Notes under the pieces: model-generated
Database searches by the model: none
What the model saw: only the letters and a program-made list of their open reading frames with translations
Told to the model about the DNA's origin: nothing
Position numbers and translations under genes: made by a program
Shown: in pieces, positions 1-33,397 of the stretch
Layout: every line of letters begins with the position of its first letter
How positions within the stretch are numbered: position 1 is the stretch's first letter
Source: Candidatus Poribacteria bacterium
GTDB taxonomy: Bacteria > Poribacteria > WGA-4E > WGA-3G
Assembly: GCA_022822275.1 (NCBI GenBank)
Contig: JAJEBZ010000035.1
Coordinates: forward strand, 1-33,397
Reading direction: 5' to 3'
DNA: 33,397 nucleotides

Positions 1-4
1 TCAT

Positions 5-29
5 GTCGGGTTTCGTCCCTCAACCCGAC
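5..29. repeat. REP-like hairpin at window edge
   Basis: GTCGGGTT at 5-12 and AACCCGAC at 22-29 form a perfect 8-bp stem around a 9-nt loop. It lies just past the 3' end of the PEP carboxykinase gene. There is no following T-run, so it resembles the palindromic intergenic repeats found elsewhere in the window more than a Rho-independent terminator. Confidence 0.5.
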
Positions 30-66
30 CTACGGAAGAATGATAAATAATTAAAATTGGTATTAT

Positions 67-1860
67 TTACTGTTCTTTACGCAAACGGGTTTCTAATGCG
101 TCTAATTCTTCAGACAAAGCAGCAGGAAGTCTTTCTTCAAAACGCTCATAATGTTCACGTATTGACTGAATTTCGTTCAGCCATTCATCTATGTCAACGT
201 TCAGAAGTTCGTCCATTTGTTGTTCAGTTACATCAAGTCCTGAAGTATCAATCGCGTCCTTGGCAGGTAGGTATCCGATAGGTGATTCAACTGCTTCACC
301 CTTCCCGTTAATTCGATCAACAATCCACTTTAGCACACGACTGTTTTCCCCGAAACCTGGCCATAACCATCCGCCGTCTTCGTCCTTTCGGAACCAGTTG
401 ACATAGAAAATTCGGGGTAGTTTGTCAGCGTCAGATTTTTGCCCCATTTCTAACCAGTGTGCAAAGTAGTCCCCCATGTTATATCCGCAGAAGGGGAGCA
501 TCGCCATGGGGTCACGTCTGAGTTCGCCGACGGTGCCTGCGGCGGCTGCGGTGCGTTCAGAGGAAGCGATGGATCCGATGAATGTGCCGTGTTGCCAGTT
601 GAATGCTTCAAAAACAAGCGGTACCGTTGATGCCCGACGTCCACCGAAAAGAATTGCTGAAATCGGTACACCGTTCGGGTTTTCCCAATTAGGATCAATT
701 ATGGGACACTGTGCTGCGGGGGTTGTATAACGTGAGTTAGGGTGTGCTGCAGTCTTTTCATCGCCGGGGTGCCACTCTTCACCGAGCCAACTGATAGCCG
801 TTTCTGGGGGTTCTTCGGTCATCTCCTCCCACCAAACATCGTTGTCAGGGGTGAGTGCTGCGTTGGTAAAGATAGAGTTAGATGCAAGGGTGTGCATCGC
901 ATTCGGGTTCGTGTCCATAGATGTTCCGGGGCCAACGCCGAAAAATCCTGCTTCGGGGTTAATCGCGTAGAGTCGTCCATCCTCACCGAACTTCATCCAA
1001 GCGATGTCATCACCAATCGTCTCCGCTTTCCAACCTGGGATTGTTGGTGTGAGCATTGCGAGATTCGTTTTACCACAAGCACTTGGAAACGCTGCCGCAA
1101 TGTATGTTTTCTTACCTTCCGGATTGGTTAACCCCAGAATAAGCATGTGTTCTGCCATCCATCCATCATTCTTCGCCATAATAGATGCGATGCGGAGGGC
1201 ATAACATTTTTTACCGAGCAATGCATTCCCGCCATATCCACTCCCATAAGACCAGATAGAACGTTCTTCAGGAAAGTGGACGATATATTTGTTGTCGGGA
1301 TCGCAGGGCCAAGACACATCATCTTGTCCCGCCTCAAGTGGCATTCCGACAGAGTGCAAGCAGGGAACAAAATCGCCATCTTCACCTAATACTTCTAACA
1401 CGTCTTTTCCCATACGTGTCATAATCCGCATATTCACAACGACATAGGGTGAATCACTAATTTCTACACCAATATGAGATATTGGGGAACCGAGGGGGCC
1501 CATACTGAAAGGCACGACATACATTGTGCGTCCTTTCATACACCCTTTGAAAAGCCCGTTTAGGGTCTGTTTCATCTCATCGGGGTCATGCCAATTGTTT
1601 GTAGGTCCTGCTTCAGCTGGGGTTTTGGCGCAGATATAGGTTCTTCCTTCAACACGAGCTACGTCTGCCGGATTGGAACGAGCAAGGTAACTACCGGGAC
1701 GTTTGTCCGGGTTTAACCGAACAAATGTTCCATTTTGTACCAACTGTTCACACAATCTGTCGTTCTCTTCCTGCGAACCATTGCACCAATAAATATCGTC
1801 GGGTTGGCATAGTTCCGCTGCTTCCTTAACCCAACTGAGCAATTTACTATTGTTTGTCAT
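67..1860 (-). CDS. pckG: Phosphoenolpyruvate carboxykinase (GTP)
   Basis: The 597-residue protein is full length for GTP-dependent PEP carboxykinase (EC 4.1.1.32), which converts oxaloacetate plus GTP to phosphoenolpyruvate, CO2 and GDP in the cytoplasm, the first committed step of gluconeogenesis. Visible family motifs are the substrate loop [18 protein letters not shown] (residues 54-71), [11 protein letters not shown] (209-219), the P-loop [13 protein letters not shown] (258-270) with the reactive-cysteine pattern of the GTP class, and GDDIAWM (283-289, Mn2+/Mg2+ site). The ATG at 1860 has a strong GGAGGA ribosome site 6-11 nt upstream, and a good sigma70-type promoter lies just before it. 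It appears monocistronic. The GTP class fits far better than the ATP class, whose P-loop context differs. Confidence 0.97.
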
Positions 1861-1889
1861 CCAAGTCCTCCATTTTATTTTGTCAATCT

Positions 1890-1918
1890 ATATTATCATG
1901 AATTCGGGAATGTGGCAA
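1890..1918 (-). promoter_or_regulatory. Predicted sigma70 promoter of pckG
   Basis: On the minus strand, TTGCCA (-35, plus positions 1913-1918) and TAATAT (-10, 1890-1895) are separated by 17 nt. The predicted start of transcription is about 20 nt upstream of the ATG, leaving a very short leader that contains the GGAGGA ribosome site. Confidence 0.55.
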
Positions 1919-2079
1919 TCAAATAGAGATTCGGTCACGGATATTCGTTACTATTACAAACACACTGTTTTCCTAATTATCAAGACGTTTGAATATCAAT
2001 AAAGTTGAAATATTAGCAGCGAATTATCAAGAAAAAATGTATTGTAAAACCAAAGGGAATTGAACCAGTGAAGGGAGTG

Positions 2080-2186
2080 AATTCGTTTGCAGCTGAATAG
2101 GTTAATGCAAGGTTACCTCGCTAAAGGGACAAACGCGCAAAGTGGCAACTGCGCGTTCCTTACCCAAATGTTGTAATTCGTTTGCA
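2080..2186. repeat. Intergenic hairpin flanked by 12-bp direct repeats
   Basis: The gap 1919-2194 holds no convincing gene. AATTCGTTTGCA occurs at 2080-2091 and again at 2175-2186. Between them, AACGCGCA (2132-2139) and TGCGCGTT (2150-2157) form an 8-bp stem. Direct repeats around a palindrome could mark an old insertion or excision scar, but no transposon ends are recognisable. Confidence 0.3.
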
Positions 2187-2194
2187 AAATAGAA

Positions 2195-2221
2195 GGCAGA
2201 TACCCATAATGGATACCTGCC
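2195..2221 (-). terminator. Rho-independent terminator after the FN3 protein gene
   Basis: Read on the minus strand, an 11-bp stem (two G-T pairs) closes a 5-nt loop (GGCAGGTATCC, ATTAT, GGGTATCTGCC) and runs into TTCTATTTT. It sits about 30 nt past the stop codon at 2250 and would end the two-gene transcript starting at 4375. Confidence 0.75.
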
Positions 2222-2249
2222 TGTAAAATAAGGTTAGAAAGTAACGCGA

Positions 2250-3707
2250 CTATCGCGTGGTAACCGTCTTGTAGCCCGTCCTAACACTGTAGCCTTCGCT
2301 ATTCTTCGCACGCATACGGACACGATACTTCGTCTGCCTACGCAAACCACTTATTAACTCTGTGAAGTCTGTACCAGCAGATTCCCAATCTTCCGGCCAA
2401 GCCTCGTAACTTTGAGAACTCGATCGATAAGCACTATACTGGTATTGATAGTCTGTTATCGGAGAACCCCCATCGGAATCAGACTGCGTCCACGTCAAAC
2501 GAATTTGACCTCTATAATAAGTTTTCGCCAAACTGAAACTTTTAGGTCTATCTGGGACAGTCGTTTGACTCCTGTAAGCCTCCGCCACAGAAACAAGCTC
2601 GTCATGAACTGTAGCTCCTTTTGTGTCATCATCTGAGTATACATAGATAGTGACCTTAGCAATAGCAGATGTTCGCCCCTGTAAATAGTCAGACCAACTG
2701 TAAGACAACACGACTTTACCCGACGAATCCACACTCTGTGTTGTTTTAGTTTCACCATCTATATACATAGTAGCACGAGAAAGATTTCCTCTCTGAACAG
2801 TCACAACAAGCGTCTCATCAGACATAAACATATATTGATTATAAGTTATGCCCGTCGGAACCACAGTCAAGGTATAACTGTCCTCAATCACTTCATCAGT
2901 ACTTTGCATCTCTGCCCTCACACTAATAACATATTCACCGACGGAATAGGCGTAAAAACTATATGCCGTCATCTTGGACGTGCTACTCTCATCATAATCA
3001 AAATCGTCCACAAGACGACCCTTTCCTGTTGAACTTGAATGAGGCGACTTTGAATACCACTTCACATTACTCAAACGCTTGCTGACTAATAATTCTGCAA
3101 TGTGACGCTCACCCACAAAGATAGTCTTCTTCCCATCCGCAGGGCCAAACGTATAGACAACAGCTTTCAGCTCTTGCCAAACTTCAAAGGCTTCGTCTGC
3201 CTTAGCCAAAAGATCATCAGATACTTCTTTTTTAGAATCCCATTTGCCTTTCAACTCTTGATTTCTAGCTTGCTGTTTCAACAACGCCTTTTCAATATTA
3301 GATTTCTTCTTTGTGATCATAGCCAAATCCCAACCACCTTTAAGACCTTGCAAAATGAGAGCTCCCGCGTCTGTTATTAGATCCAGAGGATCCGCACCAA
3401 CAGCATCAAGAATACCGATAGCAGTTGAAGCAAGTGAATTTATTGTAGAGCTGCTTTCCGAATTTGCAAGATTTAACGTACTTTGTAGGAGAACCACTGT
3501 ATCATTAGATATAAGATAGTTGCCCATAGCTTCAACTGTTTCATTATTCGCCATAATGTATGCGTGTAGTGCTTCATCATAAGCATCTTTAGCTTTTTCT
3601 TCTGGTGTTTTGGTTGAGGTATCCACTGTTACTTGTGCTGTCAATGACAAACAAAACAAGAAAACGAGCAGCAGGTGCAGTGCAATGTGAAATTTTCTTA
3701 GTTTCAT
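2250..3707 (-). CDS. Secreted protein with Ig-like region and C-terminal fibronectin type III domain
   Basis: The 485-residue precursor has a signal peptide (basic MKLRK, hydrophobic 8-22, likely cleavage after LTA near residue 24). Residues about 30-190 are mostly helical and charged. Residues 190-380 look like beta-sandwich Ig/PKD-type repeats (NVKWYSKS, GEYVISVRAE). Residues about 385-485 form a fibronectin type III domain, with the typical IRLTWTQS and GLRRQTKYRVRMRAKNSEG strands. It starts 2 bp after the upstream gene's stop, with a GGGAGGGAG ribosome site, so the two are translationally coupled. No catalytic motif is seen; an adhesion or surface-binding role is inference. The same membrane-protein plus secreted-Ig-protein layout recurs at 23013-24902. 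Confidence 0.7.
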   Translation of the reverse strand: MKLRKFHIALHLLLVFLFCLSLTAQVTVDTSTKTPEEKAKDAYDEALHAYIMANNETVEAMGNYLISNDTVVLLQSTLNLANSESSSTINSLASTAIGILDAVGADPLDLITDAGALILQGLKGGWDLAMITKKKSNIEKALLKQQARNQELKGKWDSKKEVSDDLLAKADEAFEVWQELKAVVYTFGPADGKKTIFVGERHIAELLVSKRLSNVKWYSKSPHSSSTGKGRLVDDFDYDESSTSKMTAYSFYAYSVGEYVISVRAEMQSTDEVIEDSYTLTVVPTGITYNQYMFMSDETLVVTVQRGNLSRATMYIDGETKTTQSVDSSGKVVLSYSWSDYLQGRTSAIAKVTIYVYSDDDTKGATVHDELVSVAEAYRSQTTVPDRPKSFSLAKTYYRGQIRLTWTQSDSDGGSPITDYQYQYSAYRSSSQSYEAWPEDWESAGTDFTELISGLRRQTKYRVRMRAKNSEGYSVRTGYKTVTTR

Positions 3708-3709
3708 CG

Positions 3710-4375
3710 TTAGAACTCCCTCCCATAATGCTTCGTATTCTGTCGGATCCGATTATGTTCTTTGATCCACTGTTTATTTTGTTTAGACACATTCCCCAGT
3801 ATACGTTGGAGCTCACTACTCTGTTTGAGCAATTGACTTCGCTTTGCCATACCAGATTCATAATCTATAACACCACTATTTATATCATCAAAAATTGCGT
3901 TCTGTGTTTCAGTTAATGCTTCCACTCGCCCCGAAATTTTTTCACTTATTTTATGAACATTCAGGATTGCTTCATGAATTTTTTTATAAAGTTTCTTGAT
4001 TTCTTCATCAGTGTAGCTGGCGAGTTCCGCATCTGTCGGAAGCGTAATAGACTCAAAAAGGTCAATGTCAGTCAAACCTTCTAAATAATTTTTAACAGTA
4101 ACATTTTCAACACTATCATTCGGCTGTGATTTTTCATGAGGTACTTCAACAATATCAACTTCGTGAGGTTCTATCGGTTGGATCGGTTCCTCTTTGGGTT
4201 TTCCTTCACTAATAACAACATTTGGCGTTGTTGGGGTTTCGGTTTCTACTTTGGGGCTGCTGTTAAGGCCCCTCTCGAAGTTTTTCATGTCTATGTATAA
4301 AAAGATTTGCAGAGCAGCGAAACCCACTATGATTAGGACGAGGGCACCGAGTCCCCATTTTAATTGGCGAGTCAT
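3710..4375 (-). CDS. Single-pass membrane protein with Pro/Glu-rich linker and helical C-terminus
   Basis: This 221-residue protein has a short basic N-terminus (MTRQLKW), one transmembrane segment at about residues 7-28, a linker rich in Pro, Glu and Thr (about 40-100) and a charged, largely helical C-terminal region (115-221) with coiled-coil character. It is probably anchored in the inner membrane with the C-terminus in the periplasm. The ATG at 4375 is preceded by a strong GGAGG site. It is the first gene of a two-gene unit with the secreted Ig/FN3 protein. No known family was recognised and no enzymatic role is suggested. Confidence 0.65.
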   Translation of the reverse strand: MTRQLKWGLGALVLIIVGFAALQIFLYIDMKNFERGLNSSPKVETETPTTPNVVISEGKPKEEPIQPIEPHEVDIVEVPHEKSQPNDSVENVTVKNYLEGLTDIDLFESITLPTDAELASYTDEEIKKLYKKIHEAILNVHKISEKISGRVEALTETQNAIFDDINSGVIDYESGMAKRSQLLKQSSELQRILGNVSKQNKQWIKEHNRIRQNTKHYGREF

Positions 4376-4955
4376 GTATTTATCCTCCTATAGGATTGCT
4401 TATTCTGGCATATACAATTGTTTCTTGACAGTTCCAAAGGAGAAGACGTTGGCAGGAAAATAAGAACGTTGTTGTCAACTGTCCCCTTTGAGCGCGCTGG
4501 TTTTCATAATCTTATAGTTTCAGAGTACATCTGTGCTATAATGAAAACCAGTCCTGTCACTCCATTACAGTAGCATGGCTACGCGCTGATAGTGCTACTA
4601 TACTGTCGGCGCGCCCGAACTTAATGAAGATCAATATATTAATTCGGTAATTTTCGGCCTGGGAAGCCCCGTCCCTACGATAATGTTATGTATACGAATA
4701 CCAATTTATTTTTTTAATCTTCATCATGTCGAGTCAGTAGCCCAGGTGTCATACACGCATACCATGCATTTTTGACACCTTGTCATAACTATATTACATC
4801 TATTTTTTTTTTTGCAAGTCTTTTTTATACAAAAATATACTTTTTGTATTTTGCTATTGAATTTATAGTGAGTAAAGTCTCAGAATTCAAAGTGAATCGG
4901 TAATTGAAGTGGAAAGAATAAAAAGTTAAGTATGTTTTATTCTTTCACTGTTTTT
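4376..4955. other. Gene-free stretch with imperfect inverted repeats
   Basis: No convincing gene is present. ATGAAGAT at 4624-4631 and ATCTTCAT at 4717-4724 are the clearest part of a longer imperfect inverted repeat around a GC-rich core at 4660-4680, possibly a decayed short mobile element. AGGTGTCA (4744-4751) and TGACACCT (4773-4780) form a second perfect 8-bp inverted repeat. A T-rich tract follows at about 4801-4830. No promoter with both boxes was found for the minus-strand gene starting at 4375. Confidence 0.35.
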
Positions 4956-5307
4956 ACTATAGTTTGGACAATTTTCATCTCGTCCAAGTTGAGTATTCAA
5001 TGGAACGTCTATTTTTTATGGGTTTCACATATTCGTGAAACTGGCGAAAATGCTGCACTCCAGCGGAGTGCTATGTTTATAGAAAACGGTATCCCCACAT
5101 TCTTGCACTCCAGCGGAGTGCTATGTGCGTCACCTACATACCGCTCCGCTGGAGCGGAGGTGTCGGTTTGCAATGTGGCTATAAACATATTGCTCCGCTG
5201 GAGCAAAGAGGGTTTCCGTTATGTTCGTTGGTCTTGATTTGGTAACATAGACGGTAAACCAATTTCTTATCGACTCATGTTTGGAAAAAAATTGTCCAAA
5301 CTATAGT
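4956..5307. mobile_element. MITE family A, copy 1 (352 bp)
   Basis: The element is bounded by CTATAGTTTGGACA at the left and its reverse complement TGTCCAAACTATAG at the right. It has no coding capacity of its own. Its interior carries four hairpins: GCACTCC-AGC-GGAGTGC at 5055-5071 and 5105-5121, CCGCTCC-GCT-GGAGCGG at 5141-5157 and GCTCC-GCT-GGAGC at 5192-5204, several followed or preceded by TATGTTTATAG or its complement. Copy 2 at 14734-15033 is nearly identical but lacks one hairpin unit of about 50 bp. A non-autonomous element of the IS630/Tc1 type (TA target) is possible but the target duplication is not clear. Confidence 0.85.
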
Positions 5308-5350
5308 GTTTTTAACATATCCTAATGTTTTACTCAGTATGACTTCACTA

Positions 5351-7204
5351 TCAGAAGGAGGCACCTAACTTGACATGAACCTTACCTCGAAGTGCGGAAT
5401 CTCCAGCTGCGAGACCGTAATCCAGTTGTATGATCCCATTTTTTGATTCCAGTCTTGCACCGAATCCGTAACCGACACGTAGTTTGTCAAACACAGACGG
5501 TCTGTCAATGAAGGTAACCGCCCCTAAATCAAGGAAGGTGAAAATCTGTGAGTTCTGACCTGTCAAAAATCTATATTCAATATTTGAATGTACTCTGCGT
5601 GGTCCTGAGAACCAATCTTCGTCGTATCCGCGTAATGTAGTTGCCCCTCCCAAATAAAACAGTTCGGTCGGTGGTATGTTGATACCCCATGCTGCTGCGC
5701 CATGCAATTCAACAGCAACAATCTGATTTTTCCATGTCTGGAAGTATTGTTGCATGTCAACCCATATTTTTCGTAGTCTAAAATCACTTCTTGAGAGTTC
5801 AACTGCGATACTATCGCGTCTGCCGCGTGTTGGATTAAGATAATAATCTCGCGAATCACGTGTCAACCGAAAGGTGACGCTATACTTAGAACCTTCATCA
5901 AAGGATAAAGGGGTAGTATTCAAGCTGGCATTTGTAGTAGGTGAGAAGGTGTCTATTGTGGTGGCGACTGGTAATGATGCTGTTGTGTTTGCATACCGAA
6001 TCTGTTTATAACCAAGCGTGATCTCGCTTTCATAGAAACTCCCAAATTTCGTGTTACCACTGAGACTTGCTGCCCGTTCTTCAGATTCTACATCGTTGAA
6101 GGGATTGCGTTGTTTGAGTTGACTATAGGTTATCCCCATATTGATGGGTTTCCCAAATATCCAAGGTTCTTTGTAGCCGACTTGAAGTGCAGTTAGCAAC
6201 CCAGATTTCCAGTAGAAATTGAAATCACGCCCGGTACCTAATAGATTTGTCTCGCGCATTTCTACCACACCCGTGAGCTGCGGCACAGAGTCTAATCCCT
6301 CTACAGGTGGAGCATAGCCGAGGACACCGACTAAGCGGCCTGTCCGTGCTTCAGTTACTTTGGCATGGAAAATGATCGTGTCTTCAGTTAAACCTGCCTC
6401 TAAGAGGTTCGGTTGAATGGAATGAAACAATCCTATATTACGCAATCGGTGATAACTTTGATCAATCTTTCGCTGGTCAAACAACTCATAAGTCTTAATT
6501 GGTAGTTCTCGCATGACAACATGGCTTTTGGTTTTCTTTAATCCACTTACCTTGATGTGGCTCAGTTTGACCTTCGGGCCTTCCTGAATCAGCAGGCTGA
6601 TATCCATACTACCAGTCAATGGTGAAAGGTTTGAGATTGTAGGTTTGATTTCTACCTTTGGATGTCCATGTTCGCTGTATAGTTGTTGAATCCTTGCAAC
6701 GCCTTGTTCAAGTGCGGTGAGTGCATAGAATCGCCCTTTTCGTAGACCGAATTGCCGCCGTAATTCATCTTGAGAAAAAAGTCTATTTCCGATAAATGTG
6801 AAATTACCATTCCGTAGACGTTTGCCTTCTCTGACTTTGACAGATAACTGAATACTTTGCGATGACATGGGGGTTGCGAGGGGTGTTATCTGTGCAAAGA
6901 CAAATCCGTTTTGCCGATATGTGTTTATGATACGGTCAAATCCCGCTACGATTTCATTGCGTGAATATGCTTTTTTTGTTTGCCACCTAAACAGATTTCT
7001 CAACTTCCGTTGGTTGAAATGTTTGTTTCCTTCAAAGTTGAGTTTCGGAATGTAGTAGAGGGGTAGGGTGTTGAGGTCCTCTGTTATGTTTTCAGTAGGT
7101 GTTTTTTCTGAAGTGGTATCTTGACCTGTATCGTCAAAAGCTGGCATAGTTGCCAAACAGAAAAATAAAATGCTGATAATTATGAGGAGTCGGTTTGAGT
7201 GCAT
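5351..7204 (-). CDS. Omp85-family outer-membrane protein (three POTRA domains plus beta-barrel)
   Basis: The 617-residue precursor has a signal peptide (MHSNRLLIIISILFFCLATMPA), three POTRA-type repeats at about 50-127, 128-208 and 211-288, then a 16-strand-type barrel to the C-terminus. The diagnostic loop-6 motif LRGY lies near residue 520 (LGGATTLRGYDEDW), and the protein ends in Phe, as outer-membrane barrels do. Members of this family insert or translocate proteins at the outer membrane (BamA, TamA). With three POTRAs and about 600 residues it is TamA-sized rather than BamA-sized (five POTRAs, about 800), but no TamB or Bam partner is adjacent, so the exact subfamily is left open. It appears monocistronic. 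Confidence 0.88.
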   Translation of the reverse strand: MHSNRLLIIISILFFCLATMPAFDDTGQDTTSEKTPTENITEDLNTLPLYYIPKLNFEGNKHFNQRKLRNLFRWQTKKAYSRNEIVAGFDRIINTYRQNGFVFAQITPLATPMSSQSIQLSVKVREGKRLRNGNFTFIGNRLFSQDELRRQFGLRKGRFYALTALEQGVARIQQLYSEHGHPKVEIKPTISNLSPLTGSMDISLLIQEGPKVKLSHIKVSGLKKTKSHVVMRELPIKTYELFDQRKIDQSYHRLRNIGLFHSIQPNLLEAGLTEDTIIFHAKVTEARTGRLVGVLGYAPPVEGLDSVPQLTGVVEMRETNLLGTGRDFNFYWKSGLLTALQVGYKEPWIFGKPINMGITYSQLKQRNPFNDVESEERAASLSGNTKFGSFYESEITLGYKQIRYANTTASLPVATTIDTFSPTTNASLNTTPLSFDEGSKYSVTFRLTRDSRDYYLNPTRGRRDSIAVELSRSDFRLRKIWVDMQQYFQTWKNQIVAVELHGAAAWGINIPPTELFYLGGATTLRGYDEDWFSGPRRVHSNIEYRFLTGQNSQIFTFLDLGAVTFIDRPSVFDKLRVGYGFGARLESKNGIIQLDYGLAAGDSALRGKVHVKLGASF

Positions 7205-7237
7205 GTGATGGAAACCTGTGGGTTAAGTGGTAATGAT

Positions 7238-7267
7238 ATTTTACCATGTGCGGCGCAATGATTGCAA
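7238..7267 (-). promoter_or_regulatory. Predicted promoter of the Omp85 gene
   Basis: On the minus strand TTGCAA (plus 7262-7267) and TAAAAT (7238-7243) are 18 nt apart, giving a leader of about 25-30 nt before the ATG at 7204. It is divergent from the promoter at 7297-7326. Confidence 0.4.
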
Positions 7268-7296
7268 ATGTGTCTTGCGAACATCAGAGATTTTTA

Positions 7297-7326
7297 TTGA
7301 CTTTAAACATTAGTTTACAGTATAAT
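7297..7326 (+). promoter_or_regulatory. Predicted promoter of the coiled-coil protein gene
   Basis: TTGACT (7297-7302) and a consensus TATAAT (7321-7326) are separated by 18 nt. Transcription would start about 50 nt upstream of the ATG at 7385. An AAGGAAAAG ribosome site lies just before that ATG. Confidence 0.65.
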
Positions 7327-7384
7327 GTGATATGCCGTTAAAAATATTGATTATAAGCACTTCACACAATTAAGGAAAAGACAC

Positions 7385-7957
7385 ATGTTGTGGAACACAA
7401 TGATATTACCCATTCTTACATCCCTTACCGCAACAGGTTTGGGTATCTTTATGGTTTGGCTCTTTAACCGCAAAAGACAATCTGACGAAAGAGTTAACCA
7501 AATTGCCCATATTTTGAACGAAATTAACGATATTCGGAATAAGATAGCGAACAGTTTAGAACGTTCAGAACTTGAAACCGCAAAAAATGAAAAATTTAGG
7601 GACGACGTTACGGAACGTTTAGAACTTGAAACCGCAAAAAATGAAAAATTTAGGGACGACATTAAGGAAGAAATTCATGCAATAAGGGAAGATGTCCGAA
7701 ACATAAATGAGGGGGTCTCCGAAAACAGAGCGTCGATTGAAAAAAATAGAGCGTCGATTGAAAAAAACAGAGCATTGATTGAAAAAATAGATATACAAGT
7801 TTCCGAAAATAGAGCGTTGATTGAAAAAATAAATATACAGGTTTCCGAAAATAGGGACTTGATTCAAGGAACGATAGACGTTGTTGGAGAGCTTCAAAGT
7901 GTCGTAGGAGACATCAGAGATATAGTACAGGGTAACATTCCAAGTAGATCGCAATGA
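7385..7957 (+). CDS. Membrane-anchored coiled-coil protein with tandem repeats
   Basis: The 190-residue protein starts with one transmembrane segment (about residues 5-27, followed by basic NRKR) and continues as a long charged coiled coil. The coil is built from internal duplications: an 18-residue unit containing ELETAKNEKFRDD occurs twice in tandem (DNA period 54 bp, 7559-7612 and 7613-7666), then short units of the type ENRA(S/L)IEK repeat about five times (7 or 15 residues). The topology suggests a cytoplasmic or periplasmic rod anchored in the membrane. No family beyond a generic coiled coil was recognised. The tandem DNA repeats make length variation between strains likely (inference). 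Confidence 0.7.
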   Translation: MLWNTMILPILTSLTATGLGIFMVWLFNRKRQSDERVNQIAHILNEINDIRNKIANSLERSELETAKNEKFRDDVTERLELETAKNEKFRDDIKEEIHAIREDVRNINEGVSENRASIEKNRASIEKNRALIEKIDIQVSENRALIEKINIQVSENRDLIQGTIDVVGELQSVVGDIRDIVQGNIPSRSQ

Positions 7958-7976
7958 AAATCTAATGTAACTATAT

Positions 7977-8037
7977 TAACCTAAGTTGCTACTTCTGTAG
8001 CACAACCTGTTAGTTTGTACATATTAGTCCGCAAACT
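7977..8037 (+). repeat. Dispersed intergenic repeat, copy 1
   Basis: The sequence beginning TAACCTAAGT and containing GTAGCACAA, CTGTTAG and GCAAACT matches, in opposite orientation, the repeat at 16285-16359. The copies share a stem around CTGTTAG. It lies in the gap between the coiled-coil gene and the antitoxin gene. Confidence 0.55.
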
Positions 8038-8077
8038 ATCTGAAAACTCTGGATAACTTGATTCTGGGAGAAAATTC

Positions 8078-8401
8078 ATGGAACAAATAAAGACCGTAGA
8101 TATTCATGACAAGGTCTTTGAGGAAACCTATACTGCCCACATCCAAAGAAACGGTGCGAATTGGCTTGGACAGATACCAGACGTTCCAAAAGTCAGATGT
8201 GAGGCACCTACAGAAGCCGTACTCATGAAAACCCTTGAAAAAAAGCTTCATGAGGCACTCATCGCCGAAGAAGAAGCTTGGGAGGAACAATTTGAGGAAG
8301 ACGTGAAAGCCGGACGGTTGGATAACCTTGGCGATAAAGCTATTAAGAATTATAGAGAAGGCAAATACCGAAAGGTAGATGAACTACAGAAGTTATTGTA
8401 G
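8078..8401 (+). CDS. HicB-like antitoxin, toxin partner truncated
   Basis: The 107-residue protein has an N-terminal part resembling the HicB fold (about residues 17-62: YTAHIQRNGANWLGQIPDVP, then a helix KTLEKKLHEAL). Its C-terminal tail (WEEQFEEDVKAGRLDNLGDKA) is of the type that follows many antitoxins paired with RelE-like toxins. The ATG has a GGGAGAAAA ribosome site. One base after its stop another ATG opens a reading frame that looks like the first codons of a RelE-type toxin but ends after 18 residues. Family knowledge suggests it neutralises and autoregulates such a toxin; here it is probably an orphan antitoxin. The call rests on pattern recognition only. Confidence 0.6.
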   Translation: MEQIKTVDIHDKVFEETYTAHIQRNGANWLGQIPDVPKVRCEAPTEAVLMKTLEKKLHEALIAEEEAWEEQFEEDVKAGRLDNLGDKAIKNYREGKYRKVDELQKLL

Positions 8402-8402
8402 T

Positions 8403-8459
8403 ATGGAACATATACTTGATGACGATTTTTGGGATGCCTACGCAGAACTTCCGAAATAA
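8403..8459 (+). pseudogene. Stump of a RelE-like toxin gene
   Basis: The frame encodes MEHILDDDFWDAYAELPK and then TAA. FW-x-AY-x-xLPK is the usual N-terminal signature of RelE-type mRNA-interferase toxins that pair with antitoxins like the upstream gene, which normally run about 80-100 residues. Past the stop, the same frame stays open for about 37 further codons (to about 8573) and contains LYLKQDISF, which could be a decayed continuation. No intact toxin is present, so the module is probably inactivated. Confidence 0.45.
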
Positions 8460-8548
8460 ACTGTTGATACCGATATAACTCTTTATCTAAAACAAGACAT
8501 TTCTTTCTTTTCTGCTCAATGCGGACCTGACTTGCATCTTCCGCATTC

Positions 8549-8908
8549 TTATCGAAATGGGACATAGACAATTTGGTCAACATATTCGTCTTCATACGAT
8601 GCACCAGCAATGAGAAGCAACTGTTCAATAATTAATCCTATTGATACATTGAGATTAATCGTGAAAATACCCGGCACATGGTGCCCTGCTGCGAGATGAT
8701 CAACCAGATGTTGCGGTATACTTTTCCGATTGTTAGTTACTAAGCTGAAATTGTGCTTCTCACACCACTTTAAGATTTCTGGGTCTTTAGTGCTTCTTAC
8801 AGGAGCACCCTCGTTACCAATCTTCAAGACCGTTAATGATGGTTCATGGTAAAGTAGTTGCGTCAGATAGATTGACGGAATATGTTCGTCTAATAGATAT
8901 CGACGCAT
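8549..8908 (-). CDS. DUF5615-family PIN-like protein (putative toxin)
   Basis: The 119-residue protein matches the DUF5615 PIN-like family across its length: LLDEHIP (5-11), the STKDPEILKWCEKHNFSLVTNNRKSI stretch (39-64, split here by function into a DPEIL and an LVTNNR motif), HLVDHLAAGHHVPGIF (67-82) and the C-terminal VDQIVYVP. The family is related to PIN/Mut7-C nucleases. Asp7 and Asp42 are the obvious acidic candidates for the metal site; the third position carries Asn (NN59-60). It begins 2 bp after the DUF433-containing gene, with GGGAATAGAG as ribosome site, so the two are coupled, as in known DUF433-DUF5615 toxin-antitoxin-type pairs. Ribonuclease activity is inference. Confidence 0.8.
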   Translation of the reverse strand: MRRYLLDEHIPSIYLTQLLYHEPSLTVLKIGNEGAPVRSTKDPEILKWCEKHNFSLVTNNRKSIPQHLVDHLAAGHHVPGIFTINLNVSIGLIIEQLLLIAGASYEDEYVDQIVYVPFR

Positions 8909-8910
8909 CT

Positions 8911-10509
8911 CTATTCCCGTTCTTTTTCAGACAAATATGTCGTTGTTGCGGAATTGTCCTTGGAGATACTCGTATCCGAATCATCAGATGCAGCTTCCCT
9001 TTCTGCTATAAGTTTACGCAAGCGAACAACACCTGGCGGCGGATTTTTCTCGTATTCCTCTCGGAGTCTTTGACAATACTCAAGATTATGTGCTAAATAA
9101 CTCCCTATTTTTATTGGATTTTGAAGATAATAAAGAATCGTTGCGTAAACCTCTTCCAATGTCAGCGTCTCATAGCGTGCAATAATCTCCTCCGGTGTTT
9201 GTGACAGGTGAAGAGACTCGTACAGGACAGTGTCAATACTGATACGCGTGCCTTTTATCCGAATATCATCTTCTGACAAAAAATCAAAGTTCCTTTCAAA
9301 AGGATAGAGTTGTTCGTATATTTGGATTTGCCTGAGAATACGGTTTTCAATAGAAAAAAATAGTGTACGCTTATTTTGAATTAGATATTCAAGTTGATTC
9401 AGGACTTCGTGACTATCCCGTCCGGATGTAAGCCCAGCCAATAAACCTAACGTTACATATTTTAACTGGTTGTAAGGTATTGGTTCCTCCCATATTTTAA
9501 AGAGAAAATCAACAGCCATGTTTAATGCCTTTTGTAGACTCATTCTCTGTTCTCCGAAAGCCTGAACTAGGCTATTATAGGGTTCAGCGAGGTTCCAATT
9601 TGCCTGTTTTAAAGCTTCCATTAACGTTTCCGGCCCAAACTCTGTGTGGTAGTAGTGAGAGCAAACAAGTTGAATTGCCATTTTATTGTACTCATTTTTA
9701 TCAAGTACATTTTGATTTAGGCAATGTTCCAAAACAACTTGTGTCCACACACCGTCAATCTGGAAGTTTGTCCCAGCGTCACTATTGAAGTTTGTTTCTG
9801 CATAAGTTCTGAGCCGTTCATCGTCTGAAAGGAGTAGGTGTCCTGGCTGACTCGCGATAAGGAGGGTGTCTAAAAATAACGGTTGAAGCATGCCATCTAA
9901 TTCCTTTTTGCGGAGTAGATTCATTTGTAGTGCAGCGGTGCATGGAATGACCTCACAGTTTTCCCTAATCCATTTGATAAGGTTTTTTAGAAGTTCTACG
10001 TTGCGTCTTATATCTTTAGGATTGATCATGTGTCTTACATACCGGTTGCCTTGTTTCTCAACGCTCATCCCTTCTTTTTCATGGGTAATTTGTAGTAGTT
10101 CATCAATAGTTGATTGGGCAATGCAGAGCTTTCCAAATACCTTGACAACGGTATCGGCAGCTCCTAAAAAGTATAAGGTGGTGAGGGATATGAGATCCGC
10201 AACAAGTTTGGGCTTTGGATCGTTAAGTAAAGCAAGTGCTTGAGCCCTTTCTTCTGCACTGCCGATACAACACCTAATTCCCAAATCAGGTTTGTTTATG
10301 AGGAGATTCCACGTATCTAAGGCGTTGCACCCTGTCCAACCCATGAAGACTCCGATTGGGGGTTGCTGTTCTTTATATTTATTTTCAATCTGGAGCGAGG
10401 TTTCATGTCGTTTATTGGCAGAGTCAAATAACGTTTGAAATTTTGTGCCTTCAGAATCGTCTCCCAGGATTGTATCTTGAATAGACCTATTTTGCTCGCT
10501 TACTCCCAT
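8911..10509 (-). CDS. PIN-like domain fused to DUF433 (putative toxin-antitoxin fusion)
   Basis: In this 532-residue protein, residues about 404-505 match the complete DUF433 antitoxin-like family (DDIRIKGTRISIDTVLYE, TPEEIIARYETLTLEEVYATI, then a basic tail with NPPPGVVRLRKL), normally a stand-alone protein of about 110 residues. In front are about 400 extra residues. Residues 100-300 look like a PIN-type nuclease fold: VADLISLTTLYFLG (103-116, Asp105), STIDELL (133-139, Glu137), LLLSDDERLR (225-234, Asp229/230) and IDGVWTQ (251-257, Asp252). It has its own strong promoter and is followed after 2 bp by the DUF5615 gene. The PIN assignment is moderate confidence, the DUF433 one high. The ribosome site before ATG 10509 is weak (GGGG). 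Confidence 0.75.
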   Translation of the reverse strand: MGVSEQNRSIQDTILGDDSEGTKFQTLFDSANKRHETSLQIENKYKEQQPPIGVFMGWTGCNALDTWNLLINKPDLGIRCCIGSAEERAQALALLNDPKPKLVADLISLTTLYFLGAADTVVKVFGKLCIAQSTIDELLQITHEKEGMSVEKQGNRYVRHMINPKDIRRNVELLKNLIKWIRENCEVIPCTAALQMNLLRKKELDGMLQPLFLDTLLIASQPGHLLLSDDERLRTYAETNFNSDAGTNFQIDGVWTQVVLEHCLNQNVLDKNEYNKMAIQLVCSHYYHTEFGPETLMEALKQANWNLAEPYNSLVQAFGEQRMSLQKALNMAVDFLFKIWEEPIPYNQLKYVTLGLLAGLTSGRDSHEVLNQLEYLIQNKRTLFFSIENRILRQIQIYEQLYPFERNFDFLSEDDIRIKGTRISIDTVLYESLHLSQTPEEIIARYETLTLEEVYATILYYLQNPIKIGSYLAHNLEYCQRLREEYEKNPPPGVVRLRKLIAEREAASDDSDTSISKDNSATTTYLSEKERE

Positions 10510-10582
10510 CGATTTCTACCCCTGTCAAGAATTTCTTTCCCAGTGTTTTTACCTGTTTATCTATTGCTATTTTTATTTTATC

Positions 10583-10611
10583 ATTATAGCATATTTATGT
10601 TGCATAGTCAA
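10583..10611 (-). promoter_or_regulatory. Strong predicted promoter of the PIN/DUF433-DUF5615 operon
   Basis: On the minus strand TTGACT (plus 10606-10611) and consensus TATAAT (10583-10588) are exactly 17 nt apart. The leader to the ATG at 10509 would be about 65-70 nt. Just upstream of this promoter the gap is occupied by a MITE (10629-10864). Confidence 0.75.
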
Positions 10612-10628
10612 GGTAAAAGGAGTCTGAG

Positions 10629-10864
10629 GGTGTGTAAAGTTTTTGTCACCCTTTTTGTCAGAATCACGGATTTCGCGGAGTGCGCGGATAAGATACCAGC
10701 CTGAAATCGTAATGGTAGCGGATAAGTGTTCTCTAAGCAGGACGATTAGATGCAGAGGTCTTCTCCGCGTCCTCCGTGTAATCCGCGAAATCCGCGATTC
10801 CGTACACAAAGGAAATATGAAATTCCTAAATTGACACTTATAGTGACAAAAACTTTACACACCC
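10629..10864. mobile_element. MITE family B, copy 1, with 10-bp target duplication
   Basis: A 236-bp non-coding element begins GGTGTGTAAAGTTTTTGTCA and ends with the near-perfect reverse complement (TGACAAAAACTTTACACACC plus C). GGAGTCTGAG occurs directly before it (10619-10628) and directly after it (10865-10874), a perfect target-site duplication (9 or 10 bp, one G being ambiguous). Ends of the form GGxTGTGTAAAG with 8-9 bp duplications are typical of IS256-family transposons, so this is probably mobilised by such a transposase in trans (inference). The interior contains a long imperfect palindrome of 'cgcggatt' units. Copy 2 is at 19001-19226. Confidence 0.9.
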
Positions 10865-10892
10865 GGAGTCTGAGTTAGAATGATTAAGGTAG

Positions 10893-10920
10893 GTGATTGT
10901 TACAACGGGATTAACAATCA
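10893..10920 (-). terminator. Hairpin spanning the methyltransferase stop codon
   Basis: TGATTGTTA (10893-10901) and TAACAATCA (10912-10920) form a perfect 9-bp stem that includes the TAA stop at 10911-10913. Only a weak T-content follows on the minus strand, so it may be a 3' stabilising hairpin or a poor terminator. Confidence 0.35.
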
Positions 10921-13913
10921 TACCAACTTGGAAAAGCAATTCCCTTCTTCTTAAGCCCCACCAACTCCGCATCAAGATCACATGTAGACTGCTTCCCACC
11001 GTGGATACTCGGCTCAGCACAGAGCATCTCGCGCAGAGTCTGCATAGACTTTAGCACGTTATCGCTTGTAATGCCTAACACCTCAGTTAGCAGAGAACGA
11101 TCTAATTCCGCGCGCACAGGATCATGACCACATTCGTTGACAGGCAGCATCCGCTTATATTTCAACTGATCAAAGATTGCAGCAGCGTTTGCTAATGCCT
11201 CATCGGAGAGTTCACGGACATCTAACGTTGGCATACTTCTTAATGTTCCAAGCCGTAAAATACCGCGTCCTGACTGTTGTTTGCTGCTATGTGCCCAGTG
11301 ACAAAATAATCCTAAAACTGAATTACACCAAAGTGTCCAAGGGATTTCATGACGTGGATTTTCAAAAGCCACATTTGTTATTAAGGTTGGACCGATAGTA
11401 GGCTGTTCAGTGAAAAGAGCTATTACTGAGTTAGCAGTAAATCTTGATAGCAGGTTATAGTGGGTTCTGCTGTTTCGATCTACTCGCTTCTGTACTGCGA
11501 TTTCAGCTTTCGGAAGTGGTATCGCCCGTGAATCTGGGAGGACTAACATTGACCTTTGGACTTCACTCTGAGCATTCCACAAACAGGGATAGCCGTCATC
11601 GTTGGGTTGATACCCCTCCTCTTTACGAAACACGCCTCTTACCTCAGCAAATCCTAAAGTAGCAATATCTCCGACTTGGCAAATTGGAATCTCAGTGACC
11701 TTTTCTTGTAATTTCTGCAGCGGTAACTCTAATTTGCCTTCTTTTAATCGTCGGGCAGATTGGAGAAGTGCCATGGATTTGACGCGCGTTGCAATCCACC
11801 CTTCACCTTTAGGTAACGGACAATCAAGCATGTGCCCAAGCAATTCCTTCCCAACTTTGACCACGTCACCGCCACTGGGTGCATCTTCTAATTGGTATGT
11901 ACTTTTACTGCGGATGATTTGGTTTGTAATCTCAAAAGCCTCAAGTTGACTCTTTGGACGTTGGTTTAGACACACGAACTTACCACGTCCCGTGTTATCG
12001 CCTTTTCCTTTTGTTCCCACGATGATGCACTCCGCCATGTTTGTATCAGCAGAGAACGCACAATCAGTACCCTTTGCTTTTGCAATAGTAATCACAACTA
12101 TATCGTGAAATCTTGTTGCCCACATATCACGTACTTTCTGCGAAGTTGGTGAAACAAGAACTGTAGCGGGTAATATAAACCCCATTCTTCCGTTACGTTT
12201 AAGCATTATGTCTGCCAGTTCTATAAAGTATGAACTGAGTCCTGCTTGTCCATCAGCAACATACGTAGCTTTTTCATTAAGTATTTTTTGCATTATTTTC
12301 GTGTATTCTTTAGGTCGGTCGGTGCCTTGGAAAGGCGATTTAGCACCTGATGTGCTTGCAGGATCAGAACCGGGCCGCGTAAAGGGAGGATTCTGAATAA
12401 CAACATCAAATGTTTCGTATTGTTGTTTCATATTTTCGCGAGGAACTTTGCTCAAAAATTCCTGCTGGAGACTAACTATTCTGTTTTCTTCACCTCCAAT
12501 CTGTTCGCCCTCCGTATCAAATAACGACCTACCAAGCAATTCCAATGAACCGACAGCGTAAATATCATTGTCTACTTTACCATAGGGGGCAGTGAGAATA
12601 CGCGTCCCACCCAGTTTCATGTCAGCATAGGTACTCGCAAGTGCAGCAGCCGTAAGGTGTGTAGCATTCGGCATCACATCTACTCCTGCAAGATTCTCCT
12701 CTAACATTTTTTGATGGATATCTCTACCATTTCCACCCGCTTGTTCATACAGAGATAAGATACGTTGATAGACACCGTTGAGCAGCGCGCCTGTGCCGCA
12801 AGCAAAATCAGCAACTTTCGGGAGTTTGCCTTTCGGCAGTTCAGGCATCACAAGCGTAGAGAGCAGCACCGCACTTTCGGGTAGGGTATAGTTTGCCTTG
12901 ACGTATTTTCTGTCAGTGATAAGTTTCTGGAACACGATCCCCGCGAGCTCATGTATCTGCGCGATACCGGTATCAACAAGGTCTTTGGCAGCCTCACACA
13001 AAAGCTTTAAGATATGTTTGACAAGTCTATCGTCAGTCGCGAGTGCCTCAACAAGATTCCGAGCATCTTCAAAGATGGGACGGTAGTTAACCTTGAGTAT
13101 TGTGTTCCAGTCGTCAATGACATCGGCATAATCAATTGTCGGCAGGAGTTGACGGAGAGAACGGACAGATTCCATCTCTGCTTTACCAGCGAGGGAACTC
13201 TGAAAAACGAACGCATCGGTGATAATCAACGCTGCCATACGGAGCGTTTGAATGTTGGGGGATCGCGATTCGGAGATCGCGCCTACAGAAGAATCTTCCT
13301 CAGAAAAGACCTCTTGGTGCAGAATTGTCTCAATTTTCTTGCCGATAGCAGGGTGTTCAACGATGGCATCTTCAAGTAGATAAGCCGCTTTGTTGACGCT
13401 TTTCTCCATCTCTTCAGCTGCCGCTTCAAGGTGAGAGTTTGGCATTGCACCCACGCGGAGCGCGTTTGCTATGTCCGCAACTGTACCTGTTGCCCATCCG
13501 TTTTCAGGGAAATGTGCGACGGTGTCACCGACGGTATTGACAAGTTTGTATTGGAGGTCATCCGCAGAACGTAGTTGCGGATTAACATCCCTTCCTGGCA
13601 TTGTCTTAAATCGGTCAGGATATAGGATTGCCATGACGTTATTGAGCGTTTTTCCAACGACGTGGTACTCCGTTTCAAGTTCGAGAACAAGTCTATCCTC
13701 TGCTTGTGTAATAAGATTCTTGGCGTTAGTCGTGGTAGCAAACTTTGCTTCAATTCCGACAGGTTCTCTACCGCGTTCAACAACGATAGCGTCAAGTTCG
13801 CTGTTGCCTTTAATGAAGGCGTTGACTTCCGTTTCGAGTTCCCATCCGTGGCGCATGTGGCGTAAGATGTTCACCAGTTCGTTTGTGATTGTGGTTTCGC
13901 GTCTTTTTGGCAT
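10911..13913 (-). CDS. Fused PD-(D/E)xK nuclease-like / N6-adenine DNA methyltransferase
   Basis: The 1000-residue protein carries an N-terminal segment with a restriction-endonuclease-like pattern (Glu39-Leu-Asp41 followed by VGIEAKF, Glu55-x-Lys57). The HsdM/type IIG methyltransferase core follows, with SAM-binding motif I DFACGTGALLNG (369-380) and catalytic motif IV NPPF (508-511). A helical region lies at 170-340, before the core, and the C-terminal third (about 700-960) resembles a target-recognition region. One polypeptide thus appears to hold cleavage, modification and specificity functions, as in type IIG/Eco57I-like enzymes; there is no separate hsdS or hsdR gene. The ATG has a GGAGAAAG site. 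An intergenic palindromic repeat lies in frame at residues 210-218. BREX PglX is an alternative, but no brx genes are near. Confidence 0.85.
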   Translation of the reverse strand: MPKRRETTITNELVNILRHMRHGWELETEVNAFIKGNSELDAIVVERGREPVGIEAKFATTTNAKNLITQAEDRLVLELETEYHVVGKTLNNVMAILYPDRFKTMPGRDVNPQLRSADDLQYKLVNTVGDTVAHFPENGWATGTVADIANALRVGAMPNSHLEAAAEEMEKSVNKAAYLLEDAIVEHPAIGKKIETILHQEVFSEEDSSVGAISESRSPNIQTLRMAALIITDAFVFQSSLAGKAEMESVRSLRQLLPTIDYADVIDDWNTILKVNYRPIFEDARNLVEALATDDRLVKHILKLLCEAAKDLVDTGIAQIHELAGIVFQKLITDRKYVKANYTLPESAVLLSTLVMPELPKGKLPKVADFACGTGALLNGVYQRILSLYEQAGGNGRDIHQKMLEENLAGVDVMPNATHLTAAALASTYADMKLGGTRILTAPYGKVDNDIYAVGSLELLGRSLFDTEGEQIGGEENRIVSLQQEFLSKVPRENMKQQYETFDVVIQNPPFTRPGSDPASTSGAKSPFQGTDRPKEYTKIMQKILNEKATYVADGQAGLSSYFIELADIMLKRNGRMGFILPATVLVSPTSQKVRDMWATRFHDIVVITIAKAKGTDCAFSADTNMAECIIVGTKGKGDNTGRGKFVCLNQRPKSQLEAFEITNQIIRSKSTYQLEDAPSGGDVVKVGKELLGHMLDCPLPKGEGWIATRVKSMALLQSARRLKEGKLELPLQKLQEKVTEIPICQVGDIATLGFAEVRGVFRKEEGYQPNDDGYPCLWNAQSEVQRSMLVLPDSRAIPLPKAEIAVQKRVDRNSRTHYNLLSRFTANSVIALFTEQPTIGPTLITNVAFENPRHEIPWTLWCNSVLGLFCHWAHSSKQQSGRGILRLGTLRSMPTLDVRELSDEALANAAAIFDQLKYKRMLPVNECGHDPVRAELDRSLLTEVLGITSDNVLKSMQTLREMLCAEPSIHGGKQSTCDLDAELVGLKKKGIAFPSWYDC
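13262..13286 (-). repeat. Palindromic intergenic repeat inserted in frame in the methyltransferase gene
   Basis: These 25 bp match the intergenic repeat at 30516-30540 at 23 of 25 positions and also the copy at 21138-21166. Core shared by all: CGATCTCCGAATCGCGA. Here it lies inside an open coding frame and is translated as VGAISESRS (residues 210-218), in a low-complexity loop between two helical regions. Confidence 0.8.
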
Positions 13914-13936
13914 AATATTTCTTTCTCCTATAATCT

Positions 13937-13965
13937 AAATTAACACAATAGACAGAAAAGTGCAA
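13937..13965 (-). promoter_or_regulatory. Possible promoter of the nuclease-methyltransferase gene
   Basis: On the minus strand TTGCAC (plus 13960-13965) and TAATTT (13937-13942) are 17 nt apart, about 25-30 nt upstream of the ATG. It is divergent from the stronger promoter at 13989-14018, so the two share a compact control region of about 80 bp. Confidence 0.4.
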
Positions 13966-13988
13966 GTTTTATATTGGTAAAATTTTTC

Positions 13989-14018
13989 TTGACATATCTA
14001 AAAAGTTTTTTATATAAT
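13989..14018 (+). promoter_or_regulatory. Strong promoter upstream of the O-methyltransferase leader
   Basis: Consensus TTGACA (13989-13994) and consensus TATAAT (14013-14018) are 18 nt apart. A transcript would start near 14025 and run through a leader of about 100 nt into the terminator at 14127-14150. Confidence 0.75.
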
Positions 14019-14024
14019 ACGATG

Positions 14025-14153
14025 TATCATTAAGGTGATAATCTATTAGGTGTCAGCCCAAATGGCAAACTTGCTATATCCTGGGAGTCAATTAAAAAGA
14101 TACGTTAATAATTTATGAAAATGGATAGGCGGCATTATTGCCGCCTTTTTCTT
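14025..14153 (+). ncRNA. Candidate leader RNA / attenuator or small RNA
   Basis: The segment between the promoter and the U-tract terminator is about 125 nt and lies directly in front of the O-methyltransferase. It contains a potential 18-codon frame at 14062-14118 (begins MANLLYPGSQ, stop TGA) that ends just before the terminator stem, so it could be a leader peptide. No known riboswitch consensus (TPP, c-di-GMP, SAM, preQ1, ZTP, fluoride) was recognised. Alternatives are an independent small RNA or a transcriptional attenuator controlling the downstream gene. Confidence 0.4.
14127..14150 (+). terminator. Rho-independent terminator inside the O-methyltransferase leader
   Basis: AGGCGGC (14127-14133), loop ATTATT and GCCGCCT (14140-14146) form a perfect 7-bp GC-rich stem followed by TTTTCTTT. 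It lies 16 nt before the likely ATG at 14166, so readthrough is needed to express the gene from the upstream promoter. Confidence 0.85.
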
Positions 14154-14165
14154 TGTGATGGTAAA

Positions 14166-14714
14166 ATGGAAAAATACGAACCTATATTGAAACGTCTCGA
14201 AAAAACTGCAAGGGAATATACCAATATAGCACCGGAAAACGGGCAATTTCTATCTATTCTCATCCGTGCGATTCAGGCACAACATGTCCTTGAGGTCGGG
14301 ACAAGTAATGGGTATTCAGCAATTTGGATTGCTTCCGCATTGAAACAGGCTGGTGGGCAACTGATTACGTTAGAGTCCGACCGTAAACGTGCAGCAGAGG
14401 CACAAGCACACCTCAATGAAGCAGGTCTTGCTAACATTGTTGAGATACGTGTTGGAAATGCGATTGAAGAAATCCCGAGATGTGAACCCACTTTTGACCT
14501 TGTGTTTCTTGACGCTAAGAAGAACGAATACTTGCGTTATCTTGAGTTGGTGTTGCCGAAAATCCGTTCAGGTGGCATAATTGTGGCAGATGACACCGTT
14601 ACGATGCGGAATGAAATGCTGGATTATGTGGACTTTGTGTTTAACACACCACTACTAAATTCTGTTGACATTCCTCTGGATGATGGTATAATTCTAAGTT
14701 ATAAAGCTGAATAG
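14166..14714 (+). CDS. SAM-dependent O-methyltransferase (caffeoyl-CoA type family)
   Basis: Counting from ATG 14166 the protein has 182 residues. It shows the class I SAM fold of the O-methyltransferase family 3: LEVGTSNGYSA (42-52, SAM loop), the acidic end of strand 2 (ITLESD, 67-72), DLVFLDAKK (111-119, metal/substrate Asp region) and VADD (140-143). These enzymes methylate hydroxyl groups of small molecules, usually with a divalent metal, in the cytoplasm; the substrate here is unknown. An in-frame ATG at 14115 would add 17 residues, but those codons are the terminator stem and U-tract, so the later ATG is preferred. The ribosome site (GTGATGG) is weak. Confidence 0.82.
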   Translation: MEKYEPILKRLEKTAREYTNIAPENGQFLSILIRAIQAQHVLEVGTSNGYSAIWIASALKQAGGQLITLESDRKRAAEAQAHLNEAGLANIVEIRVGNAIEEIPRCEPTFDLVFLDAKKNEYLRYLELVLPKIRSGGIIVADDTVTMRNEMLDYVDFVFNTPLLNSVDIPLDDGIILSYKAE

Positions 14715-14733
14715 AAAAAATGTGTTAAATTCT

Positions 14734-15033
14734 ACTATAGTTTGGACAGTTTTCATCTCGTCCAAGTTGAGTATTCAACGGAACGTCTATTTTCTATGGC
14801 GTTTGCATATTCGTGAAACTGGAGAAAATGCTGCACTCCAGCGGAGTGCTATGTGCGGCACCTACATACCGCTCCGCTGGAGCGGAGGTGTCGGTTGACA
14901 ATGTGACTATAAACATATTGCTCCGCTGGAGCAAAGAGGGTTTCCGTTATGTTCGTTGTGTCTTGATTTGGTAACATAGACGGTAAACCAATTTCTTATC
15001 AACTCATGTTTGGAAAAAAATGTCCAAACTATA
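14734..15033. mobile_element. MITE family A, copy 2 (300 bp)
   Basis: Left end CTATAGTTTGGACA and right end TGTCCAAACTATA match copy 1 at 4956-5307, and the interiors are nearly identical. This copy has a single GCACTCC-AGC-GGAGTGC hairpin where copy 1 has two. AAATTC occurs close to both ends outside the element but is offset, so a target duplication is uncertain. The right end lies inside the open frame of the aminotransferase gene. Confidence 0.85.
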
Positions 15034-16269
15034 ATAAATTCAAAAAATACAAATAAAAGTAAAAGGACATTCAATATCTCACTTAAAACCAAAATCTCAA
15101 ATAAATCCACCCGTTTCACCGAATCTGTCATACGTGGTATGACGCAAATGTGTCTGCGTTACAATGCGATTAACCTCTCACAAGGCACACCGGCATACCA
15201 ACCCCCAGATGAGGTAAAAGCAGCAGCCATCAAAGCAATTCAAGAGGGATACAATCAGTATAGCATAACGTGGGGCGCACCCGAGTTTCGCGAAGCAATC
15301 GCCCATAAAATGAACACCTTTAACGGAATTCCTACGGATGCTGCTAAGAATGTCACGGTGACTTGTGGTTCAACGGAAGGCATGTTGTCCGCACTGCTTG
15401 CGATCATCAATCCAGGGGACGAGGTCATCATCTTTGAACCCTTTTATGAAAACTACGGACCGGATACAATTATCTCAGGCGCAAAACCTGTATATGTAGC
15501 ACTTCAGGAGACACATACTGATGATGGTGACATGCGGTTTACCTATGACCGAAATGAACTAAAAGAAGCGTTTTCTTCTAAGACGAAAGCGATTATCTTG
15601 AACACACCCAATAATCCACTTGGGAAGGTTTTTACGCTTGACGAACTCTATGAGATTGCCGACCTTTGCTGTGCGTATGACTGCATCGCTGTTACCGATG
15701 AGATATATGAGCACATGATTTATGACGGTATACCGCATATTAGCATCGGAGCTCTACCGCAAATGCAAAATCGGACAATTACGGTGTCCGGACTGAGCAA
15801 GACATATTCCATGACTGGTTGGCGTTTAGGATATGTCGTTGCACCAGAAGTCTTGACAGATGCTATCCGCAAAATGCATGATTTTCTAACGGTGGGGGCA
15901 CCGCATCCATTGCAACGAGCAGGGGTCGCTGCCTTAAACTTACCACAACAATACTACACAGACTTGATTGCAAAATATGACAATAATCGGCAAATGCTTG
16001 TTAAGATACTTACAGATGCGGGATTCTGCTGCTATCCCCCTGAAGGGGCATACTACATTATGACCGACATATCAGATTTCGGGTTTGAAGATGACACTAC
16101 GTTTGGTCACTGGTTGGTAAAAGAAATTGGTGTTGGTGGCGTTCCGGGGTCCAGTTTCTACAGCCGCCCCGAACTCGGTAGAACAAAGTTCCGTTTTATG
16201 TTCAGCATGGCTAATGATGTCTTAAATGAAGCAGGTGAACGGTTAATGAAAATATATGCTAAAATATAA
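15010..16269 (+). CDS. Pyridoxal-phosphate-dependent class I/II aminotransferase
   Basis: The frame gives 419 residues from a TTG at 15010. Fold-type I motifs are NTPNNPLGKVF (199-208 region), Asp230 (VTDEIYEH, pyridine nitrogen), the Schiff-base Lys264 in SGLSKTYSMTGWRLGY, Arg272, and a C-terminal Arg in LGRTKFRFMF that should bind the substrate carboxylate. The best family match is the aspartate/kynurenine/methionine aminotransferase group; the amino acid used is not decided. The start is doubtful: the conserved N-terminus (ISNKSTRFTESVIRGMTQ, 29-46) has no ATG or GTG before it. TTG 15010 lies in the end of a MITE, without a ribosome site; AGGA at 15064-15067 precedes an in-frame ATC at 15076. 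The next ATG (15138) would cut conserved residues. Confidence 0.85.
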   Translation: MEKNVQTIINSKNTNKSKRTFNISLKTKISNKSTRFTESVIRGMTQMCLRYNAINLSQGTPAYQPPDEVKAAAIKAIQEGYNQYSITWGAPEFREAIAHKMNTFNGIPTDAAKNVTVTCGSTEGMLSALLAIINPGDEVIIFEPFYENYGPDTIISGAKPVYVALQETHTDDGDMRFTYDRNELKEAFSSKTKAIILNTPNNPLGKVFTLDELYEIADLCCAYDCIAVTDEIYEHMIYDGIPHISIGALPQMQNRTITVSGLSKTYSMTGWRLGYVVAPEVLTDAIRKMHDFLTVGAPHPLQRAGVAALNLPQQYYTDLIAKYDNNRQMLVKILTDAGFCCYPPEGAYYIMTDISDFGFEDDTTFGHWLVKEIGVGGVPGSSFYSRPELGRTKFRFMFSMANDVLNEAGERLMKIYAKI

Positions 16270-16284
16270 TTTTAGCATATATTT
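16250..16284. terminator. 16-bp hairpin overlapping the aminotransferase stop codon
   Basis: AAATATATGCTAAAAT (16250-16265) and ATTTTAGCATATATTT (16269-16284) form a perfect 16-bp stem with a 3-nt loop. The stem includes the end of the coding frame (KIYAKI then TAA at 16267-16269). It is AT-rich and has no clear U-tract beyond the stem, so it may be a bidirectional terminator or a 3' stabiliser. Confidence 0.5.
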
Positions 16285-16359
16285 GTAGCGTAAACTTTCA
16301 GTTTGCGCACTCACTGCACAATCTAACAGATTGTGCTACGAAGGTAGCGACTTAGGTTA
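16285..16359 (-). repeat. Dispersed intergenic repeat, copy 2
   Basis: On the minus strand this begins TAACCTAAGTCGCTAC and continues with GTAGCACAATCTGTTAG, matching 7977-8037 with scattered substitutions. It contains two small hairpins, ACAATCTGTTAGATTGT and AAACTTTCAGTTT. It separates the aminotransferase from the 68-residue protein. Confidence 0.6.
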
Positions 16360-16383
16360 GAATATCAATTTTAGAGGAAATCT

Positions 16384-16590
16384 ATGGACACTATCCTTGA
16401 AAATGAAACCCGTGAAATCTATAAAGCAGAAATCATGACACTTATTCAGCAGGATGAAAAGTATATCACGCTTGGTCCTGAAGAACTTGATGCAATCGTC
16501 AACGCATTTGAGTTTACTTTAGCAAACGGACGCGAGAAAGTGAGAGCACAAATGCTATACGATCTCATTCAAGAGAAAAGCGATGAATAG
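16384..16590 (+). CDS. Small acidic protein coupled to a Rad50-like ATPase
   Basis: This 68-residue protein is predicted all-helical and acidic (MDTILENETREIYKAEIMTL at its start). It has an AGAGGAAA ribosome site 5-10 nt before the ATG. Its stop is 2 bp ahead of the start of the Rad50-like gene, so the two are almost certainly co-translated. No family was recognised. The coupling suggests an accessory or regulatory subunit of the ATPase, taking the place where an SbcD/Mre11 nuclease gene would normally be; that role is inference. Confidence 0.65.
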   Translation: MDTILENETREIYKAEIMTLIQQDEKYITLGPEELDAIVNAFEFTLANGREKVRAQMLYDLIQEKSDE

Positions 16591-16592
16591 TT

Positions 16593-18473
16593 ATGCAATT
16601 AGAACGGATTCGCCTAAAGACATTCGGTTGTTTCAAACAGCAAGATTTTGACCTGTCTGATGGTATCAATCTTATTTTCGGTCCCAATTTCAGCGGTAAA
16701 AGTACACTTGTCAACGCTATTTTTTTCACATTAACAGGGAAACCGATAGTGCCGCGGGTGGATGCTGCATCCATAAAAAGCGCAAGGTCAAATAGTGGAA
16801 CTGCCGGGCTCCAGTTCGTAGTAGATGACGAACGGTACATGCTTTTCCGCGGGACACGGAAACAATTCCAACTCCGCCAAGAAAAAGATGGACAATGGCA
16901 TATCATTTTTAATGAGCCCCGTGTCACGGTCGTTGAAAAAACGCTAAAAGAACGTTTTGGTATTTCACATGATCGCTTAGCATTGACAGCATTTCTTCGC
17001 GAAGGAGAGATATTTGAGTTCCTTGCACGACAACCCGCAACCCGCCGCGATATCCTATATGCCCTCCTCGGCATTGACAGATTGATAGATGTTCGGGAGC
17101 GGTTCATAGATGCACGCCGTCTTGCAAAACGTGAAAGAAACCGGATTCAGTCACATCAAAATAGCCTACGCTACGGTGCACAGAATGCAAACAATACAGA
17201 AATTGAAAAAATAGAAGCAAAGATAAAGGAATTAGAAGCTATATATAGTGCTGAAACCGGTGATGCAGAATTGATCTCTGAATGGGTGCGAAACTGGAAA
17301 CAAGCACAGAAACAATTAGATACACTAACCCAAGAACAGAAAGAAACGTTGAGCGGATTTAACGACATTAAACACCTCCGTGAAATGCTGTCTACAATAG
17401 AAAAGGCAGTTCAAGAAGCCATAGGATTAGAGGCAGAACGGGATGAACTCGTTAGCAAAGTTGGAAGTCTTGATACGCAAGTTAGCACACTAAAAAATGT
17501 CACCAAAGCACTTGAAACGTTACTTGAGAGTGATGATAGACACTGTCCAACATGTCATCAGGAAGTTGAACGCGATGTTGTTGAGAAGATCATTGACGAT
17601 AACGAGAACGAAAAAGCACAACTAACAACCGAATTGAAAACAGAGAAAAAAGCACTCAAAGAAATTACCGATAATCTAAAAAGTAGAAAAGAATTGGAGC
17701 AACGGCTACAGATTTTGCAGTCAAATGTGACTCGATTTGAACAACTTGTTGAAGAAATAAATAAAACCAACGAAGAGATTATCACGCTAACTAAGCGTTT
17801 AAGTGAAAAGGGTGTACAAGTTGATTCAGAAACAGCAGACACTACTTCACAATCTGCGGAAGCAGTTAACGCGAATTTGGATAAGAGTCAGTTGAAAGCA
17901 CAAATTGAAAGTGAACGAAAAAAACTTGACAACCTCAAACAAAAAGAAGCTGTAAAATTGGATAGACTCAATCAACTTCAGAAGGTTAATGCGGAAGCGG
18001 AACAGGTGGAAAAGACAACACTCTGTTTGGAACTCGCTTGTGCAGGTGTTGAAAAGACAATTGATACGCTGCAACGACAAATACTGAAACCTGCAGAAAA
18101 TGAACTCCAAAGTTGGCTTGAAAAAATGAACCTATTTACAGAATCAAGTATTGACTTACAACGACAACATCTGCTGCCGTCACTTAAGATTGATGGTGAA
18201 GATCGGAGTTTGTTGCTTTTGAGTGGTAGCGAAAAAATGTTCCTCTATCTATGTTTCAAAGTTACGCTTGCAAAAATATTGGGAAATACAGGTTTTTTTG
18301 TTTTTGACGATCCCACGCTGCATTTAGATGGTGAACGAAAGACACTGATGGTGAATTTTATTCAACAACTTGCCGAAGATCATCAAGTTATTGTAACGAG
18401 TTATGATGAGGATGTCCGCGCCGGATTAGAAGGTGCAAACTTGATTGAAATGAAACGGGATGTACTGGAGTAG
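16593..18473 (+). CDS. Compact Rad50/SbcC-like ATPase with zinc hook
   Basis: The 626-residue protein has the split ABC ATPase of the SMC/Rad50 family: Walker A GPNFSGKST (30-38), signature LSGSEK (543-548) and Walker B FFVFDDP (568-574) followed by D-loop LHLD. Between them are two coiled-coil arms (about 170-310 and 330-510) around a CPTC zinc hook (318-321), which dimerises such proteins. The switch histidine is replaced by Ser-Tyr (VTSYDED, 601-607). At 626 residues it is shorter than bacterial SbcC (about 1000) and resembles compact archaeal-type Rad50. Family members act with Mre11/SbcD nucleases on DNA ends. No nuclease gene is adjacent; only the 68-residue protein precedes it, 2 bp upstream. 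Confidence 0.85.
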   Translation: MQLERIRLKTFGCFKQQDFDLSDGINLIFGPNFSGKSTLVNAIFFTLTGKPIVPRVDAASIKSARSNSGTAGLQFVVDDERYMLFRGTRKQFQLRQEKDGQWHIIFNEPRVTVVEKTLKERFGISHDRLALTAFLREGEIFEFLARQPATRRDILYALLGIDRLIDVRERFIDARRLAKRERNRIQSHQNSLRYGAQNANNTEIEKIEAKIKELEAIYSAETGDAELISEWVRNWKQAQKQLDTLTQEQKETLSGFNDIKHLREMLSTIEKAVQEAIGLEAERDELVSKVGSLDTQVSTLKNVTKALETLLESDDRHCPTCHQEVERDVVEKIIDDNENEKAQLTTELKTEKKALKEITDNLKSRKELEQRLQILQSNVTRFEQLVEEINKTNEEIITLTKRLSEKGVQVDSETADTTSQSAEAVNANLDKSQLKAQIESERKKLDNLKQKEAVKLDRLNQLQKVNAEAEQVEKTTLCLELACAGVEKTIDTLQRQILKPAENELQSWLEKMNLFTESSIDLQRQHLLPSLKIDGEDRSLLLLSGSEKMFLYLCFKVTLAKILGNTGFFVFDDPTLHLDGERKTLMVNFIQQLAEDHQVIVTSYDEDVRAGLEGANLIEMKRDVLE

Positions 18474-18645
18474 CACTTTGATGTTTTTCTTACTCTTGTA
18501 GTTCTATTTTAGAATTTCCAGCTTTCTCTTTCCATGAATCTTTGAAGGTAAGTGGTAAGTCCTAGGGTTATTCCGTTTTCAATATTTTTGATGCTTTTTT
18601 GCTATGACGTTAACTTTATATGCTGCCATCTTGTCCGTGTCTTTA

Positions 18646-18792
18646 GTCCCGTAGGGACGCTATGTTTATAGAAAAATGTTGTCTACCCTCTTGAGTTCCG
18701 TAGGAACGGCATAGAAAAATAAACATATCGTCCCTACGGGACTAAAGACAAACAGGGAAATCGTTGCTATAAACATATCGTCCCTACGGGAC
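18646..18792. repeat. Array of four hairpins in inverted arrangement
   Basis: The 837-bp gap 18474-19310 has no gene before the small membrane protein. It holds hairpins GTCCC-GTA-GGGAC at 18646-18658, GTTCC-GTA-GGAAC at 18695-18707, and GTCCC-TAC-GGGAC at 18730-18742 and 18780-18792. The first is followed by GCTATGTTTATAG and the last is preceded by its complement CTATAAACATAT, so the whole forms a larger inverted repeat. The tail is the same as in MITE family A. From 18853 a fragment (AAATTGACGCTTATAGTG) also found in both family B MITEs follows; 18880-18990 shows nothing else. Confidence 0.7.
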
Positions 18793-19000
18793 TAAATTAT
18801 GGGACAATCTCAATAATCATGTGTATTTAGAGGTGTTCACAACAACCCAGATATTTTCTTAAATTGACGCTTATAGTGTGTCAGAATACGCGTATGGTAT
18901 TCTGAATTGGTTCGGAAACCGCACCTACCGTACTTTCGTATTAACTTTCAGTAAATATTAACTGAAAACTTTTAAAACTAAATAACCCTGGGCAAAGATT

Positions 19001-19226
19001 GGTGTGTAAAGTTTTTGCCACCCTTTTTGTCAGAATCACGGATTTCGCGGATAAGACACCTGCCTGAGATCGTAATGGTAGCAGATAAATGTTCTCTAAG
19101 CAGAACGATTAGATGCAGAGGTCTTCTCCGCGTCCTCCGTGTAATCCGAGAAATCCGCGATTTCGTACACAAAGGGAATATGAAATTCCTAAATTGACGC
19201 TTATAGTGACAAAACTTTACACACCC
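19001..19226. mobile_element. MITE family B, copy 2, with target duplication
   Basis: This 226-bp element begins GGTGTGTAAAGTTTTTG and ends CAAAACTTTACACACCC, matching copy 1 at 10629-10864 along its length. The flanks GGCAAAGATT (18991-19000) and GGCAAAGACT (19227-19236) agree at 9 of 10 bases, a slightly decayed target duplication. It is non-coding. It lies immediately upstream of the promoter of the small membrane protein. Confidence 0.88.
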
Positions 19227-19242
19227 GGCAAAGACTGATAGA

Positions 19243-19271
19243 TTGACTTTTAAAGGAAAAATAAGTAAAAT
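19243..19271 (+). promoter_or_regulatory. Predicted promoter of the small membrane protein gene
   Basis: TTGACT (19243-19248) and TAAAAT (19266-19271) are 17 nt apart, ending about 40 nt before the ATG at 19311. It begins 7 bp after the target duplication of MITE B copy 2, so the insertion spared it narrowly. Confidence 0.5.
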
Positions 19272-19310
19272 ATGGGTGATGTGATAATCTAAGACAAAGG
19301 ATAGAAACTC

Positions 19311-19586
19311 ATGAAAAAAACGCTGTTCTTTATGATTCGAAATTTAACCATGAAAACTACTATGTACTATATAGCTGGTGCTGCCTTTGGTAGCATAGTT
19401 TTCAACATAATTTTAAATGGATGGAGAAGTTATACTGAGTTGTCAAGAGATTTTATAATAGTCTTTCCTGTATCCATGGGTATCATTTTCGTAGGATTAT
19501 ACATAAATGCAAATGGTAAGATGGAGGGGACGGATACTGATGGAAGACGTGGAAAGCGTGATTTAAACGACATCAAGAAGAACTGA
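19311..19586 (+). CDS. Small two-helix membrane protein
   Basis: The 91-residue protein has two predicted transmembrane segments (about 18-37 and 47-66) and a short hydrophilic, basic C-terminal tail. AAAGGA precedes the ATG at 19311; Met14 is a possible alternative start. No family was recognised. It lies 108 bp upstream of the sulfatase, in the same direction, and could share its transcript, but nothing shows a functional link. Confidence 0.55.
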   Translation: MKKTLFFMIRNLTMKTTMYYIAGAAFGSIVFNIILNGWRSYTELSRDFIIVFPVSMGIIFVGLYINANGKMEGTDTDGRRGKRDLNDIKKN

Positions 19587-19694
19587 AAACACAAGACATC
19601 CAATTTGAGAAACCAACGTCATCAATGTTACAGCGTCCTTATTGTGAAATATCCCACGATGAGGACATGGTATTAAAAAGCAAAGGAGACACAC

Positions 19695-21092
19695 TTGAGT
19701 AGACCAAACATTCTATTTATAATGTCAGACGACCATGCATCTCATGCGATGAGTTGTTATGGGAGTCGAATCAACACAACCCCAAATCTTGACCGCATTG
19801 CAGATGGTGGAATGATATTCCAAAACTGCTTCTGCGTCAACTCTATTTGCACCCCCAGTCGAGCAAACATATTGACAGGATTGCATAGCCATCTGAATGG
19901 AGTCAAGACATTAGGTGACAAATTTGATGGTAAAAAACCAAATGTAGCCAAAATGCTTCAAGCTGATGGTTATCAGACAGCTATCGTTGGCAAATGGCAT
20001 CTTGGTCATGGGGGTGATGCAGACCCCACAGGTTTTGACTATTGGAACGTACTGCCTGGACAGGGTGATTATTATGATCCAGTCATGATAGAAGAAGATG
20101 GCAGGAAGAAACATGAAGGATATGCGACCGACATCATCACAGATTTTACATTAGATTGGCTAAAAAATCGCGATAAGGATAAACCGTTCTTTCTGATGAG
20201 TCATCACAAAGCACCGCACCGTCCTTGGGATTCCGATGAGAAACACCTACACATGTTCGCAGATGAAGATGTCCCCATGCCAGACAACTTCTTTGATGAT
20301 TACTCTAATCGTTCCAATGCTGCCAAAGAAGCAAAGATGCGTGTATTCGGGCACATGAACGATAGAGACCTGAAGATTGAAAAATTTGGACCGCCCCCTG
20401 AAGGCTTATCTGATGAAGAGTTAGCAAACTGGCAATATCAACGCTATATCAAAGAATATCTAAGGTGTGTCGCATCTATTGATGACAATGTCGGCAGATT
20501 GCTGGATTATCTTGATGAAGATGGCATTGCTGAAGATACAATGGTGATTTATACATCAGATCAGGGATTCTTCTTAGGCGATCACGGTTGGTATGACAAG
20601 CGATTTATGTATGAAGAATCTTTACGCATGCCTTTCATAGTTCGTTATCCGCAGGCAATTGGGGCAGGTAGTTCTACACATGCAATGGCACTGAATATCG
20701 ACTTTGCTGAGACGTGGTTGGACTACGCGGGCATAGAAATTCCTGAAGATATGCAGGGGGCAAGTTTGCGACCCATTCTTGAAGGAAGTGTGCCAGACGA
20801 TTGGCGGACATCTATGTACTATCGTTACTGGATGCACCTATCTCACCATTATGTTGGCGCGCATTACGGTATCCGAACACATAAGTATAAACTCATTTAT
20901 TACTATGGGGAAGCACTTGGAACATCAGGATCAATTGACGAATCGAAGGAACCGGAATGGGAACTCTTTGATCTTGAAAAAGATCCAAACGAAATGTGTA
21001 GTGTCTATGATGACCCTGAGTATGCTGATGTCGTTAAGGAATTGACTGCAGAATTGTACCGTCTTAAAGCAGAGGCTATGGACAATGAGTAG
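19695..21092 (+). CDS. Formylglycine-dependent sulfatase
   Basis: The 465-residue protein is a full-length sulfatase of the arylsulfatase/N-sulfoglucosamine sulfohydrolase group. It shows the metal-binding MSDDH (10-14), the maturation signature CTPSR (52-56) whose Cys52 would be converted to formylglycine, GKWHLGH (99-105) and the second metal/sulfate motif [12 protein letters not shown] (near 288-299). It hydrolyses sulfate esters or sulfamates of carbohydrates or aryl compounds. The start is TTG at 19695, with AAAGGAG 7 nt before it and the protein beginning directly at strand 1 ([12 protein letters not shown]). No signal peptide is visible, suggesting action in the cytoplasm on imported fragments, or a missed upstream start. 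The next gene is a mannonate dehydratase, which fits degradation of sulfated, uronate-containing glycans. Confidence 0.92.
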
Positions 21093-21137
21093 TCCTACAT
21101 AAACCTAATTGCATTAGTGCTTTGTCAACATATTATT

Positions 21138-21207
21138 GTAGGTCGCGATTCGGAGATCGCTCCTACCGATGGACTGCTTATGGTAGGAGGGAACTCCGAT
21201 TCCCGAC
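21138..21207. repeat. Pair of palindromic intergenic repeats (types a and b)
   Basis: Type a, GTAGGTCGCGATTCGGAG onward (21138-21166), and type b, GTAGGAGGGAACTCCGATTC onward (21183-21207), stand side by side. The same two units occur at 30516-30540 and 30555-30579. Type a also occurs inside the methyltransferase gene at 13262-13286. Together with the MITE at 21246-21375 they fill the 328-bp gap after the sulfatase. Confidence 0.75.
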
Positions 21208-21245
21208 CCCTTTCAAGCCCATCAATTATCGATTGACTAAACACT

Positions 21246-21375
21246 TGAGCGTATCTCATAAATCACTTGTAGGGGCGGGGTCTCCCTGCCCGTTTAGAAG
21301 GACCCTTTCTTATAGGGACGAGGTAACCTCGCCCCTACGATGAAGGTGTGATATTCTGGTTTATGAGATACACTC
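21246..21375. mobile_element. MITE family C, copy 1 (130 bp)
   Basis: Ends GAGCGTATCTCATAAA (21246-21261) and TTTATGAGATACACTC (21360-21375) are inverted repeats with one mismatch. The interior has a GC-rich inverted pair built from GTAGGGGCGGGGTCTCC and GAGGTAACCTCGCCCCTAC. Copy 2 at 28891-29017 is almost identical. It lies 45 bp upstream of the mannonate dehydratase ATG and could affect its expression. Confidence 0.8.
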
Positions 21376-21420
21376 TATATATTTACCCAGATTTTACCAA
21401 GATGTGTATGGAGGATAAAA

Positions 21421-22446
21421 ATGGCTAAACAGAATCCATTGAAAAACATTGAACCTGGAATGAAAGTAACTGCACAGATGTCTCCTGAACCGAGCGAAGC
21501 AGATTTGCAGTTTGCAAAACAGATGGATGTTGAGTATGTTGTTCTCTGGACAAACGGTCAAAATGCGAATTACGACTATTTCATGAGCCGCCGCGAGATT
21601 TTTGAAAATGCCGGTTTGAAGATTTACGGGTTCGGGAACAGTGATGTTCACAATCAAGATGGGATTGTGCTTAACTTAGAAAACCGGGATGCGAAGGTTG
21701 AACAGTACAAGAGATACATCCGGGATTTGGGGAGAGCTGGTATTCCTTACACAACGTATGCACACATGGGGAACGGTATCTGGAGTACCGAACGGGAAAC
21801 AACCCGCGGTGGTGCAAGTGCACGCGCGTTTAATCTCCAAACAGCACAAGAAGGACACTGGAGCGGTCAAAAATTCAAAATGCCACTTTCACATGGACGA
21901 GAGTATAGTGAACAGGAAATATGGGATAACTATACCTATTTTATCAAGCAGGCAGCACCCGTTGCTGAGGAAGCAGGTGTCATGATTGGCATTCATCCTG
22001 ATGACCCACCCGCACTCAATCTTGCTGGAATCCCAAGATGCATTTTCAGTAGTTTTGATGGATACAAACGCGCGCTTGAGATTGCCGACAGTCCAAACGT
22101 TGGTATGTGTTTCTGTGTTGGCTGCTGGCTGGAAGGCGGAGATTTAATGGGTAAAGATACCATTGAATCTATACGTTATTTCGGTGAACGCGGTAAGATA
22201 TTCAAAGTACATTTCCGCAATGTAGATAAACCGCTTCCACATTTCGTTGAAACCTTTGTTGACAACGGTTATCAGGATATGTATGAGGTAGCGAAAGTGT
22301 TGCGTGAAGTTGACTTCAACGGTGTGATGATACCAGATCATATACCAAGCATGGCGGGGGATCATCGTGTCGGTACCGCATATACGATTGCTTATATGAA
22401 TGCGCTTGTAAAACGTGCAAATGAAGAATATGCGGCTGCAGCATAA
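21421..22446 (+). CDS. uxuA: Mannonate dehydratase (UxuA family)
   Basis: The 341-residue protein has the TIM-barrel fold of D-mannonate dehydratase (EC 4.2.1.8), which converts D-mannonate to 2-keto-3-deoxygluconate in hexuronate catabolism. Expected metal ligands are seen: His192 in IHPDDPP (191-197), a Cys in GMCFCVGC (228-235), His264 in KVHFRNV and Asp306 in MIPDHIP. It is slightly shorter than E. coli UxuA (394). The ATG has a strong TGGAGGATAA ribosome site. It follows the sulfatase with 328 bp of repeats between. Some proteins of this family in environmental bacteria have unknown substrates, so the exact reaction is likely rather than certain. Confidence 0.85.
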   Translation: MAKQNPLKNIEPGMKVTAQMSPEPSEADLQFAKQMDVEYVVLWTNGQNANYDYFMSRREIFENAGLKIYGFGNSDVHNQDGIVLNLENRDAKVEQYKRYIRDLGRAGIPYTTYAHMGNGIWSTERETTRGGASARAFNLQTAQEGHWSGQKFKMPLSHGREYSEQEIWDNYTYFIKQAAPVAEEAGVMIGIHPDDPPALNLAGIPRCIFSSFDGYKRALEIADSPNVGMCFCVGCWLEGGDLMGKDTIESIRYFGERGKIFKVHFRNVDKPLPHFVETFVDNGYQDMYEVAKVLREVDFNGVMIPDHIPSMAGDHRVGTAYTIAYMNALVKRANEEYAAAA

Positions 22447-22598
22447 TGTGCTTTAAACTTCTATTTTTATTGTTGAAGTCATATTGAGTAAAACATCAGG
22501 AACACCCAACACCACCTGAAATGCCATCAGAACAATGAGATATATCTGTGGAAAATTTATGGAAGAATGGAATAATTTCTGTGAATTTTCAAAAAAAA

Positions 22599-22627
22599 TT
22601 GGCATTCATAGAAATTTGTGTTATACT
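22599..22627 (+). promoter_or_regulatory. Predicted promoter upstream of the second membrane/Ig gene pair
   Basis: TTGGCA (22599-22604) and TATACT (22622-22627) are 17 nt apart. The leader to the gene at 23013 would be about 380 nt and contains a short frame (22711-22818) and a run of ten C. The stretch 22447-22598 shows nothing notable. Confidence 0.6.
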
Positions 22628-22710
22628 ACAAGTGTGAGTGGATTAGTCTGAAGTAACGAAATACTACGTTCCCGCGTATCTTGTTTTTTTCATAACTGTT
22701 AGGTTTACCA

Positions 22711-22818
22711 ATGAGAAACCGACAAACGAAATCAGAAATGAACGTTTTAGATACCTATTATCTGATCAGGGTATTTTCACGCGCAATATTTGGTTGTCTT
22801 ATATTAACTATAAGTTAA
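22711..22818 (+). CDS. Possible 35-residue leader peptide
   Basis: An ATG frame of 35 codons ends in TAA directly before a C10 tract. The product is basic at the N-terminus (MRNRQTKSEMN) and hydrophobic towards the end (FGCLILTIS). The ribosome site is weak (TAGG, 7 nt). It may be a real small protein, a remnant or chance. Confidence 0.2.
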   Translation: MRNRQTKSEMNVLDTYYLIRVFSRAIFGCLILTIS

Positions 22819-22828
22819 CCCCCCCCCC
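22819..22828. repeat. C10 homopolymer tract
   Basis: Ten C residues follow a TAA codon between the predicted promoter and the gene at 23013. Such a tract is unusual in this AT-rich DNA and prone to slippage. Downstream, 22895-22945 has GC-rich imperfect palindromes around CGCGCCCGCACG and CGTCGCGGG. Confidence 0.6.
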
Positions 22829-23012
22829 ACTTCACATTCGTTAATTATTTTAGTTTACAAAGTCGTGTTGCAGGTTTTAAAATCTGCAATATTTTCGCGC
22901 CCGCACGCTCGCTTCGTTTTGCACGGAGTGTCTCGTCGCGGGTTTATTTTGTTACATTGAAACACTTTTATTTTGTGTTTTCTATGTTGTTCAATACAGC
23001 AAAGAGGATAAT

Positions 23013-23780
23013 ATGCTTCGCTACATCCTTACAAACAAATGGTTTATCGGTAGTTTCATTTTTCTGATTGTTTTCGCGGTACTTTGCCACCTCTGGTCTC
23101 AACACAATATCGCAGCATTCAAAAAACGATTGTCAATTACCGATGATATTATCCTTCAAGAGGATACGTCTCAAAAGGCACAAAATAAGGTTCAAAGAGA
23201 TGTGCCACGAACAAAATCTCTTGATTCTGTGGAAAATCAGTCTGAATCTGTGGAAGATATGTCGGTTCCCACAGAGGAGACAACAACAAAAACCGACACC
23301 TTTGATAAAAACGCAAATATAGATTTAACTGCGGACACATTAACCTCTCCCTTTGGATTTGGTCCGTATCCTGAAGTTCCTGCTGACTATCCGTTTAGAG
23401 AAACGGTGCAACTTTGGGATAATGCCACACCAGAGCATGAGTTGTTAGTCCGAGTCCGCATTAAGTTATGGAAACAGGGCACACAAACTAAAGGTGCCAT
23501 GTTTGATAATAATGGGCTCATTTATCCATCTATTCCTGGTGTCATTTACGTGAAATGGAGTTACATTGAAGAAGGTACCCCAGATCTAATCGAACAACGG
23601 TATGCCGAGCGAATAATGGGGGACGGGGATACAGCTGAAAGGTGGGAATCCTCATACCTAGTTGACGGTTGGTATGAACCCAAAGACGTAAATAATGCCT
23701 CAAATGCATTAGGTATTAAGGTTTATGAGTACCCAAATGGGGGTATAGACCCTTACAATTTCCTCGAATTGCCGAGGTAA
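23013..23780 (+). CDS. Single-pass membrane protein with acidic linker
   Basis: The 255-residue protein has one N-terminal transmembrane segment (about 9-28). A Ser/Thr/Glu-rich linker (40-105) follows, then a C-terminal domain (about 115-255) rich in aromatic residues (VQLWDNATPEHELLVRVRIK, VIYVKWSYIEEG). The C-terminal domain is probably periplasmic. It has an AGAGGATA ribosome site. The next gene starts 10 bp after its stop. No family was recognised. The arrangement mirrors the pair at 2250-4375: a single-pass membrane protein first, a secreted Ig-type protein second. Confidence 0.65.
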   Translation: MLRYILTNKWFIGSFIFLIVFAVLCHLWSQHNIAAFKKRLSITDDIILQEDTSQKAQNKVQRDVPRTKSLDSVENQSESVEDMSVPTEETTTKTDTFDKNANIDLTADTLTSPFGFGPYPEVPADYPFRETVQLWDNATPEHELLVRVRIKLWKQGTQTKGAMFDNNGLIYPSIPGVIYVKWSYIEEGTPDLIEQRYAERIMGDGDTAERWESSYLVDGWYEPKDVNNASNALGIKVYEYPNGGIDPYNFLELPR

Positions 23781-23790
23781 GGAGAACATA

Positions 23791-24902
23791 ATGAAACTGT
23801 ATAATTTTCTCTTACTATTTTTTTCTCATGCGCTATCCTCTTTGTTGGTGCAGTTTGTAATATTTTAGCAGCTGTTGATTATGATGGACCCTATACTGCT
23901 GAAGCATACGCTGATCGCGTTGGCGGAGTTCTTAATAATAGATTAAATGTCAGTCTGTCAGCTAGAGCACGTAGCGGTGAGAGAGCTGTAAACGGGGCAT
24001 ATACTTTATATGTAGATATAGATATAGATTTGAATTTAGGACCACAGAACGTGACATGGGTTACATTTGACGATAAGGATAATTCTGATACGCATGGTGG
24101 TCTAATTGATGGACACTTCTACGAAAAGTTAGAAAAAGAATTGCGGTGGAAAGAAAATGGATTCCGTGCAAGATCAACCGTTGGAGGATATAGGACAGAT
24201 GGAACTTATTGTCAAGCATACACTAAAGACCAGGTGGAGGAGATGCCTTCTGCCCCTGACCCCAAAGATATAGATGTGATTACCTATACAGCGACTCTTG
24301 CCCCTGCTGCGGGGTCAGATTACTTTGCCACGGCAGATGATACACACGAGGCTGTCCTTACCACAAACCCGCCTTATTACTATGTGATGTGGTATGTTAA
24401 AGCACCTAGTGACACAAGTGAAAAGGGAACACTTGTTGAAACTGACAGCGGTAATACAAGACTAACTGAAGCATCGCTTAGTTATACTTTTCCTACTGGT
24501 GTTGCCGGAGAGTATACAATCACCGCGGTTGTTCACGAAGGGGCAGATGTATCTACGCGAGAGTTAAGCTACAATGTCAGTGTGACACTCCCACCCGGTT
24601 TATACCGGACGACACCGTATTCTTTTTCATTATACGGTCTTGGGGAAACACTTGACTTTTTGGTGATCGCTGATTCACCATACAATGAGGTTAATTGGTA
24701 TCTTAAAAAGAGTGGTGAAACAGGATTAGGCAGATGGTTGTACGCTAATAGTGGTACCGAAATCAAAGGCACTTTTAGTTATACGTTCTCATCAGAGAAC
24801 GGAATAGAACCCTATACGGACTATATCCTCACTGCACGGGTCGAAAGGAATTCTGATAATACGAATTATAATCTGACTTATGAAGTGAATATTGGACCTT
24901 AA
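23791..24902 (+). pseudogene. Secreted Ig-like repeat protein, frameshifted in the signal peptide
   Basis: ATG 23791 (GGAG site, 10 bp after the upstream stop) opens a signal-peptide-like frame, MKLYNFLLLFF, which ends at TAG 23866-23868 after 25 codons. The frame one base back continues the signal peptide (SCAILFVGAVCNILA, then AVDYDG) and stays open to the stop at 24902. The break coincides with a T7 run at 23818-23824; one more T would restore a single protein of about 370 residues. The mature part has at least two Ig-like domains (about YVMWYVKAPS to YNVSVTL, and VNWYLKKSGE to YEVNIGP). It could be a true mutation, phase variation, slippage or a sequencing error. A Rho-independent terminator follows. 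Confidence 0.75.
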
Positions 24903-24947
24903 GGTGTCCTCGCCTTGCAAACACTTAGAACACAATGAACAACAAAA

Positions 24948-24973
24948 GACAGGTAACCTTTAGTTTACCTGTC
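24948..24973 (+). terminator. Rho-independent terminator after the Ig-like gene
   Basis: GACAGGTAA, a 7-nt loop and TTACCTGTC make a 9-10 bp stem followed by TTCTCTTTAT, 45 nt past the stop at 24902. The layout resembles the terminator at 2195-2221, which closes the analogous gene pair. Confidence 0.7.
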
Positions 24974-25040
24974 TTCTCTTTATATCAGAAAGAGATTGAC
25001 ATACCAACATGTAGGTGTGTCCATTATCTGAAGTATGTTT

Positions 25041-25203
25041 CTCAGGATTACCAGATTTTCAGGATTGTTTCTTATTAAGGTTATTTTATAAGCATTGAGT
25101 TAATATGTGTATAATACGCTCAGAAAAGTTTAACTTTTGAAAAACCATTTCAACTGTCCAAACTTCTAATCCTGAAAATCTGATAATCTTGCAAATCCTG
25201 GTT
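25041..25203. repeat. Long imperfect inverted repeat
   Basis: CAGGATTACCAGATTTTCAG (from 25043) and, at 25168-25200, AATCCTGAAAATCTGATAAT followed by CTTG are imperfect reverse complements, separated by about 100 bp of AT-rich DNA. It may be a degenerate non-autonomous element or a paired intergenic repeat. No gene is seen in 24974-25328. Confidence 0.5.
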
Positions 25204-25215
25204 CAGACAGAATAA

Positions 25216-25244
25216 TTGACATTTTATTCAACACATAGTAGAAT
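25216..25244 (+). promoter_or_regulatory. Predicted promoter of the WD40 gene cluster
   Basis: Consensus TTGACA (25216-25221) and TAGAAT (25239-25244) are 17 nt apart, about 75 nt upstream of the first WD40 ATG at 25329. Confidence 0.6.
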
Positions 25245-25328
25245 AAACAGTATGGAAAATACTATTAAGTTAAAATATCAGTTATTAACCAAATTGATAT
25301 TAATACAGTACAGAAGGAGTCTTAACCG

Positions 25329-26450
25329 ATGAAGAATAGATTGTTTTCAGTTTTAATGGCAATATTTTTGGCACTTCCTTTTTTTACCTGTAGCCTCCCG
25401 CAAGATTCACTGGAGGATCCGCAGCCAGAGCACCTGCCCGTTAATGTAAAAATAGCACCTGGGGAGATAACTTTATTTGATATAAAGTTTTCTCCTGATG
25501 GCACACATCTCGCGATCGCGACCGACATCGGCATTTTGCTCTACAATACACACGCTTACGACAAACCAAACCTACTTAAAGGACATAAGTTTGAAGAAGG
25601 TACGGGTAAAATATGGAGTATAGCGTTTTGTCCAGGCGGGAAGGTGCTTGCAAGTACAGGTCAGGACAATACCGTGCGTTTGTGGGATGTAAATTCGGGG
25701 CAACAACTCCGAACATTTGCAATCAGTTTGTATGGAACATCAAACATAACATTTAGTCCAGATAACAAGATACTTGCAACCGCAAGCGGTAAGCATGATG
25801 GGGTAGAAAATGTCTATCTATGGGATACGGACACAGGCAAACTTCTACATACACTCTCTGGGCATACAAGCGTAGTCCAAGATGTAGCGTTTAGTCCGGA
25901 TGGAAAGGTAATTGCAAGTGCGGGTGGTGATGACCGCACCGTTCGCTTGTGGAATGTGAGCACAGGACAACAAATCAGAACACTTGCAGGACATTCGAGT
26001 CTAGTCTGGAGTGTTGCATTTAGTCCGGATGGAAGTATGCTCATAAGTGGAGGGTTGAGTGAAAATTTCATCCGTCTGTGGAATGTGAGCACAGGACAAC
26101 AAACCACAAAATTAATAATAGATGTGCACATGGAACCACAAATCAGAAAACAACTCTCAAGAGCTGGGATTAACACAGATGAAGGGTGGTATATGATTAA
26201 TGGAAGAGATGTGGTTTTCAACCAGGATGGAAAAACTATCGCAAGTACCGGACCTTCTTCTATTCATCTGTGGGATATAGGCTCGGAACAACACCACAGT
26301 GTAATTCACAATGGAGAATATCCTGATGTAGCAACCGATGTAGCGTTCAGTCCAGATGGAAATACTATTGCTTGTGTAGGTTTGCACGAGGCCCATCTGT
26401 GGGATGTGAACACGAAAAAACTCATCCGAGTGCTCATAAGTAAACGTTGA
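25329..26450 (+). CDS. WD40-repeat lipoprotein 1 (seven-bladed propeller)
   Basis: The 373-residue precursor has a lipoprotein-type signal with Cys21 (LPFFTC; Phe at -3 departs from the usual Leu) and seven WD40 repeats. The repeats follow the pattern V-FSPDG-...-LASxxxD-xxVRLWDVxTGKxLRTL, beginning at IKFSPDG, IAFCPGG, ITFSPDN, VAFSPDG (twice), VVFNQDG and VAFSPDG, enough for one closed propeller. A 30-residue insertion lies between blades 5 and 6 (about 258-288). Such propellers are protein-interaction platforms; no enzymatic domain is attached. GGAG precedes the ATG. It is the first of three tandem paralogues, and the leader CTTAACCGATGAA is shared with the second gene. Confidence 0.88.
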   Translation: MKNRLFSVLMAIFLALPFFTCSLPQDSLEDPQPEHLPVNVKIAPGEITLFDIKFSPDGTHLAIATDIGILLYNTHAYDKPNLLKGHKFEEGTGKIWSIAFCPGGKVLASTGQDNTVRLWDVNSGQQLRTFAISLYGTSNITFSPDNKILATASGKHDGVENVYLWDTDTGKLLHTLSGHTSVVQDVAFSPDGKVIASAGGDDRTVRLWNVSTGQQIRTLAGHSSLVWSVAFSPDGSMLISGGLSENFIRLWNVSTGQQTTKLIIDVHMEPQIRKQLSRAGINTDEGWYMINGRDVVFNQDGKTIASTGPSSIHLWDIGSEQHHSVIHNGEYPDVATDVAFSPDGNTIACVGLHEAHLWDVNTKKLIRVLISKR

Positions 26451-26563
26451 TGCTATAGATCTATGGTATGCTGAATGTGCTAACGGTAATTATCTGCTTC
26501 TAATACGGTCCTGTCTGTCTATCCAGATAGATGCTCAGAACAGTACAAAAGGGGTCCTAACCG

Positions 26564-27607
26564 ATGAAAAACAGATTTTTTTTAATATTGACAGCACTGT
26601 TTATTGCACTCCCATTTATGAGCTGTGGGCTCTCACCAGGTTCTTATGAGGATCCGCTGCATGATCCGCAGCCACAACAAAAGCATTCACTTGATGGTGT
26701 GAAAGTACGATCAGGGAAAGTTAGAATCAATGACATTAAGTTTTCACCCGATGGTACAAATCTCGCGGTGGCAAGTAGCATCGGTATTATGCTCTACGAT
26801 ACTAAGACTTATAACAAACCTGACTTAATTATAGGGCATACGCGTGAGGTCTATAGCGTTTCATTTAGTTCGGATAGTAATATGCTTGCAAGTGCTGGCT
26901 TGGACCGGACTGTGCGTTTGTGGGATGTGAAAACAAGAAATAACCTACGAACATTCAAGTATCATGTTTGGGATATTGCATTTAGTCCGGATGGAAAGAC
27001 AATCATAAGTGGTGGTACTGGTAAAAACATCTACTTATTGGATGTGAACACAGGAAAATGTCTACTCACACTCTTCGGGCATACGTCCCAGGTATGGAGT
27101 GTAGCGTTTAGTCCGGATGGAAAGAGTGTAGCAAGTCGCAGTGAGGATTACACTATGCGTCTATGGGATGCAAACATAGGGAAACTCTTGCGAACAACCA
27201 CAGTAGATACACTTCCTCACGGAAATCTCAATTGGGCAAATGTAATTTTTAGCCCGGATGGAAAGATAATCGCAAGTATTAGTGATAGCCAGCACATTTG
27301 CTTGTGGGATGTAGACACGGGTAAACGCTTACGAACAATCACAATAGATGCAATTCATCATAACAAAAGCGTTGCGTTTTGTCCAGATGGTAAGTTGATC
27401 GTAAGTGCAAGTCCTTTAGCTGTTTGTGTATGGGATGTGCAAACAGGAAAACAACTACGAAAATTCAGAGAACGGAACGAGGGCATCAACAGAAGTGTTG
27501 TGGTGTTTAGCCCGGATGGAACGACTATTGCAGTTTGTGGTAGTAATGAAGTCGATCTGTGGGATGTGAACACGGGACAACAAATCAGAAAACTTATAGG
27601 TGATTAA
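26564..27607 (+). CDS. WD40-repeat lipoprotein 2 (seven-bladed propeller)
   Basis: The 347-residue precursor has a lipoprotein signal with Cys21 (ALPFMSC) and a short Pro/Asp-rich linker (SYEDPLHDPQPQ). Seven WD40 repeats follow, from INDIKFSPDG near residue 54 to VDLWDVNTGQ near the C-terminus. It is the middle paralogue: its signal region is nearly identical at DNA level to that of gene 3, and its leader (AAGGGG site, CCTAACCGATG) matches gene 1. It ends 2 bp before gene 3. A likely function is as a periplasm-facing or surface-anchored binding platform (inference). Confidence 0.88.
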   Translation: MKNRFFLILTALFIALPFMSCGLSPGSYEDPLHDPQPQQKHSLDGVKVRSGKVRINDIKFSPDGTNLAVASSIGIMLYDTKTYNKPDLIIGHTREVYSVSFSSDSNMLASAGLDRTVRLWDVKTRNNLRTFKYHVWDIAFSPDGKTIISGGTGKNIYLLDVNTGKCLLTLFGHTSQVWSVAFSPDGKSVASRSEDYTMRLWDANIGKLLRTTTVDTLPHGNLNWANVIFSPDGKIIASISDSQHICLWDVDTGKRLRTITIDAIHHNKSVAFCPDGKLIVSASPLAVCVWDVQTGKQLRKFRERNEGINRSVVVFSPDGTTIAVCGSNEVDLWDVNTGQQIRKLIGD

Positions 27608-27609
27608 TA

Positions 27610-28719
27610 ATGGTACACTCACTGATAAAAAAGAAAATGTTTTCAATATTGACAGCACTGTTTATTGCACTCCCATTTATGAGCTGCGGTCTTCCCCCAG
27701 GTTCTTATGAGGATCCGTTGCATGATCCGCAGCAGGAACCGCAGCAAGAGCATTTACTCGATGAAGCGAAAGGGAACACTAAGAAAGACAGGATCAGTGA
27801 TATAGCGTATTCACCAGACGGCACCATGCTTGCTGTGGCCGCTGGCAACGGTATTTGGCTCTACGACGCACAGACAGGTCAGGAACTTGTCCAATGTATA
27901 GGACATATTGATCAAGTCGTCAACGTGGCATTTCGTCCGGATGGAAAGACTATCGCAAGTGTCGGTATCGGTTACGATGGGACCATTCGTATATGGGATG
28001 TGCATACGGGAAAAAACCTACGAACATTCAGATATCAGGTTTGGGATGTAGCTTTTAGTCCAGATGGAAAAACTATCACAGGTGGCAGTCATGACAAATA
28101 CCTCTATCTGCTGGATGCAGACACAGGCAAACTCCTACGCACACTCTCTGAGCATACGGGACCGGTACTGAACGTGGTGTTTAGTCCGGACGGAAAAACT
28201 ATTGCAGGTGCGGGGCATGGCGAGACCGTCAGTTTATGGGATGCAAACACAGGAAAACTCTTGCGAACATTCACAGTGGGAACGCATACGCCCAAGGGTT
28301 TTTACAATTTCGTAACTTTTAGTCCGGATGGTAGGATGATCGCAAGCATGAATAATCACCGGACCATTTGTTTGTGGGATGTGAACACAGGAAAACGCCT
28401 GCAAACAATCCCCAAAAGTATGATTCCTGTGCGTAAAAACTCTCCATTTAGTCCTGATGGAAAGATGATCGCCACTAGAATTGCTCTGGATATTGGCCTG
28501 TGGGATGTGAAAACAGGAAAACACATTCGAACACTCACAGGGTATCGGGAGAAGAACCCATTGCGTAGGGACCGGTTCAGACGATATATTTCAGATGATC
28601 CCGGCCTCCCATTCTTAGCGTTCAATCCGGATGGAAAGACTATCGTAACTGCTGGTCGGCATACCGTCCATCTATGGGATGTGAACACAGGTTACCTCCG
28701 AAAACTCATCAGTTTTTGA
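27610..28719 (+). CDS. WD40-repeat lipoprotein 3 (seven-bladed propeller)
   Basis: This is a 369-residue frame with a lipoprotein signal (ALPFMSC, Cys26), a Pro/Gln/Glu linker and seven WD40 repeats, from ISDIAYSPDG to VHLWDVNTG. The start needs care. Codon alignment with gene 2 places the ancestral start at 27625, where this copy has ATA instead of ATG. Translation must therefore begin at ATG 27610 (directly after the TAA of gene 2, presumably by coupling) or at ATG 27637, which leaves MFSILTALFIALPFMSC as a shorter but workable signal. The signal and linker DNA is nearly identical to gene 2, pointing to recent tandem duplication or gene conversion. Confidence 0.85.
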   Translation: MVHSLIKKKMFSILTALFIALPFMSCGLPPGSYEDPLHDPQQEPQQEHLLDEAKGNTKKDRISDIAYSPDGTMLAVAAGNGIWLYDAQTGQELVQCIGHIDQVVNVAFRPDGKTIASVGIGYDGTIRIWDVHTGKNLRTFRYQVWDVAFSPDGKTITGGSHDKYLYLLDADTGKLLRTLSEHTGPVLNVVFSPDGKTIAGAGHGETVSLWDANTGKLLRTFTVGTHTPKGFYNFVTFSPDGRMIASMNNHRTICLWDVNTGKRLQTIPKSMIPVRKNSPFSPDGKMIATRIALDIGLWDVKTGKHIRTLTGYREKNPLRRDRFRRYISDDPGLPFLAFNPDGKTIVTAGRHTVHLWDVNTGYLRKLISF

Positions 28720-28748
28720 TGCCAACTCTGTTTGGTAAAACGGTATTC

Positions 28749-28890
28749 CTAATGAACTTTGATAATCAAAATCGGTAGTTGAATACGTAGGGATTGGGTT
28801 TCCCAACCCGCTTGTTTTGTGAGTTTCCGTAGATCGGGCGGGTCGACCACGCCCCTACGAATACCCAACTTGAACGTCAAAATTCATTAG
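28749..28890. mobile_element. Possible MITE family F (142 bp)
   Basis: CTAATGAACTTTGATAATCA at the left and the reverse complement of CTAATGAATTTTGACGTTCA at the right agree at about 16 of 21 positions. They enclose GC-rich palindromic repeat units (GGGATTGGGTTTCCCAACCC and a GCGGGTCG unit). Its right end abuts MITE C copy 2. Together the two fill the gap 28720-29065. Confidence 0.5.
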
Positions 28891-29017
28891 AGCGTATCTC
28901 ATAAATCATTTGTAGGGGCGGGGTCTCCCAGCCCGTTTAGAAGGCCCCTTTCTTATAGGGACGAGGTAACCTCGCCCCTACGATGAAGATGTGATATTCT
29001 GTTTTATGAGATATGCT
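28891..29017. mobile_element. MITE family C, copy 2 (127 bp)
   Basis: Ends AGCGTATCTCATAAA (28891-28905) and TTTATGAGATATGCT (29003-29017) are inverted repeats with one mismatch. The interior matches copy 1 at 21246-21375 with only a few substitutions, for example CTCCCAGCCCG against CTCCCTGCCCG. It has no coding capacity. Confidence 0.8.
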
Positions 29018-29065
29018 GTAGATGTTTAGTCCGTACTCGCTACGGGTCTGTTATAATATTATACC

Positions 29066-29096
29066 AACACTTCTGTTTCTAAGAAGCAGGAGTGTT
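29066..29096 (+). promoter_or_regulatory. Hairpin in the leader of the PQQ-like propeller gene
   Basis: AACACTTCTG (29066-29075) pairs with CAGGAGTGTT (29087-29096) across an 11-nt loop with one G-T pair. It includes the only AGGAG upstream of the ATG at 29111, but that lies 18 nt away, farther than usual. TATAAT at 29050-29055 could be a -10 box, but no -35 is visible. The hairpin could be a weak terminator or control translation. Confidence 0.3.
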
Positions 29097-29110
29097 GATT
29101 TGTAATTGCG

Positions 29111-30475
29111 ATGTATAATTTAGGATATGAAACCATTCTTATTAAATCTGCCCGGATTCTCTTTTCAATATTTATTCTGTTAATCACTGTTCCATTTACC
29201 TTATGTGCTTCTGATTGGAATGATTTTCTCGGTCCCAATCGCAACGGAAAATCTGAAGAAAAGATAAATATAACACCTTGGGAAAAGAACGGTCCCCCTG
29301 TGTTGTGGAGCAAAGAGATTGGCACAAGTTATGGTGCACCTACCATTGCTGATGGTAAGGTGTTTGTCTTTGCTCGTTATGAAGACAGGGCACAACTCAC
29401 TTGTCTGGATAGTAACAACGGAAACGAACTTTGGTTTTATGAATATCCGACTGACTATGAAGATATGTACGGTTACAACAACGGTCCCAGGTGTTGTTCC
29501 GTTGTTGATGGAGATCGCGTCTATATATTTGGTGCAGAAGGAGAATTGCACTGTGTCAATACCAAGGATGGCAAACAGGTTTGGAGAGTAGATACAGCAT
29601 CAAGGTTCAATGTTGTTCAGAACTTTTTTGGTGTGGCTTCTGCCCCCGCAGTTGAAGGAGAATTACTAATCGTTCATGTTGGCGGATCCCCAAAAGATAC
29701 ACCAAAAGATATATGGGCATCAAGCGGTAATCCCAAACCAAATGGTAGTGGTATAGTTGCCTTCAATAAACACACAGGTGAAGTTGTTTATCAGATAGCA
29801 GATGAACTTGCCAGTTATGCCAGTCCAGTCTTTGCTACAATCAACGGAAGACGTTGGGGGTTTTCATTCTTACGAGGGGGGCTGGTTGGGTTTGAACCGA
29901 AAACAGGTAATATAGACTTTCACTATCCGTGGCGAAGTTCAAAAATAGAGTCAGTCAATGCATCTTGTCCTGTTGTAGCAGCCGATCTTGTGTTTATCAG
30001 TGAATCTTATGGGATTGGTAGTTCGGTCATTCAAGTGCGTCCGAGGGGTTACGATGTTGTTTGGAAAGACGAACCAAACAGTAGAAACAGAGCAATGGAG
30101 TTACACTGGAATACAGCAATACATCATGAAGGATACCTGTACGGCAGCAGCGGAAGGCATTCTGGTGATGCAGATTTACGATGCGTAGAACTCAAGACAG
30201 GTAAAGTTATGTGGAAGCAACGCGTCAATGAACGTGCCTCATTGCTCTGGGTAAATGACTACTTCATTTTTCTCGGAGAGTATGGACGATTGATGTTACT
30301 CAAATGTACACCTGAAAAACCTGAAATTATCTCTGTAGCAGTCCCAACAGATGAAAATGATAACCAACTGATTAATTATCCTGCATGGGCAGCACCTGTG
30401 CTATCCGACGGTCGTTTGTACGTTCGAGGAAAAGACCGACTCATCTGTTTCCAACTGGATTCTGAAAGAGAGTAA
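29111..30475 (+). CDS. Exported PQQ-like beta-propeller protein
   Basis: The 454-residue precursor has a signal sequence (hydrophobic about 14-31, then CASDWNDFLGPNRNG). Its PQQ/BamB-type repeats have the characteristic blade pattern APTIADGKVFVF, LTCLDSNNGNELW, SVVDGDRVYIFGAEGELHCV, DGKQVW, GIVAFNKHTGEVVY, LRCVELKTGKVMW and VLSDGRLYVRGKDRLICF. The opening DWNDFLGPNRNGKSEE is typical of PQQ-like proteins in planctomycetes and similar bacteria. The C-terminus lacks a cytochrome domain and no quinoprotein dehydrogenase catalytic Asp was recognised, so it may be a structural or scaffold propeller. It converges on the sialidase-like gene. Confidence 0.85.
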   Translation: MYNLGYETILIKSARILFSIFILLITVPFTLCASDWNDFLGPNRNGKSEEKINITPWEKNGPPVLWSKEIGTSYGAPTIADGKVFVFARYEDRAQLTCLDSNNGNELWFYEYPTDYEDMYGYNNGPRCCSVVDGDRVYIFGAEGELHCVNTKDGKQVWRVDTASRFNVVQNFFGVASAPAVEGELLIVHVGGSPKDTPKDIWASSGNPKPNGSGIVAFNKHTGEVVYQIADELASYASPVFATINGRRWGFSFLRGGLVGFEPKTGNIDFHYPWRSSKIESVNASCPVVAADLVFISESYGIGSSVIQVRPRGYDVVWKDEPNSRNRAMELHWNTAIHHEGYLYGSSGRHSGDADLRCVELKTGKVMWKQRVNERASLLWVNDYFIFLGEYGRLMLLKCTPEKPEIISVAVPTDENDNQLINYPAWAAPVLSDGRLYVRGKDRLICFQLDSERE

Positions 30476-30480
30476 CAGTC

Positions 30481-30618
30481 TTATAGTGAATTAGAAAATT
30501 AAGTTTACACCTTCTGTAGGAGCGATCTCCGAATCGCGACAAAAAGCAGTGATAGTCGGGAATCGGAGTTCCCTCCTACAATTGGAAAATGTAAAAATAA
30601 TTATGGATTCCACTATAA
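30481..30618. mobile_element. Possible MITE family E carrying repeats a and b (138 bp)
   Basis: TTATAGTG (30481-30488) and CACTATAA (30611-30618) are perfect inverted ends. The inverted similarity continues imperfectly to TTTACA (21 of 29 positions). Inside are the palindromic units a (30516-30540) and b (30555-30579), which also occur at 21138-21207. It fills the gap between two convergent genes and may serve as their common terminator region. Confidence 0.5.
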
Positions 30619-30619
30619 A

Positions 30620-31708
30620 TTAAGGTTGCCAGAGAGTTGCTTCAATAAATCTTTCACCATCGGGTTTTTCATTGAAATAGTAGACCGTAACCATGACACC
30701 ATCTGGACGCTGAACAGTACGAGGATAACCAATATCGTGATCCCCACCATTGTCGCGCAGGATAATCTCATCGCTCCAACTTTTTCCATCATCCTCACTC
30801 AACTTTGCACAAATACGGTGGGGGGCATCTCTGAAACCGTAAGTTAGGCACAATCTACCATCATGTAGTTGTGTAAGGGTGGGAGGATTACCGCCACGAC
30901 CTGTGTTCTCCACTGGACAATTCACATAATTCCAAGTCTGTCCATCATCTTCTGAAGCATAGAGATCAATCCAATTTTGCAGTTTTTCCCAATCTTTGTT
31001 AGCACTCTTACTTCTGCCACGGCACCGCACTGCGACTAATATACGAGAATCAGCAAGTCTCACACTTGCAGGCATAATAGCAAAACCTTCTGGTTCTGGA
31101 CCAATCTGTGAAAAATGTGAGAAAGACTTACCACCATCGGTTGTATTAGTGCAGAATATCAGACCCTCTTCGCCATTCGCTTTGGAAGCAGTGAGAAACA
31201 GCAAGCACTCCGTTGAACTCGTAATAAGATAATCTGTACGTGCAGCTATACCCGGGTAACCAAACATTGGTAGTTGGTAAGGTCCATCCCAACTGTGGCA
31301 ACGGTCGGTTGAAGTATAGCACCAAGAGTACGCCCCTTCTCTGAGTCCTGTTCTGCTACACATCAAGGCAAAATCAGGATGTTCAAAGTCAACTGTCTGT
31401 GGTGTACAATATTCTGCTTTACCTTGTAATTTGAGATTTGCCTGCACATGTTCATCGGCTGATAGGGGACCTGAACCTGGAAGTCGACACGGTGTCTCTG
31501 AGACTGACCATGATTCACCACCATCGGTACTTCTCGCTTGCATTGCTGTAAATGGCTTGTCTCTATCACGTCGGTGAAAACCTGCGTCAGATTTGTGGTA
31601 TCCCACAGTAAATCCGACTACGATTTCATTGTCCCAAGACCATATTCCATAGTTTGCAGGCCAACCCGCAAAACGCCCCGGTTCACGATATATTGTAACC
31701 TGTTTCAT
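30620..31708 (-). CDS. Sialidase-superfamily (BNR/Asp-box) protein
   Basis: The 362-residue protein shows repeated Asp boxes of the neuraminidase fold: STDGGESW (60-67), the degenerate STDRCHSW (133-140), TTDGGKSF (189-196), SEDDGQTW (252-259) and SEDDGKSW (304-311), spaced as in six-bladed propellers. The N-terminal TIYREPGRF region and internal arginines fit a sialidase-like glycosidase, but the full catalytic set (Arg triad, Tyr/Glu, Asp) cannot be confirmed here, and many family members have other or no known substrates. No signal peptide is seen. The ATG has a GGAGCG site. A role in carbohydrate release next to the sulfatase/uronate genes is inference. Confidence 0.8.
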   Translation of the reverse strand: MKQVTIYREPGRFAGWPANYGIWSWDNEIVVGFTVGYHKSDAGFHRRDRDKPFTAMQARSTDGGESWSVSETPCRLPGSGPLSADEHVQANLKLQGKAEYCTPQTVDFEHPDFALMCSRTGLREGAYSWCYTSTDRCHSWDGPYQLPMFGYPGIAARTDYLITSSTECLLFLTASKANGEEGLIFCTNTTDGGKSFSHFSQIGPEPEGFAIMPASVRLADSRILVAVRCRGRSKSANKDWEKLQNWIDLYASEDDGQTWNYVNCPVENTGRGGNPPTLTQLHDGRLCLTYGFRDAPHRICAKLSEDDGKSWSDEIILRDNGGDHDIGYPRTVQRPDGVMVTVYYFNEKPDGERFIEATLWQP

Positions 31709-31797
31709 TCTTTTCGCTCCTATCTATTGATGTAATCTTGATAGTATAACATCATAAGGGTAAGTATTCAACTCTCATGTTTATGGTTTATGGGGGG

Positions 31798-31928
31798 CAG
31801 AGGCATTTAATTGTCACTTGAGTTTCTTGTGGGAGGGGTTTTCAACCCCGAAAGTAGAGTGCCACGGCATAAAATCGGGGTTAGAAACCCTTCCCACAAT
31901 AGCGAAATTCGACAATTGAATGCCTCTG
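31798..31928. mobile_element. MITE family D (131 bp)
   Basis: CAGAGGCATTTAATTGTC (31798-31815) and GACAATTGAATGCCTCTG (31911-31928) are inverted repeats with one mismatch in 18. The core is an inverted pair of GTGGGAGGGGTTTTCAACCC and GGGTTAGAAACCCTTCCCAC. No target duplication is evident. It lies between the divergent sialidase-like and oxidoreductase genes, directly upstream of the promoter of the latter; nothing else was seen in 31709-31797. Confidence 0.75.
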
Positions 31929-31947
31929 TCCAAGAACGAAAAGACAC

Positions 31948-31976
31948 TTGACACAAATTCTGCTTAATGTTATTTT
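31948..31976 (+). promoter_or_regulatory. Predicted promoter of the oxidoreductase gene
   Basis: Consensus TTGACA (31948-31953) and TATTTT (31971-31976) are 17 nt apart, about 80 nt upstream of the ATG at 32060. Confidence 0.55.
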
Positions 31977-32059
31977 AGTTCAAATACTTTCCGAGCCTTC
32001 TTGAATGCAAAGCGGAAGAAAGCAATGCACAAGGAGCATAGGACGAAAGGGATAATCAA

Positions 32060-33154
32060 ATGAGTATCAGCATCGGTATGGTAGGATTAGGGATGTTCGG
32101 ACCCTCTTTCATTCAATCGTATAAAGCACATCCAGACGTACATCGACTTGCACTCTGCGATTTGCGTGAAGAACGTTTGTCAAAATGGGCTAAGCAATTT
32201 GAAATTTCGGAGACATACACCAGTCTCGATGACATCTGCAAATCGGATTTGGATGCACTTGTTATTATCACACAACATTGGATGCACGCCCCGCAAGCAA
32301 TACAGGCAATGGAGGCAGGCAAGCACGTCTATACCGCTGTACCAGCAGCCATGTCGTTAGACGAATGTGAGCAGTTGGTCAGGACAGTAGAACGAACTGG
32401 AATGATTTACATGAACGGTGAAACAAGTTATTTTCGCCCAGAGGCAGTGTTTTGCCGACAGAAAGCAGCTGAAGGCGCATTCGGTGAATTTGTTCATTGC
32501 CGCGCAGAGTATTTCCATGATATGGAGCATGGACTATACAACGTACTGAAAAATCGATGGGGTGAACAGTGGGGACGGGATAAATCCGGTATGATCCCAA
32601 TGTATTACCCAACGCACTCAACATGTTTTCCTATCTCCGTGATGAATGCTTATGCAACCTCTGTTTCAGCACAAGGATATATCTATCCGAATGACGATTG
32701 GTTTCGGTTGGACACAATCCACAAAAACCCATATTCTAATGAAGTCGGGCTTTTCACAATGAGCAACGGGGCAACTATGCAAATCTGTGAGTTTCGCAGA
32801 ATTGGTCATCCTGGGTGCGAGCGTGCAAGTGGCATATATGGCACTGAAGGCAGTTATGAACAGAGTCTTGCGGGAACCGTATGGGCAACAAAACACGGAA
32901 GGGAGGCAGTCCAACCTACGCAAATGCACGAATACCTACCAGAAGAACTTGTAGATAATTTAGGCGGACATGGTGGGTCTCATGCCTATTTGGTGCATGA
33001 ATTTGTGGATTCTGTCAATCAGCAGCGATTACCCCGTGTCAATGTATGGGAAGCAGTTCGATATTGTGCCCCTGGACTTGTCGCACACGAATCAGCACTT
33101 AAGGATGGTGAATTGCTCCAAATTCCCGATTGGGGAAATGCCCCGAATAACTAA
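32060..33154 (+). CDS. Gfo/Idh/MocA-family NAD(P)-dependent oxidoreductase
   Basis: The 364-residue protein has the N-terminal Rossmann fold with IGMVGLGMFG (5-14) and LCDLREERL (32-40), and the alpha/beta C-terminal domain of the family (about 125-330). These enzymes oxidise or reduce sugars, inositols and related polyols. The usual EKP motif at the end of strand 5 reads AVP here (HVYTAVPAAMSLDE, 89-102), so the conserved lysine is missing; a His in the PTHST stretch (about 195) may be catalytic. A ribosome site AAAGGGAT precedes the ATG at a slightly long distance. It probably belongs to carbohydrate metabolism; substrate unknown. Confidence 0.9.
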   Translation: MSISIGMVGLGMFGPSFIQSYKAHPDVHRLALCDLREERLSKWAKQFEISETYTSLDDICKSDLDALVIITQHWMHAPQAIQAMEAGKHVYTAVPAAMSLDECEQLVRTVERTGMIYMNGETSYFRPEAVFCRQKAAEGAFGEFVHCRAEYFHDMEHGLYNVLKNRWGEQWGRDKSGMIPMYYPTHSTCFPISVMNAYATSVSAQGYIYPNDDWFRLDTIHKNPYSNEVGLFTMSNGATMQICEFRRIGHPGCERASGIYGTEGSYEQSLAGTVWATKHGREAVQPTQMHEYLPEELVDNLGGHGGSHAYLVHEFVDSVNQQRLPRVNVWEAVRYCAPGLVAHESALKDGELLQIPDWGNAPNN

Positions 33155-33182
33155 ATTAACCTATTCTAACGTGAGTTTGATA

Positions 33183-33352
33183 AAACGGATTACACGGATT
33201 TCACAGAGTGCGCGGTAAAGATTTCCGCAATATATCGTCTTGCTTACCTCATGCTTTTCTATGCAATATATCCTCATACAGATGTCTTCTCCGCGAAATC
33301 CGTGAAATCCGCGTAATCCGCGATTCCGAACCCAATCCGCGATTCCGAACCC
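33183..33352. repeat. MITE-B-interior-like palindrome with 19-bp tandem duplication
   Basis: The DNA after the oxidoreductase resembles the interior of family B MITEs: CACGGATTTCACAGAGTGCG at the left, and GTCTTCTCCGCG with AATCCGCGATTCCG at the right, as an imperfect long palindrome. The GGTGTGTAAAG ends are not seen. AATCCGCGATTCCGAACCC occurs twice in tandem (33315-33333 and 33334-33352). The element may continue past the window edge. Confidence 0.55.
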
Positions 33353-33397
33353 AATCCCCCAATCCTATTGTATATCTATTGGAAATCCCTTGTCCCC

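Follow-up and report, generated by a model that had tools for sequence, protein, structure and literature searches.

Most REPs are, by definition, extragenic. The presence of REPs within genes is already known (PMC3733652), and in the recB genes of X. campestris and X. oryzae they occur at about the same site (PMC3733652). The GTAG-type REPs found in genes by Di Nocera et al. (2013, PMC3733652) carry a GTAG tag, GW extra bases, a short stem and a 3-bp tail, form head-to-head pairs, are mostly intergenic with some units translated in frame, and decorate proteins that include DNA-processing enzymes; the Poribacteria repeat described here is alike in all of these features. In Rickettsia, palindromic elements (RPEs) are located between genes and are also translated in conserved proteins, and a decorated protein can stay active, as in the case of gmk (Ogata et al. 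2000, reviewed in PMC2229807).

Because REPs inside genes and the Rickettsia elements were described before, the Poribacteria capture is of a known kind, that of REP-decorated proteins and Rickettsia palindromic elements. It shares with the RPEs the occurrence of palindromic repeats both in intergenic regions and in frame within proteins. However, RPEs are 105–146 bp long and belong to small intracellular genomes (PMC2229807), whereas the Poribacteria copies are single 24–29 bp units in sponge-associated genomes of 4–6 Mb; given this length and the GTAG type, assignment to the RPE families proper was rejected. Like REPINs (PMC3116915), the repeat forms two inverted REP units that recur as an intergenic entity, but in Poribacteria the pairs are enclosed in TA-ended MITEs, and the copy within the gene consists of one unit; no RAYT gene was found beside the pairs. 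Compared with the cases in PMC3733652, Poribacteria adds a series of alleles of one loop across genera, comprising gain, tandem copy and in-frame hairpin deletions, and in another enzyme one loop is shared by several palindrome families. A term search of PMC3733652 gave no mention of Poribacteria, and we found no report of palindromes in Poribacteria proteins among open-licence papers.

We analyzed a 33,397-nucleotide stretch of Poribacteria DNA (the window; Table 1), in which the segment of interest is very probably one GTAG-type REP unit that was captured in frame by a surface loop of a DNA methyltransferase, tolerated there and followed by a later history of alleles. Positions 13291–13263 (minus), on the gene strand, read CTTCTGTAGGCGCGATCTCCGAATCGCGA, and the intergenic copy at 30511–30539 reads CTTCTGTAGGAGCGATCTCCGAATCGCGA; the two match at 28 of 29 bases. 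The in-gene copy is one unit of 24–29 bp with a 6-bp stem (CGCGAT/ATCGCG) and the loop CTCCGA, and its translation, VGAISESR, constitutes residues 210–217 of a 1000-codon open frame. The earlier note had given the correct coordinates, a match of 23 of 25 bases and a peptide within an uninterrupted 1000-codon frame, and the true match proved slightly longer, at 29 bp. The unit belongs to a dispersed repeat family: exact matches to the core GCGATYTCCGAATCGC number 41 in the window's genome, nearly all intergenic, compared with 0 for a reversed control pattern.

Table 1. Positions of the methyltransferase gene, the captured unit and the related repeats in the window
Feature	Position	Strand	Remark
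Methyltransferase gene, 1000 aa	10911..13913	-	Pfam Eco57I (PF07669)
Captured REP unit GTAGGCGCGATCTCCGAATCGCGA	13263..13286	-	in frame VGAISESR
Five extra bases CTTCT upstream of the GTAG tag, common to the intergenic copy	13287..13291	-	
Hypervariable loop codons, methyltransferase residues 203-221, between HQEV and QTLRM	13251..13307	-	
Intergenic REP unit, first arm of inverted pair	30516..30540	+	
Second, inverted arm GTCGGGAATCGGAGTTCCCTCCTAC, stem different but paired	30555..30579	+	
MITE-like element enclosing the pair; ends TATAGTGAATT... / ...GGATTCCACTATA	30482..30617	.	plan common to ~20 genome copies
Intergenic REP unit, second MITE-like class; third window copy	21142..21166	-	
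Partner REP arm of the 21142-21166 copy	21183..21207	+	

The pattern TAGGNGCGATYTCCGAATCGC with up to three mismatches had 3 matches in the window, compared with 0.02 expected from shuffles. A chance convergence of the loop sequence with the intergenic repeat might be entertained for a single loop of eight codons, but this expectation, the 29-bp alignment and the recurrence of the same DNA unit in frame in several unrelated proteins speak against it, and we regard it as refuted, since the bases match across genes that are unrelated.

The longer unit was present in 60 of the 98 relatives searched. Its layout is a GTAG tag followed by GA, a 5-bp stem (GCGAT/ATCGC), a 6-base loop (CTCCGA) and the tail GAC. 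A hairpin scan showed the unpaired GTAG tag ending a short palindrome, within the ranges given in PMC3733652 (stem 5–13 bp, loop 2–20), and the copies were many, dispersed, mainly intergenic and often in inverted pairs, as in GTAG-type REPs. Most copies in the window's genome are pairs of the form GTAGGAGCGATCTCCGAATCGCGAC ... GTCGGGAATCGGAGTTCCCTCCTAC within TA-ended MITEs; the stem of the second arm differs (GGGAA/TTCCC), yet it is still paired. Aligned pairs fell into two MITE-like classes, one with TA-starting ends (TATAGTAAATT.../...AATCCACTATA) and the other with the ends TGCTTAGTCAA.../...TTGACAAAGCACTA. In two g1 genomes, in-gene copies accounted for about 1 in 45 (G000) and about 1 in 75 (G010), the rest being intergenic, according to genome-wide coding fractions derived from pattern searches and 400-kb samples. 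An inverted pair forms a single long hairpin that folds much better than shuffled sequences do (z about –6). RNA folding of the single in-gene unit was no better than that of shuffles, and a regulatory mRNA hairpin formed by this unit was therefore rejected as unsupported. Separately, the window contains long near-identical repeats (93–97%) at 4952–5230 and 14730–14958 with CGCTCCGCTGGAGCG hairpin units of another palindrome family.

The methyltransferase is weakly similar to BrxX/PglX as well as to type IIG enzymes, and its named homologues are all from Poribacteria MAGs. The loop containing the REP is flanked by strictly conserved HQEV and QTLRMAALIITDAF, and conservation in these flanks is among the highest in the domain. 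A full-length AlphaFold model was discarded (mean pLDDT 41). In a model of residues 115–345, confident helices enclose the REP segment, which is itself a loop of low confidence; this 231-residue fragment model (mean pLDDT 67; of five models, one was good) served for loop placement only. The placement in a protein loop that had been proposed is thus borne out by a hypervariable stretch between conserved flanks as well as by the model. The enzyme decorated with VGAISESR may be expressed and folded.

To follow the unit through the phylum, we aligned 70 homologous proteins, of which 45 were close and 25 distant (<60% identity). All 25 distant homologues have a 4-residue turn between HQE and QTLRM. 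All 45 close homologues have a loop: 12 contain the REP peptide, 3 contain remnants, and 30 are REP-free (e.g. EEKPN, EEEKLN), with loop lengths of 15–34, 16–17 and 15–16, respectively. The 12 REP alleles come from three genera, namely from the window's genome, G010, G006, G013, five genomes that form part of a second genus, and G020 of another genus, which contributes three gene copies. The unit is duplicated in tandem (VGAISESRLPSAVGAISESRLPN) in G006 and G013. The remnant in G015 has lost 12 bp, joining GTAG to AATC (L038), and those in both G001 copies (L032/L131) have lost 15 bp; these deletions are in frame and inside the hairpin, and both flanks are kept.

The gene that holds the repeat is thus open, and some of its homologues have no such insert, including proteins at 73–85% identity. 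As a point against a capture, about 16 variable residues are replaced by 21 in the REP alleles, which is not a plain addition of the unit, so that the methyltransferase gene offers no clean empty site. The 12 REP alleles, the remnants and the 30 REP-free loops indicate that the insert is a polymorphic allele of the family. The earlier note had taken an insert unique to this protein as a sign of recent entry, a prediction contradicted by the 11 other alleles among the 45, spread over three genera, that have the same peptide at the same place, and by the decay intermediates. The note had further held that finding these residues in homologues from repeat-free genomes would count against its reading; this was nearly the case, since G040 and G051 have only two copies genome-wide, one of which is the methyltransferase loop. 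The window's genome is a fragmented MAG (320 contigs), and an assembly artefact might be suspected on this ground, but the same allele structure is seen in independently assembled MAGs, including the near-complete G010 and G020, which refutes the suspicion. The approximately 45 alleles of one loop document almost every stage in the life of an in-frame palindrome (absent, single, tandem, hairpin-deleted and worn), and this series makes the tempo and tolerance of captures measurable.

The N- and C-terminal halves of the methyltransferase gave different trees, which indicates that the gene recombines; because of this disagreement, we dropped the whole-gene tree for counting gains. As a separate observation, a difference between the N- and C-terminal phylogenies (window 10911–13913) is expected if target-recognition parts were exchanged. 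On the N-terminal tree, the REP state requires at least six changes. Between clades, 44–53% of third positions differed over 201 flanking codons, compared with 0–2 of 8 inside the REP. As the REP third positions are far more alike than the flanks, the units would be younger than the gene split, having entered separately, been re-seeded or been exchanged in patches.

This near absence of synonymous change weighs against the possibility that the REP made the long loop once, at the origin of the subfamily, and that the REP-free loops (EEKPN, EEEKLN) are its fully decayed descendants, a scenario that also needs many separate losses. A single origin would agree with the 4-residue turn of the distant homologues, with the peptide in the three alleles of G020, which are basal in the N-terminal tree, and with the length of 16 that the known 15-bp deletions yield, as in REP-free loops; we consider it unlikely overall. 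Since the deepest branches of that tree (G020) carry worn REP copies, an ancestral entry followed by many losses is possible. Within genus g1, the alleles have the private base GTAGGC and the flank CGACTCCCC in common, and a single entry within this genus is therefore likely. The same shared features, together with the discordant trees and the REP-free allele L055 within a REP-bearing clade, could also indicate that REP alleles spread mainly by short-patch recombination between lineages and not by repeated capture from intergenic copies. However, the g1 alleles differ from those of g2 and g4 in the private base and flanking codons, and we give this mode of spread a substantial but less than even chance.

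Under the capture that we favor, one of the GTAG-type units that are dispersed through these Poribacteria would have entered the loop-bearing methyltransferase subfamily, with decay following insertion. Afterwards, the unit would have undergone tandem duplication (G006, G013), in-frame loss of 12–15 bp within the hairpin (G001, G015) and wear through substitutions (G050, G020), as well as either recombination between lineages or renewed seeding from genomic copies. It may survive, presumably as a neutral passenger, because no residue of the loop is conserved and the peptide read in this frame is short and soluble. Possible routes of entry are REP-type single-strand transposition, loss of the remainder of a MITE, or patch recombination. 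For this repeat we found neither an empty-site/filled-site pair with target duplication nor a dedicated transposase, and a search of the window's genome (MAG 96% complete) for a REP-associated tyrosine transposase (RAYT) gene near the repeats returned one Y1_Tnp gene, located beside other repeats and not flanked by the REP studied. The proposal that such repeats move and land in genes agrees, as to the landing, with the in-frame copies in genes, whereas mobility would be deduced from the distribution of copies only.

Further in-frame copies, which the earlier note had suggested looking for, were found in several other proteins. They are common in genomes other than G000 and G010, and domain scans identified real host genes for CoaBC, an altronate/galactarate-dehydratase-like enzyme, a patatin, a UvrD helicase, an alpha-amylase-family enzyme and a second Eco57I enzyme; the repeat thus recurs within several unrelated proteins of the lineage. 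In CoaBC, RDSEIAPT lies exactly in the linker between the Pfam domains Flavoprotein (35–203) and DFP (224–406), and g1 orthologues have no insert in the ortholog alignment. The alignment of the dehydratase-like enzyme revealed two loops with repeat peptides that differ per species: one has VGAISESR, QRRVPTTL and GAVRKPHLP, and the second has, among others, SRHAPSCRP and FGVTNPSHSVHTT, the latter in as many as five tandem copies. Near query residue 715 of this enzyme, L363 and L364 (G030, G018) have five and three tandem FGVTNPSHSVHTT peptides in one loop. Counting by eye, we obtained about 6 independent captures read as VGAISESR, 6 as RDSEIAPT and 1 as RSDLRIA, and none clearly in the other two open frames; intergenic singles near g2 gene ends that are merely overlapped by ORFs (e.g. 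L284, L285, L310) were left out.

Two other arrangements were noted. The window's own genome has another GTAG hairpin in frame, GTAGGTGCGGTTTCTAACCGCACC (L439:18395–18415), translated as VGAVSNRT within an ORF of 795 aa; judging by eye from its HD and GGDD motifs, this ORF resembles a Cas10/Csm1 protein. In G010 (1192444–1192627; L100:1440–1630), at least seven tandem 27-bp REP-like units (9 codons, SDLRNPNGR) lie in an open frame of 286 codons, a putative gene.

Decoration was strongest in G020. In 400-kb samples, recurrent gene-interior 16-mers numbered 67 in G020, a few of them true protein motifs (WD40 SPDG, paralogues), compared with 3 in G010, 1 in G024 and 4 in the window's own genome; G020 has dozens of in-frame palindromes per 400 kb and the three control genomes almost none. 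It is conceivable, although somewhat unlikely, that in some Poribacteria, above all in the lineage of G020, many palindrome families are being placed in frame into surface loops in an ongoing process, that fixed loops serve as sites of repeated landing or exchange, and that a large part of the proteome is decorated, in which case selfish DNA would generate loop diversity. G020 provides a system beyond Rickettsia, in larger genomes, for asking how palindromes enter frames and whether they become useful. Caution is also warranted, as motifs common to unrelated poribacterial proteins can be repeat DNA rather than homology. One G020 gene has seven inserts (e.g. RVSPRKAGNIPS) that are absent or unlike in all 12 orthologues, and the DNA of these inserts holds palindromes such as CCCCGCAAAGCGGGG that are also present between genes. 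In a TPR/FG-GAP protein of G020 (L386:16449–20000), we observed at least seven palindrome-coded inserts not present in 12 orthologues, namely SPRKAG, SPAKQGK, IFNSGK, GTRSVPTT, IENSGK, VGTLRRAV and TPAKRGQ.

What the first reader, a model, noticed from the sequence alone, without database searches (positions are those of the whole stretch)
14734..15140. MITE end fused to an aminotransferase gene and supplying its only standard start codon
The conserved aminotransferase N-terminus begins near 15094, but no ATG or GTG is in frame before it; the only conventional start is TTG 15010, which lies inside the right inverted repeat of MITE A copy 2. Either the element replaced the native start and promoter, or an unusual start (ATC 15076 behind AGGA) is used, or the gene is being silenced.
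Basis: seen in the sequence. Interest (0 to 1): 0.62.

Follow-up and report, generated by a model that had tools for sequence, protein, structure and literature searches.

The report
Conserved AUU/AUC start codon in aminotransferase
A small mobile element sits in front of an aminotransferase gene, but the gene's real start is most likely an unusual ATC codon just downstream, and related poribacteria keep the same kind of odd start (usually ATT) without the element, so a rare, probably slow way of starting translation has been conserved here while gene-finding programs overlook it.

Summary
In detail: MITE copy 2 occupies about 14734-15034, and upstream of the aminotransferase no ATG or GTG is in frame; only TTG 15010, inside the element. 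The idea that the MITE supplied the start is not supported. In the sister species G007 the MITE is absent, yet the same leader 'AAAAGGACATTCAAT' precedes the same ATC. Among 53 distinct copies of the gene in the family, 31 have ATT and 2 ATC at this codon, 18 have ATG, and 2 are fused to an upstream gene. All 33 ATT/ATC copies carry a Shine-Dalgarno (SD) sequence; 17 of 18 ATG copies have a weak one or none. In 21 of the 33 no ATG/GTG/TTG is in frame upstream at all, yet purifying selection begins at this codon (pN/pS 0.22 after it, 1.17 before it). The states swapped 4-6 times on the tree. infC in the same genomes also starts at AUA, and the 16S anti-SD tail is normal. Most likely start: AUC 15076, a weak IF3-sensitive codon helped by an SD; the MITE is a structured insert in the leader. 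This is a new member of the infC/pcnB/sigR class of non-canonical starts. No expression data were available.

The parts
14166..14714 (+). O-methyltransferase gene (Methyltransf_3), the conserved upstream neighbour
   Evidence: Pfam PF01596 E=1e-26; upstream of the aminotransferase in most family members, usually 20-60 nt away
14665..14692 (+). Promoter-like site TTGACA-16-TATAAT (12/12, TGN extended -10) inside the 3' end of the methyltransferase gene; candidate native promoter of the aminotransferase
   Evidence: same 12/12 site in G007 (L061), L097 and L110, degenerate in the others; consensus match only
14726..14732 (+). Left copy of the target duplication TAAATTC
14734..15034 (+). MITE copy 2: terminal repeats, no gene of its own, folds as one long hairpin (-107 kcal/mol, z = -5.1)
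15010..15012 (+). TTG in the right end of the MITE: the only conventional in-frame start, judged incidental
   Evidence: absent from G007 and from all other orthologues
15035..15041 (+). Right copy of the target duplication TAAATTC
15061..15067 (+). Shine-Dalgarno sequence AAAAGGA, 8 nt before the ATC
   Evidence: duplex energy with the 16S tail -5.9 kcal/mol; an SD is present in all 33 ATT/ATC orthologues
15076..15078 (+). Proposed start codon ATC (AUC)
   Evidence: same codon is ATC in G007, ATT in 31, ATG in 18 orthologues; selection on the protein begins here
15076..16269 (+). Class I/II PLP aminotransferase (kynurenine/glutamine/methionine aminotransferase-like), 397 codons plus stop
   Evidence: PF00155 E=3e-65; closest solved relatives kynurenine aminotransferase and E. 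coli YbdL
15139..15141 (+). First internal ATG (codon 22); a caller limited to ATG/GTG/TTG would start here in G007, judged not the start
   Evidence: no SD (median -0.9 kcal/mol in 33 orthologues); the 20 codons before it are under purifying selection
16384..16590 (+). 68-codon gene, conserved downstream neighbour, no Pfam match
16593..18473 (+). SbcC/Rad50-like AAA ATPase gene, conserved downstream neighbour

Best explanation
The aminotransferase starts at ATC 15076, read by the initiator tRNA as Met and recruited by the SD AAAAGGA 8 nt upstream. Shown by comparison: this position is a conserved start site in the family, filled either by AUU/AUC with an SD or by AUG usually without one. Inferred: AUU/AUC initiates poorly and is discriminated against by IF3, so the gene has a low, IF3-sensitive output, as in infC, pcnB and sigR. 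Also inferred: the MITE inserted (target duplication TAAATTC) into the roughly 50-nt gap between methyltransferase and aminotransferase, downstream of the native promoter and upstream of the SD. It would then be carried in the mRNA leader as a closed hairpin and supply neither start nor SD; TTG 15010 is incidental.
For: G007 lacks the MITE but has the identical 'aaaaggacattcaat ATC TCA CTT'. Of 53 distinct family CDSs, 31 have ATT, 2 ATC, 18 ATG at the homologous codon, and 2 are fusions. SD energy is -7.2 on average for the 33 ATT/ATC against -1.2 for the 18 ATG. 21 of the 33 have no in-frame ATG/GTG/TTG upstream; pN/pS in those is 1.17 in the 8 codons upstream, 0.22 in codons 2-9, 0.15 in codons 2-21. 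Internal ATG22 has no SD. The state changed 4-6 times on the tree. The 16S tail is canonical CCTCCTTTCT and infC starts at AUA in the genomes read. Two scans of 344-367 conserved genes from three genomes left only this gene as a convincing non-canonical start. Precedents: PMC5472188 (sigR, infC), PMC13009471 (cvfC1, ccpN, infC).
Against: No ribosome profiling, N-terminal peptide or reporter data. The window itself has an in-frame TTG, and 12 of the 33 ATT/ATC genes have some in-frame conventional start upstream (in four an ATG three codons up, overlapping the SD). The phylogenetic test of SD against start codon has only about 4 independent pairs on well-supported branches and is not significant by itself (p about 0.25). 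IF3 control is untested.
Confidence: 0.85

Rival explanations
1. In this strain the MITE's TTG 15010 has become the working start, adding 22 residues to the protein.
For: TTG is a conventional start, is in frame, and the 22 codons are open.
Against: No SD in front of it (GTTTGG at the end of the MITE); the original SD and ATC are intact downstream and identical to G007; no relative has the extension.
Confidence: 0.05
2. Translation starts at the internal ATG 15139 (codon 22) and the preceding 21 codons are leader.
For: First conventional ATG in all 33 ATT/ATC orthologues; it is what a conventional ORF caller lists for G007.
Against: Codons 2-21 evolve as protein (pN/pS 0.15); no SD precedes ATG22; orthologues with ATG start at codon 1; in related aminotransferases the match begins before this point (profile from residue 31 of the TTG form).
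Confidence: 0.04
3. The MITE replaced promoter and start, or silences the gene.
For: It lies between the candidate promoter and the SD and folds into a strong hairpin.
Against: ORF intact; promoter-like site upstream retained; no terminator-like site on the + strand within the MITE.
Confidence: 0.06

Closest known systems
infC (IF3) AUU/AUC/AUA start
   Same: Non-canonical AUN start behind an SD, widely conserved; poribacterial infC itself starts at AUA.
   Different: The product here is a metabolic enzyme, not IF3, so self-regulation cannot be the reason; relatives switch to AUG.
E. coli pcnB AUU start (Binns and Masters 2002, cited in PMC13009471 and PMC9410913)
   Same: A non-IF3 gene whose expression is held low by an AUU start.
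   Different: pcnB encodes poly(A) polymerase; here the codon alternates with AUG across a bacterial family.
Streptomyces sigR GTC start (PMC5472188)
   Same: Conserved non-canonical start with a conserved SD, missed by annotation; IF3 repression shown there.
   Different: GTC/GTT rather than ATT/ATC; a sigma factor; IF3 effect untested here.
S. aureus cvfC1 (AUU) and ccpN (AUA) (PMC13009471)
   Same: Conserved non-canonical starts with SD; about 10% of AUG output measured for them.
   Different: Those sites have extended SDs; here the SD is ordinary and is lost in most relatives that have AUG.

Membership tests
Genes with a conserved non-canonical (AUU/AUC/AUA) start | No usable ATG/GTG/TTG in frame upstream of the conserved protein | tested here: met
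   21 of 33 ATT/ATC orthologues have none, including sister G007; the window has only the MITE's TTG
Genes with a conserved non-canonical (AUU/AUC/AUA) start | Coding selection begins at the codon | tested here: met
   pN/pS 1.17 upstream against 0.22 in codons 2-9
Genes with a conserved non-canonical (AUU/AUC/AUA) start | SD at proper spacing | tested here: met
   All 33 have one, mostly GAGG/AAGG 7-9 nt upstream
Genes with a conserved non-canonical (AUU/AUC/AUA) start | Reduced, IF3-sensitive initiation with fMet at that codon | not testable with these tools
   No expression data; organisms known here only as MAGs
infC (IF3) autoregulated gene | Product is IF3 | tested here: not met
   Product is an aminotransferase, PF00155
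MITE (non-autonomous inverted-repeat element) | Short, multicopy, terminal inverted repeats, no transposase gene | tested here: met
   About 300-355 nt, about 7 full copies, 13-15 bp terminal repeats
MITE (non-autonomous inverted-repeat element) | Target-site duplication of fixed length | tested here: met
   7-8 bp in copies 1, 2 and L008, with 1 mismatch in some other copies; the duplications show that TA alone is not the target
MITE (non-autonomous inverted-repeat element) | A transposase with matching ends elsewhere in the genome | not tested
   Autonomous partner not sought

The most novel reading that the evidence does not exclude
Within one uncultured bacterial family, a metabolic gene is held at a set initiation rate by two interchangeable solutions, strong SD with a weak AUU/AUC codon or AUG with little or no SD, swapped several times in evolution, and the AUU form links amino-acid metabolism to IF3 level.
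Probability: 0.3. Interest if true: 0.72.

Novelty: new member of a known kind. Interest (0 to 1): 0.52.

Why it matters
Few bacterial genes outside infC are known to start at AUU or AUC, and gene callers that accept only ATG/GTG/TTG miss them. Here such a start is conserved across dozens of poribacterial genomes in an ordinary metabolic gene, and relatives that carry AUG at the same position form a ready set of natural controls. That makes a general question testable with simple reporters: whether SD strength and start-codon strength compensate each other, and whether a gene other than infC is wired to IF3. It also warns against reading a mobile element as the source of a start codon without checking relatives.

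Tried and rejected
MITE as source of start or promoter: rejected by the element-free sister species. Sequencing error ATG to ATC: rejected by independent assemblies, including complete chromosomes. General relaxed start usage in these genomes: two scans of conserved genes in about 2 Mb of three genomes left no other convincing case; other hits had an ATG close by or an in-frame TGA, and these scans miss non-canonical starts that have an ATG/GTG/TTG close by. The first version of that scan was swamped by antisense ORFs. Leaderless AUG messages as the reason for missing SDs in ATG relatives: no consistent -10 box at the right distance, unresolved. Coupling to the upstream methyltransferase as the reason for AUU: both states occur close to it, and AUU persists where about 1.2 kb has been inserted between the genes (L062) or where no methyltransferase was found in the stretch read (L069, L077, L079). 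Altered ribosome: 16S tail is normal.

Full report
What was checked. The window is contig C240 of a 4.53 Mb, 320-contig MAG; the named relatives are Candidatus Poribacteria MAGs. The element reported at 14734 onward is a real MITE-like repeat: about seven full-length copies and many fragments in the same genome, terminal repeats TATAGTTTGGACA/TGTCCAAACTATA, and target duplications of 7-8 bp (TAAATTC for this copy, TGTTTTT for the copy at 4956-5305, TAATACAT for L008). Upstream of the aminotransferase the open frame has 32 codons with a single conventional start, TTG 15010, inside the element.

Orthologues without the element. The nearest relative, G007 (93% protein identity), has no MITE between methyltransferase and aminotransferase. 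Its leader reads 'AAAAGGACATTCAAT ATC TCA CTT', identical in those 24 bases to the window, and no ATG, GTG or TTG is in frame upstream. Removing the MITE and one target repeat from the window gives a spacer that aligns with that of G007. The ATC and its SD thus existed without the element, and the element landed upstream of both.

The codon across the family. I collected orthologues from two collections and removed identical coding sequences, leaving 59 CDSs, of which 53 belong to the inner clade of the tree. At the homologous codon 31 have ATT, 2 ATC and 18 ATG; 2 are in-frame fusions to what looks like the first codons of the neighbouring methyltransferase gene. Duplex energy between the 22 nt before the start and the 16S tail averages -7.2 kcal/mol for the ATT/ATC genes (all at or below -3.8) and -1.2 for the ATG genes, where only G020 (L071) has a clear SD. 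These rows are related, so the Mann-Whitney value (4e-8) overstates the case. On a maximum-likelihood tree built without the first 21 codons the state changes about 6 times (at least 4 on well-supported branches), and in about 4 independent pairs the SD usually goes with ATT/ATC, which is too few for significance.

Is the codon really the start? In 21 of the 33 ATT/ATC genes there is no in-frame ATG, GTG or TTG between the upstream stop and codon 22. In these 21, nonsynonymous change relative to synonymous change is 1.17 in the eight codons upstream of the ATT/ATC, 0.22 in codons 2-9 and 0.15 in codons 2-21. Protein-level selection therefore begins at this codon. The first internal ATG (codon 22) has no SD (median -0.9 kcal/mol). 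The leader consensus is A-rich, AGG(A/G) followed by a spacer close to TATTCAAA and then ATT.

How unusual is it? I fetched 0.8 Mb of G010, 0.8 Mb of G070 and 0.4 Mb of G072, paired orthologous ORFs, and looked for conserved protein sequence upstream of the first conventional start. In 367 genes the only convincing non-canonical start was this gene; the other strong hit was a probable in-frame TGA. A second scan scoring all near-cognate codons in 344 genes gave the same answer. Both scans have limited sensitivity when a conventional start lies nearby. Of 253 genes with confident starts, 218 use ATG, 26 GTG, 9 TTG, and about two thirds have a clear SD. The 16S tail is the standard CCTCCTTTCT in six genomes, so the ribosome's SD pairing is normal. 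infC in the genomes read starts at ATA behind GGGGTG or GGAGGTG, which suggests that IF3 autoregulation operates in these bacteria.

Mechanism. Shown by comparison: initiation site at 15076, conserved, usually AUU. Inferred from established work: AUU/AUC pairs imperfectly with the initiator tRNA, gives low output, and is disfavoured by IF3 (infC and sigR: PMC5472188; S. aureus cvfC1 and ccpN at about 10% of AUG: PMC13009471). The SD probably compensates for the weak codon, and relatives with AUG have mostly lost it. A perfect promoter-like site lies at 14665-14692 in the end of the methyltransferase gene and is shared with G007. If that is the promoter, the MITE is transcribed as a roughly 300-nt closed hairpin (-107 kcal/mol, z -5.1) in the leader, about 27 nt upstream of the SD. 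Whether it changes expression is unknown.

Context. The gene is a fold-type I aminotransferase closest to kynurenine/glutamine aminotransferases and E. coli YbdL among solved structures. It lies in a conserved cluster: O-methyltransferase, aminotransferase, a 68-codon gene and an SbcC/Rad50-like ATPase. The spacer before it is often enlarged: about 0.96-1.4 kb in L062, L063, L065, L066, L067, L072 and L075, 0.16-0.4 kb in L070, L090, L094 and L113; the SD-ATT module persists in L062, L070, L090, L094 and L113.

Verdict. The finding as titled is misleading: the MITE is incidental. What it pointed to is a real, conserved non-canonical start codon, a new member of a small known class, with an unusual alternation between AUU plus SD and AUG with little SD. 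Not shown: protein N-terminus, expression level, IF3 dependence.

Noticed in passing
G010 C1 (ORF G010|-|439749 of segment 500001-1300000) and G070 C1 near 125 kb: Candidate selenoprotein: 'YFRNS-TGA-(N/T)SCKKVQEFLD...' with an in-frame TGA at the first position of a UxxC motif in both genomes; weak ArsC/glutaredoxin match.
   Followed up: partly
L138-L167, infC: infC starts at a conserved ATA in the genomes read (TTGGGGGTGTGAAA ATA CAC TAT), with no conventional start possible in most because a TGA lies immediately upstream.
   Followed up: yes
L080, L133, L134: What look like the first 13 codons of the methyltransferase gene (MQKYQPLLKRLEKTAK) are fused in frame to the aminotransferase, apparently by deletion, giving it an ATG start.
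   Followed up: partly
window:14665-14692: Perfect sigma-70-like promoter (TTGACA-16-TATAAT, extended -10) inside the coding end of the methyltransferase gene, conserved in a few relatives only.
   Followed up: partly
L062, L066, L072, L070, L090, L094, L113 upstream of the aminotransferase: The short gap between methyltransferase and aminotransferase is a frequent insertion site: ORFs of about 260 codons (in L066 and L072 related at the N-terminus) or short elements of 158-395 nt.
   Followed up: partly
window:25329-28719: Three tandem WD40-repeat lipoprotein-like genes, apparently duplicated from one another.
   Followed up: no
18 ATG orthologues, for example L084, L100, L097: Most ATG-type genes have no SD and a pyrimidine-rich leader 20-30 nt after the methyltransferase stop; how they recruit ribosomes is unexplained.
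   Followed up: partly
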